NCBI RefSeq assembly: GCF_011043555.1
Contig: NZ_JAAKGS010000001.1
Location: 248,001-312,000 of the forward strand
Length of the DNA: 64,000 bases
Source of the DNA: Sphingobacterium sp. SGR-19
GTDB taxonomy: Bacteria > Bacteroidota > Bacteroidia > Sphingobacteriales > Sphingobacteriaceae
Reading direction: 5' to 3'
Part shown: in pieces, positions 1 through 64,000 of the stretch
How positions within the stretch are numbered: position 1 is the stretch's first letter
How the letters are laid out: each line of letters starts with the position of its first letter
Notes under the pieces: model-generated
What the model saw: only the letters and a program-made list of their open reading frames with translations
What the model was told of the DNA's origin: nothing
The model's database searches: none
Position numbers and translations under genes: made by a program

Positions 1-342
1 CTGAACCAAAAATATATCCTCTTGCCGATAAACAACTGGGATTCCGAGTATGAACGTGTTACGCTGGGGGGTATTACCTGCGATGGGCAGGATTACTACA
101 ATCAGGAAGCACATATGGACTCTATTTTTATGCCGAAAACCCGTAAGGTACAGTATGTCGGGTTCTTCCATACAGGTGCGTACCAAGATGTATTAAGTGG
201 TTATGGGGGTATCCATCATTGCCTGCTCCCGTCCCCGAAACATGTGTTGATTCGCAGAAACCGGGACGAAACGTTCAATTTCGAAGTGTTTGGTGAAGAG
301 CAGAATTCTAAACAGGTAATGAAATTGCTAGGATATCAGTAA
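1..342 (+). CDS. speA: Arginine decarboxylase, C-terminal end (partial)
   Basis: The frame is open from the first base and ends at 342, so only about 113 C-terminal residues of a longer protein are present; there is no true start here. The text GFFHTGAYQ...GYGGIHHCLLPSPKH, followed by a short strand-rich tail, matches the C-terminal domain of PLP fold-III biosynthetic arginine decarboxylases as they occur in Bacteroidota. These make agmatine from arginine, the first step of polyamine synthesis in this phylum. The catalytic lysine and PLP-binding residues lie upstream of the window. A strong hairpin terminator follows directly. Family assignment is from recognised C-terminal motifs only; another fold-III decarboxylase is possible but less likely. 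Confidence 0.75.
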   Translation: MNQKYILLPINNWDSEYERVTLGGITCDGQDYYNQEAHMDSIFMPKTRKVQYVGFFHTGAYQDVLSGYGGIHHCLLPSPKHVLIRRNRDETFNFEVFGEEQNSKQVMKLLGYQ

Positions 343-350
343 AGAATTAA

Positions 351-380
351 AAAAGCATCGGTCGCCCGATGCTTTTCTTT
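351..380. terminator. Bidirectional intrinsic terminator
   Basis: An 11-bp perfect stem (AAAAGCATCGG at 351-361 with its complement at 366-376, loop TCGC) is followed by a T-rich run on the plus strand and flanked by A-rich sequence on the other side. It sits between the ends of the decarboxylase gene (+) and the fibronectin-III gene (-) and can serve both. Confidence 0.85.
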
Positions 381-397
381 TTGTGTCGTCCTCCTAT

Positions 398-1039
398 TTA
401 TCGAACGATGTGTTTAATTGCTGGCGTCCACTCGCTTACGCCATTGGCGTTTACCGCACGCACTCGAATGTGCAGGACTGTTCTCGGAACTAATCCATCA
501 ATGATGTTTTTTCTGGTCGTCCGGGTATGGACAATATTACCCCATTCTGGTACACCATCCAAATCATCTGTCACAGCATAACAATATTCATAAGCTACAT
601 TATTGCCATCCACTTTTTGAAAATCCACATTCACCGAAACGCTGAGGTGGCCATCTCCACCTTTTATCCACGAAGGCGAATATGGAACTTGTCCTTTAAC
701 CACCGGCGAGGTAATTCGGAATCCGGATGCATAAAGCGTCGGTAAATGGCCATCCGCTACAGTGTTGACATAGAAGGCCAGTTTTTGCAAGGTATAGGCT
801 AACGCGGCCTTTGCTTCATTTTTTAAACTGATATCCTGTAAACCCCGCGTTTTGCTTGAGACCGCCAGTCTCGATTCGTAGGTATCCTTAGCTGCCTGTA
901 ACACTTCCAAGGAAGGCAACGGACCCGGAAAGGTTTCTTCATTGACTATCATTGCCTCCAGAACAGCTCCAGCTCTTCTTAAAATTTCAGTGTCGCCCGT
1001 CCCTTTGGGCGTTTCACCTAATGCTCTTGTGTATTTCAT
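398..1039 (-). CDS. Fibronectin type III domain protein, unknown function
   Basis: 213 residues with no signal peptide and no membrane segment. Residues about 1-110 are predicted helical, with the pattern LPSLEVLQAAKDTYESRL and KNEAKAALAYTLQKLAFYV; residues about 118-213 form a fibronectin-III-like beta sandwich ending in VRAVNANGVSEWTPA. This helical-plus-FN3 arrangement is seen in a widespread Bacteroidota family of about 200-aa proteins that often occur as several divergent copies per genome; I know of no established function. The start is preceded by GTAGGA directly abutting the ATG. A minus-strand -7 box at 1204-1211 implies a leader of about 160 nt. The same strand carries the repeat ORF and the 64-aa gene upstream. 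Confidence 0.7.
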   Translation of the reverse strand: MKYTRALGETPKGTGDTEILRRAGAVLEAMIVNEETFPGPLPSLEVLQAAKDTYESRLAVSSKTRGLQDISLKNEAKAALAYTLQKLAFYVNTVADGHLPTLYASGFRITSPVVKGQVPYSPSWIKGGDGHLSVSVNVDFQKVDGNNVAYEYCYAVTDDLDGVPEWGNIVHTRTTRKNIIDGLVPRTVLHIRVRAVNANGVSEWTPAIKHIVR

Positions 1040-1203
1040 TCCTACTTATTTTAAATTTGATAATATTAATTTTTTCTACTAATGTTTCCCTTGGCTCCAT
1101 CTTGTGCCATTGTCTCATTCCTACGGTGGTTTCAGTATCCTCATTTTTATTTTTATTACATCCTACAATTTGTTATTTACAGCACATCCGCGGCTGTATG
1201 GTT

Positions 1204-1211
1204 CAAATGTA
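1204..1211 (-). promoter_or_regulatory. Candidate -7 promoter element for the FN3 gene
   Basis: On the minus strand the octamer reads TACATTTG, a match to the Bacteroidota consensus TAnnTTTG. It lies about 165 nt upstream of the FN3 start. No clear -33 TTTG was found at the right distance, so this is a moderate call. Confidence 0.4.
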
Positions 1212-1234
1212 AAAAGCAAAAAAAAAGGCCTGTC

Positions 1235-1328
1235 CGATTTGTCCGTTTATGACCCATTTGGTCACATTTGTCCGGATTTGACCGTATTTGGCATATATCG
1301 GCCGATTTGCGTGCTTTTGGTCTATTTG
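1235..1328. repeat. Degenerate ~10-bp array of ATTTG units
   Basis: ATTTG or close variants begin at 1237, 1246 (TTTAT), 1256, 1266, 1276, 1286, 1305, 1315 (TTTTG) and 1324, with only a degenerate ATATC near 1296. The spacing is nine to ten bases throughout, close to one DNA helical turn, and the intervening bases are often CC/CCG. It lies just upstream, in the minus-strand sense, of the -7 box at 1204-1211. Nothing in the coding content explains it. Confidence 0.6.
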
Positions 1329-1329
1329 T

Positions 1330-1470
1330 TTATTCTTTCGTATTGATAACCGCGTCATTCGTGTTGAAGAAAGGACTATTCATCTTGACGAATGTGTCGT
1401 TCGTGTTGAGAAAAGGACTATTCATGCTGACGAATGCGCCATTCGTGTTGAACAATGGAGAGTTAGTCAT
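1330..1470 (-). CDS. Possible 46-aa repeat peptide
   Basis: A minus-strand ORF from ATG at 1470 to TAA at 1330-1332. It encodes nearly three copies of a 14-residue unit of the form FVxMNSPFxNTNDx, because the underlying DNA repeat is 42 bp, a multiple of three. Composition is Asn/Thr/Phe/Ser-rich with no signal peptide. Against it being a gene: it starts four bases after the T-tract of a hairpin on the same strand, has no visible ribosome-binding site, and other frames across the same repeats are also open. It could be a repeat-driven artefact or the remnant of a longer gene. Confidence 0.25.
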   Translation of the reverse strand: MTNSPLFNTNGAFVSMNSPFLNTNDTFVKMNSPFFNTNDAVINTKE

Positions 1471-1482
1471 TGCGAAAAAAAC
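1357..1482. repeat. 42-bp imperfect tandem repeat, about three copies
   Basis: Copy one is 1357-1398 and copy two 1399-1440; they differ at about seven positions. A third, decaying copy begins at 1441 and is recognisable for about 20 bases. Each unit holds the short inverted pair ACGAA/TTCGT around its junction. There are no unique spacers. Confidence 0.8.
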
Positions 1483-1508
1483 CGCGACAACTATCTGTTA
1501 TCGCGGTT
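1474..1508 (-). terminator. Intrinsic terminator downstream of the 64-aa gene
   Basis: A 12-bp stem with one mismatch (1480-1491 with 1497-1508, core ACCGCGA/TCGCGGT) is followed on the minus strand by a run of seven T. It lies about 55 bases past the stop of the 64-aa gene. Confidence 0.7.
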
Positions 1509-1561
1509 GCGGTCTTTCTCTGCACCGGCCAGCCTAGGGTCGGTTTTTTGTGGCTTTTAAG

Positions 1562-1756
1562 CTATTTCATGAAACGAATCATGTCCGCTACCGGCATCCC
1601 CGTATATTCTGAGGCTTGATAGATTGTTACATATTGTCGCTTTTCCAGTCCGAATAAATCACGGATTTTGTTGAGCAGTCTTCGGCAATTGCGTTCGCTT
1701 TGCCCGGTCATGCGTTGTAAATCCGAAACATAAACAGCTAATCTCGAAGGCTTCAT
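1562..1756 (-). CDS. Small conserved protein, possible DNA-binding helix-turn-helix
   Basis: 64 residues, basic, rich in Arg/Lys/Gln and predicted to be helical. The order KPSRLAVYVSDLQRM, then GQSERNCRRLLNKIRDLFGL, then YVTIYQASEYTGMPVADMI looks like two short helical hairpins. The second half resembles the recognition region of excisionase/MerR-type small proteins (a YQASEYTGMP motif similar to 'ExLGxs'). I believe similar small proteins occur in other Sphingobacteriaceae but recall no function. It is followed by its own terminator, so it is probably a single-gene transcript. Role as a regulator is inference only. Confidence 0.55.
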   Translation of the reverse strand: MKPSRLAVYVSDLQRMTGQSERNCRRLLNKIRDLFGLEKRQYVTIYQASEYTGMPVADMIRFMK

Positions 1757-2044
1757 GAATCAAATTCACCTTTATAACAAAACGAATATCTCGAAAAATG
1801 ATTGTTAGACAACAAAAAAAAGAAGAATTTAACAATAATTAAGATTGGGCCACTAGGGGAACGAAAACAGTTTCAGACCTATTTGTCATAATTCGAATTT
1901 CTATTTCGCGAAACCAGAAACTGAAGAGAACGTTAAAAAATTTTTAAATAATTAACGGATCGGTAAAGCAATATTTAGATGATATATTATAGCGTGTTAA
2001 AACCTTTCGGACACAACTATTGTTCAATATCAAAAAGCATAATC
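1757..2044. other. 288-nt non-coding gap
   Basis: AT-rich spacer between the divergent 64-aa gene and the small membrane-protein gene, so it must hold both promoters. I see no clear TAnnTTTG element, hairpin or long repeat. An in-frame ATG at 1979 could extend the membrane-protein gene by 22 residues, but that extension is not protein-like. Confidence 0.4.
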
Positions 2045-2230
2045 ATGAACGTAAAACGAATATTTGGAACGATACTAACTATTTTAGGTATCATCGGGTT
2101 AATATACACTGGCTACGAATTGATTAACCAGAACACGGATTATATATCGCTTTCTGTAATCGGTGTTATTGCGTTAATCTTCTTTTTCTCGGGAATAGGT
2201 CTCGTGAAAAACACAAAAGACGCTGCATGA
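2045..2230 (+). CDS. Small two-helix membrane protein
   Basis: 61 residues starting MNVKRIFG. There are two hydrophobic helices, roughly residues 6-25 and 38-55, joined by a short polar loop, then a GIGLVKNTKD tail. Proteins of this size and pattern (two transmembrane segments ending GIGLVxxTK) are known as hypothetical inner-membrane proteins in Sphingobacteriaceae. I chose the ATG at 2045 over the one at 1979 because the added 22 residues are polar and would put a non-membrane tail before the first helix. It lies alone between a non-coding gap and the tRNA; function unknown. Confidence 0.65.
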   Translation: MNVKRIFGTILTILGIIGLIYTGYELINQNTDYISLSVIGVIALIFFFSGIGLVKNTKDAA

Positions 2231-2274
2231 AATCAATTTCTTTAAATAAATCAAAATAAAAGGAAGTAAAAAAG

Positions 2275-2348
2275 TGCGCTTGAAGGGAGTCGAACCCCTA
2301 ACCTCCTGATCCGTAGTCAGGTGCTCTATCCAATTAAGCTACAAGCGC
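2275..2348 (-). tRNA. tRNA-Arg (anticodon ACG)
   Basis: On the minus strand the acceptor stem is GCGCTTG (2348-2342) paired with CAAGCGC (2282-2276), with discriminator A at 2275. The anticodon stem CCTGA/TCAGG encloses loop CTACGGA, giving anticodon ACG (read as ICG after deamination). The T-arm has GGTTCGACT. CCA is not encoded. Length 74 nt. This tRNA reads CGU/CGC/CGA arginine codons. Confidence 0.97.
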
Positions 2349-2515
2349 AGACTTTTTATATCGATAACAACATTTGATTGTTGCTTTTGGTGACGCAAAT
2401 ATCGTCACTTTTTCCTTTTTTCCAAATTATTTTCAAAAAAAAGACTGCCAAAATATCGCTATGGTATATATATTGCTGATTAAAAAATAATTACATTGCA
2501 TAAAAATTCAACAAC

Positions 2516-3340
2516 ATGACCGAACGCTTAATAAGAAGCAACAAAATACGAATTGGCGACATCAGCATCTCCTATTACATTAAAAAATCAAGAACAACCA
2601 CATCCAAAACCATTATTTTTTTGCATGGCTTTCCATTTAACAAAAACATGTGGCGTGATCAATTGGAGGCGTTACCGGAAGATGTCACTGCAATTGCATT
2701 AGACATTCGGGGACATGGTTTGACTACTAGTGGACATGGTTTTTTTTCCATCGATGTTTTTGCGAAAGATATCGGCGTCTTTATGGAAAAGTTGGATATC
2801 GAGCAGGCAGTGCTCTGTGGGATCTCTATGGGCGGATATATAGCCCTTCGCGCTTATCAACTATTTCCAGAGAAAATTTCCGGTCTTATTTTAGTAGATA
2901 CACATAGTAAGGCTGATACAAACGCCGGAAAACAAAAAAGATTTGACAGCATACAAGCCATCCTGAACTATGGACGTAGACCGTTTTCTATTGGTTTTGT
3001 AGAAAACGTATTTTCGCCACATAGTATCTTAGAAAGACCGGAGGCGGTGGAATACATCAAAAGTGCCATCCGGCGAAGTAGTGTACGAAGCATCTGCTCG
3101 ACATTATTGGCGCTGGCAGCTAGGACAGATACGAGCGATACACTAAAAGATATCAGCGTTCCTACACTTTTGATTCGCGGTAGCGACGACCGGATTACGT
3201 CCTTACAAGATATGAAAGATTTAGAAGAAGCTATTCCAAATGCGCGGTTTATAGAAATAACGGGGTGCGGACATTTACCAAATTTAGAGGTACCTGAAGA
3301 ATTTAATTATGCCATAAAGGAATTTATGATTGGGATTTAA
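2516..3340 (+). CDS. Alpha/beta-fold hydrolase
   Basis: 274 residues, no signal peptide, cytoplasmic. The oxyanion HGF is at about 37-39, the nucleophile elbow GISMGG at 102-107 (Ser104), the acid is in RGSDDR (Asp224 or Asp225), and the base is His253 in GCGHLPNLE. This is a complete catalytic triad of the 3-oxoadipate enol-lactonase/BioH/MenH-like group of hydrolases. The substrate cannot be told from sequence. The gene is monocistronic and its last 17 bases overlap the end of the convergent patatin-like gene. Length is normal for the family. Confidence 0.85.
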   Translation: MTERLIRSNKIRIGDISISYYIKKSRTTTSKTIIFLHGFPFNKNMWRDQLEALPEDVTAIALDIRGHGLTTSGHGFFSIDVFAKDIGVFMEKLDIEQAVLCGISMGGYIALRAYQLFPEKISGLILVDTHSKADTNAGKQKRFDSIQAILNYGRRPFSIGFVENVFSPHSILERPEAVEYIKSAIRRSSVRSICSTLLALAARTDTSDTLKDISVPTLLIRGSDDRITSLQDMKDLEEAIPNARFIEITGCGHLPNLEVPEEFNYAIKEFMIGI

Positions 3341-4112
3341 TCACCGCGCGTGCCAATTCGTAACCTACTTCGATCAATTCTGCTGAACGGTGAAATTCCC
3401 ATATCTCAGCAGCATTGTGCGGTACGCATATCGTATAATCAGGTTTATGGAGCTCCAACATCAATGCACTTAATCTACGCCGCATTGCATAATATGATTC
3501 GATTAACAGCGTCTTTGTCGTAAAATGTGGTGGCGTAGCTGACCTATCTTTAATCGGCACGCCATCCAAATTAACCGCGACAATCAGATTTCTTTTTCTA
3601 GATACGTGATTAAGAGGCAATGGATTTAAAACTCCACCGTCTACTAGAAAACGATTTTCCATAGATACGCCTGTAAAAATACCAGGAATAGCGATGGAAG
3701 CACGGATAGCTGTGTAGATACTCCCCTCTCGGAATATGACTTCTTGTTCGTTTTCTAAATCGGTGGCAACTGCGGTATAGGTGAGGACTAAATCCTCAAT
3801 GTTAATGTCATCGAATATTTCATGTAACGTGTTTAAAACCCGCTCGCCCTTCAACAAACCATAGCGCGGGTTGGAGAAATCCATTAACTTAAACACCTGT
3901 GCACGGGTTAGGGTTTTCATCCAATCAGCTAACTCCTGTAAACGGCTGGTAGCATAAGCACCACCTACAAGCGCTCCTATGGAGCAACCGACAATTTCGT
4001 CAATTTCGTAGCCTTGCTCCTCCAGCCATTGGATGACACCAATATGCGTAATGCCCCTGGCGCCACCCCCACCAAGTACAAGAGAGACTTTTTTTCGCTT
4101 TTTTAAAATCAT
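3324..4112 (-). CDS. Patatin-like phospholipase family protein
   Basis: 262 residues. The anion-hole loop GGGGARG is at 14-20, the nucleophile elbow GCSIG at 42-46 (Ser44), and the dyad aspartate is in DGG at 158-160. These are the defining motifs of the bacterial RssA/YchK-type patatin family, which hydrolyse acyl esters of lipids. There is no signal peptide or membrane helix, so it probably acts in the cytoplasm or at the inner face of the membrane. It lies 37 nt downstream of pepD on the same strand and could share its transcript. Its 3' end overlaps the convergent hydrolase gene by 17 bases. Confidence 0.88.
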   Translation of the reverse strand: MILKKRKKVSLVLGGGGARGITHIGVIQWLEEQGYEIDEIVGCSIGALVGGAYATSRLQELADWMKTLTRAQVFKLMDFSNPRYGLLKGERVLNTLHEIFDDINIEDLVLTYTAVATDLENEQEVIFREGSIYTAIRASIAIPGIFTGVSMENRFLVDGGVLNPLPLNHVSRKRNLIVAVNLDGVPIKDRSATPPHFTTKTLLIESYYAMRRRLSALMLELHKPDYTICVPHNAAEIWEFHRSAELIEVGYELARAVIKSQS

Positions 4113-4149
4113 CCTTTACGCATTAATATTACCTCACCCTTAATTACAA

Positions 4150-5604
4150 TTATTTTGTTGGGATCTGTTTTAAGATTTCTAATAAAAATCTCCAGAATTT
4201 CTGTACGGACGATATCGAAACACGCTCTTGTGGAGAATGCGCACCTAAAATAGTTGGGCCAAAAGAGATCATATCCATCTCAGGATAGTGACTGCCCAAT
4301 ATACCACATTCCAATCCCGCGTGACAAGCTACAACATGGGGTTCTTCTTCAAACATGTTGGTATAGGTTGATTTGAGCACGTCCAGAATTTCAGAATTCG
4401 GATTAGGCGTCCAACCCGGGTAATCCCCTGAAAAGCTAACTTCCGCATCCATCATCTCAAAGCAACACTTTAGTGCATTTGCCAGATCAACTTTGGACGA
4501 TTCTACCGATGAACGTGTCAAACATTTAACTGTTATCTTCCCTCCTCCTACTTTCACACGTGCAATATTGTTCGATGTTTCAACCAAATTATCGAAGGCA
4601 GTACTCATGCGGTAGACCCCGTTTGGTGCGGCATAAAGCGTTTGAATCAACTTTGTCTGTACGGCTATCGGTAACACGTCTGTTGATGGTTTTTCACATC
4701 TCTCCAATGTGATTTCGAGCGCTTCGTCAACCGTCGCAAATTCCTGCTTTATAGCTGCGCTCTCTTGTTCCACTACCGATAATAGCAACTCCTCGGTGGT
4801 TTCATCAGCTGCAAAAATAGCAACACTTTCTCTCGGAATCGCATTTCGTAGTCCGCCTCCGTCAATATTAGCCAACCGAATATCCAATGGTAATAAGGTA
4901 TACAATAGACGATTGAGTATTTTATTGGCGTTGCCTAAGCCTTTATGGATCTCCATCCCCGAATGCCCCCCGTGCAACCCTTTCACCGTTAATGTATAGT
5001 AGGTGGCGTCGTCCGAAACGGATTCAGGTATATAGGTACGACGAGCCGTAACATCTACCCCTCCTGCACAGCCGACGTCAATTTCAGTATCTTCTTCGGT
5101 ATCAAGATTCAACAGAATCTCACCTTTCAGCAGATCACTCTGTAAACCTTTTGCACCCGTCATCCCCGTTTCTTCGTCTATCGTAAACAGGGCTTCTATA
5201 GCAGGGTGCGAAATAGAGTCCGATGCTAAAACGGCCATGATTGCCGCTACACCTATTCCATTATCTGCCCCTAGTGTGGTATCATGTGCTTTTACCCATC
5301 CGTCCTCTATGAACATGGAGATTCCCTGCGCGTCAAAATCAAAATCCGTATCGTTGTTCTTCTGGTGAACCATGTCCAAATGGGATTGTAAAACAACCGT
5401 CTTGCGGTTTTCCATTCCCGCAGTAGCCATTTTGCGGATAATAACATTACCCCCTTTATCCTGTATCGTTTCCAATCCTAGACGATCACCGAAATCCAAC
5501 ATAAACTGAATAACCTGCTCTTCGTTCTTTGATGCACGAGGAACGGCATTTAACGCTTCAAAATATTGCCATACCGATTTCGGTTCTATTTGCCCTAATA
5601 TCAT
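4150..5604 (-). CDS. pepD: Cytosol non-specific dipeptidase (aminoacyl-histidine dipeptidase, M20)
   Basis: 484 residues, the usual length for bacterial PepD. Metal ligands of the M20 fold are visible: HLDMVH (75-80), LGADNG (Asp114), DEETG (Glu144/145), with a dimerisation domain inserted about 200-390 and a closing GILGSHYPEMDMISFGP with HSPQE near the C-terminus. It cleaves dipeptides with broad specificity, including Xaa-His, using two zinc ions in the cytoplasm, and recycles amino acids. It is the first gene of a minus-strand pair with the patatin-like gene and is divergent from the acetyltransferase gene across about 115 nt. Confidence 0.93.
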   Translation of the reverse strand: MILGQIEPKSVWQYFEALNAVPRASKNEEQVIQFMLDFGDRLGLETIQDKGGNVIIRKMATAGMENRKTVVLQSHLDMVHQKNNDTDFDFDAQGISMFIEDGWVKAHDTTLGADNGIGVAAIMAVLASDSISHPAIEALFTIDEETGMTGAKGLQSDLLKGEILLNLDTEEDTEIDVGCAGGVDVTARRTYIPESVSDDATYYTLTVKGLHGGHSGMEIHKGLGNANKILNRLLYTLLPLDIRLANIDGGGLRNAIPRESVAIFAADETTEELLLSVVEQESAAIKQEFATVDEALEITLERCEKPSTDVLPIAVQTKLIQTLYAAPNGVYRMSTAFDNLVETSNNIARVKVGGGKITVKCLTRSSVESSKVDLANALKCCFEMMDAEVSFSGDYPGWTPNPNSEILDVLKSTYTNMFEEEPHVVACHAGLECGILGSHYPEMDMISFGPTILGAHSPQERVSISSVQKFWRFLLEILKQIPTK

Positions 5605-5704
5605 GTTTGTTATTTTCTTGTTTCTTTCAAACTTAGATAAATTTGGATGGTTTTTCTAATTAAAGTTGTCTTTTTCTGTGAACCGATTACCGTTGAAAAA
5701 AAGC

Positions 5705-5712
5705 TATCTTCG
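5705..5712 (+). promoter_or_regulatory. Candidate -7 promoter element
   Basis: TATCTTCG, one mismatch from TAnnTTTG, seven bases before the ATG at 5720. It supports the shorter start of the acetyltransferase gene, since the upstream ATG at 5666 would place this element inside the coding sequence. Confidence 0.4.
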
Positions 5713-5719
5713 TATTACA

Positions 5720-6295
5720 ATGGAAAAAACAGAAAAAGAAAAAATGATTGCGGGTGAGTTATACCAAGCAATGGAAAAAGAGCTGATGAATGAGCGTCAA
5801 CATGCCAAAGAGCAACTCTTTCAGTATAACAATCTTGAACCATCCAAAATAAAGGCGCGGAATCAGATTCTAAAAAAACTATTTGGCAGGACTACCAGTC
5901 GCTTTTTTATTGAACCTCCGTTCCGTTGTGATTATGGCTACAATATTTTTCTAGGCGCTAATTTCTATGCGAATTACAATTTAATCATTTTAGATTGTGC
6001 TCCCGTTACAATTGGCGACAATGTCATGATAGGGCCGAATGTGTCACTTTTCACTGCCGGACATCCGGTGCATCCCGAGCCTCGTGTAGCGGGTTGGGAA
6101 TTTGCAAAACCGATCACCATCGGTGACAATACTTGGATCGGTGGCCATACAGTTATAAATCCCGGGGTAACGATCGGGAAAAATACCGTGATTGGTTCAG
6201 GGTCTGTCGTTACTAAAGACATCCCCGAAAATGTTGTTGCCGCTGGGAATCCGTGTCGAGTGCTTCGTGAAATTACGAATGAAGATAAAAAGTAG
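5720..6295 (+). CDS. Sugar O-acetyltransferase (maltose/galactoside acetyltransferase family)
   Basis: 191 residues. An N-terminal Mac domain (about 1-60, GELYQAMEKELMNERQHAKEQL) precedes a left-handed beta-helix built of hexapeptide repeats. The family signature covers DCAPVTIGDNVMIGP, TAGHPVHPEPR (catalytic His) and IGDNTWIGGHTVINPGVTIG. These are CoA-dependent trimeric acetyltransferases of the Maa/LacA/NodL type; the sugar acceptor cannot be read from sequence. The start at 5720 matches where the Mac domain begins and follows a -7-like element. A shared terminator separates it from the convergent hydrolase. Confidence 0.9.
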   Translation: MEKTEKEKMIAGELYQAMEKELMNERQHAKEQLFQYNNLEPSKIKARNQILKKLFGRTTSRFFIEPPFRCDYGYNIFLGANFYANYNLIILDCAPVTIGDNVMIGPNVSLFTAGHPVHPEPRVAGWEFAKPITIGDNTWIGGHTVINPGVTIGKNTVIGSGSVVTKDIPENVVAAGNPCRVLREITNEDKK

Positions 6296-6320
6296 GGCGC
6301 ATCACACGCCCTCTACTCTT
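6293..6320. terminator. Terminator between convergent genes
   Basis: A GC-rich stem AGGGCG (6294-6299) pairs with CGCCCT (6307-6312), followed by a T/C-rich run on the plus strand. It overlaps the last bases of both flanking genes. Confidence 0.6.
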
Positions 6321-7125
6321 TTTCTTTTACCAGACGGTTGATTTCTTTCACCAAAACAGGTAATCCGGGATATACCATACCGTGATCATAGCCTTGAAAC
6401 TCTACAAGCTTATGATTTTCATGTCCTATGACGGATAGCATACGTTTAAGGTAGGCATTCTCTTCATAACGCCCCAGCAGTTCCAATTCACGATCCCCTG
6501 TCAATAATACTATTGGTGGGGCATCTTTTCTAATCCAAAATAAAGGAGCAAACTCGTCTATTGTCGGTTGTTTTTCATCAATTTTCTGTTCCTTTCGCGC
6601 TGTAAAGTGTGTGATAGTCTGTGCACTGAAGGGGATGATGCCGGCTAATTTATCTGCATCCACTCCCTCCGCTTCTAAATAAGTTTTATTTAGCGTGATC
6701 ATCAATGCCAGGTATCCTCCTGCCGAATGTCCGGAAATGAAAACATTGTCTACGTTGCCCCTATATTTACGTGCGTTTTTCATAACAAAAGATGTCGCTT
6801 TTGCCGCATCTTGTATGATATCTTCTACTTTCACGTTTGGGGAAAACCGATATCCTACACCCACGACCACGAGTCCCTTTTCTTTTAAAAAATCGGGGAT
6901 TTCCTTTTCTCCCCCTGTTAAACCTCCGCCATGAAGCCAGACTACAACGGGTTTACTTTCTCCCGAAGTGGGATAATGTATATCGAGTTTGCATTGCTCC
7001 TTCGCATAAGCCGATGCCGTTTCATCGACGTAGCTAATATCTTCAATCGTTTCATAACGAACATCCTGCGCATAACTAATTTGGCCAATCCCTAACCATA
7101 TAAAAAATAAAATGATGTGTCTCAT
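6313..7125 (-). CDS. Secreted alpha/beta hydrolase (carboxylesterase-like)
   Basis: 270 residues from the ATG at 7125, giving a signal peptide MRHIILFFIWLGIGQISYAQ with cleavage after AQ (about residue 20). HGGG at 65-68 is the oxyanion loop and GHSAGG at 132-137 the nucleophile elbow (Ser134); the His is in QGYDHGM near the C-terminus and the acid is likely in LTGDRELE. This is the BD-FAE/esterase-lipase group, acting in the periplasm or outside. The longer ORF start at 7182 would bury the signal peptide and is unlikely. It follows the UbiB-like gene by about 60 nt on the same strand. Substrate unknown; an acetyl-ester of a carbohydrate is a reasonable guess. Confidence 0.8.
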   Translation of the reverse strand: MRHIILFFIWLGIGQISYAQDVRYETIEDISYVDETASAYAKEQCKLDIHYPTSGESKPVVVWLHGGGLTGGEKEIPDFLKEKGLVVVGVGYRFSPNVKVEDIIQDAAKATSFVMKNARKYRGNVDNVFISGHSAGGYLALMITLNKTYLEAEGVDADKLAGIIPFSAQTITHFTARKEQKIDEKQPTIDEFAPLFWIRKDAPPIVLLTGDRELELLGRYEENAYLKRMLSVIGHENHKLVEFQGYDHGMVYPGLPVLVKEINRLVKEKE

Positions 7126-7184
7126 AGTGTATGTATTAAATGATGAAGTTAAGAAAACTTGGGTAAATGAACGAAAAAACAAGG

Positions 7185-8840
7185 CTATTTACTACGTAAC
7201 AGGTACATGATTAATATCGTAGATAATACAAAGCTGACGATGAAACCAAGCCATGAAAGAATAGGCATTCCCCATAGTAGATATCCTACTCTACCATGCG
7301 CTAAAATACTAGCTCCTATGCCGAATGTCATAGCCAATAAGGAAAGCAAGAACTTATTTCCTATGCGATGGAGGATCAATTGCATGCGGTCAAAATCTTG
7401 AACCTTATGGTTTAATGTTAGCTTATCCGACTTGGTTTTTTCTAACAAAGTAATCAAGTCTTGTGGTACTTCGGTTAAGACCTCCTTTACAAATTTGCTT
7501 TTTTCCAAAAGCTGTTTCTTCAAATAATCGGCTGAGGTCTTCTCTTTTGCTATTTTCGTTGCAAAGGGTTTGATACTTTCAGGAATATTCAATTGTGCAT
7601 CGAGTTCCCTTCCGGTGCCTTCCATTAGGGAAACACCACGCAATAATATATAAACAAAATCCGGAAGTAAAATGCTGTTATATTGGAGTATCTTATTTAA
7701 CTTTCTAAACATAACAGCGATATCAATATCGTCCAATGCATTTTCTTCGATCATCTGAAAGATTTCGTAGGCATCCCGTTCGAGCTGTCTTTCATCTTCT
7801 ATATGGTGTATTACCGCCAACTTTTTAACATTACGAATAAGATCCTTCGCATCGTTCATTAAAAAATTAATAACCATCGCCTCGATTATATCCCGGTCAT
7901 GTGGTATCATGAATCCCATCGATCCAAAATCTATAAATACCACCTGTCCTCTTTTATTAACAAATACATTGCCGGGGTGCGGATCAGCGTGAAAAAAACC
8001 ATGCTGAAGGACTTGTTCTAGATATAGGTCCAGACAGTTCTGGAGAATCGTTTTTGCCGGAATACCGAAAGCGCGGAGCCCATTTAGATCATTTATTTTA
8101 ACTCCCTCCACATACTCCATACATAATATTCCGTCGTCGGAATACGCTCGGTACGTTTTAGGTACGTAAATATTGCCATTTTCTCTAAAATTCCGGCGAA
8201 AGCGCTCGATATTATTCAGTTCATTTGTAAAGGACAATTCGTTGAGTAAGGAGTTGGCAAATGATTGGACGACTTCATAAAGATTGATTCTCTGAATAAC
8301 TTCGTATTTGTCGCGTAGAAGCTTTACCAAGTCCCGAATGAAATCTAGATCCGCATGAACGATGTCGCTTATTCCTTCCCTTTTTACTTTTAAAACCACT
8401 ACCGTTCCGTCTTTTAACACCGCACGATACACTTGTGCAATAGACGCAGCAGCTATGGGGACTTCATCGATATGGCTAAAATGTTCGTCAACGTCAATGT
8501 CAAAGGCCTCAAGAAGTTTTGATTTTATATCGATTACATCCGTAGGTACTTCATCCTGTAGCTTTATCAGCTCCTGTCGTAAATCGCGGGGGACGATATC
8601 TGCCCTATTGCTGAGAAGTTGTCCTAGTTTGATAAATGTAGGGCCTAATTCTTCGATAGCAGCGCGCACACGGACATTAAAATCATCTTCAAAAATCCGG
8701 CGGGTATGCATATTCCATAATAGAAAGCTATCCGGAATAATTCGGTCGATGTTAGAACGCGATATCACCTCCTCTAAACCGTGCTTAGACAGGACGCGAA
8801 GAATATGCCCTATCCGCTTAAACTTATAGATGCCATACAT
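7185..8840 (-). CDS. ABC1/UbiB-family atypical kinase
   Basis: 551 residues. The hallmark KLGQLLSNRADIVPRDL (the KxGQ motif), an alanine-rich loop (AAASIAQVY), VVLKVKREGI (ATP-binding Lys), HADPHPGNVFV (catalytic loop) and FIDFGSMGF (DFG) are all present. Two hydrophobic helices at the C-terminus anchor it to the membrane. UbiB/COQ8 relatives are ATPases needed for quinone synthesis; Bacteroidota make menaquinone, so the precise role here is not known. It sits within a minus-strand run, five bases after the outer-membrane protein gene, suggesting one transcript with WbqC-like, OMP, UbiB-like and esterase genes. Confidence 0.9.
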   Translation of the reverse strand: MYGIYKFKRIGHILRVLSKHGLEEVISRSNIDRIIPDSFLLWNMHTRRIFEDDFNVRVRAAIEELGPTFIKLGQLLSNRADIVPRDLRQELIKLQDEVPTDVIDIKSKLLEAFDIDVDEHFSHIDEVPIAAASIAQVYRAVLKDGTVVVLKVKREGISDIVHADLDFIRDLVKLLRDKYEVIQRINLYEVVQSFANSLLNELSFTNELNNIERFRRNFRENGNIYVPKTYRAYSDDGILCMEYVEGVKINDLNGLRAFGIPAKTILQNCLDLYLEQVLQHGFFHADPHPGNVFVNKRGQVVFIDFGSMGFMIPHDRDIIEAMVINFLMNDAKDLIRNVKKLAVIHHIEDERQLERDAYEIFQMIEENALDDIDIAVMFRKLNKILQYNSILLPDFVYILLRGVSLMEGTGRELDAQLNIPESIKPFATKIAKEKTSADYLKKQLLEKSKFVKEVLTEVPQDLITLLEKTKSDKLTLNHKVQDFDRMQLILHRIGNKFLLSLLAMTFGIGASILAHGRVGYLLWGMPILSWLGFIVSFVLSTILIMYLLRSK

Positions 8841-8844
8841 ACTG

Positions 8845-9507
8845 TTAATCTTTATATGTCTCTATGCCAATTACACCCGTAACTTTTTCACTTAAACTCG
8901 TGATATCAGATTTCAATCCAACCATAATCGTCAAGAACTGTATAGGATTTCCCTCCATTTTTCTGAAATTATACATATAGCCTATTTCTCCACCAATGAA
9001 AAACCCAGGAAATTTATAATCTGCCCCCATGCCTATTTTGCCCGCTACCGTTAATGAATATTTGTTGGACATCTTCAGCTTTTCGTTTACAACATTTCCT
9101 CTCGGTTCTACCACCAATCCCGCCACTGGTCCAATATACCCAAAAGTATTTAGTCGTCTATATTGATGCCTTCTCCCAGCCGCCAGACTAAGCATATAGA
9201 AATTCGTTCGTCCATTCTCTATCATATAGTTGTATTTGGGGTCATCTTTTTGCTGATCATAACGAAAGGTCAACATATAAAGCGTAGGGCTAAGAAAATA
9301 ACGGCTGTCTTTTAAAGCAATATCCAAGCCGGCGCTCCCTGAAAACAACTTCGTTCCCAGTACATTCTTTGATTTTCCCAGTGGAAAGGATAATCCGGTC
9401 CCTCCCATGTAGTATATCTTGCGATAGTGCAAGCTATCTGTCTCTGTCTGTGCTGATACCATAAAGCAACCTGCACATAGAAAAAGGAAAACGAACAAAA
9501 CTCTCAT
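8845..9507 (-). CDS. Outer-membrane beta-barrel protein, unknown function
   Basis: 220 residues with a clear signal peptide (MRVLFVFLFLCAGCFMVSAQ, cleavage after AQ). The mature part alternates hydrophobic and polar residues in strands typical of a small porin-like barrel (GTGLSFPLGKS, YFLSPTLYMLTFRY, FYMLSLAAGRRHQY, FIGGEIGYMYNF). It ends with a short polar tail rather than the terminal Phe of classic barrels. The stop lies five bases before the UbiB-like start. No specific function is recognisable. Confidence 0.7.
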   Translation of the reverse strand: MRVLFVFLFLCAGCFMVSAQTETDSLHYRKIYYMGGTGLSFPLGKSKNVLGTKLFSGSAGLDIALKDSRYFLSPTLYMLTFRYDQQKDDPKYNYMIENGRTNFYMLSLAAGRRHQYRRLNTFGYIGPVAGLVVEPRGNVVNEKLKMSNKYSLTVAGKIGMGADYKFPGFFIGGEIGYMYNFRKMEGNPIQFLTIMVGLKSDITSLSEKVTGVIGIETYKD

Positions 9508-9566
9508 GAAACGGATATATTTGTCATTAAAACAACCAACGTCTCCGAAATGTTTTTGCAGGGAGA

Positions 9567-10175
9567 TTATAAGTAGTTTTTACTTTGAGGTCCTTGATTA
9601 AACAGAAGATCTACTACGCTGAGATCGGGCAAAAAACCGTGCTTCTCTTCAAACACTTGATAATAAGGTTTCGGTTGTTCCAAGAGACTGGGCTTCTTAG
9701 GATGGATAACCTCTCGATAATCCAACGGTTCCACGGTGGATATATAGGTTTCTGTGAACGTAATAGATCGGTTTATTTTCATGCACTTCAATAACAATTG
9801 CAACTGTTCAATATTGAAATCAATGAGAAAATCATGCCGCTGCGCATAAAACCAAGCAAAGTCATCTTCATAATATTCGAAATAGGGAGAGCTCCTATAC
9901 GCCGTCTGTATGCTAAGCCAATGCAAACGCTGCCAGTTAAAATCGTAGTTAATGCGAATATCTTTCATCGGAATGTGCTCCTTTACTCCATGTAAAATAG
10001 GAACAATCAAGTCTAACACGCCATTTGCAGTGGCTATTTTTGTCCGCGTCCTATATGTCTGTTTTACATAGTGTTCACATCGTTCAATTAATAGTGGTTG
10101 ATTATATTGCTGAATGATATGAAAATAGCTGACAGGAGGTAAATAAAAAGCGGGTAAAAGTAACGATGATTCCAT
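9567..10175 (-). CDS. WbqC-like family protein
   Basis: 202 residues. The N-terminus SLLLPAFYLPPVSYFHII..., the run YVKQTYRTRTKIATANG and WQRLHWLSIQTAYRSSPYFEYYEDDF match the WbqC family (PF08889). Members occur in O-antigen and polysaccharide gene clusters and are proposed to act in sugar-nucleotide or amino-sugar modification, but the reaction is not settled. There is no signal peptide. It is the first gene of the minus-strand group and has a good -7 element (TAAATTTG on the minus strand, 10195-10202) 20 bases upstream of the ATG, back to back with the acyltransferase promoter. Confidence 0.85.
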   Translation of the reverse strand: MESSLLLPAFYLPPVSYFHIIQQYNQPLLIERCEHYVKQTYRTRTKIATANGVLDLIVPILHGVKEHIPMKDIRINYDFNWQRLHWLSIQTAYRSSPYFEYYEDDFAWFYAQRHDFLIDFNIEQLQLLLKCMKINRSITFTETYISTVEPLDYREVIHPKKPSLLEQPKPYYQVFEEKHGFLPDLSVVDLLFNQGPQSKNYL

Positions 10176-10194
10176 GTATTTTAACTAATTTAGG

Positions 10195-10224
10195 CAAATT
10201 TAAACTTATTTAAGGATATATTTG
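10195..10224. promoter_or_regulatory. Divergent -7 promoter elements
   Basis: Minus-strand TAAATTTG at 10195-10202 points to the WbqC-like gene. Plus-strand TATATTTG at 10217-10224 points to the acyltransferase gene. Both fit TAnnTTTG exactly, 14 bases apart, so the two operons share one compact promoter region. Confidence 0.6.
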
Positions 10225-10330
10225 CACCTTATCCTGGAGAATTGACCGTATTCATGAGACCATCATGATTTATCGCTCCAATAATAGGGCGAATAAATCT
10301 GATAGCTTCATCACGTATGAAAGCAAATTT

Positions 10331-11203
10331 ATGCAGATGAAAAAGAAAAGTATAGATGTACTACTATATATGCTCTCGTTATTGCCCTTTTGGGTATTGT
10401 ATGGCATATCTAATGTGTTGTACTACCTTCTTTTCTATATTGTTCAATATCGTAAACGTGTCGTATTTGATAACCTGCAAAACTCATTTCCCGAAAAATC
10501 GGAACAAGAGCGATATCAATTAGCGAAGAAATTCTATCGTTTTTTTCCAGATTTAGTTGTCGAAGCGATTAAGATGCGAACCATGTCAGCAGCGCAGGTG
10601 TTAGAAAGTATAGAACTCCTCAACCCGGAAGAAGTATATCGACATTTTGAACAAAATAAGGGTGTAATCGGTGTAACGGCACATTATGGGAACTGGGAGT
10701 TGGGTATTTATCGACTTTCTCTTATGACTGATAAGCCACGGCTTGTGATTTACAAACCCCTCAATGATAAAGCTTTCAACGAGGTGTACAATGGATTGCG
10801 CAGTCGCTTTGGAGCGACAATGGTTCCCATGAAACAAATCTTGCGTCATATTGTCCGGATGAAAGATATGCCTTATATCAGTATGTTCGTTGCGGATCAG
10901 ACACCGACTTATCAAGATTCCGATTATTTTATGGAGTTCTTAAATCAAGAAACCTTAGTTTATACCGGTACAGAGCGTATTGCTCGGTTGTCTAAAAGCC
11001 CCGTAGTCTATTGCCATATCGGAAGAAAGAAAACACGGGGACGTTACTTTTGTAAATTTACAACTTTGGTTGAAAATCCGGGCGATTATCAAGAACATGA
11101 AATTACGCAGATCCATAATCGTTTTACGGAACAAATGATTAGAGAACAGCCGGAATATTGGCTATGGACACATAGACGTTGGAAACGAAAACGCAGAATA
11201 TGA
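10331..11203 (+). CDS. Lysophospholipid / lipid A acyltransferase (LpxL/HtrB family)
   Basis: About 290 residues from the ATG at 10331 (10337 is also possible; the upstream start at 10265 adds a polar tail). A single N-terminal hydrophobic segment (DVLLYMLSLLPFWVLYGI) anchors it to the inner membrane. AHYGNWE carries the family's HX4(D/E) catalytic motif, followed by VADQTP and the C-terminal EQPEYWLWTHRRWKRKR signature. The family adds secondary acyl chains to lipid A, or makes ornithine-type or other acyl lipids. It is translationally coupled (ATGA overlap) to a glycosyltransferase, consistent with a cell-envelope lipid role. Confidence 0.87.
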   Translation: MQMKKKSIDVLLYMLSLLPFWVLYGISNVLYYLLFYIVQYRKRVVFDNLQNSFPEKSEQERYQLAKKFYRFFPDLVVEAIKMRTMSAAQVLESIELLNPEEVYRHFEQNKGVIGVTAHYGNWELGIYRLSLMTDKPRLVIYKPLNDKAFNEVYNGLRSRFGATMVPMKQILRHIVRMKDMPYISMFVADQTPTYQDSDYFMEFLNQETLVYTGTERIARLSKSPVVYCHIGRKKTRGRYFCKFTTLVENPGDYQEHEITQIHNRFTEQMIREQPEYWLWTHRRWKRKRRI

Positions 11204-12231
11204 CACATTATCCCAAAGTCGCCGTTGTTATCTTAAACTGGAACGGGAAGTTTTTTCTAGAGAAATTTCTTCCTTATATATATAATAGCACTTATCCCAA
11301 TATAGAATTTGTCGTTGGCGACAATGGTTCTACAGATGATTCTGTGTCTTTTGTGCAGGATACATATCCTTCTATCAAAATTATCCAAAACGATAAAAAC
11401 TATGGTTTTGCCGGTGGATACAACGAAATATTGAAGCATGTAGAAGCGGATTATTATGTGCTTTTAAATTCCGATGTGGAAGTCACCCCTAATTGGATAG
11501 AACCTGTTATTGAATATTTGGAAACGGAAGCTAATATGGTTGCCGCGCAGCCAAAAATTCTGGCTTATCATGATAAAGGAATATTTGAGCATGCCGGAGC
11601 AGCAGGCGGATTTATCGATAAGTTAGGGTATCCATTCTGCCGAGGTAGGATATTCCATCAGGTAGAGCCGGATCAACAACAATACAATGATAATCGGGAA
11701 ATCTTTTGGGCAACAGGTGCGGCGTTATTCATCCGCGCTGACGTATGGCAGGAATCCGGTGGGTTTGACGACGATTTTTTTGCTCACATGGAAGAGATCG
11801 ACTTGTGTTGGCGGCTTAAGCGGATGGGCTACCGTATTGGTTATGTTGCTGATTCCACTGTATATCATGTAGGTGGTGGAACGTTGAACACCAGCAATCC
11901 TAAAAAGACCTATCTTAACTTCCGAAATAATCTGTTGATGATACAGAAAAATGCCGGTTTTTTTGCTTGCTGGTGGATCATATTTGCGCGTCTGTGGCTG
12001 GACTTGTTAGCATTGATCAAGTTTCTGGTCGACGGCAAACCACGTGACGCCTGGGCTATTAGTAGAGCGCATCAGTACGTGTTTCTTAATATCTTCAAGA
12101 ATGCAAAAAAAAGGAAACGCTATCCTGGAAAAGAAAACCGAACGGGGTTATATAAAAAGTCCATTATTTGGGATTTTTATGTAAATAAACTTCGGAAGTT
12201 TTCCCAATTGAAAAGCAGGAATTTTTATTAG
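11200..12231 (+). CDS. Glycosyltransferase family 2
   Basis: 343 residues from the ATG at 11200, whose ATGA overlaps the stop of the acyltransferase gene. The GT-A fold shows VVILNWNG, VVGDNGSTDDS, NSDVEVTPNW (acidic metal site) and GGFDDDFFAHMEEIDLCWRLKRMGY (the catalytic ED/Q..RW-like region), as in rhamnosyl/dTDP-sugar GT2 enzymes. A hydrophobic stretch about residues 250-275 probably binds the membrane. A longer start at 11179 is possible but lies inside the previous gene. Likely transfers a sugar to a lipid-linked glycan or O-antigen precursor; donor and acceptor are not readable. Confidence 0.9.
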   Translation: MTHYPKVAVVILNWNGKFFLEKFLPYIYNSTYPNIEFVVGDNGSTDDSVSFVQDTYPSIKIIQNDKNYGFAGGYNEILKHVEADYYVLLNSDVEVTPNWIEPVIEYLETEANMVAAQPKILAYHDKGIFEHAGAAGGFIDKLGYPFCRGRIFHQVEPDQQQYNDNREIFWATGAALFIRADVWQESGGFDDDFFAHMEEIDLCWRLKRMGYRIGYVADSTVYHVGGGTLNTSNPKKTYLNFRNNLLMIQKNAGFFACWWIIFARLWLDLLALIKFLVDGKPRDAWAISRAHQYVFLNIFKNAKKRKRYPGKENRTGLYKKSIIWDFYVNKLRKFSQLKSRNFY

Positions 12232-12238
12232 TGTTTAA

Positions 12239-14302
<2,064 letters not shown>

Positions 14303-14319
14303 AAATATATCATAATATA

Positions 14320-15198
14320 ATGAATGAGCTTCAGGGAGCAGGTGTCGCATTGGTGACACCTTTTAACACGGATGGAACAGTTGATTATGAATCGTTAGGC
14401 AATCTAATCGATTATCAGATCAAGGAGGGTATGGATTATTTGGTCGTTTTAGGTACAACAGGAGAAACGGCCACATTAAATGCCGAGGAGCGAAAACAGG
14501 TATGGGAGTTTACTTCTACACACGTAGCGGGTCGATTGCCCCTTGTGGCGGGTATTGGTGGCAATAACACACAAGAAATTGTAAGACAAGTCGATCAGTT
14601 TTCTATAAGCGGTTATTGTGCTATTCTTTCCGTTTCCCCTTATTATAACAAGCCTACACAAGAGGGTATATATCAACATTATAAAGCTACTTCGGAAGCA
14701 GCCAAACTTCCGATAATCTTATACAATGTACCGGGAAGAACAGGTAGCAATATCTTACCGGCCACAGCTATCCGTCTGGCGAAAGCATGTCGTAATATTG
14801 TTGCTATTAAAGAGGCTTCGGCTAGTTTTGCACAATTTGGCGAAATTATGCGAGACAAATCAGACGATTTTTTATTGATTTCCGGAGATGATCCTGCGAC
14901 CTTACCCATGATGGCATTAGGAGCTGTAGGTGTTATTTCTGTTGTCGGAAACGCCTATCCTAAAAAAGTTGCAACATTGGTAAAAGAATGCGCGAACGGT
15001 AATTATATCGAAGCGCGCAAATTACATAGTGATTTATTGAAGATTACCGATTTATGCTTTATCGAAGGTAATCCCTGTGGCGTGAAGTATATTCTTAAAA
15101 ATCAAGGAATTATTGCTACGGATGGGGTTCGTTTGCCGCTGGTACCGGTTAGTACACAGACACAAGAAGCGATTGAAAAGGAAATGGAAAAAATATAG
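14320..15198 (+). CDS. dapA: 4-hydroxy-tetrahydrodipicolinate synthase
   Basis: 292 residues, a TIM barrel of the expected length. GTTGE (45-49), Tyr135 in ILYNVPGRTG, and the Schiff-base Lys164 in VAIKEAS are in place, along with GDDPATLPM. It condenses pyruvate with aspartate semialdehyde in the lysine/diaminopimelate pathway, which also feeds peptidoglycan. It probably shares the ligA transcript. No lysine riboswitch is visible upstream. Confidence 0.96.
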   Translation: MNELQGAGVALVTPFNTDGTVDYESLGNLIDYQIKEGMDYLVVLGTTGETATLNAEERKQVWEFTSTHVAGRLPLVAGIGGNNTQEIVRQVDQFSISGYCAILSVSPYYNKPTQEGIYQHYKATSEAAKLPIILYNVPGRTGSNILPATAIRLAKACRNIVAIKEASASFAQFGEIMRDKSDDFLLISGDDPATLPMMALGAVGVISVVGNAYPKKVATLVKECANGNYIEARKLHSDLLKITDLCFIEGNPCGVKYILKNQGIIATDGVRLPLVPVSTQTQEAIEKEMEKI

Positions 15199-15319
15199 AA
15201 ACGTTAGTGTGCGTCTTTGTTTTACAATATGGGAAACCAAGAGATGATTTAGAAGTTAAAATTTGTTAATTTCCAATTATGGCGTAATATATACACACTG
15301 GGTGGCGTTATACTAGTAC

Positions 15320-15389
15320 TTCATAATTTTAGGTTTATAATTGGTTAGTTAGTTAAAATCCCGGAGTTCCCCACTCCGGGATTTTTTTG
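15320..15389 (+). ncRNA. Candidate short terminated RNA, copy A
   Basis: A stretch of about 38 nt at 15320-15358, with core TTGGTTAGTTAG at 15341-15352, recurs almost unchanged on the minus strand at 22291-22328. In both places a GC-rich terminator hairpin follows immediately. Here the hairpin is an 11-bp perfect stem (15357-15367 with 15373-15383) and seven T. The conserved part begins with CATAATTTTAGG, which could include a -7-like box, so the transcript may be only 40-60 nt. Identity is unknown to me; it could also be a conserved terminator leader for dapA. Confidence 0.45.
15357..15389 (+). terminator. Strong intrinsic terminator
   Basis: Stem AATCCCGGAGT / ACTCCGGGATT with loop TCCCC, followed by T7. 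It terminates the small-RNA candidate and possibly read-through from dapA. Confidence 0.9.
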
Positions 15390-15533
15390 TATTCTTGTGC
15401 CGAAGCTCACTACAGTTTTCCATACGACGCGTATTTTTTTATCGGGAGTTCTGTTTTTAAAAAAGGAGTAATAACTATTTATAGCAAACAATTTTGTCAA
15501 ATAACTATTAATATAGTAATATAATAAAGCAAT

Positions 15534-17546
15534 ATGCGAAAAAAAAATAAAACGACATTCCTTCCTGGGATTGTCATACCAAGCCTTGTTTTTATTTTTG
15601 GTGTAACCATTTTATCGGTTTTTTTTCCGAACCGTACCGAATATTATTTATCCATTGTTAAGAATATTTTGTTTGAGAACCTCAATTGGCTCTATGTTAT
15701 GGTAGTAACCATCTTTGTGTTCTTCCTACTTTTTCTTTTCTTTAGCAAGTATGGCGGTATCAAACTCGGCACGAACGATTCCAAGCCCGAATTTTCCTTT
15801 TTCTCCTGGGTTTCGATGTTGTTTGCCGCTGGAATGGGGATCGGTTTGATGTATTTCGGTGTGGCAGAACCGATATCGCATTATGCTGATGCTGCCTTTG
15901 GAGATGCTTCGCCCATACAAAGAGCAAAAAGCGCTCAGTTATATACCTTTTTTCATTGGGGAATACACGCCTGGTCGATATATGGACTTGTTGGGTTAAG
16001 TTTAGCTTATTTTACTTACCGATACCGATTGCCTTTATCGCTTCGAAGTTGCTTCTACCCTATTTTAAAAGAGAAAATAGACGGAAAGGCGGGCGATCTT
16101 ATCGATATGTTCGCCTTATGTAGTACCTTTTTTGGTATCACTACAAGCCTTGGTTTTGGTGTTTCGCAACTTGGTGCGGGGCTAGTACATCTCGGTGTCT
16201 TGGATGAAATTTCTTTTACTTCACAGATATTAATTGTCGTAGGTGTGATGACCATTTCTATTTTATCAGCGACAACGGGCGTGGCTAAGGGGGTAAAGCT
16301 ATTAAGCCAGATTAACATTGTAGCGGTAGTTGTACTGCTGATTTTTATATTAATATTCGGGCCAACAGTCTATTTACTAGGAAGTTTTTCAGAAAACCTC
16401 GGCTATTATATTAATGAGTTTTTTAACCTGACTTTTGCTACGCATACATACGAACCAGCACATAAGGAGTGGTTTTTTAATTGGACAATTCTATACTGGG
16501 CATGGTGGATATCTTGGTCACCTTATGTAGGTCTGTTTATTGCAAAAATTTCCAAAGGGCGTACGATACGCGAGTTTATAGGCGCTGTGCTAATTATCCC
16601 GACCTTGTTTAATTTTCTGTGGATGACGGTTTTCGGAAATAGCGCAACTTGGTTGGATCAACATACAGCACAAGGCGCACTGGCGGCAGTAGCAAATAAC
16701 ACCGATATCTTGCTTTTTGAATTTTTTAAATATTTTCCCCTGACGGCCATTGTCAGCGTATTTGCTATCCTAATCCTTGTTATCTTCTTTGTCACATCGG
16801 CGGACTCGGGGATTTTTGTGATGAACAACATTTCTACAAAAAATGCGGCAGTATCTCCCAAATGGCAGATGGTATTTTGGGGCGGAATGTTGGCCCTTTT
16901 GGCCTTAGTATTGTTAAATGCCGGCGGACTTAAATCGTTGCAGACCATGACGTTGATAACAGCGTTGCCCTTTGCTATTATTATGTTGTTCTTCTGCTAT
17001 AGCTTGGTAAGAGGCTTATTCATCGATAATGAATATTATATGAGACCGCTGTCCCACTCGACCAACAGCTGGTCAGGGACGTATTGGAGGGAACGATTGG
17101 AAAGCATTATTTCCTACCACGGTAAGAATGATATCAATCAATTTTTATCGAAAACCGTTAAAGTGGCGTTTGAACAGTTAGCGGAAGCGTTTAAGAGTAA
17201 TGATATTATCGCGGAGGTAAAAAGTTCCTTAACGGAATCACCTCACCATGTGGAGATTAAAATTCAGCATGAAAATATGGCTGATTTTATTTATGGTGTA
17301 CAAAATGTCGAAAAAACTGTTTCAGATTATTTCCGAACCGAAGAAAACGCTCCCGATATCGAACACCAGCGCACTTATATTCCGATGACCTATTTTGGCG
17401 ATAGTAGAAAAGGTTATGATGTACAGTATTTTACAAAAGAGGAAATTATCAGCGACGTATTAAAACAATACGAACGTTTCCTTAGCTTGTCTTCTGACGA
17501 AAAAAATGAAATATTCCTTGGACAGAATATTCGCGAAGACGACTAG
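15534..17546 (+). CDS. BCCT-family transporter (choline/carnitine/betaine type)
   Basis: 670 residues, twelve transmembrane helices, then a hydrophilic C-terminal domain of about 150 residues (from about 510). AAGMGIGLMYFGVAEPI and the signature WAWWISWSPYVGLFIAKISKGRTIREF are diagnostic of the family. The aromatic box in the signature suits trimethylammonium substrates such as betaine or choline. The MGIGLM segment (Met in place of a Gly of the GxGxG-type stretch) is seen in proton- or sodium-coupled importers. The long cytoplasmic tail resembles that of BetT-like carriers and may sense osmolarity. Single gene, followed by a terminator; exact substrate unknown. Confidence 0.93.
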   Translation: MRKKNKTTFLPGIVIPSLVFIFGVTILSVFFPNRTEYYLSIVKNILFENLNWLYVMVVTIFVFFLLFLFFSKYGGIKLGTNDSKPEFSFFSWVSMLFAAGMGIGLMYFGVAEPISHYADAAFGDASPIQRAKSAQLYTFFHWGIHAWSIYGLVGLSLAYFTYRYRLPLSLRSCFYPILKEKIDGKAGDLIDMFALCSTFFGITTSLGFGVSQLGAGLVHLGVLDEISFTSQILIVVGVMTISILSATTGVAKGVKLLSQINIVAVVVLLIFILIFGPTVYLLGSFSENLGYYINEFFNLTFATHTYEPAHKEWFFNWTILYWAWWISWSPYVGLFIAKISKGRTIREFIGAVLIIPTLFNFLWMTVFGNSATWLDQHTAQGALAAVANNTDILLFEFFKYFPLTAIVSVFAILILVIFFVTSADSGIFVMNNISTKNAAVSPKWQMVFWGGMLALLALVLLNAGGLKSLQTMTLITALPFAIIMLFFCYSLVRGLFIDNEYYMRPLSHSTNSWSGTYWRERLESIISYHGKNDINQFLSKTVKVAFEQLAEAFKSNDIIAEVKSSLTESPHHVEIKIQHENMADFIYGVQNVEKTVSDYFRTEENAPDIEHQRTYIPMTYFGDSRKGYDVQYFTKEEIISDVLKQYERFLSLSSDEKNEIFLGQNIREDD

Positions 17547-17556
17547 TTGTAGAAAT

Positions 17557-17585
17557 CCAGAAGTTCCCAACTTCGGTTTTTTTTC
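17557..17585 (+). terminator. Intrinsic terminator after the BCCT gene
   Basis: GAAGTT/AACTTC stem around CCC (core 17560-17574), closed by CC/GG, followed by eight T. Eleven bases past the stop codon. Confidence 0.75.
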
Positions 17586-17653
17586 GTCTCTACAATATAT
17601 ATACATCTTCAAGAATCCCTAATTCTGGAGGTTTTTCGTAGATAACAAATTGC

Positions 17654-17661
17654 TATCTTTG
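17654..17661 (+). promoter_or_regulatory. -7 promoter element of the envelope operon
   Basis: TATCTTTG, a full match to TAnnTTTG, 19 bases before the ATG at 17681. It places the operon start downstream of the BCCT terminator. A matching -33 TTTG is not exact. Confidence 0.6.
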
Positions 17662-17680
17662 CGTCAGACAGATTAAGACG

Positions 17681-18352
17681 ATGAAAAAATATATGGGGGT
17701 ACTGCTCGTAATCGGATGCTTGACACTAAGTAGTTGTTTCGATCTGGTTGAGCAAATTGATATGGATTACAGAGGAGCAGGAACCATCAAAGCGACTTTG
17801 AATCTAAGTAAGAGTCGTACAAAGGTTGCATCACTCTTGAAAATGAAGCGGTTTAACGGGATTGATATCCCTTCGGAAACAAACATCAAACAAGAAATGG
17901 AAAAAGTAGTCCGAACATTGAAATCCACTCAAGGGATCAGCAGTGTGCAATATAATCTTGATTTCAACAATTATATCGCTACGGTATCTTGCAACTTCGA
18001 AAATATACAGGCGCTAAATGATTTCAGTAAGACGTTATCTTCTCAGTTTAAAATCCAAATTACGAGTTATAACAGCTATCGATACGATCCCGCTTCACTA
18101 ACCTTTACACGTTCCTATACCTATACGCCGAACCTAGCAAAAGAGTTTTCTAGAATCCCGAACGAAGACAAAAGTCTCTTTGCAGATGCATATTATACCA
18201 ACATTATTCGCTTTGATAAAAACATTCAGTCCCAGCGCCATAAACATGCCAAAATATCGACGAATAAACGCGCTGTTCTTTTAAAAGCGAAAGCAGTCGA
18301 TCTAATTAATGGTTCTACCAACTTAACAAATACAATCACTCTCGTAAAATAG
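17681..18352 (+). CDS. Lipoprotein, unknown function (envelope operon gene 1)
   Basis: 223 residues. The signal MKKYMGVLLVIGCLTLSSC has a lipobox with Cys19, so the mature protein is lipid-anchored. The mature part begins DLVEQIDMDYRGAGTIKATLNLS, then alternates helices and strands with no catalytic motif I recognise; LNLSKSRTKVASLL resembles the start of Bacteroidota lipoproteins of about 220 aa that precede large secreted proteins. The stop is three bases before the next ATG, so the genes are cotranscribed and likely act together. Function unknown. Confidence 0.75.
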   Translation: MKKYMGVLLVIGCLTLSSCFDLVEQIDMDYRGAGTIKATLNLSKSRTKVASLLKMKRFNGIDIPSETNIKQEMEKVVRTLKSTQGISSVQYNLDFNNYIATVSCNFENIQALNDFSKTLSSQFKIQITSYNSYRYDPASLTFTRSYTYTPNLAKEFSRIPNEDKSLFADAYYTNIIRFDKNIQSQRHKHAKISTNKRAVLLKAKAVDLINGSTNLTNTITLVK

Positions 18353-18355
18353 AAA

Positions 18356-20383
18356 ATGAAACTTCAGAAAAGTTACATCGCTACGTTATTGGGGCTATCC
18401 GTAGCCGCTACCGGTTACGGACAACAAGATCTTATCCATCAAGTACCCGAACATGCGTCATTTGTATTCCTCATCAACAACCAAGCTATCGTAAACCATA
18501 GTTCCTTCGAAAAGATAAACGAGGTATTTCAAAAACTAGGGGCTTTTGATGATATCGGCAATCAGGATGTACAGATACAAAGTATTAATGACCTCGATCT
18601 ATCTTACGATAGAAGTGCTTATATCTATAAAACAGATACTGATAGTTCTTATTATATCGGTATTCTTCTTCCATTAAAATCTGGGCATCAGATCGGTACA
18701 AATCTATTTAGCAAACTTTCTCCGTTACCTACTTCGCAGGGCTACGAACGTCGCGTCAGCACCGATGGGAAAACGCAGGTTGCGTGGAATAAACATAGCG
18801 TTCTTATATTGACCGGCGACGCGCGCCGTTATTATTTCGATACTGATTCCGTCGCGCAACGATACGGTATAGAACTACCGACTTATGATAAAGTTGTTAC
18901 ATTTCCCGAATATCAATATGACGTCGTACTGGATACGGCCGATATCGAAGATATGGCTGACGCCGTTGCAGATGAAGTCTATACAATTACAGATAGCGTC
19001 GAAACAGCATGGGAAGCTTACGATTTTGACGCCGATACGACGTATCTTGTCGATACCGTTCCCGATAACCTGAATATGGATTTTCCTCCACCTGTGCGAG
19101 AAACAGAGGAAACCCTCGTATACACCGATTACCCCGTTTATGATACGTATTCAGATTCTACGTATCTTCAGGAAATGGCTCGGAATGCGAAAAACGACTC
19201 GCTCCGTAATGCTGCTTTCGCATCATGGCTTGCAGAAGATTTTGATCGTTGCCTCCACCCTATCCAAAACGCGACTTCACATAAATTTTTAAATAAGTTT
19301 GATAAGAAAAATACCTTGGTTCATTTCTGGTCCAAAAACATGATGAGTCTTTACAGCCAGTCTATACCATCTTATTACATGCCTGCTATGCAATATGCCT
19401 TGGTTGGCCAAATGGAGAAACTCGCGTATGCATATCAAGATATTGTCCTCGATTTAGTACAAGATAAGCATACCTTAAAATTACAAGGTTCATTCGGGGT
19501 AGACAAGGAAATGGAGCGCATGATCAAACCCATATACAAAAACAAGATGAACCGTAAGTTTGCACGTTACATACCCGAAAACCATATTGGGTATATGTCG
19601 TTAAACTTCAATTCCGAAGCTTACCTAAAGAACTTCCCGCTCATGATGGAGCAGTTATATGGATCGACGATGTACTTTTCTTTTGGAGAGGTAGCGGGCA
19701 TCGTGGCGACAGCTCTAGAAATCGCCTTGGATGAGAAAGCTATTGCGAATGTTATGGGTGGCGATCATCTCCTGTTCATCAATGAAATGAAAAAAGTAGA
19801 AAAAGAATATATCGACTATCAATACGATGAAAATACCTTTGATTATAAGGAGGTAAAGAAAACAAAAGATGATTACATTCCTACCTTTTTGTGGATGTTT
19901 ACTTCAGAAGATCAACGTATCTATAAAAAGATCTTGAAACTAGGCGAATCCAAAGATAAAGTAACACAAACGGAAGATGTCTATCGTATTGTAGACAAAC
20001 CCGGTGATGAAGTCATATACGCCCTATTTAAGGATAACATTGTCTTTATAAGCAATGATGAAGAACAGCTGTCAGCCATCCGAACAAATCGCTTTCAAAC
20101 TTCAGGGGATCGACGTATTAAAAAGCAGATTTTTTCCAATACCATGACGGCAGTTACGCATCTTTCCGAAATTCCCGAAACCATCAATAAATTGGGAATT
20201 CCCGTAATAAAACGTTGGGATCACGTGGTGAATAATCTATCGGAATACGGTGATGTTACCATCACTGCTCAAGGAAACAAAAAAGGCAGGATAATCGGAG
20301 AGATGGCGGTCGATTTCCCTCAACAGGAAACGAATGCACTGCAATATTTTTTACAGGAACTGTTAAAGACGATAGAAAAATAA
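18356..20383 (+). CDS. Secreted protein with acidic insert, unknown function (operon gene 2)
   Basis: 675 residues with a signal peptide (cleavage near GYGQQ, residue 23-24). The mature start HQVPEHASFVFLINNQAIVNHSSFEKINEVF followed by SAYIYKTDTDSSYYIGILLPL resembles the layout of DUF4836-type Bacteroidota exported proteins (VP..A..V..I....L). Residues about 188-272 form an Asp/Tyr/Thr-rich, low-complexity insert. The C-terminal half has two repeats of a mixed alpha/beta pattern (GYMSLNFNSEAYLKNFPLMMEQLY; TAVTHLSEIPETINKLG). No catalytic motif is seen. Sandwiched between a lipoprotein and a membrane-anchored protein. Confidence 0.75.
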   Translation: MKLQKSYIATLLGLSVAATGYGQQDLIHQVPEHASFVFLINNQAIVNHSSFEKINEVFQKLGAFDDIGNQDVQIQSINDLDLSYDRSAYIYKTDTDSSYYIGILLPLKSGHQIGTNLFSKLSPLPTSQGYERRVSTDGKTQVAWNKHSVLILTGDARRYYFDTDSVAQRYGIELPTYDKVVTFPEYQYDVVLDTADIEDMADAVADEVYTITDSVETAWEAYDFDADTTYLVDTVPDNLNMDFPPPVRETEETLVYTDYPVYDTYSDSTYLQEMARNAKNDSLRNAAFASWLAEDFDRCLHPIQNATSHKFLNKFDKKNTLVHFWSKNMMSLYSQSIPSYYMPAMQYALVGQMEKLAYAYQDIVLDLVQDKHTLKLQGSFGVDKEMERMIKPIYKNKMNRKFARYIPENHIGYMSLNFNSEAYLKNFPLMMEQLYGSTMYFSFGEVAGIVATALEIALDEKAIANVMGGDHLLFINEMKKVEKEYIDYQYDENTFDYKEVKKTKDDYIPTFLWMFTSEDQRIYKKILKLGESKDKVTQTEDVYRIVDKPGDEVIYALFKDNIVFISNDEEQLSAIRTNRFQTSGDRRIKKQIFSNTMTAVTHLSEIPETINKLGIPVIKRWDHVVNNLSEYGDVTITAQGNKKGRIIGEMAVDFPQQETNALQYFLQELLKTIEK

Positions 20384-20395
20384 TATACGGAGTTG

Positions 20396-21676
20396 ATGAA
20401 ACGCACGTTATGGATTTTTGTGATGGTACTGGTGATAGCAGCTGGTACCATCATTGCATTATACCTATTCAGAAAAAACAGAGCACTTGACCAATATGTG
20501 CATTCCAAAAGTCAGGCTATCATATCGGTTGCATTGGACGATCTGCTGTTAGATAATCTCGACCAACTTTTTAGAAGTCGAACGCGGGATACACTCACAG
20601 ACAAAGTATCCTTGCTGGATGTAGAGAATTGGTGGAAGGCGGGAATTTCTATTCCTGCACAACTTCACTTTTTTTCATTAAGCAATGACCCATTCACGTT
20701 CTTCACGATCCAACGCATTGATAATATTGGAAAATGGGAAGCTTTTTTAAACAAATACGCGAACGACTCCGTACATGCTATAGACGACGCTCCGGAGTTA
20801 AGGTTAGCACACTTTTCTCCTTTTATGACGACGCTTCACAATGAACACTATGCGTTATTCCGTATCGGTCTTTCAAAACCGGACAGCGTGGAAGAAATGA
20901 AAGTGATATGGTCAGAAGAAAAAGATTGGGTGTATGTAAGGAATCTTCCTTTTCATTCGACAAAAAAAACAAATGCTCATCTAATCTACCGCGACATCGA
21001 CGCAACGTTTCAGTTATTTGCAGACATAGCTGAAAATCAAATTTCGTTGTCTGGCCAATGGCAACTTACTACGGAGATACCGACCGATGATATGCAGGTG
21101 CGCAAGCCGAAAGAAAATACGAACCTTTTTCTATCGTTTTGGAGTATACTACCACTCGCACAAACACCGGTTATTACTAATTTTTTGTCTGCTGTCTCGG
21201 GTATAGAAAAAACCAAACTAATAAATGACTCGTATGGGTATACAGACCTTTTTATTGGTAATAACATGATAATGCAACAAGATACTATTGTCGTGTACGA
21301 TTACGACGAAGATTTTAATAGTATAGAAAGAAAGGAAATACAGGAAATCAGTGTGCCGCTTATCGAAAGTGTCTGGAAAGGAAATGAACAACTTGCCTTT
21401 TCACTACCCAATAAATTATTCTATAAATTCAGCAAGACGTATACTGATAGCGTCATCCTGTTGTCTACCGATGAGCGGGTAGAATTTTCTCCTACTTTTG
21501 AGACGACATCCAGTCCATTCCGCGTCATGGCTGATTTCAAGAACACACCAAGTTCATGGAACAGTTCTATTGTCAAATCCTTACAGCAACATGATGTTAA
21601 AATAAATATAACTACATCGGTATTAGATAGCAATATATTAGAAATTGATGGTCATATTAGCTACACAGGGAAATAG
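20396..21676 (+). CDS. Membrane-anchored protein, unknown function (operon gene 3)
   Basis: 426 residues from ATG 20396 (the TTG at 20393 adds one residue). A single N-terminal helix, residues about 5-25 (LWIFVMVLVIAAGTIIALYLF), is followed by RKNRALDQY, so the bulk is periplasmic. After the helix, SQAIISVALDDLLLDNLDQLFRS is laid out like the start of the mature gene 2 product, and a strand segment such as LHFFSLSNDPFTFFTIQRI follows, hinting that genes 2 and 3 are distant paralogues (inference, not aligned). It is followed after 14 nt by the end of a convergent lipoprotein gene. Function unknown. Confidence 0.7.
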   Translation: MKRTLWIFVMVLVIAAGTIIALYLFRKNRALDQYVHSKSQAIISVALDDLLLDNLDQLFRSRTRDTLTDKVSLLDVENWWKAGISIPAQLHFFSLSNDPFTFFTIQRIDNIGKWEAFLNKYANDSVHAIDDAPELRLAHFSPFMTTLHNEHYALFRIGLSKPDSVEEMKVIWSEEKDWVYVRNLPFHSTKKTNAHLIYRDIDATFQLFADIAENQISLSGQWQLTTEIPTDDMQVRKPKENTNLFLSFWSILPLAQTPVITNFLSAVSGIEKTKLINDSYGYTDLFIGNNMIMQQDTIVVYDYDEDFNSIERKEIQEISVPLIESVWKGNEQLAFSLPNKLFYKFSKTYTDSVILLSTDERVEFSPTFETTSSPFRVMADFKNTPSSWNSSIVKSLQQHDVKINITTSVLDSNILEIDGHISYTGK

Positions 21677-21690
21677 TTGTCGCAAGACGT

Positions 21691-22200
21691 TTATTGATGA
21701 TCCCATGAGCCCCGGTGATAGACACCTGGCATAGCATGGTCTCCTTCGTCAAAACCAAATGCAACATATCGCACATGAGGCAGTTCCGTAAAGGAATATG
21801 TCGTAGAGACCATAAACTGTTGTGCTCCCGCTGTTCCCATTTGCTGTGTCAATACGGTGCTTTCGGGAATTTCGAGGTACACTGTATCACCAAAAGTTTC
21901 GATATACCGAACCTGTACATTTGGCCATGTGTTATTGATCATTGCTTCAATACCTTCGGCTGTTAAACTATCTGGTTGAACTTCCCGTACTTTAACAGGT
22001 CTGAAATCAAGCGTGGCAGTGTCGTATTTGTATTCCCAGAAAACCTCTGTCGGCACATAAACAAAGGGATCCTCTTTAGGTTGGTCGATGTCCTGTAATA
22101 GGGTATCCGATTGATCGCACCGTTCCCCTTCTTGCTGTGTAGATTGATTACAACCTATACCTAGTAATAATAATCCGATAAACATTGTTTTGATCCGCAT
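21691..22200 (-). CDS. Lipoprotein, unknown function
   Basis: 169 residues from the ATG at 22200, which gives a standard lipoprotein signal (MRIKTMFIGLLLLGIGC, Cys17). The longer ORF to 22275 would run through a terminator hairpin and is rejected. The mature part is acidic and strand-rich (DPFVYVPTEVFWEYKYDTATLDFRPVKVREV; ...GDTVYLEIPESTVLTQQMGTAGAQQFM; YVAFGFDEGDHAMPGVYHRGSW). GTAGAQQFM followed by a C-terminal half ending in an exposed basic-aromatic segment recalls GerMN-like or sporulation/germination-type lipoproteins, but this is only an impression. Convergent with the envelope operon. Confidence 0.65.
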   Translation of the reverse strand: MRIKTMFIGLLLLGIGCNQSTQQEGERCDQSDTLLQDIDQPKEDPFVYVPTEVFWEYKYDTATLDFRPVKVREVQPDSLTAEGIEAMINNTWPNVQVRYIETFGDTVYLEIPESTVLTQQMGTAGAQQFMVSTTYSFTELPHVRYVAFGFDEGDHAMPGVYHRGSWDHQ

Positions 22201-22254
22201 ACGAATGCCCTGCTCTTTTTTGGAATAAACATATAAAACGTGGATATGTTTATG

Positions 22255-22295
22255 AAAAATTAAAAAGGCTTCCATCGGGGAGATTGAAGCCTTTT
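22255..22295 (-). terminator. Intrinsic terminator of copy B
   Basis: Ten-bp stem AAAAGGCTTC/GAAGCCTTTT with a 13-nt loop, followed on the minus strand by TTTTTAATTTTT-like sequence. Confidence 0.75.
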
Positions 22296-22328
22296 ACTAA
22301 CTAACCAATTATTAACCTAAATTATGAA
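22258..22328 (-). ncRNA. Candidate short terminated RNA, copy B
   Basis: Second copy of the conserved leader (22328 down to 22291 on the minus strand; core TTGGTTAGTTAG), differing from copy A at only a few positions, and again followed at once by a hairpin (10-bp stem 22263-22272 with 22286-22295) and a T-rich run. The hairpin sequences of the two copies are different although the leaders match. Here the unit lies 57 nt upstream of the lipoprotein ATG, so it could be either an independent RNA or a transcription attenuator for that gene. Confidence 0.45.
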
Positions 22329-22385
22329 TTACTGTATCGGAGCAATTAATATGCCAATTTCTAAAAAGAACATGAAAATAATCCG

Positions 22386-22393
22386 TAATTTTG
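22386..22393 (+). promoter_or_regulatory. -7 promoter element of the DEAD-box helicase gene
   Basis: TAATTTTG, a full match to TAnnTTTG. It is four bases before the ATG at 22398, so the mRNA probably has no leader or one of a few bases. Confidence 0.55.
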
Positions 22394-22397
22394 GTGC

Positions 22398-23702
22398 ATG
22401 GAGCTTCAACAAATTTTAAACAGGATGCAGATTGCTGAACTAAATGCTATGCAACATGCCGTCCTAAACAATTACGATAGCACGAAAGGTTTCGTTTTAC
22501 ATTCTCCCACCGGAAGTGGTAAAACCATCGCATTTGCTTTATTGTTAGCGAAACATCTAAAAAAAGATAAGAACAGTGTACAAGCATTGATATTAGTACC
22601 CACACGGGAATTGGCGCTGCAGATAGAACAAGTAATGCGTAAAGCGCTTATGGGTTACAAAATAACGTGTGTATATGGCGGAAATGATACAAAGACGGAA
22701 CGTAATAAACTTCGCGAAGCTCCAAGTTTATTGATAGGGACTCCCGGACGGGTGATGTATCATATCGAAAGATCCTACGTTGACGTTTCCACTATACAGA
22801 CACTTGTCTTGGATGAGTTTGACAAATCGTTGGAATTTGGCTTCCAAGAGCAAATGGAATATATCATCGAACAGCTGTCGCGACTGCAACATCGTATACT
22901 CACTTCGGCAACGAAAATGACAGATATTCCGAGTTTTACTGGAATCGGTGATTTTGTTATAGTCGATTTTTCTGCTGATGCCGATACGGTTCCTAAACTA
23001 ACGATCAAAAAGGTAATCACACCTGCGCAGTATAAATTGAGTACTTTATTTAAATTGTTGTGCAAGAACGGAGAAAAGAAAACGCTTATTTTCTGTAATC
23101 ACCGGGAAGCTGTAGATCATATTAGTGAGCTGCTTGAAAATCGGGAAATTATACATGATATGTTTCATGGTGGTTTAGAACAAGAAGACCGAGAACTTGC
23201 CTTGTTAAAATTCCGTAACAACTCCAATCGTATTTTGATCACGACGGATTTGGCTGCCCGTGGATTGGATATCCCGGAAGTGGATGTAATTATACATTAC
23301 CAGTTGCCTTCTAAAGAAGATGCTTTCATTCATCGTAATGGCCGAACGGCACGTATGCAAGCCAGCGGTGAGGTGTACGTTATCCTGAAACCGGAAGAAG
23401 AATACCCCTACGTACCGGAAAACAGTGAAACTGTGCTTTTAGATGAAGAGTACCCTTTGCCACCGAATTCACCTTTTGCAACGCTTTATATTACCGGAGG
23501 TAAAAGAGACAAAATCAATAAGATAGATATCGTCGGCTTTTTATTAAACCTGAACGGAATATCAAAAGAACAGGTCGGAATAATAGAGGTCAAAGACAAA
23601 GAATCCTACGTCGCTGTGGAACGTGCTGTAGCCGCTAGCATTATCAAACAAGCGAATAATCAAAAGATTAAAGGTAGGAAGATAAGGGTTGGCAGGACCT
23701 AG
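22398..23702 (+). CDS. DEAD-box ATP-dependent RNA helicase, DbpA-like
   Basis: 434 residues. Motifs in order: SPTGSGKT (36-43, Walker A), PTRELALQ, GTPGRV, DEFD (139-142, in place of DEAD), TSAT (169-172), and HRNGRTARM for motif VI. The last 70 or so residues (GGKRDKINKIDIVGFLLNLNGISKEQVGIIEV...IKGRKIRVG) match the DbpA RNA-binding domain (PF03880), which in E. coli DbpA directs the helicase to 23S rRNA helix 92. A role in large-subunit assembly is therefore likely. Several bacterial DbpA-group helicases in this phylum are slightly shorter, like this one. Convergent with coaD. Confidence 0.92.
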   Translation: MELQQILNRMQIAELNAMQHAVLNNYDSTKGFVLHSPTGSGKTIAFALLLAKHLKKDKNSVQALILVPTRELALQIEQVMRKALMGYKITCVYGGNDTKTERNKLREAPSLLIGTPGRVMYHIERSYVDVSTIQTLVLDEFDKSLEFGFQEQMEYIIEQLSRLQHRILTSATKMTDIPSFTGIGDFVIVDFSADADTVPKLTIKKVITPAQYKLSTLFKLLCKNGEKKTLIFCNHREAVDHISELLENREIIHDMFHGGLEQEDRELALLKFRNNSNRILITTDLAARGLDIPEVDVIIHYQLPSKEDAFIHRNGRTARMQASGEVYVILKPEEEYPYVPENSETVLLDEEYPLPPNSPFATLYITGGKRDKINKIDIVGFLLNLNGISKEQVGIIEVKDKESYVAVERAVAASIIKQANNQKIKGRKIRVGRT

Positions 23703-23726
23703 TTTTTGGTTATCTACTTAAAACCT

Positions 23727-24197
23727 TTAACGCAAACCGATATATCTTAAGACCTCCTTCGGAACCAATGCCGAAACATCTCCTTTATGAGACAAAATAT
23801 CTCGCACAATCGTCGAAGAAATATGGGCTAACCCAGATTTTGCCATAAGGAAATAGGTTTCGATTTCCGGTGCAAGCAAGAGGTTATTTTGGGTTATCGC
23901 GTTTTCAAATTCGAAATCAGCTGTATTACGCAAACCGCGAAGCAGGTATTTTGCATCTAGTCCCTTGCAAAAGTCAATCGTCAGACCCGAAAACTGAGTC
24001 ACTTCTACCCTTTCGTTCGATTGGAATAGATCCGAAATAGCTTTTACGCGATCATCGAAAGACATCAATCCTTTTTTCGTACTGTTCACGCCGACTGCAA
24101 TCACAATCTTATCAAATAGCGATAAACCCCTTTCAACTATATTTTGGTGTGCATAAGTAAAAGGATCAAACGATCCGGCAAAAACGGCTGTTTTCAT
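23727..24197 (-). CDS. coaD: Phosphopantetheine adenylyltransferase
   Basis: 156 residues, full family length. GSFDPFTYAHQNIV is the nucleotidyltransferase TxGH-type motif (here FTYAH), VNSTKKGLMSFDDRV follows, the substrate loop KYLLRGLRNTADFEFE is clear, and ISSTIVRDI is the ISSTxVR ATP motif. The enzyme transfers AMP from ATP to 4'-phosphopantetheine, the penultimate step of coenzyme A synthesis, in the cytoplasm. It is 20 nt downstream of rsmD on the same strand, a pairing common in many bacteria. Confidence 0.97.
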   Translation of the reverse strand: MKTAVFAGSFDPFTYAHQNIVERGLSLFDKIVIAVGVNSTKKGLMSFDDRVKAISDLFQSNERVEVTQFSGLTIDFCKGLDAKYLLRGLRNTADFEFENAITQNNLLLAPEIETYFLMAKSGLAHISSTIVRDILSHKGDVSALVPKEVLRYIGLR

Positions 24198-24217
24198 GTC
24201 CGATAAAATTTAAGAGT

Positions 24218-24757
24218 TTATGATTCCAACTTGTAAAAGCTGAACGAAGAATAACCATATTTCCTTGTTTCCATATAAAACGGTGAATCATCCATTTTTC
24301 GTGTAGAAGGATGTTCAATAACCATGATCCCCCCCGCTCCCAACAGCTCATTTTCAATAATAAGATTGGCTAATTGTGGTAAGCAGGACAAATCATAGGG
24401 TGGATCAGCAAAAATAAAGTCATATTGATCTTTACACGCCCCAATAAACTTCAGCACATCTGCTTTGCGTGTGAGGATAACGTCAGTCTTTAATTTCTTC
24501 GCAGTATCGTTAATAAACTGCAAACATTTAAAGTGAATATCGACAGCCTCTACCGACAAAGCACCTCGGGATGCTAGTTCAAAACTGATATTACCTGTTC
24601 CGGCGAAAAGATCGAGGCACTTACATTCGTCCAGCGCAATCCGATTATCTAGGATATTGAACAACGCTTCCTTTGCAATGTCCGTCGTCGGGCGAACCGG
24701 TAAATTCGACGGAGGAGATAATCGAAGTCCACCATATTGTCCGGCTATGATACGCAT
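24218..24757 (-). CDS. rsmD: 16S rRNA (guanine966-N2)-methyltransferase
   Basis: 179 residues. MRIIAGQYGGLRL and RPTTDIAKEALFNIL at the N-terminus, DLFAGTGNISFELASRGA (SAM-binding loop) and the DPPYD active-site motif (in IFADPPYDL) define RsmD. It methylates G966 of 16S rRNA near the decoding region. The first 13 bases of its gene overlap the 3' end of the DUF3822 gene, so the two are coupled. Confidence 0.95.
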   Translation of the reverse strand: MRIIAGQYGGLRLSPPSNLPVRPTTDIAKEALFNILDNRIALDECKCLDLFAGTGNISFELASRGALSVEAVDIHFKCLQFINDTAKKLKTDVILTRKADVLKFIGACKDQYDFIFADPPYDLSCLPQLANLIIENELLGAGGIMVIEHPSTRKMDDSPFYMETRKYGYSSFSFYKLES

Positions 24758-25542
24758 AAAGGAGCATCTACGATGAAGTTAAAACGATTGACTTCTTTCC
24801 CGACGTTTTCGTTATCTGCGTGCAAATCACTCTGGGCTTGCATAAACTCAATACGGTTTGCAAAGTGCGTAAGGGCAGTACTATAAGTATGTTCGGTATC
24901 AACGCCCGAAATCAATATTTTATGAAGTTTGATGTGTAAACCAAAAGCTTGGCATGCCGTTAATACAAAATAATTTAAGTCGTCTACCTGTTGTATATCG
25001 AATATATTGTAAAATAGAAATCTTCCATTTTTAAATGCAAACAGCTCTACCTGTGTATTATTAAAATGAGCGCCCAACACCTCTCCTTGCATTGGAATAT
25101 AGGCTTGCACTTCGCCTAAAAGAAGCTGAAAATCAGTCACAAATTTCGCCTGGGGAAAGATTGCGCGCCAACGATTGTATAACAATAGGTCGTATTGATA
25201 GCATGCCGTTACTTGTAAATTGTCTAACGTATAAACCTGCGTACGCTCTGTGTGGTTATCTTCTAAAAACGTTTGATATAATGGACGATTTTCTTCTTGA
25301 TATACTTCAGTCGGAATAAACATCAAACTTTGTACCGGCAAGCTAATGAATACGTACTGGAACGGCAAACCTAATAATTTGATAGCTTCTGCATCTGGTT
25401 CGTTGATAGGATAAGAGAACATGGCTTGAACCCTATTCGACTCATCCACAACGATTAACGTATCCTCTAAAAAATCAGCTTTTACGAACAGCTTGTACTG
25501 CGGTATATAATGTAAATGGAAATTCTTTGACGTATATTTCAT
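24745..25542 (-). CDS. DUF3822 family protein
   Basis: 265 residues, no signal or membrane segment. The sequence YKLFVKADFLEDTLIVVDESNRVQAM..., ISLPVQSLMFIPTEVYQ and AHFNNTQVELFAFKNGRFLFYNIFDI matches the Bacteroidota-specific DUF3822 family that habitually precedes rsmD. The two-part fold recalls the actin-like ATPase superfamily (PilM/FtsA type), but conserved nucleotide residues cannot be assigned by eye. Function unknown; the overlap with rsmD hints at a joint or co-regulated role. Divergent from the RecD-like helicase gene by 76 nt. Confidence 0.85.
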   Translation of the reverse strand: MKYTSKNFHLHYIPQYKLFVKADFLEDTLIVVDESNRVQAMFSYPINEPDAEAIKLLGLPFQYVFISLPVQSLMFIPTEVYQEENRPLYQTFLEDNHTERTQVYTLDNLQVTACYQYDLLLYNRWRAIFPQAKFVTDFQLLLGEVQAYIPMQGEVLGAHFNNTQVELFAFKNGRFLFYNIFDIQQVDDLNYFVLTACQAFGLHIKLHKILISGVDTEHTYSTALTHFANRIEFMQAQSDLHADNENVGKEVNRFNFIVDAPLCVS

Positions 25543-25607
25543 GCTCTGGGTATTAGAAGTCCCTCAACAAAATTAGCTTTTCCAATTGATATGACCAACC
25601 TTTTGTA

Positions 25608-25615
25608 TAACTTTG
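25608..25615 (+). promoter_or_regulatory. -7 promoter element of the RecD-like helicase gene
   Basis: TAACTTTG, full match to TAnnTTTG, three bases before the ATG at 25619. The TTG at 25613 is inside this element, which argues against it as the start. Confidence 0.55.
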
Positions 25616-25618
25616 ATT

Positions 25619-27043
25619 ATGCATATTCAGAACCTGCTTACCCAACAGTTTGTATGGCAACCTACCCGGCAACAGCAGGAATCGTTTGTACTTTTGGAGG
25701 AGTTCTTAGGTGTTTTTCACCCCGCTTCCTGTTTTCTTTTAAAAGGTTATGCGGGTACGGGAAAGACGACCATCATCAGTGCATTAGTAAAGATTTTACC
25801 TACACTTCAAAAAAAATCGGTCTTACTGGCACCTACCGGACGTGCTGCAAAAGTCATGCGTCACTATTCCGGAAGGAAAGCGTTTACCATCCATAAAAAG
25901 ATATATCGAAAAAAATCCGCAGCTAGCTTGGAGCTGGATTTTACCTTAGCGGAAAATCTGCATGAAGATACATTATTTATTGTGGATGAGTCGTCTATGA
26001 TTTCTGATTCTAGTGAACAGTTCTTTTCGAGAAGTTTATTGGACGATTTGATTCGGTATGTGCAATCGGGCGAAAATTGTTGCCTTATGTTCGTTGGGGA
26101 CACCGCTCAACTTCCACCTGTGGGTATGTTGGAAAGCCCCGCATTGGATCCGAATTATCTCGAAGCCAACTACCATCTCAGAACATTCCATTATGAACTT
26201 CGGGAGGTCGTGCGACAGCAACAAGCTTCGGGTATACTTTATAATGCCACCAAAGTGCGTAATGATATCCATTTGGAGAAACAAGAGGCTAACCTCCCAT
26301 TTCCGCAATTTCACACTAAGGGGTTTACAGATATTTTTCGCATGAATGGCGAACGGCTTCTGGAAGGATTGCATTATAGCTACGATCGTTTTGAGATCGA
26401 AAATACCATCGTTATATGCCGATCCAATAAATCCGCAAATTTATATAATCAACATATCCGGAATCAAATTCTCTTTCGCGATGAAGAAATCACCGGAGGA
26501 GATTTAATCATGGTGGTACGTAACAACTACTATTGGCTGCAACAACACGATGAGAAAAACACCGGCTTTATAGCCAATGGTGATCTAGCCAAGGTTCGAA
26601 AGGTCAGTAATATACACGAACAACATGGCTTCCGCTTCGCAGATATATCGCTGGAATTTATAGACGATGATGAGTTAGAACCGGTCGTATGCCGTGTTTT
26701 ATTAGATAGTTTACATGTAGATGCGCCAAACATGCCTTATGAACAACAACAGCAGTTATATGAGTCGATTGCCCTGGACTATGCAGACATACCGACCAGA
26801 AAAGATCGCTTGGATGCCATCAAAAAAGACCCTTATTATAATGCCTTACAGATTAAGTTTGCGTATGCCATCACCTGTCATAAAGCGCAAGGCGGACAAT
26901 GGCCCTGCGTATTCGTAGATCAAGGATATCTAAATGATGATATGCTCAATACCGAGTTTTTGCGTTGGCTCTACACCGCCATTACCCGGGCCACGGCACA
27001 ATTGTTCTTGGTTAATTTTAACCCAAAATTTTATGGCGAATAA
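25619..27043 (+). CDS. RecD-like ATP-dependent DNA helicase (AAA_30 type)
   Basis: 474 residues. GYAGTGKTT (about 43-51, Walker A), VLLAPTGRAAKVM (motif Ia), FIVDESSMIS (Walker B), MFVGDTAQLPPVG (motif III), and AYAITCHKAQGGQWPCVFVD (motif V) with WLYTAITRAT (motif VI) give a complete superfamily 1B helicase of the RecD2/Pif1 group. It lacks the long N-terminal domain of RecD2, as in the short stand-alone Bacteroidota versions. It probably unwinds DNA during repair or replication. The next gene overlaps its end by 11 bases. Confidence 0.9.
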   Translation: MHIQNLLTQQFVWQPTRQQQESFVLLEEFLGVFHPASCFLLKGYAGTGKTTIISALVKILPTLQKKSVLLAPTGRAAKVMRHYSGRKAFTIHKKIYRKKSAASLELDFTLAENLHEDTLFIVDESSMISDSSEQFFSRSLLDDLIRYVQSGENCCLMFVGDTAQLPPVGMLESPALDPNYLEANYHLRTFHYELREVVRQQQASGILYNATKVRNDIHLEKQEANLPFPQFHTKGFTDIFRMNGERLLEGLHYSYDRFEIENTIVICRSNKSANLYNQHIRNQILFRDEEITGGDLIMVVRNNYYWLQQHDEKNTGFIANGDLAKVRKVSNIHEQHGFRFADISLEFIDDDELEPVVCRVLLDSLHVDAPNMPYEQQQQLYESIALDYADIPTRKDRLDAIKKDPYYNALQIKFAYAITCHKAQGGQWPCVFVDQGYLNDDMLNTEFLRWLYTAITRATAQLFLVNFNPKFYGE

Positions 27044-27587
27044 AGATTTCGAACCCCAGTTGGTGAAGTTCTTGAAAGTAGATATTCGCCAATATTCGGC
27101 GAAAGTATTCGGTCTGGATTTTATTCATACCCATGGTTTTACGATATACAGTTTATTGGCGTATTCTTATCATTCAGATAGTCAGGTTTCTTTTCGGGCA
27201 GCGTGGCTTCTGGAACATGTTTGCATACAACAGCCTGCTCTGATCTCGTCTATATATAATGTCCTTATTAATCGTCTATCGGAACAAAGTCATTGGGGAA
27301 CTATTCGAAGCTACACGAAAATAGTGATGTTGGCGACCGATGTAAAAACAGCCATACCACATACATCAGATCAAGAAGAAATTCTAATCGAACAGTGTTT
27401 CAATTGGCTGATTAACCCTAGCTGCCCGGTAGCGGTGGTAGTCAACTGTTTTGATATATTATACAACCTGCGTAAGAAAAACCCTTGGATAGAAGATGAG
27501 TTAAAAGCGCAGATTCAACATCTGCTCAAAAATCCGACACCGGCATTGGCGAGCCGCGCAAATAGAATATTAAGACGGATCTCCTAA
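27033..27587 (+). CDS. Conserved helical protein, HEAT-like repeats
   Basis: 184 residues from ATG 27033 (the earlier ORF start at 26934 lies deep within the helicase gene in another frame). Mostly helical with about four helix pairs of HEAT/adenylosuccinate-type pattern (FRAAWLLEHVCIQQPALISSIYNVLINRLSE; VVVNCFDILYNLRKKNPWIEDEL). No motif for catalysis is seen. It overlaps the helicase stop by 11 bases, so translation is coupled and a physical partnership is plausible. I recognise similar uncharacterised proteins in Bacteroidota but no function. Confidence 0.65.
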   Translation: MANKDFEPQLVKFLKVDIRQYSAKVFGLDFIHTHGFTIYSLLAYSYHSDSQVSFRAAWLLEHVCIQQPALISSIYNVLINRLSEQSHWGTIRSYTKIVMLATDVKTAIPHTSDQEEILIEQCFNWLINPSCPVAVVVNCFDILYNLRKKNPWIEDELKAQIQHLLKNPTPALASRANRILRRIS

Positions 27588-27606
27588 TAAAAAATATGGC
27601 GGACTA

Positions 27607-28665
27607 TCAGGCTCCTATCAAATGCCCATAGGGTTTGAGCAAATCCACATTATCAAAAATCACTTTACAAATACCCAATATGGGTATAAACAAAATCATA
27701 CCTGCCGCACCCCATACCATCCCACCTAGCAATAACCCCATAATGGTAAACAAGGGGCTAAGTTTTACTTTTCCTCCGGTAATTTTCGGTGTTAGCACGT
27801 AACTATCTAATTGTTGGACTGCGGTAAAAAAAATCGTGACGATGATGGATGTAGTCAGCGAATCTCCCGTTACCAGTGTATACAATACAACAATAGCGCC
27901 ACCCAACACGGAACCTATATAAGGGATGACATTTATCAGTGCCGCCAAAAGCGCGAAAAATAAAGCATTTCTTACTCCAATAAGAGTCAATCCCGTGAAG
28001 TAAATAACTGATAATATCAACACAACCGAAAAAACACCACCCACGTATAGACTAGACACTTTTGTTATTTTTCCTACGATTGTTTTTGCATGACCTATTT
28101 CATCATGCCCAGCATGACGTTTGACTAATTGAAGGATAAACCATTTAATGCGTTGTCGGTATATCAGCATCAAGATTGTATAGATGGTTACGATTAAAAC
28201 ATTACCTGCCAAGGAAACAATAGAGAAAACTGCCCCTCCCACGACTTTACCTGTTGCATTAGACCATTCGGATAATTGTTTTTGGAGATATTCTTTCTGT
28301 TTTATTCTGGATACATTAAAATGCTCTGCCACAAAGGCGTGTGTTTGATCTAATATCATGTTTATCCGCTTTCCTATGACAACAATATCACCACCGAGGC
28401 CTACCAGTTCACTTATTAATACATATAACACAGCCATTATAATTGACATGCTGATTAACACGACCAAAACTGCAGCCCAACCCCGCTTCATCCGCCAGTG
28501 CTCTAGTTTTTGGCAAATAGGTACTAATAACATAGCAAACAAAGCGCTGGTAACGACAGGAACAAGAAAAGTTTTCGCATAATATAGGATTGCGAAAAGT
28601 AAAACCAAAAAAAGTAAAACCTGATTAAAGTTCCTTAACGTCGTAAACTTTCTAGGATTCATCAT
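27607..28665 (-). CDS. AI-2E family transporter (TqsA/YdiK-like)
   Basis: 352 residues, about eight transmembrane segments. The family features are a hydrophobic N-terminal pair (VLLFLVLLFAILYYAKTFLVPVVTSALFAMLLVP), a soluble middle stretch about 115-160, and a C-terminal block GVRNALFFALLAALINVIPYIGSVLGG...PKITGGKVKLSPLFTIMGLLLGGMVWG. Family members export signals or substrates of many kinds, including sodium/proton antiport; the AI-2E name does not prove quorum-signal transport. The start at 28665 gives MMNPRK; 28662 is equally good. A weak hairpin separates it from ruvB upstream. Confidence 0.88.
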   Translation of the reverse strand: MMNPRKFTTLRNFNQVLLFLVLLFAILYYAKTFLVPVVTSALFAMLLVPICQKLEHWRMKRGWAAVLVVLISMSIIMAVLYVLISELVGLGGDIVVIGKRINMILDQTHAFVAEHFNVSRIKQKEYLQKQLSEWSNATGKVVGGAVFSIVSLAGNVLIVTIYTILMLIYRQRIKWFILQLVKRHAGHDEIGHAKTIVGKITKVSSLYVGGVFSVVLILSVIYFTGLTLIGVRNALFFALLAALINVIPYIGSVLGGAIVVLYTLVTGDSLTTSIIVTIFFTAVQQLDSYVLTPKITGGKVKLSPLFTIMGLLLGGMVWGAAGMILFIPILGICKVIFDNVDLLKPYGHLIGA

Positions 28666-28669
28666 GGAA

Positions 28670-28698
28670 GAAAAACAAGCAACTACAAAAAAAGTTGC
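28670..28698 (-). terminator. Possible weak terminator after ruvB
   Basis: Six-bp stem GCAACT/AGTTGC (28679-28684 with 28693-28698) followed on the minus strand by TTGTTTTT. It lies in the 58-nt gap between ruvB and the AI-2E gene. Confidence 0.35.
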
Positions 28699-28723
28699 AA
28701 AAGGAAAAGAAAATAGCCGAGGT

Positions 28724-29746
28724 TCAGAACAAGGTATTCCCTTTCAGGAAATTACTTTTTCCGAGATGCTTAAAGGCTAGTTCGGTACATTCACGCCCTC
28801 GGGAAGTACGCATCAGATAACCTTCCTGAATCAAGAAAGGTTCATACACTTCTTCAATCGTTCCTTCATCCTCCCCAACTGCCGTGGCTATTGTTTTCAG
28901 TCCGACAGGGCCTCCCTTGAACTTCTCGATGATGGTTGTCAGTATTCGGTTATCCATTTCGTCTAGTCCGTTTTCGTCAACGTTCAACGCATTCAGCGCA
29001 TATTGGGCAATAGCTCTATCGACGGATCCATTTCCCTTAATTTGCGCAAAATCTCGGGTTCTGCGCAATAAAGCATTGGCGATACGAGGTGTGCCCCTGC
29101 TTCTCCGCGCAATCTCATATGCACCCTCTTCCGTAATCGGTGTATTGAGGATATGAGCAGACCTTAATACAATTGTAGTCAATAATTTAGCGTCATAATA
29201 CTGAAGCCGCGAATTAATTCCAAATCGAGCACGTAAAGGCGCTGTCAATAGCCCCGAACGGGTCGTAGCGCCAATCAGCGTGAAAGGATTCAAAGAGATC
29301 TGAACAGAGCGCGCGTTTGGTCCTGTCTCCAACATAATATCAATCTTGAAATCCTCCATTGCCGAATAAAGATATTCTTCAACCAATGGACTTAAACGGT
29401 GAATTTCATCAATGAATAAGACATCCCCTTCCTCTAAATTAGTCAAGAGACCTGCCAGATCACCAGGCTTATCCAATACCGGACCAGATGTGATTTTAAT
29501 ATTCACGCCCATTTCGTTGGCGATAATATGGGATAACGTAGTTTTTCCCAAGCCAGGAGGCCCATGTAACAATACATGGTCTAATGCTTCACTGCGTAGT
29601 TTTGCAGCCTTGACAAAAATGGAGAGGTTTTCCAAAATTTTCTCCTGCCCCGTAAAATCCTCAAAAACCTGTGGGCGTAAGGCCCTTTCTATATCTCTAT
29701 CTACAGGATTTAGCTTTTCTGGATTCGGATCAAGATATTCATTCAT
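28724..29746 (-). CDS. ruvB: Holliday junction branch migration ATPase RuvB
   Basis: 340 residues, standard length. [12 protein letters not shown] at the N-terminus, [10 protein letters not shown] (Walker A, 62-70), [10 protein letters not shown] (Walker B, DEIH 113-116), the RuvB-specific [12 protein letters not shown], arginine-finger region APLRARFG, and a C-terminal winged helix [12 protein letters not shown]...[17 protein letters not shown] are all present. It drives branch migration with RuvA and hands junctions to RuvC. The DPM-type glycosyltransferase gene ends 16 nt upstream on the same strand. Confidence 0.98.
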
Positions 29747-29762
29747 ATATACGCGAAGTTAC

Positions 29763-30488
29763 CTATTTATATTTCTTAAACCAACTCTCTATCTTCAATT
29801 GGATAACACCAAAAAATGCTTCTCTAAATATCCGCGTGCTCATTTTGGAAACGCCTTCCGTACGATCAGTGAATATAATCGGTATTTCGACTACCTTGAA
29901 GCCATATTGGATCGCGGTAAACTTCATTTCAATCTGGAACGCATAACCGATAAATCTAATTTTGTCTAGCGGAATCTTTTCCAATACATGTCTTGAAAAG
30001 CAAACAAAGCCAGCAGTAGCATCCTGAATATCGATCCGCATGATAAGTCGTACATACGCAGAAGCAAAATACGACATCAACACGCGGCTCATTGGCCAAT
30101 TAACAACGTTCACACCCTTTATATAACGGGAGCCGACCGCCATGTCGGCTCCGCTCAAACAGGCTTGACGTAAACGTATTAAATCGTCTGGATTGTGGCT
30201 GAAATCGGCATCCATCTCATAAATATAGGCATAGTGTCGCTGCAAGGCCCATTGAAATCCGTGGAGATAAGCGGTACCTAATCCGAGCTTTCCTTGTCTT
30301 TCCTCGATAAACAGACGTCCCGCAAACTCTTGTTGTAAAGTTTTAACGAGGTTCCCGGTCCCATCTGGCGAGCCATCATCGACGACTAAGATATCAAATG
30401 GGATAGACAGGGAACATACTTTTCGAATTATTTTCTCTATATTTTCCTTTTCGTTGTATGTCGGAATAATGACTAAACTGTCTACCAC
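29763..30488 (-). CDS. Polyprenol-phosphate mannosyltransferase-type GT2
   Basis: 241 residues. VIIPTYNEKENI, VVDDGSPDGTG, RQGKLGLGTAYLHGFQWAL, EMDADFSHNP (DxD metal site), FVCFSRHVLEKI and IPIIFTDRTEGVSKMSTRI place it in the DPM1-like GT2 family. The family transfers mannose (or another hexose) from its nucleotide sugar to polyprenyl phosphate at the inner face of the membrane. There is no C-terminal membrane domain, so it is a soluble-type DPM1. Products feed protein or glycan glycosylation, which is common in Bacteroidota. Confidence 0.9.
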   Translation of the reverse strand: MVDSLVIIPTYNEKENIEKIIRKVCSLSIPFDILVVDDGSPDGTGNLVKTLQQEFAGRLFIEERQGKLGLGTAYLHGFQWALQRHYAYIYEMDADFSHNPDDLIRLRQACLSGADMAVGSRYIKGVNVVNWPMSRVLMSYFASAYVRLIMRIDIQDATAGFVCFSRHVLEKIPLDKIRFIGYAFQIEMKFTAIQYGFKVVEIPIIFTDRTEGVSKMSTRIFREAFFGVIQLKIESWFKKYK

Positions 30489-30514
30489 GTTCGATGAGAT
30501 ATAAGGTGCTTTTC

Positions 30515-32098
30515 TTAATCAATACCATGTGTCATTTTCCGCAGTTTACCGCTGAAGACCAGCAACAACAAAGCTGCTACAATTGGAATGGATGCAATGA
30601 TATAAAAGAATATCGACATGGAATATTCTTCAGAAATTTTATCAATATACGATCCGGTCATACCGGCAATAAAATTCGCAATAGCAGATGCTGTAAACCA
30701 AAGTCCAAAAAGCAATCCCACAAATTTCTTCGGTGAAAGTTTACTGATATAGGATAACCCTACCGGTGATAAGCATAGCTCGCCTGTCGTATGGAAGAAA
30801 TATGCAAGTATTAACCATACCATACTAACCGTAGCCGTTGTTGCTCCCTTCGGAATGGAGCTGGCTCCAAAAGCCAAGGCAACAAAACCTACGCCCACCA
30901 GCAATAGCCCCAAGGCAAATTTTACAGCGCCCGAAGGATTCCATATTTTCTCCCACATTTTACTGAAAGAAGAAGCTAAGGTGATGATGAAGAAGGAGTT
31001 TAAAATCTGAAACCAGGATACTGTCACCTCTGTTTGTTCTGCACTGAACTCTCTATATACTTTCCAGATACCAAGTCCCCAAATGATGGCAAACGACAAC
31101 GCCGTAAACATAATTGTTAACGGATAAGCAGAAGCAATTCTTTTAGACAGACTATACAATACCCATGTGACGATTATGATTGGGAAAATGGTCAATGCCG
31201 CATCGACCCATTTAAAAGTTAGCCCGGCATTACCTTCCAAAACCCGCTGTGTATAATCTTTGGCAAAGATGGACATAGAACCACCGGCCTGTTCAAAAGC
31301 AAAGAAGAAAAACACACTGGCCAACATCAAGACCCCGGCAACGATAAGTCGATCACGAACCACATGTTTAGGTGCTTCTTCGTCTGTAATCTTCTCTACG
31401 TGCTCTTCGGGTTTATGTGTTGTATCGGGCTTCTCTCCTATGATACCAAATATCTTTTGTGCAAAAAAGAACTGTAACATACCGAAAAACATGAATACAC
31501 CAGCCAGACCGAAGCCATAATGCCAACCAATTTTCTCACCGATATAACCACATAACAACATGCCCAGAAAAGCTCCCGCATTGATACCCATATAGAAAAT
31601 GGTGTAACCAGCATCTTTCTTTGTGCTGGTATCAGGATACAATTGTCCCACCATAGAGGAGATATTAGGTTTAAACAAACCGTTTCCGAGAATCATTAAA
31701 GCGAGCCCCAAGTAAAAAAAGCTATCCCCAAACGTTTCAAATGCCATCGAAAGGTGTCCCAAGGTCATCGTTAAGGCTCCAAGTAGAATTGCTTTCCGAT
31801 AGCCTGTAAGCTTGTCTGCGATCATTCCTCCAATCAACGGTGTAAGATAGACCAACCCAGTGTACCAAGCATAAAGTTGCATAGCATCGGCATTTGTCCA
31901 TCCCCACCCGCCTTTGGTAATTTCCGTTATAAGAAAAACCGTCAATAAGGCGCGCATACCATAATAGCTAAAGCGCTCCCACATCTCCGTAAAAAACAGG
32001 ACAAATAAACTTGCGGGATGTCCCATCACCATCTTGTCGTCAATGCCCTGTGTGGCAAGGTGGTTTACCAGGACGTCGTCTTCTTTTTGTTGATTCAT
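30515..32098 (-). CDS. Proton-dependent oligopeptide transporter (POT/PTR2 family MFS)
   Basis: 527 residues, about 14 transmembrane helices. FTEMWERFSYYGMRALL carries the ExxER-FxYYG signature (about 38-47). GNGLFKPNISSMVGQLYPD and the late FHTTGELCLSPVGLSYISKLSPKKF (conserved Glu for substrate binding) complete the PTR2 pattern. It imports di- and tripeptides with protons across the inner membrane. The adjacent dipeptidase is not nearby, so it is probably a general peptide importer. Transcribed alone; upstream lies an AT-rich 183-nt gap. Confidence 0.95.
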   Translation of the reverse strand: MNQQKEDDVLVNHLATQGIDDKMVMGHPASLFVLFFTEMWERFSYYGMRALLTVFLITEITKGGWGWTNADAMQLYAWYTGLVYLTPLIGGMIADKLTGYRKAILLGALTMTLGHLSMAFETFGDSFFYLGLALMILGNGLFKPNISSMVGQLYPDTSTKKDAGYTIFYMGINAGAFLGMLLCGYIGEKIGWHYGFGLAGVFMFFGMLQFFFAQKIFGIIGEKPDTTHKPEEHVEKITDEEAPKHVVRDRLIVAGVLMLASVFFFFAFEQAGGSMSIFAKDYTQRVLEGNAGLTFKWVDAALTIFPIIIVTWVLYSLSKRIASAYPLTIMFTALSFAIIWGLGIWKVYREFSAEQTEVTVSWFQILNSFFIITLASSFSKMWEKIWNPSGAVKFALGLLLVGVGFVALAFGASSIPKGATTATVSMVWLILAYFFHTTGELCLSPVGLSYISKLSPKKFVGLLFGLWFTASAIANFIAGMTGSYIDKISEEYSMSIFFYIIASIPIVAALLLLVFSGKLRKMTHGID

Positions 32099-32281
32099 CT
32101 TTTTAAGTTATAGACATTAAAAAAACAAAATCAAACCTCAAAAATTTATCATTACTTTGTTCTTGCAATAATGTCGAAAGTTTGATTTTGGTAACTTTGC
32201 TACAAAGAAAATAAAAATTCTAGTTTTTCCCGTTTTATCCATTTTTAATTTTGTAAAATTTCAATTACGGGTTATAACAGA
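32099..32281. other. AT-rich gap with an unassigned plus-strand -7 element
   Basis: Holds the promoter of the peptide-transporter gene. On the plus strand TAACTTTG (32193-32200) and TAATTTTG (32248-32255) match TAnnTTTG, but no plus-strand gene follows; downstream is the 3' end of a minus-strand gene. Confidence 0.35.
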
Positions 32282-33166
32282 CTACAACGTTTTAAATCGC
32301 TCAAGCAATTTCTTGGTAGCTAGGATGCCTTCTACTTCAGGCAGATCTTTTCCTTCGTACTCAATACCGACATAACCTTTGAAACCTGCATCTTTTACAA
32401 TACGCATCATGCGAGCATAATCGATGTTCACTTCGTTTCCGTTTACATCGAAGACATTTGTTTTGGCACTTACACCTTTGGCATATGGCATCAGATCTTG
32501 CACGCCTTGATAGCGGTCATATTCATAAAAGTTACCGAAGTCTGGCAAACTTCCACAATTTTTCTTACCCACTGCTTTCAATACACCTGCCAACCAGTCA
32601 CCGTGTGAAGAAATACCACCGTGATTTTCAACAATGACGTTAATTTTTGTCTTTTTGCCATAATCTGCTAATGTACTTAAACTCTCTACAACGCGTTGCG
32701 CAACTTCTTCCCGGTTTCCTTTTCCAGCAGCGTTTACTCGAATTGATTTACATCCTAAAAATGCTGCTGCATCGATCCATTTATAATGGTTATCTACAGC
32801 TTGTAAACGTTTTGCATTATCTTGATCGCCGAGATTTCCCTCACCATCAATCATGATCATTACATTTTTTACACCATTGTCTTTGGCCCGATTATTTAGG
32901 TCCTTAAGGTAAGTCGTATCTTTTGCTTTGTCCTTAAAGAACTGGTTTACGTACTCTACACCATAAATATTAAATTTCTTTGCTGCAAATTCAGGGAAAT
33001 CGATATTCTTTAAATCACCTGCAAATAGGGTTTTATGAAGGGACCATTGGGCTAACGAAATGTCAAACCACGATTTTTTTGCTGCGAATACGTCTAAAGA
33101 AGGAGTTATCGCCACTCCCGCTGCTGCCAGACCTAAATTTTTTAGAAAAGTTCTTCTAGAGTTCAT
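32282..33166 (-). CDS. Secreted sugar-phosphate isomerase/epimerase-like TIM-barrel protein
   Basis: 294 residues. The N-terminus MNSRRTFLKNLGLAAAGVAITP has a Tat-type RR motif (SRRTFLK) before a hydrophobic core, so export to the periplasm through Tat is likely. The rest is an AP-endonuclease-2-like TIM barrel: SLAQWSLHKTLF, VNAAGKGNREEVAQ, VIVENHGGISSHGDW (metal-binding ENHGG), CGSLPDFGNF, and YVGIEYEG at the C-terminus. Metal ligands typical of xylose isomerase-like epimerases are in place. Substrate unknown, probably a sugar or polyol. The gene is 19 nt after the LutA-like gene in the minus-strand run. Confidence 0.85.
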   Translation of the reverse strand: MNSRRTFLKNLGLAAAGVAITPSLDVFAAKKSWFDISLAQWSLHKTLFAGDLKNIDFPEFAAKKFNIYGVEYVNQFFKDKAKDTTYLKDLNNRAKDNGVKNVMIMIDGEGNLGDQDNAKRLQAVDNHYKWIDAAAFLGCKSIRVNAAGKGNREEVAQRVVESLSTLADYGKKTKINVIVENHGGISSHGDWLAGVLKAVGKKNCGSLPDFGNFYEYDRYQGVQDLMPYAKGVSAKTNVFDVNGNEVNIDYARMMRIVKDAGFKGYVGIEYEGKDLPEVEGILATKKLLERFKTL

Positions 33167-33184
33167 GGATTATTATAGGTTTTA

Positions 33185-33913
33185 TTAAATATTTGCCCAT
33201 CCTGATGTCAACACATCTGCGATGTGTTTAGTCTTGATCGGGAGTTGATGTTTATCAATATATCCTTGTAATTGCAATAAACAAGGGCTATCTGTTGAAA
33301 TAATATAGTCAGCTTTTACGGCCATAGCATTTTGTACTTTTTGTTCGGCCATCGCCGCCGATATACCTTCGGATTTCACTGCAAAAATGCTTCCGAACCC
33401 GCAACAAGTTTCCTGATCACGCATTGGCACAACTTCAAGCCCTCCTACTTGCGCTAATAACTGTCGAGGTTCATCTTTAATTTTACACTCCCGTAACGCA
33501 GAGCAAGGGTCTTGATAGACTGCCGTTCCCACTAATTCCGCCCCAAAATAATCTTTTTTAAGCACATTTACCAAAAAATCGCTCAATTCATAGATGTTTG
33601 ACTGAATATGACGACAGCGATTATGCTCCGTAGAATTGGTAAATAAATCATCATAACCATTTTTTATCATCCCGATACAGGAAGCTGAAGGCGACACGAT
33701 ATAACAATCCTCCGAAAAATCATGGAGAAACTTAAGTCCTATTTTCTTCGCCTCATCCCAAAACCCAGCATTGTATGCTGGTTGTCCACAACAGGTCTGC
33801 TTAGGATTATAGACAACATTACAACCGGCTTTTTTCAGCAATTTGATCGTGTTAAAAGCAGTTTGGGGATAAATCTGGTCTATAAAGCAGGGTATAAATA
33901 TCTCTACGTTCAT
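33185..33913 (-). CDS. LutA/YkgE-type (Fe-S)-binding cysteine-rich protein
   Basis: 242 residues. Two CCG domains are complete: TCCGQPAYNAG (about 40-50) and ETCCGFGSIFAVK (169-180), with PSASCIGM and DPCSALRE between them. This is the LutA/GlpC-C-terminal architecture, where each CCG half binds iron-sulfur or a substrate thiol. LutA normally acts with LutB and LutC in L-lactate oxidation, but neither partner is here. It overlaps the start of the transporter gene upstream by four bases, so the pair is coupled. Function in isolation is uncertain: lactate/glycolate oxidation or a heterodisulfide reductase-type activity. Confidence 0.85.
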   Translation of the reverse strand: MNVEIFIPCFIDQIYPQTAFNTIKLLKKAGCNVVYNPKQTCCGQPAYNAGFWDEAKKIGLKFLHDFSEDCYIVSPSASCIGMIKNGYDDLFTNSTEHNRCRHIQSNIYELSDFLVNVLKKDYFGAELVGTAVYQDPCSALRECKIKDEPRQLLAQVGGLEVVPMRDQETCCGFGSIFAVKSEGISAAMAEQKVQNAMAVKADYIISTDSPCLLQLQGYIDKHQLPIKTKHIADVLTSGWANI

Positions 33914-35217
33914 AACGTCATAGCCTTATTAAATCGTAGCAAGCGAAAGAGCAAACCACATCCGATAATAAAAAATACAGAAAGAAATAACGCTGAATAG
34001 CGTATATTATGCGTAAACTGCTCTATTAATCCAAAAGAAAACAGCCCTAATACAATAGCTAATTTTTCTGTAATATCATAAAAGCTAAAAAAGGATGTTG
34101 TATCCTTGATATTTTCTGGCAGGAATTTAGAATAGGTGGATCGCGATAATGATTGGATACCTCCCATCACTAATCCGACCAAGCAAGCTAAAACATAAAA
34201 CTCAACTTCTGTTTTTATGAAAAATGCAGACACACACACGCCTATCCAAACGAACACGACGGCGATTAAGATTTTAATGTTGCCAAACCTCGCCGAAAGT
34301 TTGGACATGAGAAAAGCGCCCAATATGGCGACAAGCTGAATTAACAGTATGGTTATGATCAGTTTAGAGCTTTCGAGATGAAGCTCTTTGGCACCAAAGG
34401 CAGCTGCTACAATCATCACTGTTTGCACGCCTGCAGAATAAAAAAAATAAGCAGGTAAAAACCGGCGAATACGTTGCATTTTCTGTATGCGTCGCATCAC
34501 AATGCGATATTCTATAATAACCGTACGAAAAATTTTCTTGGAGGCTCGGATAGCTGATTTTTGATTATTGGGAAGGGCTAAAAAAGGAATAGTAGAAAAA
34601 CTAGCCCACCACACCCCTACAAGCAAAAACGATAGTCGTGGTCCAAAAGAAGGGTCGATAATACCAAACCAATCGGGCTTTAAAATAAACACCAAACAGA
34701 TAATTTGCAATGTAACACAGCCCACATAACCATACGCAAATCCTTGCGCACTTACACTATCCTGCTTATCTACGGTTGCTATTTCCGGTAAATAGGAATT
34801 GTTGAATAACACACCGCCTATATAACCCATCGCAGCTAGTCCAAACAATATTACGCCCAATTCAAGTGTCTCTAAACGAAAAAAGAAAAGCCCCATACAA
34901 GCTATGGCCCCAAAATAGGTAAAAAACATCATCATTGTTTTCTTTTTTCCTTGTACATCGGCGTAGGACGAAAGAAATGGCAGTACGAAAGCCATGAAGA
35001 GGTAAGAAAAAGCTAAAGCAAAATTGGAAAGGGCGGTGTTGATTACCTTCAATCCGAAAAAGCTAACCACATCGCCATTTTCCGCTGTCTGCGTGATGGC
35101 TGTATAATAAGCCGGAAAGATAGTCGAGGTGATAACTAAATTATAAGCAGAGTTCGCCCAGTCAAACATCGACCAAGAGCGAATTAAGCGTTTGTTGTTT
35201 TTTTCGATAACACGCAT
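33910..35217 (-). CDS. MFS transporter, Atg22/UMF1-like family
   Basis: 435 residues, twelve transmembrane helices. RSWSMFDWANSAYNLVITSTIFPAYY at the N-terminus and GVLFNNSYLPEIA, then GGIQSLSRSTYSKFLP in the second half are diagnostic of the UMF1/Atg22 family. In yeast Atg22 exports amino acids from the vacuole; bacterial members have no assigned substrate. Its stop overlaps the LutA-like start by four bases, so substrate and metabolism may be linked, for example an organic acid. Cotranscription is likely. Confidence 0.9.
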   Translation of the reverse strand: MRVIEKNNKRLIRSWSMFDWANSAYNLVITSTIFPAYYTAITQTAENGDVVSFFGLKVINTALSNFALAFSYLFMAFVLPFLSSYADVQGKKKTMMMFFTYFGAIACMGLFFFRLETLELGVILFGLAAMGYIGGVLFNNSYLPEIATVDKQDSVSAQGFAYGYVGCVTLQIICLVFILKPDWFGIIDPSFGPRLSFLLVGVWWASFSTIPFLALPNNQKSAIRASKKIFRTVIIEYRIVMRRIQKMQRIRRFLPAYFFYSAGVQTVMIVAAAFGAKELHLESSKLIITILLIQLVAILGAFLMSKLSARFGNIKILIAVVFVWIGVCVSAFFIKTEVEFYVLACLVGLVMGGIQSLSRSTYSKFLPENIKDTTSFFSFYDITEKLAIVLGLFSFGLIEQFTHNIRYSALFLSVFFIIGCGLLFRLLRFNKAMTL

Positions 35218-35248
35218 TTGTGAAGCGAATATAATAAAAAATAGTTAC

Positions 35249-36553
35249 TCAATAATTCTCCCGGATAAAAGTCATGATACGGGCGACTTCCTTACGCACC
35301 GGCGTAGCAGAGCCTATAAAATTATTATTAAGAAAAGAAAATGCCAGGTTTCTCCCCCTGCCGGTTTGTATGTAGCCACTTTGACAATACACGCTCTTTA
35401 TGGTGCCTGTTTTTGCCCATATAAATGGAAATCCACCGTCCGTCCGATAAGTCGTTTTTAACGTTCCTTCCAAACCTCCAGCAGCAAACAAATAACGAAG
35501 CTCCTCTACTTTCGGGACCTCGTGCGCTATCATCAACAAAAGTTCTATCAAACTCCTTGCTGTAACTTTATTATAAGGTGATAAGCCACTGCCATCATAT
35601 AGATCTATTTTATCGGTGAAATAAGCGTAATATGATGCCTTCATATCTCTTCTTAAACGAGCGGTATTAAATTCACCGTATCTATGCATTGCCGCAACCA
35701 TCATTAACTGTTCTGCCAAAAAATTATCACTGACCAACATCATCTCCCGTAGTACATCACGTGTAGCAACAGAATATAAAGTATTCACTTCTGTGGGCTT
35801 GGGGTATTGAATTAATTCCACCGGTTTCTGTAACGTATCCTGCAATAATTGTATGATTAACTCATCGGAATATTTAAATGGTTTTCGCGTCATGAAGTTC
35901 TTCGGAATGAACGGACTGTTACGAAAATAAATATTCTCATCAAATTTCCGATGTATCCGCAATCGATCAGTATCTGCATTTCCGATGATCATTGAATCCA
36001 TAAAAAACTGAGGTATGGTGATAAGTTGCCAAGGGATTGCTTTAAATGTGACCACATTACCATAAATGGGAAATGGCGTTATTTCCGGTTGATAGTATTC
36101 TTCATAATCTTCCATCGCCCACCCCTGACGATAAAAAGGTTCTTCTGTAACCGTTCCCCCTACATAAAATAACCTTTTATCCGTTGCCTGTAAAAAATTA
36201 TAAACTTTCGCTGAATCCAACTTCGAATGTAGAAAGGTCGGATCGCCTGTTCCCCAAAACAACAAAGAATCTCCTTTTACTATATAATAAAGGGCTGGAA
36301 CGGAATCACCTATATTTTTAAGCGCTGTAAACAATGTGAAAATTTTTGTGTTTGAAGCAGGGGTAAAATATTTATCCTCATTCGACCCTATCAGAAATTG
36401 GCCCTGATCCACGTCATAAAGGCTAAAACCAAAAAAATGATTTTTTAGTATAGGTGACTCTTCTAACTCTTTTTGTATTAAACTGATATCTTGAGAAATA
36501 CCATCATAAACACAAACGAATAATACCAATACAGAAAACGCAAATTTGTTCAT
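35249..36553 (-). CDS. D-alanyl-D-alanine carboxypeptidase, PBP4 (S13) type
   Basis: 434 residues with a signal peptide (cleavage near GISQ, residue about 21). Active-site motifs of S13 peptidases: ASNTKIF (SxxK, Ser67-Lys70), SDN in MLVSDNFLAEQ, and KTG in WAKTGTIKSV. It trims or crosslinks peptidoglycan in the periplasm. It lacks the usual large extra domain II of E. coli PBP4, as expected for its shorter length. Located between the Atg22-like gene and the ThuA gene on the same strand. Confidence 0.9.
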   Translation of the reverse strand: MNKFAFSVLVLFVCVYDGISQDISLIQKELEESPILKNHFFGFSLYDVDQGQFLIGSNEDKYFTPASNTKIFTLFTALKNIGDSVPALYYIVKGDSLLFWGTGDPTFLHSKLDSAKVYNFLQATDKRLFYVGGTVTEEPFYRQGWAMEDYEEYYQPEITPFPIYGNVVTFKAIPWQLITIPQFFMDSMIIGNADTDRLRIHRKFDENIYFRNSPFIPKNFMTRKPFKYSDELIIQLLQDTLQKPVELIQYPKPTEVNTLYSVATRDVLREMMLVSDNFLAEQLMMVAAMHRYGEFNTARLRRDMKASYYAYFTDKIDLYDGSGLSPYNKVTARSLIELLLMIAHEVPKVEELRYLFAAGGLEGTLKTTYRTDGGFPFIWAKTGTIKSVYCQSGYIQTGRGRNLAFSFLNNNFIGSATPVRKEVARIMTFIRENY

Positions 36554-36572
36554 AAATGAATAGTCAATACGT

Positions 36573-37289
36573 TTAACGCCCTAACACGTACTTGACCCCG
36601 CCGATAATATGCTTCTGAAAATCGTCCTCATCATAAGCTTCCTCAGTATGTCCAAGTCCCGTATAGAAAGTGCGTCCACCATCAAATTCCCTGAACCAAG
36701 CAATCGGATGAAATTTCCCCATCGTACCGCCTTTATAACTTTGCTCATCGAGCGTCATTAGGACATGTAATCCCGGTTGTACATTTCTAAAATCGTACCA
36801 CTCGTCTTTATGCCACCAAACTTCTTGCAAATGTTTGGTCGCAGCGTGTGCGCGGTCGACGACATCGATTTTGGCTTTCTGGACCGGAGGGTGTTGGGTG
36901 AAATACCCCCCTACAAGCTCGCCATACCAAGGCCATTCAAACTCTGTATCAGAAGCTGCATGTATACCCATATATCCTTTTCCCGAGCGGATGAAGTTTT
37001 GGAAAGCTACCTTTTGCTGGTCATCCAATATATCACCTGTTGTGTTTAAAAATATGACGGCGGCAAATTGATGCAGACTATCTGCACAAAAATAGTGCGC
37101 ACCTTCTGAATGGACAGGCTGTATATTTTCAGCTTTAAGTAATGTTGTGACGGTTTCTACTCCTTTAGGAATACTTTTATGCCTGAAACCCGCCGTCTTA
37201 GTAAAAATTAACACTCGATCCTGGCTATAGACCGAAATGACATTACCTAAAATGAACAAACCCAATGCAAACGATATATATCTACCCAT
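36573..37289 (-). CDS. ThuA domain-containing secreted protein
   Basis: 238 residues, signal peptide MGRYISFALGLFILGNVISVYSQ. The glutamine-amidotransferase-like ThuA fold (PF06283) is clear: VLIFTKTAGFRHKSIPKGV, VIFLNTTGDIL, GKGYMGIHAASDTE, PIAWFREFDGGRTFYTGLGHTEEAY. It lacks a catalytic Cys. ThuA proteins are linked to trehalose/sucrose use, possibly in 3-keto sugar metabolism. The TIM-barrel isomerase gene in the same strand-run fits a sugar theme, but is three genes away. Confidence 0.9.
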   Translation of the reverse strand: MGRYISFALGLFILGNVISVYSQDRVLIFTKTAGFRHKSIPKGVETVTTLLKAENIQPVHSEGAHYFCADSLHQFAAVIFLNTTGDILDDQQKVAFQNFIRSGKGYMGIHAASDTEFEWPWYGELVGGYFTQHPPVQKAKIDVVDRAHAATKHLQEVWWHKDEWYDFRNVQPGLHVLMTLDEQSYKGGTMGKFHPIAWFREFDGGRTFYTGLGHTEEAYDEDDFQKHIIGGVKYVLGR

Positions 37290-37294
37290 ATGTT

Positions 37295-38359
37295 CTACCT
37301 ATTTCTATAAAAATCCAAACTCTCCTTAATCAGTTCCTCCTCTACATAGATATTATAATCACATTTACCAATTTCAGACAGTAACGCGAAACCTAACCTC
37401 TTTCCGACGTTCTTTTTATCATTTTGCATTAAGGCGATAAGCTCTGGATATATCTCTGCGGAAAACGGATAACGTTCAAATCGGTTGTCAAATGCTTGAA
37501 CTATTTCAGACAGATCGGTTGCCGAAAGTCCATTTATTTTATGTGCAATATAGGCTTCACAAATCATACCCAACGCAATGGCTTCGCCGTGTATAAGGGG
37601 GGTTGCATCGTTTATCAAGGAATATCCTTCTATAGCGTGCCCGATGGTATGTCCGAAATTTAAAATTTTGCGGAGACCCTTTTCCGTGGGATCTTCTGTG
37701 ATAACTTCATTTTTTATCTCTACGGATCGGAAAACAATATCATCTAAATCATCTGTTTCCAGATAAACCTCGTTAGTCCTTAAAAACAAGCTCTTATCAT
37801 AAATCAAACCATGTTTTATGACTTCGGAAAAGCCCGAACGCATCTGGCGATCATCCAATGTCGAGAGAAACTGTCCGCTAATAAATACAGCCTGAGGTTG
37901 GGTAAATGTGCCAATGATATTTTTTACATTGTCTAAGTCTATTCCGGTTTTCCCCCCGACAGACGCATCAACTTGTGAAAGTAAAGTAGTAGGAATCTGG
38001 ATAAAATCAATTCCTCTCTTATACGTAGATGCAGCAAAACCGCCCATATCCGTGACGACTCCACCACCCAAATTTATCATGAGCGCTTTTCTATCTGCCC
38101 CGAAATCGAGCATCGTTTTCCAAACACCAATACAAAAATCGATATTTTTGTTTTCCTCTCCGGGATCCACTTCAATAATATCATAATCCGTTATTTCTGA
38201 AAGCGCAGACTGTAATATCGGTAAGCAATTGTCGTTCGTATTTCTATCAACTAATACCAATATTTGGGAGTAGTTGCGCGAAGTGATAAACGGCTCCAAG
38301 GATTCAAGATTTTTTTCGAAGAATACCTGATACCCAAGACTGGCAATTTGTTTTGTCAT
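37295..38359 (-). CDS. aroB: 3-dehydroquinate synthase
   Basis: 354 residues, the normal length. VDRNTND, GGGVVTDMGGFAASTYKRGIDFIQIPTTLLSQVDASVGGKTGIDL (NAD-binding and active-site Lys), and KILNFGHTIGHAIE with its metal-binding His are present. It converts DAHP to 3-dehydroquinate, the second step of the shikimate pathway. The start of the ThuA gene lies five nt downstream, so they probably share a transcript although the functions are unrelated. Confidence 0.96.
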   Translation of the reverse strand: MTKQIASLGYQVFFEKNLESLEPFITSRNYSQILVLVDRNTNDNCLPILQSALSEITDYDIIEVDPGEENKNIDFCIGVWKTMLDFGADRKALMINLGGGVVTDMGGFAASTYKRGIDFIQIPTTLLSQVDASVGGKTGIDLDNVKNIIGTFTQPQAVFISGQFLSTLDDRQMRSGFSEVIKHGLIYDKSLFLRTNEVYLETDDLDDIVFRSVEIKNEVITEDPTEKGLRKILNFGHTIGHAIEGYSLINDATPLIHGEAIALGMICEAYIAHKINGLSATDLSEIVQAFDNRFERYPFSAEIYPELIALMQNDKKNVGKRLGFALLSEIGKCDYNIYVEEELIKESLDFYRNR

Positions 38360-38393
38360 GTATAATGATGTTTGAAATAATTAAAGCACTAAA

Positions 38394-38600
38394 TTAAACA
38401 ATTTTTACTTGCTGTCCATCAAATTCAACGATGTCTCCTACTTTTACTTTTAATCTTTTTCTATGATCTACCTGACCGTTATATTTAACTAATCCTTCTT
38501 CTACCACAAACTGAGCCATAGCACCATGTTCTACCCAGTTCATGGCTTTCAACAATTGGATCAATTGAATATACTCTCCCTTTAATGAAAATGTTTGCAT
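38394..38600 (-). CDS. S4 RNA-binding domain protein (YbcJ-like)
   Basis: 68 residues, a single S4 domain of the YbcJ type: YIQLIQLLKAMNWVEHGAMAQFVVEEGLVKYNGQVDHRKRLKVKVGDIVEFDGQQVKIV. The RKRxKxxxGDxVE core is the RNA-contacting face of the S4 fold. YbcJ-type proteins are thought to bind rRNA or tRNA. It is 34 nt before aroB on the same strand, a possible operon. Confidence 0.92.
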   Translation of the reverse strand: MQTFSLKGEYIQLIQLLKAMNWVEHGAMAQFVVEEGLVKYNGQVDHRKRLKVKVGDIVEFDGQQVKIV

Positions 38601-38752
38601 CTCGTTATTTTCTACTATTATTTTATCTTTTTGTAAAAATAAGCGTTATGAAACGAAGTGATAAATAATATCAGTAAAAAAAAGGATAATTCTCGTTAAT
38701 TATAAAGGCTTATCGACTATCGAAAAGAAACAAATAGATGAAAATAATTATT

Positions 38753-38760
38753 TAATTTTG
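38753..38760 (+). promoter_or_regulatory. -7 promoter element of the proline dehydrogenase gene
   Basis: TAATTTTG, full match, 16 bases before the ATG at 38777. Confidence 0.55.
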
Positions 38761-38776
38761 ACCGTTAATATTTTAC

Positions 38777-39973
38777 ATGATGATATCTGCCAACAACTTG
38801 GTTAAACTGGATTTTAACGACACTGAAATTGCTTTTCGAAATAAATCCGATAAAGATTTGGAAAAAGCATATTGGCTTTTTAAGATGGTTTCGAATAATA
38901 CACTCATCAAAATCGGCACACCATTGACAAATTTTGCTTTAAGGGTGGGGCTTCCTATAGAAGGAATTATCCGGAATACCATTTACAAGCAATTTTGTGG
39001 CGGCGAATCTATTGAAGATTGTGAACAAGCGATTGAGGAGCTTGGGCGAACTAACGTCACGACGATTCTCGATTACTCTGTTGAAGGAAAGGGTGCTGAA
39101 GGAAGCTTTGATGCCAATTGTGAGGAAATCTTGCGGACAGTAGCATACACCAACCGCAATAAACACACTTCTTTTTGTGTTTTTAAACCAACTGGCCTGG
39201 GTCGGTTTGATCTGTTTGCAAAAATAGATGCCAAAGAGAATTTATCAGTGGACGAAAAAGCAGAGTTTGGTCGTGTCTACGATCGAATAGACCGTATCTG
39301 TAAAGCTTGCTTCGAGGTGGGGCATCGGGTATTGATCGATGCGGAACATTCCTGGGTGCAAGATACAATCGATGATATTGCGAGAGAGATGATGGAGAAG
39401 TATAACAAAGAGCAGGTTATAGTATATAATACCTATCAGCTATATCGCCACGATAAATTTGCTTCGTTACAGGCGGACTTCGCGTATGCCCAAACACAAA
39501 ACTTCTATTTGGGTGCCAAGATTGTACGTGGCGCCTACATGGAAATAGAACGCCAGCGTGCGGCAGAAAAAGGTTATCCATCACCGATACAGCCTAATAA
39601 AGAAACATGTGACAGCGATTACAACAAGGCTATCGTATTTTGTCTAGACCATATCAACCGTATTGGATTAGTAGCGGGTACACACAATGAAGAAAGCTCC
39701 GCTTTGTTGGCAGATGAAATGATGGCACGGGGCATTTCTTCGACAAATCCTCATATTTTCTTTTCACAGCTTTTAGGTATGTCCGACAATCTCTCGTTCA
39801 ATCTAGCCGATGCTGGTTTCAACGTGGCTAAATATATGCCTTACGGACCAGTAAAGGCCGTTATGCCCTATTTATTCCGTCGTGCACAAGAGAACACTTC
39901 TGTTGGCAGTCAGACAAACCGGGAGCTAAGTTTGATCGTAAAGGAGAAAGCACGGAGAAAAGCCATTAAATAA
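38777..39973 (+). CDS. Proline dehydrogenase
   Basis: 398 residues, a stand-alone PRODH of the Bacteroidota type with a helical N-terminal part and a TIM barrel. FCVFKPTGLGRF, VLIDAEHSWVQDTIDD, IVYNTYQLYRHD, LGAKIVRGAYMEIERQRA (FAD-site RGAY), VAGTHNEESS and a C-terminal KYMPYGPVKAVMPYLFRRAQEN (substrate-binding YxxRRxxE) are all present. It oxidises proline to delta-1-pyrroline-5-carboxylate using FAD and passes electrons to quinones at the membrane. A P5C dehydrogenase gene is not adjacent. Confidence 0.93.
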   Translation: MMISANNLVKLDFNDTEIAFRNKSDKDLEKAYWLFKMVSNNTLIKIGTPLTNFALRVGLPIEGIIRNTIYKQFCGGESIEDCEQAIEELGRTNVTTILDYSVEGKGAEGSFDANCEEILRTVAYTNRNKHTSFCVFKPTGLGRFDLFAKIDAKENLSVDEKAEFGRVYDRIDRICKACFEVGHRVLIDAEHSWVQDTIDDIAREMMEKYNKEQVIVYNTYQLYRHDKFASLQADFAYAQTQNFYLGAKIVRGAYMEIERQRAAEKGYPSPIQPNKETCDSDYNKAIVFCLDHINRIGLVAGTHNEESSALLADEMMARGISSTNPHIFFSQLLGMSDNLSFNLADAGFNVAKYMPYGPVKAVMPYLFRRAQENTSVGSQTNRELSLIVKEKARRKAIK

Positions 39974-39994
39974 TGCCTCTACCACATTTTTGTG

Positions 39995-40002
39995 TATTTT
40001 TG
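39995..40002 (+). promoter_or_regulatory. -7 promoter element of the HAD gene
   Basis: TATTTTTG, full match to TAnnTTTG, four bases before the ATG at 40007; near-leaderless arrangement. Confidence 0.5.
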
Positions 40003-40006
40003 CGGC

Positions 40007-40618
40007 ATGAATGCTGAATCACAGAAAAAATTTGAAATCTTACAAGAAAAATCCAGACCATTTAAAGCGTTATTATATGATGTAGATGGAACGCTTGCCG
40101 ATAACATGCCAGCACATAAAGCGGCTTACGTAGCGGCGTCGGCAGCATATGGCATCGATCTAGATGATCAGATTGTAGAGGAACTTGCAGGCTGGCCAAC
40201 AGTCGATGTTGCTGCCGAAATCGGCAAACGGTATCAAAAAGATATCGAGACACTGGCTTTTGCAAGATTAAAGTCCACTATATTTGTTGAACAGTTTATC
40301 CGTCAAACGAAACCAGTGGACTATGTGTTACAACATCTTTTGGCAAATGTAGGAAAGAAGAAAATTGGAATCGTTTCTGGAGGTTCCCGTTCAACCTTAA
40401 ATATCACATTAGACGTGATCAATGTGGCGGGCAAATTCGAAACATTGGTATGTGCAGGCGATACACCGGAGGGCAAACCTTCCCCGCAACCTTTCCTCTT
40501 AGCTGCGGAACAGCTTGATGTTGCCCCTGCTGATTGCCTTGTTTTCGAAGATGGCGATCCTGGTGTTCAAGGAGCGATAGCCGCAGGTATGAGCTGGGTA
40601 CGTATCGATAAAATATAA
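40007..40618 (+). CDS. HAD-family hydrolase (phosphatase/phosphoglucomutase-like)
   Basis: 203 residues from ATG 40007 (the GTG at 39992 would start within the promoter region). DVDGTLADN (motif I, nucleophile Asp25), GIVSGGSRST (motif II), CAGDTPEGKPSPQPF (motif III Lys) and FEDGDPGVQGAIAAGMS (motif IV) show a complete subfamily I HAD enzyme with a helical cap, of the beta-phosphoglucomutase/AraL/YniC type. It probably removes phosphate from small sugar phosphates. Own promoter, although it lies 33 nt after the proline dehydrogenase stop. Confidence 0.9.
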   Translation: MNAESQKKFEILQEKSRPFKALLYDVDGTLADNMPAHKAAYVAASAAYGIDLDDQIVEELAGWPTVDVAAEIGKRYQKDIETLAFARLKSTIFVEQFIRQTKPVDYVLQHLLANVGKKKIGIVSGGSRSTLNITLDVINVAGKFETLVCAGDTPEGKPSPQPFLLAAEQLDVAPADCLVFEDGDPGVQGAIAAGMSWVRIDKI

Positions 40619-40629
40619 TCTATATCGTA

Positions 40630-41982
40630 TTAGAAACTCGTAATAATACGTATACCGCCGTTTGTGTAATTCATGTCGGCCCGCTTAAACTGACCGACGG
40701 GGAGTTTCACAAACGGTTCGACAGAGACTTTCATTGTTTTCCCTACATTCACTTTTCTGCCTAACGAGAAATTTACAAATCCACCAAAACCATTTGTGTT
40801 TATATTTTCATCTTCACTTATCTTGGTGGTCTCGACTGTAGTAACCGAATTTTGAGCTGGTTTTTCAGAATCAGACACACTGGAATATGTCGGTATTCCA
40901 GCAGATTCTTCATAGTGGTCAAAACGTTCTTGTGATAAAACTGCTGCATAAGAAACACCACCAGTAGCATAAAATTGTTTTGTCAGATTATATCGTATCT
41001 CAAGCGGAATATCCAACGTCTGTACCTTACCTGTTACTGCATTTAGATTAGGAATAAAGAAATTATTAGTTCTCAGAGAGGACGCTTCTTTGGAAATCAC
41101 TTTATCCGTATTTTTTATAGGAGCTGCTTCCTGCTTCTTTTCTGCGCCTATTTCTTGTACATGCGATTTCAACATACCCACTTCGTATTGATTAAACGAA
41201 GCTCCGGTACGAATGGCGAGCTTGTCGTTAAATCGATACGCAAAAACAAGTCCTCCACCAAGATCGAAACTCCGATCGGTAGTTGATGGACTCAGAAAAG
41301 CGCCTAATTCAAACCGATCGGTAAGGCGTAATTTCTTGGGAGATAATTGACGGGCAGCTTCACTTTGATAAGCGAAATTTGGATCAATTTGCTGACCGGC
41401 TATTAAATCATCGTCCCACGCTAACGCCGCTACAGGTTTATGATCTTCCCGGAATACCATCAAATCTGGTTTTTTGATTTCTCTCGCTAAGACAGATGTA
41501 TTGCCTAAGCGTGTCATATCAAGCGGCTGCATGTCCATTCTATCTAATTGTACGATCTCTTGTATAGCAAGCTGTGATTGAAATCGTTCCGTACGCGGAG
41601 AAACCGCGTCATCGGCGAACGTTGATAATTTCTCATTCTTGTTATTATGCAGTGCGTTTGTCGAAGCTAAGCGATTTTCTTCTACTACGACTGGTTTATC
41701 AGTCATTTCACCTGCGATTGGCGCCGGTTTTACATTTTGTTGCTCCGTTTTAACAACTCGTATTGATTCGGTTGGTTCGTTCCAATCATTAAACAAAAAA
41801 GTAAAACCTGCTAGCGCGGCGATCGCCGCCGCCACCCAAAGTGGTGCAAGAGGCCTTACTTTCTGAGCAGGCTCGTATTTTGCTTTATAAGTCTCCCAAG
41901 CTCCCTCTTTATAAGGAAGTTCCTCGGCATTTTTAAGCCCTTCTCTGATGAGATCGATAAGTTCCTTATTGCTATTTTTCAT
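40630..41982 (-). CDS. One-pass membrane protein with beta-barrel-like C-terminus, sigma-factor partner
   Basis: 450 residues. Residues 1-46 are acidic, helical and cytoplasmic (IDLIREGLKNAEELPYKEGAWETYK). One membrane helix follows (about 47-64), then a disordered Gln/Pro/Glu stretch to about 230. The C-terminal half has eight or more amphipathic strands ending in Phe, like an outer-membrane barrel (FELGAFLSPSTTD...GGLVFAYRFNDKLAIRTGASFNQY...LDIPLEIRYNLTKQFYATGGVSYAAVL...GIRIITSF). It lies 13 nt after the sigma factor gene, the standard place for an anti-sigma factor, and N-terminal WxxYxAK-like helices can bind sigma. Role as an anti-sigma or envelope sensor is inference. Confidence 0.7.
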   Translation of the reverse strand: MKNSNKELIDLIREGLKNAEELPYKEGAWETYKAKYEPAQKVRPLAPLWVAAAIAALAGFTFLFNDWNEPTESIRVVKTEQQNVKPAPIAGEMTDKPVVVEENRLASTNALHNNKNEKLSTFADDAVSPRTERFQSQLAIQEIVQLDRMDMQPLDMTRLGNTSVLAREIKKPDLMVFREDHKPVAALAWDDDLIAGQQIDPNFAYQSEAARQLSPKKLRLTDRFELGAFLSPSTTDRSFDLGGGLVFAYRFNDKLAIRTGASFNQYEVGMLKSHVQEIGAEKKQEAAPIKNTDKVISKEASSLRTNNFFIPNLNAVTGKVQTLDIPLEIRYNLTKQFYATGGVSYAAVLSQERFDHYEESAGIPTYSSVSDSEKPAQNSVTTVETTKISEDENINTNGFGGFVNFSLGRKVNVGKTMKVSVEPFVKLPVGQFKRADMNYTNGGIRIITSF

Positions 41983-41995
41983 GTTCCCCTAGCAT

Positions 41996-42607
41996 TTAAG
42001 AATGTATATTGTGCGAAACACTAAATTCTTCTATATATAATTTTCGTAAGCGCTGTTTGGCGCGTGTCAAATATGTTCTTGATGTACTTTCCGGAATGTT
42101 GAGCATTGTCCCTATCTCTTCATGTGAATACCCTTCAATTTCAAACAGATTAAAAATAGAGCATTGAATATCGGGTAATCGTGTCAAAAGCTTCATAATA
42201 TCTTCAACACCCAATCTATCCGTCATAACAACCGTGTGTGATTTCAACTCTTCATCTGATGTATCTTCCAGAAAGCTGGTTGGCTTTCTCGTTCGCAACA
42301 AATCTATTGATGTATTCACCGCTATACGTGCTAACCAAGAACGAAATGTTTTCTCCAGCGCTGGCTCATCCGCGTGCATCTCGAACGACGCTATCTTTCT
42401 GAATACCTTCACAAAGCTTTCGTTAACAGCTTCTTCCGCTTCCATCTCTGTAGAAATATAGCGAAGCACTACTGCCATGACATATCCATAGTATTTTTTG
42501 TAAACAAACGATTTCCCACGCTCACTTTTACCCACAACACAATCTTCCAAAGCCTCTCGTAAGGTCAATGGTCTCGCCTTCTTCCAATATTGCTGAACAA
42601 TCTTCAC
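41996..42607 (-). CDS. ECF-type RNA polymerase sigma factor
   Basis: 203 residues. Region 2 (about 30-110): SFVYKKYYGYVMAVVLRYISTEMEAEEAVNESFVKVFRKI, with the WLARIAVNTSIDLLR end. Region 4 (about 140-190): LPDIQCSIFNLFEIEGYSHEEIGTMLNIPESTSRTYLTRAKQRLRKL, an ordinary promoter-recognition helix-turn-helix. It directs RNA polymerase to a small regulon in response to an envelope or other signal sensed by the downstream membrane protein. No obvious target promoter motif could be defined. Confidence 0.93.
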   Translation of the reverse strand: MKIVQQYWKKARPLTLREALEDCVVGKSERGKSFVYKKYYGYVMAVVLRYISTEMEAEEAVNESFVKVFRKIASFEMHADEPALEKTFRSWLARIAVNTSIDLLRTRKPTSFLEDTSDEELKSHTVVMTDRLGVEDIMKLLTRLPDIQCSIFNLFEIEGYSHEEIGTMLNIPESTSRTYLTRAKQRLRKLYIEEFSVSHNIHS

Positions 42608-42903
42608 TTAAAATCGCCTGTTCGGGTATGCCAATTTAACGAATTAATCTTCAATTACCAGAACAGAGAACTAACATTCTGCCATATACCTTTTTTTTAA
42701 TAGCCAAACGTTACTTTTTTGCAAAACGCTACAGTTTTTGTAAAAATGATTCATATGTAAATAATTTGTTCTTTAAAGGTCATATGGAATATCCAGCTGT
42801 TTTGCTCGTGTTTGTGTTTGGCAATCGTGGATATTTCATATCACATTGCTTGTAAAAATCAAGGAAATAGCTTAACTTGCTGTATAATATAAAACTTAGA
42901 GTT
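42608..42903. other. 296-nt regulatory gap with long inverted repeat
   Basis: Holds the promoters of the divergent sigma factor and universal stress genes and the inverted repeat at 42779-42844. A canonical-looking TATAAT is near 42884. Nothing else coding is seen. Confidence 0.5.
42779..42844. repeat. Inverted repeat, 14-17 bp arms, 32-nt spacer
   Basis: Left arm 42782-42795 (ATATGGAATATCCA) pairs with right arm 42828-42841 (TGGATATTTCATAT) with one mismatch. Two more pairs extend the arms outward past a single mismatch. Lies 60 nt upstream of the universal stress gene. There is no T-tract, so it is not a terminator; an operator pair or mRNA leader hairpin is more likely. Confidence 0.7.
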
Positions 42904-43764
42904 ATGAGAAAGATATTATTCCCCACAGACTTCTCAAACGCAGCAAATAATGCGTTTGTATATGCCCTACATCTGGCAAAAGAAATGGATGCCAGTTTAT
43001 ATGTCCTTAATACCTATATGCAACCCGTTTTGTCGGCTACGCATGCAGGACAGCCGGAGCTAGTACCCGAGGTGTATGAAAATTATGAATTACATCAATT
43101 CGAGAATTTTAAGAAGCATACCGCAGATCTCCATAAACTGGCAGATGATTACAACCTGTCAGACGTGCCACTGACCTTTCTTTTTGAGGAAGGAACCGTT
43201 GTAGCAAATGCACAGCGCATCATTGAAAACGAAGGCATTCACTTCATTGTCATGGGAACGAATCGAGCCGATGGTGTTATTGATAAAATTTTTGGTTCGA
43301 ATACCCTAGGTGTTATCAGAGGCGTAAAAGTGCCCGTTTTATCTGTTCCAAGAGAGGCCAAATACGACGGTATTAAAGAGATATTGTTCACGACGCTTTT
43401 CCGGGAAAAAGACGAGGCCGCTCTACGCCAAATCATGGAGATCGCCAATAAATTCGGTGTGAAAGTCAAATGTGCGCACGTCTTGAAAGATAAAAACATC
43501 CATATTATTGCAGTGACCGATCGCTGGCAGAAAATGTTTCCGGAGGACAACCTTGAATTTGTACTGTTAGATCTAGATCAATCGATAGAACACACCTTAA
43601 ATAAGTACATCGAGAGCAATCGCGTCGACCTGCTTTGTGTTGTGAAGAGAAATAAGAGTCTCTTGGAGCGCCTTTTCAAGTCGAGTATGAGCAATCGGCT
43701 TCGTATGCACGCAAACACGGCGACATTGGTATTGCAAGAAGGTGATGACCCGGGGGCATTTTAA
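42904..43764 (+). CDS. Universal stress protein, tandem UspA domains
   Basis: 286 residues from ATG 42904 (the earlier ATG at 42877 adds a polar lead). Two UspA domains: 1-150 (KILFPTDFSNAANNAFVYALHLAKEM; VMGTNRADGVIDKIFGSNTLGVIRGVKVPVLSVP with the ATP-binding GxxG/GS(N/T) loop) and about 155-286, where that loop is degenerate. ATP-binding Usp proteins support survival in starvation and redox stress. A strongly paired inverted repeat lies upstream. The end overlaps the convergent cmk gene by four bases. Confidence 0.9.
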   Translation: MRKILFPTDFSNAANNAFVYALHLAKEMDASLYVLNTYMQPVLSATHAGQPELVPEVYENYELHQFENFKKHTADLHKLADDYNLSDVPLTFLFEEGTVVANAQRIIENEGIHFIVMGTNRADGVIDKIFGSNTLGVIRGVKVPVLSVPREAKYDGIKEILFTTLFREKDEAALRQIMEIANKFGVKVKCAHVLKDKNIHIIAVTDRWQKMFPEDNLEFVLLDLDQSIEHTLNKYIESNRVDLLCVVKRNKSLLERLFKSSMSNRLRMHANTATLVLQEGDDPGAF

Positions 43765-44444
43765 TATCCCCCCTTTCTTTTCTGGTATTCTTCCAGCACG
43801 ATCTGCAGTTGCTGTTCCTGTGTTAAATTAGAGTTATCCAGGACGATGGCGTCTTCTGCCTGTCTTAATGGGCTTTCTTCGCGTGTACTATCGATATGAT
43901 CCCGATGGACTAAATTCTGTTTTATCTCTTCGATCGACACCAATTCACCTTTCGCCAACAATTCAGCCAATCGTCTTTCGGCGCGGACGTCGGGACTTGC
44001 TGTCATAAATATTTTTAAATTCGCATCTGGAAATACAGTTGTACCAATATCCCTCCCGTCCATCACAATATTCCGACGTTTTCCTAAATCCTGCTGTTGT
44101 TTGACCAGTGCATGGCGCACTTCCTTAATGGCACTCACTTCGCTCACTTTTTCGGAAACGTGCATCATTCGAATCTCCTCCGATACATCTTCCCCATTCA
44201 ATAAGACACACACTTTATCGCTGTGAGGTATAAAATCAATGTGAATATGCTCCAACGCAGCATTAATTTGGTCCGTATCCGCCAGGTCAATATGATGTCT
44301 CAAAAAATACAGTGTCACAGCACGATACATAGCACCGCTGTCTATGAATACAAATTGAAGTTTCTTTGCCACCGCTTTCGCAACGGTGCTTTTTCCGCAA
44401 GACGAAAATCCATCAATGGCTATGATAAAATTCTCCCGTTTCAT
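43761..44444 (-). CDS. cmk: Cytidylate kinase
   Basis: 227 residues. IAIDGFSSCGKSTVA (P-loop about 10-20), FIDSGAMYRAVTLYFL, RNIVMDGRDIGTTVFPDA and DSTREESPLRQAEDAI are the signatures of Cmk. It phosphorylates CMP and dCMP. The ATG shares its A with the stop of the upstream 137-aa gene (TAATG), so they are translationally coupled. Confidence 0.97.
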   Translation of the reverse strand: MKRENFIIAIDGFSSCGKSTVAKAVAKKLQFVFIDSGAMYRAVTLYFLRHHIDLADTDQINAALEHIHIDFIPHSDKVCVLLNGEDVSEEIRMMHVSEKVSEVSAIKEVRHALVKQQQDLGKRRNIVMDGRDIGTTVFPDANLKIFMTASPDVRAERRLAELLAKGELVSIEEIKQNLVHRDHIDSTREESPLRQAEDAIVLDNSNLTQEQQLQIVLEEYQKRKGGY

Positions 44445-44857
44445 TATTTGCTCCCTCCGATTACTATTCCTGGCTTATCCACTAACGGAACTTTAATTAA
44501 ATTTTCGTCCACAATACTTTCTGGCAGGAAAATATATTTCTTGTCGTAAATTGTCTTCTCCATATAGTAACTCAACCAATATTCATTTGTCAAACCAAAT
44601 AGCTCGGGATCAATTGCTTCTATTTTACAAGATGTATTTCCTTCTACATCGCCTAAAAAATGGCGCAAAACTGTTGTTTTCACCTCTCTCCCATCTTTTT
44701 CGCCATATCCCTTGGATGATATGATTACGTTGACAAGAGGCAGTTTTTTCTCATTAATCAAATATACATTCCACACCTTATCCGAAGGTGTGGAGTTTTC
44801 TAGTACTACCGCAATGGAAATATCTTCTACAATATTTTCGGGCAGATCTTTCTTCAT
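44444..44857 (-). CDS. Conserved protein of unknown function between topA and cmk
   Basis: 137 residues, no signal or membrane helix, mixed alpha/beta. DISIAVVLENSTPSDKVWNVYLINEKKLPLVNVIISSKGYGEKDGREVKTTVLRHFLGDVEGNTSCKIEAIDPELFGLTNEYWLSYY has a beta-rich body. I recognise similar hypothetical proteins next to cmk/topA in other Bacteroidota, but no function. It starts six nt after topA ends and its stop overlaps the cmk ATG, so it is within a tight three-gene operon. Confidence 0.75.
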   Translation of the reverse strand: MKKDLPENIVEDISIAVVLENSTPSDKVWNVYLINEKKLPLVNVIISSKGYGEKDGREVKTTVLRHFLGDVEGNTSCKIEAIDPELFGLTNEYWLSYYMEKTIYDKKYIFLPESIVDENLIKVPLVDKPGIVIGGSK

Positions 44858-44863
44858 TCCCCT

Positions 44864-47257
44864 TTATTTCTTTGATTTAGCTGTACTAGTTTTTTTTGTA
44901 GTCTTTTTCGTTGTCGTTTTTTTAGCCGTAGCAGTTTTTGCAGCCGCCTTCGCTTTACCTTTCGGATCCGCTTCTGCCCATTTCAACACATCCTCGTAGG
45001 TAATCTTATCGACATCGGTACCCTTCGGAATTTTTACATTTTGCTTGCCAAAACGGATAAAAGGCCCCCACCTACCGTTCTCGATTTGAGCATCGGAGTT
45101 TTCCTCAAATACACGAATAACCTTTTCCTTGTCCTTTTGTCTTTTTTCTTGAATAATCTGAATGGCGTCTTCTTCTGTCACGTCCATTGGATCCATTCCC
45201 TTAGGCAAAGAATAAAAAGCGCTTGCGTGGCGGATATACGGTCCAAATCGACCAATAGCTACGGTCATTTCCTTATCTTCAAAAAGACCGACTTTTTTAG
45301 GAAGTTTGAATAGATCCATAGCCTCTTCAAAGGTAATGGTTTCAATCATTTGTCCTTTACGTAAGGAGGCGAAGCGTGGTTTCTCTTCATCGTCTGCAGA
45401 ACCTATCTGTACCAGTGGGCCAAACCGCCCCACGCGTACACTTATCGGTTTCCCTGTCGCTGGGTCGGTTCCTAAATGGCGTTCATGGCTTGCCCGATCA
45501 GCGTGTTCCAGTGTATCTTGAATACCTTGGTGGAACGGTCCGTAAAAATCCTTCAACATCGTTGTCCACTCCTTACCACCATGGGCAATCTCGTCAAACT
45601 CCTTCTCTACTTTAGCCGTAAAGTGATAGTCAATAATATCATTGAAATGTTCTACTAAAAAATCATTTACCAAAACACCAATATCAGTAGGAAACATTTT
45701 CGATCGTTCTGCTCCCGTCATTTCTGTTTTTATTTCTTCGACGACTTTGTCATCTGCTATCTGCAACACGGTATATCGCCTTTCCCTTCCATCTCTGTCT
45801 TCCTTAACGACATAGCCTCTATTTTGTATTGTAGAAATAGTAGGTGCATATGTAGAAGGACGACCGATCCCCAATTCTTCGAGTTTCTTTACCAATGAAG
45901 CCTCCGTATAACGCGCTGGCGGACGAGAAAAACGTTCGGTTGCATTCATCGCTTTTAGTATCAAGCTTTGGTCTTTTTCCAACGGAGGTAACAATGCGTT
46001 TTCACCGCTTTGCTCGTTGGTATTGTCGGATTCATCGTCGGTAGACTCTATATAAACTTTTAGAAAACCGTCGAATTTCATCACTTCTCCGGTAGCCACA
46101 AGCTCTTCTCGCCGGGTAGACACCGATATTTTGGCTGTTGTTTTCTCAAACTCTGCTTCGCTCATCTGAGAAGCTATAGCACGTTTCCATATCAGTTCAT
46201 ACAAACGGCGCTCAGCGTGGTCACCTTCAGTAGTATGCTGTGAAAAGTAGGTTGGACGAATAGCCTCATGCGCTTCCTGTGCACCTGCAGATTTGGTCTT
46301 ATAACGACGTAGCTTATGATATTTTTCGCCATAAGCGTTCACAATTTCTTGTTGTGCTGCCTGAATAGCGGTATCACTCAAATTAACGGAATCGGTACGC
46401 ATATACGTGATGCGTCCAGCCTCATAGAGTCGTTGTGCCACCTGCATCGTCCGTGCCACCGAAAAACCCAACTTTCTACTGGCTTCCTGTTGTAAAGTAG
46501 ATGTCGTAAACGGAGCCGCCGGCGAGCGCTTTGCGGGTTTCTTTTCCAACGAAGTAACCGCAAAAGCAGCCTGGATACAATCGCGCAAAAAGGCTTCCGC
46601 ATCACTTTTTTGATCAAAACGTTGTGGCAATTCCGCTTTAAACTGATCCTTCCCCCTGCCCGTTGTAAACTGCGCAACAATCTTAAAGGAAGCTTCTGCA
46701 TTAAATTTATTGATTTCCCGTTCACGTTCGACAATAAGGCGTACAGCTACCGATTGTACACGACCGGCAGACAGGGATGGCTTTACTTTTTTCCACAATA
46801 CCGGAGAAAGCTCAAAACCTACCAGACGGTCTAACACGCGACGTGCCTGTTGGGCGTTCACCAAATTATAATCTATTTTGCGCGGCTCATCAATGGCTCT
46901 CATGATCGCCGGCTTGGTAATTTCATGGAAAACGATACGCTTTGTTTTATCGTCTTTTAACGATAATGTTTCATATAGATGCCAAGAGATGGCTTCCCCC
47001 TCCCGGTCTTCATCGGATGCTAACCATACCGTTTCTGCATCCTTCGCCAATTTCTTTAACTCGCTGACAACTGCTTTCTTATCAGAGGGGACTTCATATT
47101 TTTGTTCAAAGTTATTTTCTACGTCAATGGCGTCATCCGTCTTCACTAAATCACGAATATGACCATAACTAGACTTGACTAAAAAGTCTTTTCCTAGATA
47201 TCCTTCTATTGTTTTGGCTTTCGCCGGTGACTCTACAATCAATAAATTTTTTGCCAT
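44864..47257 (-). CDS. topA: DNA topoisomerase I
   Basis: 797 residues. TOPRIM domain with LASDEDREGEAI (82-88 core), and catalytic Tyr285 in GRITYMRTDS. The usual zinc fingers are replaced by three to four topo-C repeats (GRFGPLVQIG; GRFGPYIRHA; GRWGPFIRFG), the alternative found in Bacteroidota, and the C-terminus is a Lys/Thr-rich tail after residue about 770. It relaxes negative supercoils. First gene of the topA-unknown-cmk operon. Confidence 0.97.
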   Translation of the reverse strand: MAKNLLIVESPAKAKTIEGYLGKDFLVKSSYGHIRDLVKTDDAIDVENNFEQKYEVPSDKKAVVSELKKLAKDAETVWLASDEDREGEAISWHLYETLSLKDDKTKRIVFHEITKPAIMRAIDEPRKIDYNLVNAQQARRVLDRLVGFELSPVLWKKVKPSLSAGRVQSVAVRLIVEREREINKFNAEASFKIVAQFTTGRGKDQFKAELPQRFDQKSDAEAFLRDCIQAAFAVTSLEKKPAKRSPAAPFTTSTLQQEASRKLGFSVARTMQVAQRLYEAGRITYMRTDSVNLSDTAIQAAQQEIVNAYGEKYHKLRRYKTKSAGAQEAHEAIRPTYFSQHTTEGDHAERRLYELIWKRAIASQMSEAEFEKTTAKISVSTRREELVATGEVMKFDGFLKVYIESTDDESDNTNEQSGENALLPPLEKDQSLILKAMNATERFSRPPARYTEASLVKKLEELGIGRPSTYAPTISTIQNRGYVVKEDRDGRERRYTVLQIADDKVVEEIKTEMTGAERSKMFPTDIGVLVNDFLVEHFNDIIDYHFTAKVEKEFDEIAHGGKEWTTMLKDFYGPFHQGIQDTLEHADRASHERHLGTDPATGKPISVRVGRFGPLVQIGSADDEEKPRFASLRKGQMIETITFEEAMDLFKLPKKVGLFEDKEMTVAIGRFGPYIRHASAFYSLPKGMDPMDVTEEDAIQIIQEKRQKDKEKVIRVFEENSDAQIENGRWGPFIRFGKQNVKIPKGTDVDKITYEDVLKWAEADPKGKAKAAAKTATAKKTTTKKTTKKTSTAKSKK

Positions 47258-47397
47258 TTATAATGAATGATTTCTGCAAATAAAGGTATTTCAAAATGGA
47301 ATGCCAATAATTTTCATTAGAATAATTTGTTTTTTTTTGGCAATGAAGTATGTACGAATTATTTGTATCTTTTTTTGGATGGCAATTCATGCAGCTT

Positions 47398-48741
47398 TTA
47401 TCTATAGAAAGGAATAGGGTCGACAAGCAAAAATCGTGCATCATATTGTTCATCGCCCCGTTGCAAGGTGAGACGGAGGGTTTCGCCTGGACGGGACTGC
47501 AAAGCTTCCATAATTTTGGGCAATGTTAGCCTACCTGTTGATTTCCCGTTCACTTTCAATAACATGTCATCGGCTTGGATGCCCGCTTTTTCGGCAGGTG
47601 AGTCTTTTCGTATCCCTGCTATACGATAAGTAGGTTGCAGCACAAACTTATACTGGAATGCATCATTGGCAAGGTTAATGGTAACGCCCTGATCAGGTTT
47701 CATTTGATTATCTTTTTTTTGGGGTAGACCTGTTTTCACCAATTCTCTTTTCCAGATCATACCGTCATGTCGTACTTCGATTCCTGCCATATTTAATAAG
47801 AACGGTTTGGCGAACTTCTTATTTTTACGGAGATATAAGGCATTTTTCCGATAATCTATCAACAAATGAAAACGTTGCAGCACTTGGTTTCCAACCGAAC
47901 CGATTCTATTCTCTGCCAGTTTACTCATAAATAAGGCGTTTGAGTCCGGATAAGCGACAATCGGGTAATCCAAAATAAAATCATCCAACGTGACTTTACG
48001 AATGCGGTTACGCTTTCCATAGACAGCACCATTAAAACCGCGGCCGATATATTCTTCTACATAAGGTTCTTTGATATGGAAATCAGGCAGTAAAAAAGCA
48101 AATAACATCAGGGGAGCAGTATTACCCATATCCATCAGCATCTTACCTTCGACCCATGTTGTATCAATCAGCATATTGGCTGTTATATATGGTCTTTCGT
48201 TTTCTACTGTTAGGGGAACATAGTTATATTGTCGAATGGATCTCTCATAATTGTAATCGGGTGGAAACAACGTAATACGTTGCTTTTGATAATCGACCTT
48301 TACAGCAAAGCTGTCAAAAAATTTAGATCCGAGTATGCCATTAATGGCAACGCCAATATCACTTGAAATATCCAATTTATCACCTTGTATTACATAGAGC
48401 CAATGAAGTGAATCCACGGCCACGCCCCCTACCTCAACCACATTATCGGTCGAAAGAATCCCGTCCACACCCTCTTCTATTCCGATACCGCGAAACTTCA
48501 TTTTGTTTTGATTATTCAAGTAAAGTGAGTCTTCAGCATTTGCAAATAAGAGTGTTTCTTTTACCCCGGTATCAAGCAAAAACGAAAAAGCTATTCCATT
48601 TATCGTCAGCGGGATCAATACGACATTGTTTACTAACTCAAATTTGAAGGACACTGGTTTATCGTCGCGGGTCTGAAATATCCCCTGTGATTTTGCTACA
48701 CAAGAGATACACAGTATCATTATACAGATAAACCATTTCAT
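47398..48741 (-). CDS. Retropepsin-like aspartic protease with PDZ domain
   Basis: 447 residues, signal peptide about 1-18 (FICIMILCISCVAKS). A DTG motif (about 57-59, FLLDTGVKETLLFA) and a second DMGNT (MLMDMGNTAP) suggest two retropepsin-type lobes in one chain (PF13650-like). A PDZ domain lies at about 365-440 (GIRKDSPAEKAGIQADDMLLKVNGK). The combination is widespread in Bacteroidota, in periplasmic or secreted proteins of uncertain substrate. The second lobe has Met in place of Thr after Asp, so it may be degenerate. Divergent from the first L,D-transpeptidase gene. Confidence 0.85.
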   Translation of the reverse strand: MKWFICIMILCISCVAKSQGIFQTRDDKPVSFKFELVNNVVLIPLTINGIAFSFLLDTGVKETLLFANAEDSLYLNNQNKMKFRGIGIEEGVDGILSTDNVVEVGGVAVDSLHWLYVIQGDKLDISSDIGVAINGILGSKFFDSFAVKVDYQKQRITLFPPDYNYERSIRQYNYVPLTVENERPYITANMLIDTTWVEGKMLMDMGNTAPLMLFAFLLPDFHIKEPYVEEYIGRGFNGAVYGKRNRIRKVTLDDFILDYPIVAYPDSNALFMSKLAENRIGSVGNQVLQRFHLLIDYRKNALYLRKNKKFAKPFLLNMAGIEVRHDGMIWKRELVKTGLPQKKDNQMKPDQGVTINLANDAFQYKFVLQPTYRIAGIRKDSPAEKAGIQADDMLLKVNGKSTGRLTLPKIMEALQSRPGETLRLTLQRGDEQYDARFLLVDPIPFYR

Positions 48742-48797
48742 TTTTTTACATTATTTTACCCTCTATACGAAGATAGCGGATTGTTGGGACATTTTTA

Positions 48798-48805
48798 TAT
48801 CTTTG
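48798..48805 (+). promoter_or_regulatory. -7 promoter element of the first L,D-transpeptidase gene
   Basis: TATCTTTG, full match, 35 bases before the ATG at 48841. It falls inside an earlier in-frame start (48781), supporting the later ATG. Confidence 0.55.
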
Positions 48806-48840
48806 GGGTAATCACTATCAGCAAACTGTTAACTCGATAC

Positions 48841-49875
48841 ATGAGAGTATATTTTACGTTATCACTTTTAATCATCGGCGCGGCAACATGGTCGTGTAAC
48901 CGAAACCAACAAACGGAAACCGTTGATCCAGCAGAGCAAAGAAAAGCAGATTCATTGGAAATGGTCAAGAAAGCCGAAGAAGAGGCGAGAAAAAGACCAA
49001 GAACTGCAGACGATATTAAACTTTCCACGGAACTTACATACGATAAACATACGTTGGAAGAAATCTATCCTTATCAGGATACTACCAGACGTTTTCAATT
49101 AGATAAAATCAAAGAAAAGCTTGCATTTGTAGAAAATTTTCAGCGTGCACCTGCTTCTTATGCTGTCTTACAGAATCGGAAAAATAAAAACCGGGAAGCA
49201 CCGTTAGTAAAGAACTATCATCGTAATGAATACAAACTCATTTCTGATTCGCTAGGTACAGAACGCTATCAAGCTGCTCCCCTTTACGTTGTAGGTGAGA
49301 CAGATGCTCCTATTATTTACGGGCGGGATGGTGCGCTTGCAAAATTATTGTCGAGCGATACCCTAGATATGGTAAAATTAGAAGGTGTATCTTTTGAAGG
49401 AATTTGGGAGACTCCTAAACGGTATGTGAAAGCCATCGGTGATACAGTCACGTTCCATCGTGTTGCTTTTGTCGATGTCACCAATCAAAATATCCTTACA
49501 GCAGAGCGTATCGGTGATTGTGAATGGGCTATCCGAAGTATGAATCCAGCTACTTCCGGCGTTCACAAACCGCCTTATGCGCACGAAACGCCGTTAGGGA
49601 TATTTGTGGTCCAAGAAAAGAAAGCCAAAATGTTTTATCTAAAAGATGGCACCAGTACGATTCACGGTTATGCACCGTATGCGAGCCGTTTCACAAATGG
49701 TGCTTATATACATGGTGTCCCAACACAAAGCGTTAATGCGCCTATTATAGAACATAGCTGGTCGCTGGGAACAACTCCAAGATCGCACATGTGTGTACGT
49801 AATGCTTCCTCACATGCCAAATTTGTATACGATTGGACGGAGACCTTTAATGCGTTGGTTATCGTCATTGAGTGA
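48841..49875 (+). CDS. L,D-transpeptidase family lipoprotein (YkuD)
   Basis: 344 residues from ATG 48841. MRVYFTLSLLIIGAATWSC is a lipoprotein signal (Cys19). The YkuD domain is C-terminal (about 240-344): TPLGIFVV, YIHGVPTQ, SLGTTPRSHMCVRNAS holds the catalytic Cys and His (SHMCVR for the usual SHGCIR). It would form 3-3 peptidoglycan crosslinks or anchor proteins to the wall from the periplasmic side. The middle, about 60-230, is unrelated to known LysM/PG-binding domains I can see. Followed immediately by an unrelated L,D-transpeptidase gene. Confidence 0.85.
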   Translation: MRVYFTLSLLIIGAATWSCNRNQQTETVDPAEQRKADSLEMVKKAEEEARKRPRTADDIKLSTELTYDKHTLEEIYPYQDTTRRFQLDKIKEKLAFVENFQRAPASYAVLQNRKNKNREAPLVKNYHRNEYKLISDSLGTERYQAAPLYVVGETDAPIIYGRDGALAKLLSSDTLDMVKLEGVSFEGIWETPKRYVKAIGDTVTFHRVAFVDVTNQNILTAERIGDCEWAIRSMNPATSGVHKPPYAHETPLGIFVVQEKKAKMFYLKDGTSTIHGYAPYASRFTNGAYIHGVPTQSVNAPIIEHSWSLGTTPRSHMCVRNASSHAKFVYDWTETFNALVIVIE

Positions 49876-49914
49876 TCTTGACATAATTTAACACTTTGAT
49901 AATCAAATTAATGC

Positions 49915-49922
49915 TAACTTTG
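49915..49922 (+). promoter_or_regulatory. -7 promoter element of the second L,D-transpeptidase gene
   Basis: TAACTTTG, full match, 24 bases before the ATG at 49947, so this gene has its own promoter and is not simply cotranscribed with the first transpeptidase. Confidence 0.5.
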
Positions 49923-49946
49923 CATTTGAATTAATTTTTTTTGCCT

Positions 49947-50720
49947 ATGCGTAGTTTAATATTCGTGCTGTTGACGTCGTTTTTAGTGAGTTATATACCA
50001 ACTAGGCTGACAGAACATCTCCCGAAAGAAAAACCAATTGAAACTGTAGTAGAAAAAGAACCTATTTCAAAAATTAACCATACCAAACTCCTTTACCGCA
50101 AGATGAACTTGGAGTCTGTTTTGAAATACGAAGCCTTTGCACAGGCCATGCAAGGATACCAAACTTTGCAACCCAAATATGATCATATCCTAACGGTGAT
50201 CGATTTCACATTGCCATCAACTGAAAAAAGAATGGTCGTGTTGGATATGAAAAATGAAAAGATTTTATACCATACGATTGTATCGCACGGACGTAACTCC
50301 GGTGATAAATATGCCCGCTCTTTTTCGAACCGACATGGTTCTTATCAAAGTTCTCTAGGTTTTTACGAAACCGAAAACACCTATCAGGGCGGGAATGGCT
50401 ATTCGTTGGTGCTTAACGGACTTGAAAAAGGTATTAACGACCAAGCAAAAGCAAGAGCTGTTGTCATACACGGCGCAGACTATTGCAGTGAATCGTTTAT
50501 CAAATCTACGGGTCGCCTAGGGCGGAGTTACGGTTGTCCGGCATTGCCTAGACAGGTAACAAAGCCTATTATCAATACGATAAAAAACGGTACGCTCCTT
50601 TATATTTACGCGAATAATTCCGAATATATGGCGAGCACAAAGATTGTACGGGATATGGACGAGCGTGGCCTCCTTGCTCAGCATGATATGGGCTTGGATA
50701 GTTTAGGAACGTTGAATTAA
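49947..50720 (+). CDS. Murein L,D-transpeptidase catalytic domain protein (PF13645 type)
   Basis: 257 residues. A short hydrophobic N-terminus (SLIFVLLTSFLVSYIP) is a signal or membrane anchor. The catalytic part has TVIDFTLPSTEKRMVVLDMKNEKILYHTIVSHGRNSG, ALG-type GFYETENTYQGGNGYSLVLNGLEKGIND, VVIHGADYCSESF and the active-site Cys in GRSYGCPALP. This subfamily (YkuD_2) is distinct from the neighbour's YkuD type. It acts on peptidoglycan in the periplasm. Ends seven nt before the convergent ABC-F gene. Confidence 0.88.
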   Translation: MRSLIFVLLTSFLVSYIPTRLTEHLPKEKPIETVVEKEPISKINHTKLLYRKMNLESVLKYEAFAQAMQGYQTLQPKYDHILTVIDFTLPSTEKRMVVLDMKNEKILYHTIVSHGRNSGDKYARSFSNRHGSYQSSLGFYETENTYQGGNGYSLVLNGLEKGINDQAKARAVVIHGADYCSESFIKSTGRLGRSYGCPALPRQVTKPIINTIKNGTLLYIYANNSEYMASTKIVRDMDERGLLAQHDMGLDSLGTLN

Positions 50721-50726
50721 TTATCC

Positions 50727-52316
50727 TCACAGCGCAATTACCCTTTCCACATTTATCTGTTCTAAAAATGTTTCATCGTGGGATATCACGAGTAATGTCC
50801 CACGATAGTCGTTAATAGCCGCTGTTAGTATTTCTATATTTTGAATGTCCAGATTATTAGTTGGTTCATCCAAAATAATGATATCGGGTGACCGGTGCGT
50901 AATATTTAAGCAGCATAACATTAAACGCATTCTTTCTCCTCCACTTAACGTGTTACAGGGCTTGTCCCAATCGTCTTTGGTAAACAAAAAACGGCTTAGT
51001 CTAACTTTGATTTCATGTTCCTGCAAGGCAGACGTATTGAATTGCTGTGCCTGCTCGTAGATCTTCAAGCCGTTATTAATCAAGGAATATTCTTGATCAA
51101 TGTAAACCGACCTGCTTTCAGCTCGGTAAACAGATCCTACCTGTGGATTTATATTGCCTAAAATTAATTGGATTAACGTTGTTTTCCCCGAGCCATTTGC
51201 ACCTCTTATGGCAATACGTTCTCCACTGACGATCTGCAGATTAATATTTTCGTTCCAGAGATATTCTTCCTGTTTATAGTAAAAGTTAATGTTGTTTGCA
51301 ATAAACAGATTTTTGCCCCTATGTAGTTTTGAATCGTCAAATCCGAATTTCATTTGATCGGTTTCCGACAAAGAAGAGCGTAGGTCTTGAAGCTCTTGTT
51401 TGATATTTCCGATTTTTTCTGTGTGTACACCTGCAATTTTGGCCGTACTTCGCTCCGCATTGTTTTTCCAGGTATTGGCAACTATTTCGGGAAGTCCGGC
51501 TTTACCTACGTTCTTTTTCGCTCTGATGTCCAATTTTTGTTGTCGGTCAATCGTCTCACGTTCCTTTTCTTTAGCCTTCCTTAATGCTTTTTCCTTGCTG
51601 TGGATATCTTGCGTAAGTGCATTGATTTCTACTTGTTTTTGTTCGATATAGAAATCATAATTTCCCCCATAGACCGTAATACCATTTTTATTTAGTTCGC
51701 AAACGGTATGTAAGATATTCAGTAATTTCCGATCGTGACTAACAATAATAAAGGTTTGCTTTGTCTTTTGAATAAAGTCATACAAAAGCTGCCTACCCAT
51801 TATATCCAAATGGTTGCTTGGCTCGTCTAATAAAACTAATTCGGGCTGATGAATGACAATTCCTGCCAAAAACACTTTTGTTTTCTGTCCTCCGCTCAAT
51901 GTTTCCATCTTCTGTGATAAGTCAAGATCGTTTAGTTGCCAATTACGAAGAACTTCATTACAACGTTCTTCAATTGCCCAATCATCGTTAAGCAAATCGT
52001 AATTTTCTTCGGAGACATTTCCGTTTAAAATTTCATGGAGCGCGTGCAGTTTTTTGTCGATTCCCAAAGCCTCCGCAACCGTTAAATGATTATATTGCCC
52101 AAATATCTGTGGGATATAGTACGGTTTGTTTTCTATCTGCAATGTACCTGCCGATGGTTCTAACATCCCCGCGATAATTTTCAATAATGTAGATTTTCCT
52201 ACCCCGTTGTTTCCAATCAATGCGATTTTTTCATTTGGATTAACGGTGAGATTGATGTTGCTGAACAACAATTCCTTGTTCGGATGTATATATGATAAAT
52301 TTTGGATAATAAGCAT
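50727..52316 (-). CDS. ABC-F family ATPase
   Basis: 529 residues, two nucleotide-binding domains and no membrane segment: Walker A GNNGVGKST (about 35-42) and GANGSGKTT (about 372-380), signatures LSGGQKTKV and LSGGERMRL, Walker B LLDEPSNHLD and ILDEPTNNLD. The inter-domain linker (about 222-335) is long and highly charged, with a Lys/Arg-rich coiled coil and a KKNVGKAGLPEIVANTWKNNAE loop, as in translation-factor or ribosome-protection ABC-F proteins. It may act on the ribosome; whether it confers antibiotic resistance is uncertain. Own transcript, divergent from the nucleosidase gene. Confidence 0.88.
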   Translation of the reverse strand: MLIIQNLSYIHPNKELLFSNINLTVNPNEKIALIGNNGVGKSTLLKIIAGMLEPSAGTLQIENKPYYIPQIFGQYNHLTVAEALGIDKKLHALHEILNGNVSEENYDLLNDDWAIEERCNEVLRNWQLNDLDLSQKMETLSGGQKTKVFLAGIVIHQPELVLLDEPSNHLDIMGRQLLYDFIQKTKQTFIIVSHDRKLLNILHTVCELNKNGITVYGGNYDFYIEQKQVEINALTQDIHSKEKALRKAKEKERETIDRQQKLDIRAKKNVGKAGLPEIVANTWKNNAERSTAKIAGVHTEKIGNIKQELQDLRSSLSETDQMKFGFDDSKLHRGKNLFIANNINFYYKQEEYLWNENINLQIVSGERIAIRGANGSGKTTLIQLILGNINPQVGSVYRAESRSVYIDQEYSLINNGLKIYEQAQQFNTSALQEHEIKVRLSRFLFTKDDWDKPCNTLSGGERMRLMLCCLNITHRSPDIIILDEPTNNLDIQNIEILTAAINDYRGTLLVISHDETFLEQINVERVIAL

Positions 52317-52458
52317 AATTTCTTTCTTTTAGCGATTATTAAATCAACCAAAACCGTGATGGGTTTCGTTATTTTCTGAATGTCTGAAAGAAACTATATT
52401 TTACATATAATGCTTATTTACTATTTTGGAGTTTTGACAAATATACAGTTTTTGTTGA

Positions 52459-52466
52459 TAACTTTG
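52459..52466 (+). promoter_or_regulatory. -7 promoter element of the nucleosidase gene
   Basis: TAACTTTG, full match, 29 bases before the ATG at 52496, with TTTTG at 52432-52436 about 22 bases upstream as a possible -33 element. Confidence 0.6.
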
Positions 52467-52495
52467 CATTCCGACAACCCTTTTAAAAAGAACAA

Positions 52496-53101
52496 ATGAT
52501 CAACATTAGTCAAACATCCGCTTTCCCTGTAGAAGATACGCTATTCACTTTTGCTTTAGCATCCGAGGCCGCTGATATATTTACGGAATATTCTCCTTTG
52601 ATATGTGGAATTGGCAAAGTAAACGCCACCTATGGCTTGATGACGGCTATACAGCAAAAAAGACCTTCTCTAATCGTAAATTTAGGATCTGCGGGGAGTA
52701 ATCATTACAAAAAAGGTGAAGTGGTCTGTTGTACAAAATTTGTACAGCGAGATATGGACGTCCGAGGATTAGGTTTCGAACAATATGAAACGCCCTTGTC
52801 GGGATTGCCTCCTGTTCTTGAATACGGTCTGCGCATGGAAGGACTACCGGAAACCATTTGTGGAACGGGGGATAATTTTGAAATGGCACACGCAGAAACA
52901 ATTTACCAAATCGTGGATATGGAAGCCTACGCATTAGCTTTAGTGGCGATGAAAGAAAATATTCCTTTCCTTTGCCTTAAATACATTTCGGATGGAGCCG
53001 ACGATAATGCAGCGGAAGATTGGACTGTTCAAGTACATCAAGCAGCAGTTGCCTTTGGCAACACGTTAAAATTGGTCAAAAACGATATTCCAGTACTATA
53101 A
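52496..53101 (+). CDS. Nucleosidase (MTA/SAH- or futalosine-type phosphorylase superfamily)
   Basis: 201 residues. GIGKVNATYGLMTAI, LIVNLGSAGSNHYKKGEVVC, GTGDNFEM and the active-site VDMEAYALALVA (catalytic acidic residues), then KYISDGADDNAAEDW, match the MtnN/nucleosidase family. It is shorter than E. coli MtnN (about 232), lacking part of the N-terminal lead. In a menaquinone-using Bacteroidota, related enzymes also hydrolyse futalosine; which substrate applies cannot be told. It would recycle adenine from methylthioadenosine or SAH in the cytoplasm. Confidence 0.85.
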   Translation: MINISQTSAFPVEDTLFTFALASEAADIFTEYSPLICGIGKVNATYGLMTAIQQKRPSLIVNLGSAGSNHYKKGEVVCCTKFVQRDMDVRGLGFEQYETPLSGLPPVLEYGLRMEGLPETICGTGDNFEMAHAETIYQIVDMEAYALALVAMKENIPFLCLKYISDGADDNAAEDWTVQVHQAAVAFGNTLKLVKNDIPVL

Positions 53102-53207
53102 TAAGATACAGATATTGTAAAAAAAACGTGAAAATTACCAGGAAAGAAAGTGATTTTTTGTGTCTAGCGGAAATTATCGCTACTTTCGAATGTTTATGGA
53201 TAGGATT

Positions 53208-53597
53208 ATGTTACATATCACAAAAAAGTACGGAAAATACCTCGCAGTATTCGCTTCGGTTTTTTTTGTGCTGCTTACCTCCTGTCCGGTAAAAAGCAGT
53301 ATCAAAAGTTTAGCTGGTACTCCGGTCAATACGGAACAGCAGCCAGCAAAGAAGAACAATTCGCTTGTTGTCAATGGAATGGAAAAATGCGCTAATGTTC
53401 AGGTAACAGACGCCAAAATTTCTCAGCCAACTTCTACCAACACAAGTGATCTGTTGCCCGTTGCACTTCTCGCGGTAACTTTTATTCTCTTATGCGGTTA
53501 CAAGCACATTTACGTGCAGGCGCATCCCCGCTACAGTAACCTGAAAATTCCGGGTAGATTACCCATCTTCCTCCAATTTCGGAAACTTATTATATAA
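53208..53597 (+). CDS. Small lipoprotein-like protein with a second membrane helix
   Basis: 129 residues from ATG 53208; in-frame ATGs at 53190 and 53196 are also possible, and a TACTTTCG -7-like box at 53181-53188 argues against starts further upstream. YLAVFASVFFVLLTSC is a lipobox-like signal (Cys26 here), a polar stretch follows, then a second hydrophobic helix (LLPVALLAVTFILLCGY) and a basic, aromatic tail. Two conserved features, a Cys lipobox and a C-terminal membrane helix, are unusual together. Located upstream of the efflux operon on the same strand, 130 nt away with a palindrome between; possible accessory protein. Function unknown. Confidence 0.55.
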   Translation: MLHITKKYGKYLAVFASVFFVLLTSCPVKSSIKSLAGTPVNTEQQPAKKNNSLVVNGMEKCANVQVTDAKISQPTSTNTSDLLPVALLAVTFILLCGYKHIYVQAHPRYSNLKIPGRLPIFLQFRKLII

Positions 53598-53621
53598 GGA
53601 TTCTTTTTATTTTTCTTTTTT

Positions 53622-53644
53622 CTATTGATATCATGTATCAATAG
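53622..53644. promoter_or_regulatory. Perfect 9-bp palindrome, candidate operator of the efflux operon
   Basis: CTATTGATA (53622-53630) and TATCAATAG (53636-53644) separated by TCATG. It lies 83 nt before the tolC ATG. It is AT-rich without a following T-tract, so an operator for a dimeric repressor such as a TetR- or MarR-type protein fits better than a terminator. No regulator gene is in the window beside it. Confidence 0.5.
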
Positions 53645-53727
53645 ACATCATTTCTATTGCTTTTATTGTAAGACGATACGAGGCTGTCTGATAACTATCT
53701 GACGGTCTTCTCAAAATTTCATTAAAT

Positions 53728-55110
53728 ATGTTAAAACAAATAATGGGAAGCATAGCATTATGCATTGCCATTGTAGTTGTGCAGCCTTTGTATGCGCAGC
53801 AAACAGAAAATACATTGGGTAGTCTATGGCCCGAAGTGGAGAAGAATTATCCGGGCGTGAATGCGAAGACGTCAGCGGTTGACGCGGCAAAACTCCACGA
53901 GCGGGTAGTAAAGGGTGACATGCTTCCCCAAATAAAAGCACAGGTACAAAATACGTATGGCACGTATGAAGGTAGCGCCGGTGCATTTTTTCCACAACCT
54001 GGTTTCTTTAACGTGAGCGGTACAACAACGGCTTTAGGAGGCAGTTCAACGGCAGCCAACAGTTTCGGCTCTACGACCGTGGAATGGGAATTGTTTTCCT
54101 TTGGCAGGCTTCGCAAGGAAAATGAAGCTGCCCGTACACTATTTGATAAAACGGTGAGCGAAAAAGATGCTTATTTGCTCAACCTTAAAAAAATATTGTC
54201 GGACCGATACATTACCTTATTGTATAATGACGCTAAATTGCACTGGACAGCCAAGAATGCAGAACGGCTTGATAGTATACGAAACATTACGTCTAGTCTT
54301 TCTGCAGCCGGATTAAGACCTGCAGCAGACGGCCTGCTGGCCTTATCATCATACGTACAGGCCATGGGCGAGCATGATAAATGGTACGGACTTACACGTG
54401 CGGCATTCGTTAAGTTATCCGAACTTTATGGCAATGACGATATTGATTATACCTCATCATCCAATCGTTTCCATACGCTTACACAAAATCTCGTGAAGCG
54501 ACAAAATAATATAAATCTTGCCCATCCTATATTGGAAGCCTTAAATAAGCAGTCTGCATATTATACGCATCGTGGTGAAGCAGAGAAACGATCTGCCCTA
54601 CCATCCCTACGATTGTTAGGAGGTTACGCCTATCGTGGAACCGGTATCGCCCCTAACGGAACAGTGTCCGGCGCATGGAAAGATGGGTTTAATAATACTA
54701 CTAATAATTTCCTTGTAGGCATGGGTATTACCTGGAGCGTCAGCGGTTTACATACCAGTAGGCTGAAGGGCGAGAAACTTTTCAAAGATGCCGAAAGTTC
54801 CAAACAACTTCACACACAATATGAGCTAGCAATGCAGGCAGATCTTTCCGCATCACAGGCAAAAATCCATCAGCAATACGAACAGCTCGGGAAAACGGGA
54901 TTTGCCGTAAAGCAATCACAGGATGCCTATAATATGTATCTGGCAAGATATAAAAGTGGGCTTATCGCCTTGAGTGAGCTGTTGCAGATACGCACCTTGC
55001 TGGAACAGGCGGAAAATGCCCACATTGAGGCGTCACGTGATTACTGGATGCTGCTTGCTTACGAAGCGGAGCTGACTGCTGATTTCGATTTTCTGTTTAA
55101 CAATCTTTAA
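53728..55110 (+). CDS. TolC-family outer-membrane efflux channel
   Basis: 460 residues, signal peptide to about residue 24 (YAQQ). Helical/beta architecture with two repeats: LWPEVEKNYPGVNAKTSAVDAAKLHERVVKGDMLPQ and the second QADLSASQAKIHQQYEQLGKTGFAVKQSQDAYNMYLARYKSGLIALSELLQIRTLLEQAENAHIEASRDYWM, as in OEP (PF02321). It forms the trimeric outer-membrane channel of the RND pump encoded next. First gene of the efflux operon; nine nt separate its stop from the permease ATG. Confidence 0.92.
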   Translation: MLKQIMGSIALCIAIVVVQPLYAQQTENTLGSLWPEVEKNYPGVNAKTSAVDAAKLHERVVKGDMLPQIKAQVQNTYGTYEGSAGAFFPQPGFFNVSGTTTALGGSSTAANSFGSTTVEWELFSFGRLRKENEAARTLFDKTVSEKDAYLLNLKKILSDRYITLLYNDAKLHWTAKNAERLDSIRNITSSLSAAGLRPAADGLLALSSYVQAMGEHDKWYGLTRAAFVKLSELYGNDDIDYTSSSNRFHTLTQNLVKRQNNINLAHPILEALNKQSAYYTHRGEAEKRSALPSLRLLGGYAYRGTGIAPNGTVSGAWKDGFNNTTNNFLVGMGITWSVSGLHTSRLKGEKLFKDAESSKQLHTQYELAMQADLSASQAKIHQQYEQLGKTGFAVKQSQDAYNMYLARYKSGLIALSELLQIRTLLEQAENAHIEASRDYWMLLAYEAELTADFDFLFNNL

Positions 55111-55119
55111 TTATTGCGC

Positions 55120-58100
55120 ATGAACCTGATAAGATTTGCGTTAAGAAAGCCGATTGCCATCATAGTCGTGGTGCTGACGATAGCTTTCTTTTCCTATAAC
55201 ACGATTAAAAAAATAAACGTCGATATTTTTCCCGAAGTAGAACTACCGGCAATATATATCGCGATGCCCTATGGGGGACTATCTCCTGCCTATATGGACG
55301 GATTTATGGCCAACGAGTTCCAAAAAGTACTGTTGTTTGTAAGTGGGGTAAAGAATATAGACTTCAAGAGTGTACAGGGTTTGACCTTGATGAAGTTGAC
55401 TTTTTATCCCGGAACCGATATGGCCCAGGTTGCCGGAGAGGTGTCCACCACCGTTTCCAGAGCGATGGGTTTTCTACCTCCCGGCGCCGTACCCCCTATG
55501 GTCGTTCGTTTTGACGGCAGCTCTCTTCCGGTTGGACAGCTTGTATTCGAGAGTGAGCAACGTTCCGTCAATGAACTGCAGACCCTCGCGATTACAAGAG
55601 TTAGACCGATGTTCGTGGAAATCCCCGGCATCACTTCCCCTGCACCTTTTGGCGGTAATATCCGTTCCATTGTGGTCAATGTTGACCCCGAAGCATTGCA
55701 GGCTAATGGGCTAAGTCCGGAAGAAGTGACCATAGCCATGACGAAGAATAGTCTCCCGTCTCCTGCCGGAAATATCCGTATCGGTGACAATAACCTGATG
55801 GCGCCTATTAACTCCATTGCCAAAGACCCGGAAGAATTTTTGAATACGCCTGTTAAAACAAGAGACAACCGTACTGTCTATATAAGAGATGTGGCAAGCG
55901 TATTGGATGGTGCTGACCAAACCGTGGGATACGCACTGGTCAACGGCAAACGGTCTGTTTACCTGCCCATCATCAAAAAAGCGGATGCCTCTACATTGGA
56001 TGCCGTAAAAAATCTAAAAGATGCCATCCCCCTGCTCAAGAATCAGTTGCCCGACGATGTGGACGTTCGTTATGAATTCGACCAGTCCACCTATATTGAA
56101 CGGGCACTTTCCACACTTATCCACGAGGGTATATTGGGGGCTGTATTCACAGGTCTGATGATATTACTGTTTTTGGGCGATACTCGAGGTGCTATTATCG
56201 TTGTATTGACCATTCCGATCGCTATCCTATCGGCTGTTACCGTATTGCACCTGTTCGGACAGACCATCAACATCATGACGTTGAGCGGCCTTGCTTTGTC
56301 TATCGGTATTTTGGTCGATGAAGCTACCGTAACCATAGAGAACATCCACCAGCACATGGAAATGGGCAAGGGAAAACAACGCGCCATCGTGGATGCACTA
56401 TTGGAGATTTCCATTCCTAAATTGCTCATATTGCTCTGTATCCTTGCCGTGCTGACACCTTCCTTTATCATGACCGGTATTCCGAAAGACATGTTCATGC
56501 CCTTGTCGATGGCGGTTGCTTTCGCCATGATTGCATCCTTTTTAGCCTCGCAGACCTTTGTACCGATACTGGCAAATTGGATGATGAAAAATAAGCATAA
56601 CAAGAAAGCCGATACGCCTAGAAAACGGGCTTTCTTTGATAAATTCCGGGTAAACTATTCTTACAGGATCCGCAAATGGGGAACAAGATCGCTGCCTCTT
56701 TTTATAGCCTATATTCTCGTTGCCGGAGGGATTTCCGCTGTGCTGCTTACCGCTGTCGGAATGGATGTCATGCCTGGTTCCAATAACGGCGATTTTCAGG
56801 TACGGATACAGGCTCCGCAAGGAAGCCGACTTGAAAAAACTGAAAAAATAGTCAAGGAAATTACCGCAGATATAAAGACGCTGGTTCCTGATAGTGGCAT
56901 TAACCTGACGTCCGCATTTGTGGGTACACATCCCGTAGGATCGCCTATCAATCCTATCTTCCTTTTTACCAGTGCCTCGCATGAAGCAGTTTTACAAGTA
57001 TCCATCAATCAGGATGTATATAGTGGCTCGATGGAAGATCTAAAAGAAGATGTTCGGAAAAAGATTGCCGAAAAACATCCTGAAGTCCAATTCAATTTTG
57101 AGCCGATGGAACTGACCGAAAAAATTATGGGTCAAGGAGCCATGACACCGATTGAAATAAAAGTGGGGGCAAATCAGATAAACCATGCTTTTGCCCACGC
57201 ATCTAAAATTGAAGCAAATCTCAAAGAAATACCTTATTTACGGGATGTCCGTATTGCAGAGGCACTTTCCTATCCGACATTGGAAATTGATGTTGACCGT
57301 GACCTTGCGGGGCAATTTGGATTAACGATGCAAGATGTTACCCGAAGCCTCGTCACCGCCACGTCGTCCACCCGTTTTACGGATAAAAATCTTTGGATCG
57401 ATCCCAGATCAGGACTGGTATTCCAAACACAGGTGCAGATACCCGAGGGGGTCATGTCATCCGAAGAAAGATTGCGGTCGCTTCCACTGAAAAAAGGAAG
57501 TCCTCGTCCTGTGCTGGAAGATATTGCGACCCTACGTAAAGTTACTTCTCCTGCGCAAGTAAACCGCAAAGGTCCTAATCGCTATGTAACTTTGGTCGCC
57601 AATGTTTACGGAAAAGATCTGGGTACAGTATCGAGGGCGGTCAAGGAAGCTATTCAAGATGCCGGTGAACCACCCCGCGGAACTACGATATGGACAGAGG
57701 GAACCTTACAATTGCTGGATGATACACTCGACAGCCTGTTGATAGGTTTAGGTGTAGCCATTATTGTGATATTCCTGATGCTTTCTGCGTATTACCAGTC
57801 CTTTAAAGTTCCCTTGGTTATTCTTTCGGTGCTACCTGCCGTCATTGCCGGAAGCCTTATCCTGCTTTTCTTCACGGGTAGTACCCTCAACCTTCAGTCA
57901 TACATGGGGATTATCATGTCTTTGGGTGTATCGGTATCGAACGCCGTCCTGTTGGTCAACCAAGCCGAATATTACCGGAAACAGATGGCTTTGAAGCCCG
58001 CCAACGCTGCGAGACTTGCCGCTTCCTCCCGGTTAAGACCAGTGCTCATGACTGCCGCTGCTATGCTTGCCGGTATGTTGCCTATGGCTATGGGGTTAGG

Positions 58101-58302
58101 AGACGGAGCCGAACAGGTTGCGCCTCTGGGCAGAGCAGTTATCGGAGGGCTTATTGCTTCGACGACCACCATTTTGCTATTAGTTCCGCATTTCTTCGCA
58201 TCCTTGATGTCGAGGACTTCAATTGTCAGTCCATCGCTAGACCCTGACGATGAGCAGAGCAGATATTATACAGAACAATCCGGAAAACAGACGATATCAT
58301 AA
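55120..58302 (+). CDS. RND efflux permease (AcrB/MexB-like, hydrophobic/amphiphilic)
   Basis: 1060 residues from ATG 55120 (TTG at 55114 adds two). Twelve transmembrane helices, two large periplasmic loops with the internal duplication of HAE1 pumps. The TM4 proton-relay region reads LSIGILVDEATVTIENIHQHMEMG, so the usual Asp-Asp pair is Asp-Glu, a variant seen in some subgroups. It drives export with proton motive force through the TolC channel. The subgroup (SxxLxxxLR..., GPNRYVTL) points to drug or metal export, not lipids, but specificity is not readable. Confidence 0.93.
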   Translation: MNLIRFALRKPIAIIVVVLTIAFFSYNTIKKINVDIFPEVELPAIYIAMPYGGLSPAYMDGFMANEFQKVLLFVSGVKNIDFKSVQGLTLMKLTFYPGTDMAQVAGEVSTTVSRAMGFLPPGAVPPMVVRFDGSSLPVGQLVFESEQRSVNELQTLAITRVRPMFVEIPGITSPAPFGGNIRSIVVNVDPEALQANGLSPEEVTIAMTKNSLPSPAGNIRIGDNNLMAPINSIAKDPEEFLNTPVKTRDNRTVYIRDVASVLDGADQTVGYALVNGKRSVYLPIIKKADASTLDAVKNLKDAIPLLKNQLPDDVDVRYEFDQSTYIERALSTLIHEGILGAVFTGLMILLFLGDTRGAIIVVLTIPIAILSAVTVLHLFGQTINIMTLSGLALSIGILVDEATVTIENIHQHMEMGKGKQRAIVDALLEISIPKLLILLCILAVLTPSFIMTGIPKDMFMPLSMAVAFAMIASFLASQTFVPILANWMMKNKHNKKADTPRKRAFFDKFRVNYSYRIRKWGTRSLPLFIAYILVAGGISAVLLTAVGMDVMPGSNNGDFQVRIQAPQGSRLEKTEKIVKEITADIKTLVPDSGINLTSAFVGTHPVGSPINPIFLFTSASHEAVLQVSINQDVYSGSMEDLKEDVRKKIAEKHPEVQFNFEPMELTEKIMGQGAMTPIEIKVGANQINHAFAHASKIEANLKEIPYLRDVRIAEALSYPTLEIDVDRDLAGQFGLTMQDVTRSLVTATSSTRFTDKNLWIDPRSGLVFQTQVQIPEGVMSSEERLRSLPLKKGSPRPVLEDIATLRKVTSPAQVNRKGPNRYVTLVANVYGKDLGTVSRAVKEAIQDAGEPPRGTTIWTEGTLQLLDDTLDSLLIGLGVAIIVIFLMLSAYYQSFKVPLVILSVLPAVIAGSLILLFFTGSTLNLQSYMGIIMSLGVSVSNAVLLVNQAEYYRKQMALKPANAARLAASSRLRPVLMTAAAMLAGMLPMAMGLGDGAEQVAPLGRAVIGGLIASTTTILLLVPHFFASLMSRTSIVSPSLDPDDEQSRYYTEQSGKQTIS

Positions 58303-58323
58303 ATTTTAAAATAAGAGAAAACG

Positions 58324-59433
58324 ATGTATCAAAGCTTTTTAAAAAATAAAAAATCCGTAGCATCAGCGCTACTGGCAACGATGTTGGCACTGGCTTTTAC
58401 AGCCTGCTCCCAAAACGGCGGCGAAAAAGCACAAGAACAGCATACAGAAGCAAAACCTGTTGCTTATCCTACAGCTTCTGTACAATACATAAACCCAGAA
58501 TATGAAATATCTGTTCCCGGAGAACTGAAACCTTACGAACAGGTATCCGTTTACGCCAAGGTTACGGGATTTGTAAAACAGTTATATGTTGACCGGGGCG
58601 ACCGCGTTCGTAAAGGGCAGCTTTTGGCGGTACTGGAAGCGCCCGAAATGGAACAACAATATCTTTCTGACAAATCCACTGAGCAGAAGGTATATAGTGA
58701 TTATTTATATGCTAAACAGGCATATGAACGGTTGGTGGATGCTTCCAAGACGACGGGAGCGGTAGCAGATATAGAATTGGACAGGGCAAAAACAGCCATG
58801 GAAAGCGCAAAATCGGCTTACGATGCTTCCCAAGCGGGAACAGCCCATTCTTCGCAACTACGGCAATATTTACGCATCATCGCTCCTTTTGATGGTGTAA
58901 TTACCCAACGGAATGTCTCTGTGGGCGCGTTGGCGGGAACGGGAACCAACACACCGTTGTTTATGATGGCGCAGGGTAGCAAGTTGCGTTTAACCTTGCC
59001 ATTACCAGAAAAACATGCTTTTTCGGTAAAACAGGGGATGTCCGCTACATTTACCGTGAGCTCCCAACCCGGAAAAACATTTGACGCGATACTTTCGCGT
59101 ACATCGGGTTTACTTGACCAACAAGACCGCTCGCTTACACTGGAGTTCGACGTTGACAACCACGCCGGTGAATTACAAGGCGGTGATTATGCACAGGTAA
59201 AGCTAACATTACAGCGTCGAGCTCCCTCCCACTGGGTTCAAGGAAAAAGCGTCCTTCATGCGCAGTCGGGAACATATATCCTGACACTGAACGATAAGGA
59301 AATAAAACGCATCCCAATCAAGGAAGGTATCCGTTTGGATACATTAACGGAAGTATTTGGCAATCTTTCTCCAAAAGACGACGTTATTTTAAAACCATCG
59401 GAAGAAATTAAAGAAGGAAGTATAACCGAATAA
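58324..59433 (+). CDS. RND periplasmic adaptor (membrane fusion protein)
   Basis: 369 residues, lipoprotein signal with Cys28 (LAFTACSQ), so anchored to the inner membrane. HlyD/AcrA domains in order: beta-strand start YEISVPGELKPYEQVSVYAKVTGFVKQLYVDRGDRVRKGQLLAVLEAPEM (lipoyl half), a coiled-coil hairpin about 120-180, then LRIIAPFDGVITQRNVSVGALAGTGTNTPLFMMAQ (lipoyl half two) and a beta-barrel with a C-terminal membrane-proximal domain. It links the RND permease to TolC. 21 nt after the permease gene. Confidence 0.93.
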   Translation: MYQSFLKNKKSVASALLATMLALAFTACSQNGGEKAQEQHTEAKPVAYPTASVQYINPEYEISVPGELKPYEQVSVYAKVTGFVKQLYVDRGDRVRKGQLLAVLEAPEMEQQYLSDKSTEQKVYSDYLYAKQAYERLVDASKTTGAVADIELDRAKTAMESAKSAYDASQAGTAHSSQLRQYLRIIAPFDGVITQRNVSVGALAGTGTNTPLFMMAQGSKLRLTLPLPEKHAFSVKQGMSATFTVSSQPGKTFDAILSRTSGLLDQQDRSLTLEFDVDNHAGELQGGDYAQVKLTLQRRAPSHWVQGKSVLHAQSGTYILTLNDKEIKRIPIKEGIRLDTLTEVFGNLSPKDDVILKPSEEIKEGSITE

Positions 59434-59444
59434 AATATAACAAT

Positions 59445-60008
59445 ATGAGATTAAATAAAAGCACGTTGTTGCCACATGTATTATTAGCTATAACCAGCTT
59501 TAGTTTTATAGCCTGCAAACAGGCTCAAAAGAAGACGGAAACAGAACAGATAGCGTCGGGAAATGTAACCCCAGAAACCATCGGTCAGGAAAATAAGACA
59601 ACCGGTGTTTCATTTATTGATGAAAAAGGAGAAACGATATCACTAAAATCGCTCAAGGGTAAGGTTGTATTCATCAATTTTTGGGCCACCTGGTGCCCTC
59701 CTTGTATCCAGGAAATGCCTTCTATCGACAACTTGAAGAAAACATTTGAAGGTAACGACGATATTGTTTTCCTAATGGTTGATGTCGACGGCAACATGAA
59801 TGGTGCAAAAGCGTTTATGAATAAAAACAAATACGATCTCCCGGTATACATTCCTAATGGAGATATCCCAGCAGACTATTTAGGAAGTGCTATCCCCACA
59901 ACGGTTATTCTTGCAAAAGATGGTGAAATAGTGACCCGTGCTGAAGGAGGTCGGGATTACATGGCTGCTGGTGTACGTAAAGCGTTGAATGAGTTGGTAG
60001 CGGAATGA
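59445..60008 (+). CDS. TlpA-like periplasmic thioredoxin lipoprotein
   Basis: 187 residues, lipoprotein signal with Cys24 (SFIACKQA). Thioredoxin fold with FWATWCPPCIQEMPS (active site CPPC, Cys84 and Cys87), DGNMNGAKAFM, and cis-Pro in SAIPTTVIL. TlpA/ResA relatives reduce disulfides or assist cytochrome c maturation. It is the last classical gene of the efflux operon (11 nt after the adaptor gene), which is unusual, and is coupled through ATGA to a 48-aa ORF. Confidence 0.92.
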   Translation: MRLNKSTLLPHVLLAITSFSFIACKQAQKKTETEQIASGNVTPETIGQENKTTGVSFIDEKGETISLKSLKGKVVFINFWATWCPPCIQEMPSIDNLKKTFEGNDDIVFLMVDVDGNMNGAKAFMNKNKYDLPVYIPNGDIPADYLGSAIPTTVILAKDGEIVTRAEGGRDYMAAGVRKALNELVAE

Positions 60009-60151
60009 TCAATATCACGTGGTTAGGAATAGATGCCTACAACAGACGAATATCGGCTAACTATAAGCGAGAACCAAATGGCCGTGATGCCCATAATGGT
60101 TCTTTTATATCAAACGTAGAAGTGGGGCAAAAGTATACGTTAGAAAAATAA
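60005..60151 (+). CDS. 48-aa ORF coupled to the TlpA gene
   Basis: ATG at 60005 overlaps the tlpA stop (ATGA), and the ORF ends at TAA 60149-60151, at the foot of a strong terminator. It encodes 48 residues, no signal, Asn/Arg/Lys-rich: MINITWLGIDAYNRRISANY...NGRDAHNGSFISNVEVGQKYTLEK. I recognise no family. The position suggests a real translationally coupled small gene, but a degenerate C-terminal remnant of a longer protein is possible. Confidence 0.4.
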   Translation: MINITWLGIDAYNRRISANYKREPNGRDAHNGSFISNVEVGQKYTLEK

Positions 60152-60190
60152 AAGTCGTTCTTCCAATGTGGAGGAACGACTTTTATTTTA
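60150..60190. terminator. Operon terminator
   Basis: Long stem AAAAGTCGTTCTTCC with GGAGGAACGACTTTT (60150-60164 with 60170-60184, one wobble) followed by ATTTTATT-type T-rich sequence; A-run on the other side makes it usable in both directions. It marks the end of the efflux operon. Confidence 0.9.
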
Positions 60191-60314
60191 TTCCTCAACC
60201 CATTGTTTGTTGATTATCAAACTCCTGATTATCTAATGATAAACCTTTAATTTTATATGTTGATTAAACTATATTAGGTAGAGACAATTAATCAAAGTTC
60301 GAGCATCGCTATAG

Positions 60315-62051
60315 TTAACCTTTGGAAATATGCCAACTCCTTACATTTTCGTATTGGTGGAATAGTTTGGAAAACACACCATTGCCACTTTTTAACGCTT
60401 CGGGGTCACCAAACTCAACAACTTTTCCTTCATGTAAGGAGACTACCTGCGTGGCGGCAGCAAGAGTTGTAGGTCGATGTGCGATAATAATTACCGTACG
60501 GTTAACGTCACTTGCCAAATTCGCTATCGCACGGCTGATGGCCCTTTCATTTTCAGGATCCAGCGCAGAACTTGCCTCGTCAATCAGTACAATAGGTGCG
60601 TTTTTAAGAAATGCTCTTGCAATTGAAACCCGCTGACGTTCTCCACCTGACAACGACGTACCCGCTTCTCCAACTTTCGTTTCCCAACCATTAGGTAATC
60701 GCGCGATCATTTCGTCTAAGCATGCAAGTTCTGCTGCCTTTGATAATTCCGTCGTAGATGCATCCGGTTTCGCGAGTCTTAGATTATCCTCAATTGACGT
60801 ATCAAACAGATATACATCTTGGAATATAACAGCTACATGCTGCATCAAACTATCGTAATCGTAAGACATTAGTTCCTTGCCTCCAATGCGGACGGTTCCG
60901 CTGTCAACATCAAAAAATCTGGCAATAGCTCTTATTACAGTTGTCTTTCCTGATCCAGATGCTCCGACCAAAGCCGTGGTACTACCGGGTGGACAATGGA
61001 AAGAAACATCGTCTAACGCGAGATTGTTCCCGTAGGAATAACATACGTTTTCGAGCGTTATACCCGCATGTTCAATTGTTTTTATGCCATTATCGCATTT
61101 GGGCAAACTTGGCGTATCAAGGATGTCCTGAACCCTTGTTACCGCATTATTCATGGCACGCAAAGCACCTATCAACTCAATCAGGGAACCGAGCGGTTCA
61201 AGAAAGCGTACGGCAATTACAAACAGCGCGATGGTATCGGGCACAGAGAGTGTATTATTGACCAATAACTGTATGCCTAACACAATCAATGCAATGAAGC
61301 CGCCCATGACTACACCCGTAAAAGTAAGATCGGGCCACAGGGACTTTTGCAATCCCCTGCGATAGGTAATGCGATGTTCCTCCAATGCTCCTTGCATACG
61401 TGATGTTCCTGAAATACCCAATCCAGCAGCACGGAGCACGGTTTGTGCCTGACCAAGTTCGATGGCGCGTCCGGCAATTTCTGTAGCAGCTTCTTCGAGT
61501 TCTTCATCGGCTATAGCTGCAACGTTACCTGCATGTCTTAAAGCAACAAGTGCTATCACCATGATAGTCAATAATAAGAGTGCTATTCGCCAATCAACGA
61601 AAAATGTGACCAAAATAAGCGTAGCCGGTACCAGAGTGGCGGTAATTGCTGGAGCACCGATGGTTACGGCGAGATTTGGTGCGTTGCCTACATCAGCAGT
61701 AATTGACCGTGCCATACGGGCTTTCTGTTCTGTTGTGAACCATCCCAATGGCAAGACGGTAATATGCTTCATCACATGGTGTCTAAGTTTTGCGGTAAGT
61801 TCCATACTCGCAGTAAATCCTACAGGAGTTGCGATAATCGTCAATACAGCATAGACAACCAGTAGTATTCCACCCGCTACAAGCCACGGTTCAGCTTCTA
61901 CGAAATTTGGTTTTGGTTGCAATAGCGCTCGTAAAACAGGTATTAGCATCCCTAGAAGCACACCTTGTAGGATCGCATTGGTTGCATGCAGTGCGCCAAG
62001 CCGAACCAACAATCCCGGCTCTGGCCATAAACTATATAATTTCTTTATCAT
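60315..62051 (-). CDS. ABC exporter half-transporter B (siderophore-type, IrtB/YbtQ-like)
   Basis: 578 residues from the ATG at 62051; the ORF start at 62102 would extend into the upstream gene. Six transmembrane helices and one nucleotide-binding domain: Walker A GASGSGKTT, signature LSGGERQRVS, Walker B VLIDEASSALD with catalytic Glu. SLWPEPGLLVRLGALHATNAILQGVLLGMLIPVLRALL matches the family that pairs in ybtP/Q- and IrtA/B-type heterodimers, which move iron-siderophores or related molecules. Both sites look ATPase-competent. Overlaps half-transporter A by 20 bases, so it is coupled. Confidence 0.85.
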   Translation of the reverse strand: MIKKLYSLWPEPGLLVRLGALHATNAILQGVLLGMLIPVLRALLQPKPNFVEAEPWLVAGGILLVVYAVLTIIATPVGFTASMELTAKLRHHVMKHITVLPLGWFTTEQKARMARSITADVGNAPNLAVTIGAPAITATLVPATLILVTFFVDWRIALLLLTIMVIALVALRHAGNVAAIADEELEEAATEIAGRAIELGQAQTVLRAAGLGISGTSRMQGALEEHRITYRRGLQKSLWPDLTFTGVVMGGFIALIVLGIQLLVNNTLSVPDTIALFVIAVRFLEPLGSLIELIGALRAMNNAVTRVQDILDTPSLPKCDNGIKTIEHAGITLENVCYSYGNNLALDDVSFHCPPGSTTALVGASGSGKTTVIRAIARFFDVDSGTVRIGGKELMSYDYDSLMQHVAVIFQDVYLFDTSIEDNLRLAKPDASTTELSKAAELACLDEMIARLPNGWETKVGEAGTSLSGGERQRVSIARAFLKNAPIVLIDEASSALDPENERAISRAIANLASDVNRTVIIIAHRPTTLAAATQVVSLHEGKVVEFGDPEALKSGNGVFSKLFHQYENVRSWHISKG

Positions 62052-63882
62052 ATCGATTTTGATTTTTTTGTTGTGAATTCCACATACGGCTATAAAGACC
62101 ATTAGCGATGATCAATTCTTTGTGCTTTCCGGTTTCAACGATTTGGCCATCGTCAATGACGATGATTTGATCGGCTTCCTGAATGGTGTGCAGCCGATGA
62201 GCAATGACAATCATTGTTTTTCCCGAGGCAAGCTTTGACAATGCTTGCTGTACAGCTAACTCGCTATCGGGATCTAGAGATGCGGTAGCCTCATCGAGAA
62301 TGACAATAGGGGCGCCCGACAAAATTGCTCTGGCGATAGTGAGTCGCTGGCGTTCCCCTCCCGACAACCCGCTAGAACCGGAACCTAAGACAGTATCATA
62401 CCCATTTGGCAATTGTTCGATAACGTGATGGATTTGAGCCGCTTGCGCGGCGTCTTTAATTTCGGCAAGTGTTGCTCCGGATTTACCGATGCGAATATTT
62501 TCGGCAACGGTGTCTCGGAGCAGTACGACATCCTGAAAAACCAAGGACATCGATGATAGCAAGCGGTTTGATGGTATTGATCGTATGTCTGCACCACCTA
62601 TAGATATGGATCCAGCTGTCACGTCGTAGAAGCGAGGTAACAAATTGGCTAATGTTGATTTTCCTGCCCCGGATGGCCCCACTAGTGCTGTGACAGTTCC
62701 AGGCTCACAGGTCAAATTGATGTTTTTCAAAACCATATTTTGTCCGTCATAGGCGAAAGACACATCATTAAACGATATCTGATACCCGTTCATTGTTTGG
62801 AACTGCAACGGTTCGGGCAACGGTTTTCGATTCAATAGATTTTCTACATTTCCGGCGGACAGCCGCCCCTTACGTAGACCCTGCGACCCATGTATTGCCG
62901 GTACAATTGACGTCGGCATTCCAATTCCGACAACCAGAAATGGAATCAGGTCACCCATGCTGAGCGAGCCGGAACGAACAAAAAGCAACCCCGACACCAT
63001 CACTACTCCGAATATCGTCATCTCGGACGCCAGTAGTCTAGCTATTGCGGAGCTATATTTGGTTTCAGACACCCATGCAGCCATTGCTTTCGTATGTTCA
63101 TCCACCGCTTTCGCAAATCGTTGCATCATTCGACCGCCTGTGCCGAATGTTTTCACAACGCTTATACCATCCGCATATTCCACACTAGCCGAGCTTATCC
63201 GCGCTTCTGCGGCAAGCAGCTTGCCCATGTGCAACGTCATGGAACGCATGGCGATCCGGTAGAAAACAAACATGAACACAAGTACAGAAATTGTTATCAG
63301 GCCCAGTCGCCAATCAACCACTAACAAGTAGGCGCTTCCTATTAGTATAGCAACCGCTGCGCCAACGGTTTCACGCAAGGAATGGGCAATTAGTTGATGC
63401 ATCTCTTCAAGATCATTTGTCATAACTTTCTTTACAGCCGAGGAGCCTTTATATCGGAACCACCCCAACGGGAGTATTCCTAAATGTCTAACGATACGTA
63501 GACGTATGTCGTGTAGAATTTCGGCATCTGCATAATGGCCAATACGTGATGAAAAGAACGTAAGCAATAGACGTAGGGACGCGCCAGTTAACCCGACGGT
63601 AACCCAGAACCAAAGTGTGTCGGATTCATACGAGCCATCCGATAAACTTAAAGTGAGTCGGCCAATCTCCGCAATGGCTATATACGGAGCCAAACCAACT
63701 GCCGCTGCAATAGCGGACAACGATGTCGCGAATATTAACTTTTTACGAACGGGTTTCAATAGACGAGCTAAAGCGCCGGCACTCATGAGAAAGGGGTGAT
63801 CATCTGTAGAGACTGTTTGTGATCCATATCGTTTCCTTGGATTTTCATTTGGATCTGTCGTATCAATCAGGTTATCTATCAT
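62032..63882 (-). CDS. ABC exporter half-transporter A (siderophore-type, IrtA/YbtP-like)
   Basis: 616 residues. An N-terminal polar extension to about residue 30, six transmembrane helices (about 45-300), then a nucleotide-binding domain with Walker A GPSGAGKST, signature LSGGERQRLT, and Walker B VILDEATASLD. The region LGWFRYKGSSAVKKVMTNDLEEMHQLIAHS matches the IrtA/YbtP-type coupling helix pattern. It is the upstream partner of the next gene in an operon. The alanine/valine-rich composition is unlike the Asn/Lys-rich neighbours by eye, a possible sign of transfer. Substrate uncertain; iron-siderophore uptake is the leading guess. Confidence 0.87.
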   Translation of the reverse strand: MIDNLIDTTDPNENPRKRYGSQTVSTDDHPFLMSAGALARLLKPVRKKLIFATSLSAIAAAVGLAPYIAIAEIGRLTLSLSDGSYESDTLWFWVTVGLTGASLRLLLTFFSSRIGHYADAEILHDIRLRIVRHLGILPLGWFRYKGSSAVKKVMTNDLEEMHQLIAHSLRETVGAAVAILIGSAYLLVVDWRLGLITISVLVFMFVFYRIAMRSMTLHMGKLLAAEARISSASVEYADGISVVKTFGTGGRMMQRFAKAVDEHTKAMAAWVSETKYSSAIARLLASEMTIFGVVMVSGLLFVRSGSLSMGDLIPFLVVGIGMPTSIVPAIHGSQGLRKGRLSAGNVENLLNRKPLPEPLQFQTMNGYQISFNDVSFAYDGQNMVLKNINLTCEPGTVTALVGPSGAGKSTLANLLPRFYDVTAGSISIGGADIRSIPSNRLLSSMSLVFQDVVLLRDTVAENIRIGKSGATLAEIKDAAQAAQIHHVIEQLPNGYDTVLGSGSSGLSGGERQRLTIARAILSGAPIVILDEATASLDPDSELAVQQALSKLASGKTMIVIAHRLHTIQEADQIIVIDDGQIVETGKHKELIIANGLYSRMWNSQQKNQNRYDKEII

Positions 63883-64000
63883 TATTATTTTATATTAATT
63901 CTAAATAGTGTATTTTTGGATATCATTACTGATACAAAATTCTGTATTTTAGGTACTGGTAGTCAACGTGCTGAGAAATACGATCAACGGGAAAGGAAAT
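63883..64000. other. Upstream region of the ABC pair
   Basis: No ORF of its own. It holds the ABC promoter (minus) and a plus-strand TATTTTTG (63911-63918) matching TAnnTTTG, so a divergent gene may begin past the window. The TATCATTACTGATA inverted repeat lies between. Confidence 0.4.
63921..63934. promoter_or_regulatory. Candidate operator between divergent promoters
   Basis: TATCA-TTAC-TGATA, a perfect 5-4-5 inverted repeat, directly downstream of the plus-strand -7 box at 63911-63918 and about 40 nt upstream of the ABC start. It only partly resembles a Fur box, so an iron link is a guess. Confidence 0.35.

Follow-up and report, generated by a model that had tools for sequence, protein, structure and literature searches.

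The window, a stretch of 64,000 nucleotides from Sphingobacterium sp. SGR-19, contains two copies of a short element, copy 1 at 15320–15389 on the plus strand and copy 2 at 22328–22258 on the minus strand, in each of which a hairpin and T-run lie directly 3′ of a conserved leader. The leaders (copy 1, 15320–15354, plus strand, TTCATAATTTTAGGTTTATAATTGGTTAGTTAGTTAAAA; copy 2, 22296–22328, minus strand, TTCATAATTTAGGTTAATAATTGGTTAGTTAGTAAAA) differ in a single substitution and two indels of one base each, in agreement with a preliminary description of this DNA that had noted a near-identical leader and a terminator hairpin at the two loci, with about three or four differences between the leaders. 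The terminator hairpins, recognized from their folds and from covariation, are CCCGGAGT UCCCC ACTCCGGG with a T-run in copy 1 (15355–15389, plus strand; fold of −19.6 kcal/mol) and GGCTTCAATC UCCCC GATGGAAGCC with a T-run in copy 2 (22258–22295, minus strand). The stem had been thought to be conserved only in shape; the shape is indeed kept between stems of unlike sequence, but the UCCCC loop, which is common to both copies, is conserved in sequence as well. It should be noted that the 15-nt core taken alone shows no excess over chance in the window at up to 3 mismatches (2 found versus 2.96 expected), both matches being exact.

Copy 2 (22258–22328) is upstream of a lipoprotein gene, as had been described, with one detail to be corrected: it occupies the intergenic space that separates this gene from a divergently oriented DEAD-box helicase gene. 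In the list of open reading frames, the lipoprotein ORF begins at 22275, within the hairpin of copy 2; because the lipoprotein signal MRIKTMFIGLLLLGIGC begins near 22201, the copy 2 RNA probably ends 5′ of the true lipoprotein start codon. Orthologs of both copies occur at syntenic positions in other Sphingobacterium species, copy 2 beside DEAD-box and lipoprotein genes (e.g. loci L031, L059, and L077) and copy 1 beside a BCCT gene (L129).

In an alignment of 65 copies, the consensus is TTCATAATTTAGGTTWATAATTGGTTAGTTAG, joined by an A-rich segment to a stem of ∼13 pairs that closes a 5-nt loop and is followed by a T-run. The leader, of about 33 nt (UUCAUAAUUUAGGUUWAUAAUUGGUUAGUUAG), is unstructured, as is also predicted in the fold of copy 1; it is a predicted single-stranded seed in copy 1, on the basis of sequence, alignment, fold, and lack of an ATG, and a predicted seed in copy 2, on the basis of sequence and the 65-copy alignment. 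It is more conserved than the stem, with 17 columns identical across the 65 aligned sequences. Each of the 13 hairpin pairs has at least one compensatory double change, which indicates that selection acts on the stem at the RNA level although its sequence is free to drift. Nearly all copies have the loop UCCCC, which is found in only 2 of the 192 other hairpins of terminator type in the loci examined. Because no copy has an ATG within its first 45 nt, a leader peptide is unlikely.

Extent of the family and its promoters

The SGR-19 genome contains 11 exact matches to the 15-nt core and, as found with a covariance model (E < 1e-6), at least 23 copies of the whole element. Model R1 detects the family in 117 of 151 sampled Sphingobacteriaceae genomes and in 20 of 25 genera, with 7–31 copies per genome within the genus. 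The search of related genomes with a covariance model, proposed in the preliminary description, has therefore yielded many further copies with a constant leader and varying stems, and the suggestion that these are short, terminated RNAs of one family, sharing a constant 5′ sequence, is borne out by these copies, by the covariation of all 13 hairpin pairs, and by the lack of a match in Rfam. The Rfam 15 covariance models give nothing in the window except one tRNA and, at a relaxed E-value, no plausible match to four of the copies; the comparison includes Flavo-1 and Pedo-repair, which had been singled out as families to be compared. Among the matches listed from a scan of public genomes with ATAATTGGTTAGTTAGT, the real ones are nearly all in Sphingobacterium, with a few in Parapedobacter. 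Across the phylum at large, matches are scarce, weak, and mostly single, and no multi-copy family was found outside Sphingobacteriaceae with R1 or with R3, a broader covariance model used on the phylum. No described Sphingobacteriaceae family of such RNAs was found in the literature searched, and the family is apparently undescribed.

Some copies are clustered or in tandem, as on contig C22 of the SGR-19 genome and in genome G147, where three copies are 223 nt apart. At C22:1–25000 (L323 and L324), four near-identical genes for small secreted proteins (M..TLKTIAAALIMVTSLSSFASEK...) are interleaved with several copies of the RNA and with two hairpin-only remnants (C22:2270 and C22:12012); the segment looks as if it had been repeatedly duplicated.

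Promoter motifs were counted in 169 copies, with positions given relative to CATAAT. A sigma-54-type sequence, GG[CT]A[CT]-N5-TTG, is present in 74 of these (0.1 expected) and is fixed at −30/−29. Copy 2 of the window is included; it has GGCATATTAATTGCT, its sigma-54-like −24/−12 promoter GGCAT-N5-TTGCT (22341–22355, minus strand) lies 29 nt 5′ of CATAAT, one of the peak positions of the family, and rpoN is present in the genome at C1:433248. The Bacteroidota −7 element TAnnTTTG occurs at −13/−14 in 40 of the 169 copies, the sigma-54-like box standing in place of it or alongside it. CGTTATA, found in 47 copies (0.3 expected), peaks at −16, the position of the promoter-like box of copy 1 (15306–15312, plus strand). 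TGTTAA lies 50–100 nt upstream in 108 copies (6.9 expected), with peaks at −58 and/or −68; the two positions are one helical turn apart, an arrangement that resembles a paired activator site. In copy 1, it is at 15264–15269 (plus strand), 58 bp 5′ of CATAAT, where the box is found most often in the family, and the direct repeat TGTTAA-N4-TGTTAA is seen in the SGR-19 genome, for example at C2:145905 and C22:22262. The fixed distances of the promoter boxes suggest that transcription starts at or near the start of the leader and hence that the RNA is about 65–70 nt long. Genome-wide, the pair of TGTTAA and sigma-54 boxes is almost confined to these RNA genes. The one further site, at C1:327582–327622 (L367), is 5′ of a small lipoprotein gene (MKTSMKILGLLFITFIAFTSCSKDDD...), which is likely to be co-regulated.

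Pairing potential of the leader with susC start regions

The genes for SusC, a TonB-dependent nutrient transporter of the outer membrane, were the single prior target hypothesis and were tested because the leader, when reverse-complemented, ends in ...AAATTATGAA, a sequence resembling a start-codon region, and because the FopS small RNAs of Bacteroides thetaiotaomicron bind susC start regions (PMC11697453). The genes were identified by TIGR04056 (at least 56 in the SGR-19 genome), the test covered genome stretches and SusC loci with gene starts predicted by an in-house caller, and 200 dinucleotide-shuffled leaders served as the control for duplex energy. For the SusC genes of the SGR-19 genome, the mean energy of the leader duplex is −13.3 kcal/mol versus −11.5 ± 0.66 kcal/mol for the shuffled leaders, 2 of 200 being as low; in an independent replicate with 30 SusC genes from four other genomes, the values are −14.0 and −11.45 ± 0.56 kcal/mol, respectively (0 of 200; z −4.6).

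When the 4,096 possible six-mers are ranked without bias by their enrichment in SusC start regions, ACCAAT is at the top, followed by TAAACC, AACCAA, and TAACCA, all of which are complementary to the leader; once orthologs are removed from the set, leader complements make up 12 of the 20 most enriched six-mers versus 0.16 expected. With composition controlled, the mean log2 enrichment of leader-complement six-mers is 1.45 in SusC versus 0.08 ± 0.18 for letter-shuffled six-mers and is 0.03 in SusD. Perfect pairing with individual susC genes is short, the longest stretch having a mean length of 7.2 nt in SusC versus 6.1 nt in the background. No fixed pairing register was found across SusC. The complementarity is thus statistical over the class, with no single susC proved as a target.

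Other candidate targets were rejected. SusD, the operon-mate downstream of susC, gives no duplex-energy signal (z about −1), and none of the top 20 six-mers in its start regions is complementary to the leader; targeting of genes in general was set aside with 120 background genes, which likewise give no signal (z −0.1). The leader complement at up to 1 mismatch recovers, in the SGR-19 genome, the RNA copies and one other unrelated site and so does not reveal a perfect antisense target. Genome G058, of a genus with no R1 matches, was considered as a family-free negative control but is ambiguous, as it carries weak divergent candidates that are possible copies; its complementarity is weak (z −1.55 versus its own background). 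One such candidate, shortened and divergent, is at L448:1150–1214 (CUUCAUAAGGUUUAUUGAUUGGU...CCUGUCUCCCCGGCAGG), with a weak score (E 0.38).

Proposed mode of action and alternatives

The family, its structure, its promoter motifs, and its complementarity to susC start regions are computed, and the conservation of the UCCCC loop, the sigma-54 promoter class, and the susC complementarity are absent from the preliminary description. The explanation that we consider probable is that the elements encode trans-acting small RNAs that pair with the translation-initiation regions of susC mRNAs and repress them in a FopS-like mode; transcription, pairing in the cell, repression, and the signal are what we infer from sequence. 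Every copy would be an independent small RNA gene, transcribed from a sigma-54 or housekeeping-type promoter with an activator-like TGTTAA direct repeat 5′ of it, from a start at or just 5′ of the constant leader to a stop at the hairpin, ∼65–70 nt on. The unstructured leader, acting in trans, would base-pair across the start codon and 5′ UTR of numerous susC mRNAs, susC being the first gene of polysaccharide-uptake operons, and would thereby block the initiation of translation. The many paralogs, with one seed and differing promoters, would allow several signals to lower the synthesis of outer-membrane transporters, and one of these signals might be envelope stress acting via sigma-54. Such a role is plausible because, in flavobacteria, the genes under sigma-54 control include those for chaperones, Skp, lipoproteins, and other envelope components, together with a putative regulatory RNA, Rfp36 (PMC9723704). 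Because no gene for Hfq or an RRM-type RNA chaperone was found in the SGR-19 genome, pairing may be unaided or may involve another protein. A more far-reaching version, which is tentative and on balance doubtful, is that the RNAs form a sigma-54- and enhancer-controlled, chaperone-independent outer-membrane stress arm in which dozens of one-seed paralogs repress the whole SusC class and the UCCCC loop has a second function.

The alternative that survives best, which we regard as unlikely, accepts a family of small RNAs but takes the leader to be mainly a site for an RNA-binding protein, with the copies acting as a sponge, or the main targets to be other than susC mRNAs. It draws on the invariance of the leader (17 columns in 65 sequences), which exceeds the needs of pairing in a variable register, and on the conserved UCCCC loop, which is not explained by SusC pairing; however, leader-complement six-mers dominate the SusC starts in two independent sets but not those of SusD, and the search for RRM and Hfq genes found neither. 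It is highly improbable that the element has no trans-regulatory role and is a repeated terminator or insulator or else a dispersed REP- or MITE-like mobile repeat. Although its multiple copies, some clustered or in tandem (C22 and G147), and a hairpin that could terminate in both directions are in keeping with such a repeat, the promoter boxes at fixed distances, the greater conservation of the leader than the stem, the compensatory stem changes with an invariant loop, the syntenic conservation of the two window copies among other Sphingobacterium, and the complementarity to SusC are not. A cis-acting leader or common attenuator controlling the downstream gene by termination or read-through, as had been suggested earlier, is scarcely credible, since although promoter, leader, and terminator stand in the right order and copy 2 is ∼60 nt upstream of the co-directional lipoprotein gene, the downstream gene is co-directional in 12 of 21 placed copies of the SGR-19 genome and convergent in 9, at very unequal distances (up to 1,831 nt), the neighboring genes are unrelated, and the consensus has no conserved antiterminator fold.

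To our knowledge, post-transcriptional control in Bacteroidota is poorly known beyond the gut Bacteroides. If trans-acting repression of susC is the true function, small RNA silencing of SusC transporters would be a strategy on the scale of the phylum, which in the present case would use as many as 31 gene copies, would be wired to sigma-54, and would do without the RbpB partner of Bacteroides, and knock-down of the family would lead to higher levels of SusC protein. The analysis also provides a model with which many RNA genes so far missing from Sphingobacteriaceae annotations can be annotated.

Comparison with known small RNAs

The FopS RNAs of B. thetaiotaomicron comprise 14 paralogs; FopS RNAs number 12–15 per genome, are ∼65–70 nt long and mostly intergenic, and have a universal 5′ seed and a 3′ terminator hairpin (PMC11697453). 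The Sphingobacteriaceae RNAs are similar in being multi-copy, mostly intergenic, and probably ∼65–70 nt long, with a universal 5′ region, a variable 3′ terminator hairpin, and statistical complementarity to susC-type start regions. Some copies may also be alike in promoter, since 40 of 169 carry the −7 box of the canonical sigma-ABfr promoter (TTTG/TAnnTTTG). They differ from FopS, which is from Bacteroidaceae, in their host family, in that their largest promoter class is sigma-54-like, in their conserved UCCCC loop, and in the absence of an RRM partner of the RbpB type, there being no PF00076 match in the SGR-19 genome whereas a control Bacteroides genome was positive. As judged from published descriptions, they appear to work like FopS, but because no RRM protein was found, the promoters are partly different, and the likeness is one of descriptions, they are not assigned to FopS.

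In enterobacteria, MicA and RybB are sigma-E-driven, Hfq-dependent porin repressors present in one or two copies. They are unrelated in sequence to the present RNAs and depend on sigma-E rather than sigma-54, but the proposed logic, in which small RNAs driven by an alternative sigma factor lower the synthesis of outer-membrane proteins, is similar. GibS of B. thetaiotaomicron is a single RNA of 145 nt with a PM2 promoter motif and metabolic-enzyme targets (PMC7366714). The present RNAs share with it an intergenic location and a conserved single-stranded 5′ seed directed at translation start regions but differ in copy number, predicted length (∼65–70 nt), promoters, and their proposed susC targets. 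The putative RNA Rfp36 of Flavobacterium psychrophilum (PMC9723704, Table 2) resembles the present family, as compared by description, in that it comes from Bacteroidota and has a sigma-54 promoter; genes for lipoproteins and envelope stress belong to the same regulon as Rfp36.

Two elements from other Bacteroidota families were also observed. One of these, present at L260, L262, L264, and L268, is a conserved element that looks like an RNA gene and occurs in single copy; it consists of GGGGTGGTTCCC...TTTTTCATAATTTAAAGTTTGGTTGGTTATTTAGG with a terminator after it and has the parts UUUCAUAA and UUGGUUGGUUA in common with the Sphingobacteriaceae leader. At L263, there is a sigma-54-like box, a leader containing AATAATTGGTTGGTTGG, and a hairpin whose loop is TCTCCC; this element is a possible distant relative and is perhaps related to Rfp36 of F. 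psychrophilum.

What the first reader, a model, noticed from the sequence alone, without database searches (positions are those of the whole stretch)
17681..21676. Three-gene envelope operon of unknown function
A lipoprotein (17681), a 675-aa secreted protein (18356) and a one-helix membrane protein (20396) are spaced by 3 and 12 nt behind one clean promoter, so they very likely act together. The mature starts of the second and third proteins look alike in layout (VP..A..V..I followed by a strand-rich Y/F-rich block), hinting at paralogy. Nothing catalytic is recognised. It is the best candidate in the window for an undescribed envelope system.
Basis: partly seen in the sequence, partly recalled or inferred. 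Interest (0 to 1): 0.5.

Follow-up and report, generated by a model that had tools for sequence, protein, structure and literature searches.

The report
Conserved three-gene envelope module
Three neighbouring genes in a Sphingobacterium-type bacterium encode a lipid-anchored protein and two related partner proteins that are kept or lost together in the genomes checked, and predicted shapes of two of them resemble known lipid-binding envelope proteins, so they may move or hold lipids between the two membranes.

Summary
Three ORFs (17681-18352, 18356-20383, 20396-21676) are spaced 3 and 12 nt behind a partly conserved promoter box. The paralogy hint is right: genes 2 and 3 align over 415 columns by profile comparison (E 2e-19), and both join DUF4836, a family with no paper in the library searched. 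Gene 1 is predicted to have the fold of mycobacterial LppM; gene 2's model matches treponemal TP0453, a proposed lipid carrier at the outer membrane. In 60 genomes of the genus, 53 have all three genes and 7 have none; a LigA tree needs six changes for the absences. In a 16-genome clade gene 3 sits elsewhere, yet all three are kept. Across the class, gene 2 lies directly behind gene 1 in 19 of 21 genomes with a strong gene 1, while other neighbours vary. Best reading: a Bacteroidota periplasmic relay or buffer for lipids, with gene 3 on the inner membrane, gene 2 soluble and gene 1 on the outer membrane. Linkage, paralogy and DUF4836 membership are shown; locations are inferred; the lipid role rests on fold similarity only. 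Repeated loss means it is accessory.

The parts
17560..17584 (+). Terminator-like hairpin plus T8 after the upstream BCCT transporter gene; probably separates the module from it
   Evidence: Sequence; RNA fold of 17550-17595 -7.4 kcal/mol, z -1.81; not listed by the pattern scan
17654..17661 (+). Bacteroidota-type -7 box TATCTTTG (consensus TAnnTTTG recalled); no clear -33 element
   Evidence: Pattern and its partial conservation upstream of orthologues
17681..18352 (+). Gene 1: lipoprotein, LppM-like fold
   Evidence: ORF; homologues A2/A4; AF2 model pLDDT 82; LppM 2nc8 Foldseek E 2.6e-6 prob 1.00, VIA Z 11.4, rmsd 3.6, 162 aligned
17735..17737 (+). Lipobox cysteine codon (Cys19) of gene 1
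   Evidence: Invariant in 27 of 27 rows and 34 of 34 rows
18356..20383 (+). Gene 2: secreted soluble DUF4836-superfamily protein, TP0453-like fold
   Evidence: ORF; 20 of 30 homologues hit PF16120 at E<=1, best 7.2e-15; hhalign to DUF4836 99.8%, 4.4e-29; AF2 pLDDT 74.6; TP0453 Z 13.6
19763..19903 (+). Gene 2 residues 470-516: long predicted beta hairpin with the Y-D-E-(F/Y) motif shared with gene 3
   Evidence: Secondary structure; alignment with gene 3; D470-P509 interval 37-38 residues in 29 of 29 gene 2 rows
20396..21676 (+). Gene 3: membrane-anchored paralogue of gene 2 (DUF4836 superfamily)
   Evidence: ORF; hhalign to gene 2 and to DUF4836 97.6%, 3e-12
20405..20470 (+). N-terminal hydrophobic anchor of gene 3
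   Evidence: Sequence; orientation inferred
21296..21358 (+). Gene 3 residues 301-321: YDYDEDFN...P motif matching the gene 2 hairpin
   Evidence: F307 invariant in 32 rows, D304 in 90% or more; alignment

Best explanation
The three genes form one envelope module of class Bacteroidia: an LppM-like lipoprotein plus two paralogous DUF4836-superfamily proteins, of which gene 2 is predicted to have a TP0453-like fold (gene 3 by homology). Proposed mechanism: gene 3, held to the inner membrane by its N-terminal helix, passes a lipid or other hydrophobic ligand to gene 2, which is soluble in the periplasm. Gene 2 hands it to, or takes it from, gene 1 on the inner face of the outer membrane. The hairpin motif shared by genes 2 and 3 is a candidate docking surface. 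No ATPase is encoded, so the module would act as a passive relay or buffer, or borrow energy from another system. Shown: layout, paralogy, family membership, co-inheritance. Predicted: the folds of genes 1 and 2. Inferred: membrane locations, lipid ligand, direction.
For: Order and spacing. Co-occurrence 53/53/53 of 60 genus genomes, the same 7 lacking all three. A LigA tree puts the 7 absences at 6 changes, all forced by starred branches, and the 16 'split' genomes in one clade that keeps all three genes at two sites. In the class sample, gene 2 lies directly downstream of gene 1 in 19 of 21 genomes with gene 1 at E<1e-20 (the window genome and one congener included). Of the neighbours in 27 loci, only genes 1, 2 and 3 recur in more than two families. 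Genes 2 and 3 are paralogous and of DUF4836. Gene 1 resembles LppM, reported to bind phosphatidylmyoinositol mannoside (passage in PMC6151718). Gene 2 resembles TP0453 (Z 13.6 against 6.6 for the next different entry), proposed to carry lipids and glycolipids in outer membrane biogenesis (passage in PMC5421087).
Against: Shared fold does not prove shared function. No sequence-level link to LppM or TP0453 was found. Foldseek's own superposition on TP0453 is poor (TM 0.20/0.47, rmsd 13.5), and VIA's has rmsd 5.0. Gene 1 also scores Z 8.0-8.6 against unrelated beta-rich proteins. The longest predicted helix of gene 2 (420-457) is hydrophobic but not amphipathic (moment 0.10, shuffle p 0.52), and residues 431-460 have pLDDT 54-59. 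Absence in 7 of 60, needing six changes, shows it is not essential, which fits poorly with bulk lipid supply. All seven absences lie outside the split clade, so joint loss could be one deletion each time. No recurrent lipid gene was found beside the module.
Confidence: 0.38

Rival explanations
1. A periplasmic chaperone or quality-control module for outer membrane proteins or lipoproteins: genes 2 and 3 hold hydrophobic polypeptides instead of lipids and gene 1 is the outer membrane receptor.
For: Same anatomy (inner membrane, soluble, outer membrane forms); hydrophobic-binding folds can hold lipopeptides too; accessory distribution.
Against: No resemblance to a known chaperone among the Pfam hits or the listed fold matches; gene 1's best fold match is a glycolipid binder.
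Confidence: 0.22
2. [quoted passage not shown] gene 1 anchors them.
For: TP0453-like fold of gene 2; the review passage reports that TP0453 inserts into artificial bilayers and raises permeability.
Against: Gene 2 has no lipid anchor of its own; its longest predicted helix is not amphipathic.
Confidence: 0.2
3. An envelope sensing module: gene 3 senses the state of genes 1 and 2 and signals inward.
For: Gene 3 is the membrane-anchored copy of the same family.
Against: Only a short N-terminal tail would lie in the cytoplasm; no gene other than the three recurs beside the module in more than two families.
Confidence: 0.08
4. Three genes that merely share a promoter, without joint function.
For: Linked genes can be lost by a single deletion, and the absent genomes all lie outside the split clade.
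Against: Order of genes 1 and 2 kept in nine families while other neighbours change; 16 genomes with gene 3 at another site keep all three.
Confidence: 0.07

Closest known systems
DUF4836 (PF16120)
   Same: Genes 2 and 3 match it by profile comparison (gene 2 over 480 columns, gene 3 over 278 with close and 414 with extended homologues); 5 of 8 individually scanned gene 2 homologues pass its cut-off
   Different: The window's own proteins do not hit the Pfam model; the two stand-alone members I read are about 500-aa proteins with a lipobox-like start, while here there are two copies, one soluble and one membrane-anchored, with an LppM-like partner
LppM (Rv2171) fold
   Same: Predicted fold of gene 1 (Foldseek prob 1.00; Z 11.4) and lipoprotein nature
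   Different: No detectable sequence similarity; different phylum and membrane type
TP0453 of Treponema pallidum
   Same: Fold match covering 231 of 247 residues of 3k8i
   Different: Gene 2 is not a lipoprotein, carries a disordered insert of about 88 residues (178-265) and has a membrane-anchored paralogue; no sequence similarity found
Mla/MCE, AsmA/TamB and Lol lipid or lipoprotein pathways (recalled)
   Same: Analogous layout of inner membrane, periplasmic and outer membrane parts
   Different: No MCE, AsmA, LolA or ABC domain among the Pfam hits of the three proteins

Membership tests
DUF4836 (PF16120) | Window protein above the Pfam cut-off | tested here: not met
   0 families for gene 2 and no DUF4836 for gene 3; own genome 0 matches
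DUF4836 (PF16120) | Homology of the gene's family to DUF4836 | tested here: met
   Gene 2: 20 of 30 homologues match at E<=1, 5 of 8 chosen ones above cut-off, hhalign 4.4e-29; gene 3: hhalign 3e-12; both against 23 DUF4836 sequences from other loci; shuffled/reversed controls at most 0.5%
LppM family | LppM fold | tested here: met
   on a predicted model
LppM family | Sequence-level relationship | tested here: not met
   No LppM hit in Pfam for 27 and 34 members (one search shows only 25 of 33 matched families) nor in PDB sequences
LppM family | Glycolipid binding | not testable with these tools
   Needs biochemistry
TP0453 | TP0453 fold | tested here: met
   on a predicted model with mean pLDDT 74.6; Foldseek TM only 0.20/0.47, VIA Z 13.6 with rmsd 5.0
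TP0453 | Lipid-anchored protein | tested here: not met
   Gene 2 has no lipobox cysteine; it may work like TP0453 but is not filed as one
TP0453 | Membrane-inserting amphipathic helices | tested here: inconclusive
   Several short helices have high moments, the longest does not
Mla/MCE, AsmA or Lol pathway | MCE, AsmA, LolA or ABC domain | tested here: not met
   No such domain among the Pfam hits of the three proteins or their homologues at E<=1

The most novel reading that the evidence does not exclude
A Bacteroidota-specific lipid relay that spans the periplasm with a new set of parts: two copies of one lipid-cradling fold (one on the inner membrane, one soluble) and an LppM-like outer membrane receptor, without MCE, AsmA or Lol proteins and without its own ATPase.
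Probability: 0.2. Interest if true: 0.75.

Novelty: new variant of a known kind. Interest (0 to 1): 0.48.

Why it matters
DUF4836 is a family for which the library searched holds no paper. Placing it in a fixed module with an LppM-like lipoprotein, with TP0453 as fold relative, turns an unknown family into a testable lipid-handling hypothesis in a phylum whose outer membrane lipid traffic is poorly known (my general knowledge). The split clade and the repeated losses give natural comparison strains.

Tried and rejected
Considered and rejected: weak Pfam hits of gene 1 (DNMK, Formin C, T2SSN; below cut-off and scattered); anti-phage defence (0 PADLOC hits at E<=0.01 for the three proteins); internal duplication of gene 2 (N-part against C-part 0.4%); gene 1 being related to genes 2 or 3 (0.6% and 4.2%; 17.9% against DUF4836 over 112 N-terminal columns that include the signal peptide, not taken as real). 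DUF3352, a look-alike that I recalled, was only searched in papers (0) and not tested by profile.

Led nowhere: a regular-expression test of whether the hairpin motif is specific to the operon proteins (28 of 29, 21 of 32 and 8 of 23) was too loose, since it picked a wrong segment in the window's own gene 2; the matching interval test on a gene 2 profile failed to align 13 of 32 gene 3 rows and 18 of 23 DUF4836 rows; a stand-alone DUF4836 protein (L147) carries a similar segment, so I make no such claim. PDB sequence searches with gene 2 and with the profiles of genes 1, 2 and 3 gave no hit or only chance hits. The sigma-70 scan gave fewer sites than shuffles (12 against 16.0) and does not cover this promoter type. 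A terminator downstream of gene 3 was not resolved (z -0.20). The two primary papers on TP0453 and LppM are not held.

Rows left out: A2 leaves out L015 and L019 (no gene 1 found in those loci) and L028 (gene 1 in two pieces). Of 33 sequences gathered for DUF4836, 10 from the trio loci were removed before the comparison, leaving 23. A4 holds four weak distant members (L136-L139). A5 and A6 hold the distant third and second genes; the comparison without them is A1 against A3. G233 and G246 entered the LigA tree with the larger of two pieces.
Full report
WHAT IS THERE. The window lies in a 4.6 Mb genome; the three named relatives found for gene 2 are Sphingobacterium species (86-89% identity). 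Three ORFs follow each other with gaps of 3 and 12 nt. Gene 1 is a lipoprotein with Cys19. The residues after the cysteine (CFDLVE) do not look like the lipoprotein export signals I recall for this phylum, so it probably faces the periplasm. Gene 2 has an ordinary signal peptide (MKLQ...GYGQQDL) and no cysteine there. Gene 3 has one N-terminal hydrophobic helix. A TATCTTTG box 20-27 nt upstream of the start codon of gene 1 is identical in 4 of 8 orthologue upstream stretches and fits the consensus in a fifth; it lacks a clear partner element, and such boxes are common in the window (75 on both strands). The upstream BCCT gene is followed by a hairpin with T8. The gene downstream (21691-22275) is convergent.

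FAMILIES. The window's proteins hit no Pfam family above cut-off. Homologues tell more: 20 of 30 gene 2 relatives match DUF4836 at E<=1, best 7.2e-15, and 5 of 8 that I scanned singly pass its cut-off. I built a DUF4836 profile from 23 sequences at other loci. Gene 2 (A1) matches it with 99.8% and E 4.4e-29, gene 3 (A3) with 97.6% and E 3e-12. Gene 2 against gene 3 with extended sets gives 99.0% and E 2.7e-18, while shuffled and reversed controls give at most 0.5%. The direct comparison without distant members is weaker: 81.9%, E 1.1e-5, over about the first 150 residues; the same pair built in the box gave 66.2%, E 5.5e-5. With distant members it spans 415 columns.

FOLDS. The gene 1 model (27 sequences, pLDDT 82, pTM 0.79) matches LppM 2nc8: Foldseek E 2.6e-6, probability 1.00, TM 0.47/0.59; VIA Z 11.4, rmsd 3.6, 162 residues, next chain 8.6. 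The gene 2 model (30 sequences, pLDDT 74.6, pTM 0.71, pLDDT under 50 at 178-265 and 337-357 besides the N-terminus) matches TP0453: Foldseek E 3.8e-4, probability 1.00, but TM only 0.20/0.47; VIA Z 13.6, rmsd 5.0, 231 residues, next different entry 6.6. These are matches of predicted models. Neither is supported by sequence. [quoted passage not shown]

CONSERVATION AS A UNIT. In 198 genomes of the class, gene 1 was found in 27, gene 2 in 25 and gene 3 in 9 at E<=0.001. Of the 21 genomes with gene 1 at E<1e-20, 19 have gene 2 directly downstream on the same strand. The exceptions are G196 (gene 2 with a third-gene-like partner elsewhere, L140) and G176. G119 has a second gene 1 copy about 0.5 kb from a contig end, without gene 2 before the end. 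In 13 of those 19 a DUF4836-like third gene follows gene 2 (in G145 after a further gene 2-like gene). Eleven such third genes from outside the genus, plus L140, were compared with profiles built without them: nine of the eleven score 83% or more against DUF4836, L115 scores 72.7%, L113 (G133) 50.0% and L140 88.1%, while five control neighbours score at most 3.2% against any of the three profiles. Six of the 19 (G225, G127, G191, G221, G135, G099) show no third gene there, G221 at a contig end. Clustering of neighbours from 27 loci found gene 2 behind gene 1 in nine families, gene 3 by direct similarity in f1, f22 and f36, and no other gene recurring in more than two families. Six genomes with weak gene 1 matches (E 2.6e-14 to 2.2e-4) hold distant lipoproteins; the four looked at have no gene 2 beside them (L136-L139).

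In 60 genomes of the genus, drawn evenly from a larger group, genes 1, 2 and 3 are each found in 53, and the same 7 genomes (G002, G003, G028, G030, G032, G035, G246) lack all three (G032 is 85% complete, the other six 97-100%). The gene 3 count is not due to cross-matches with gene 2: the weakest best match of the 53 is 1.3e-77. By the coordinates in those calls, gene 3 is next to genes 1-2 in 37 and elsewhere in 16 (in G021 gene 2 ends at a contig edge, so there the split is less sure). In 8 of the 16 a second gene 2 copy sits with the distant gene 3; in the other 8 gene 3 is alone. On a LigA tree (quick method, one gene) the 16 form one clade (support 100), and the 7 absences need 6 changes, all forced by starred branches; shuffled labels need 6.7 on average, so the absences are scattered. 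Since every absence lies outside the split clade, joint loss alone does not prove joint function. The retention of both sites in 16 of 16 split genomes and the order kept across families are the better evidence. In G234 all three genes are broken, which may be decay or sequencing error.

RANGE. In 296 genomes of the phylum, gene 1 matches of E<1e-50 are confined to the class; matches outside it are no better than 2.6e-9 (at most 9 candidates per genome were scored).

MECHANISM. The simplest reading that uses every part is a lipid-handling module with an inner membrane copy (gene 3), a soluble copy (gene 2) and an outer membrane lipoprotein (gene 1). Linkage, paralogy, family membership and co-inheritance are shown. 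The folds of genes 1 and 2 are predicted. Locations, ligand and direction are inferred. Scattered absences within one genus say that it is accessory, perhaps for a particular lipid or stress. Chaperone, permeability or scaffold, and sensor roles remain open.

LITERATURE. DUF4836: 0 papers. A search for at least two of 'phospholipid transport', 'Bacteroidota' and 'outer membrane lipid asymmetry' listed 10 of 70 papers, none naming these proteins in title or abstract start (listing only). The statement that the system is undescribed rests on these searches of openly licensed papers alone.

Noticed in passing
window 21691-22275 (-): Convergent gene downstream encodes a small lipoprotein-like protein with a weak Germane hit, E 0.002, below cut-off; it keeps its place beside the trio in L001-L003.
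   Followed up: partly
L124, L126, L129, L131 (genus genomes G033, G018, G024, G008): Second copies of gene 2, alone or with gene 3 but without gene 1; each of these genomes has only one gene 1 match.
   Followed up: partly
G234:C1:2318861-2322809 and G005:C3:1226702-1227366: All three genes are broken in G234, and gene 1 alone in G005; decay or assembly error not resolved.
   Followed up: no
L136-L139 and many f54 genomes (e.g. G402, 5 match pieces): Further distant gene 1-like lipoproteins (starts such as CITIEENYTF), some in adjacent copies, without gene 2 beside the four looked at.
   Followed up: no
L106:4741-11360: In G145 gene 1 is followed by three DUF4836-like genes (882, 807 and 504 aa open frames), an expanded form of the module.
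   Followed up: partly
L114:3119-5445 and L116:7896-10216: In family f12 gene 1 begins where a 557-559 aa gene ends (no Pfam match in L114), and a UbiA/COX3 cluster lies downstream in L114.
   Followed up: no
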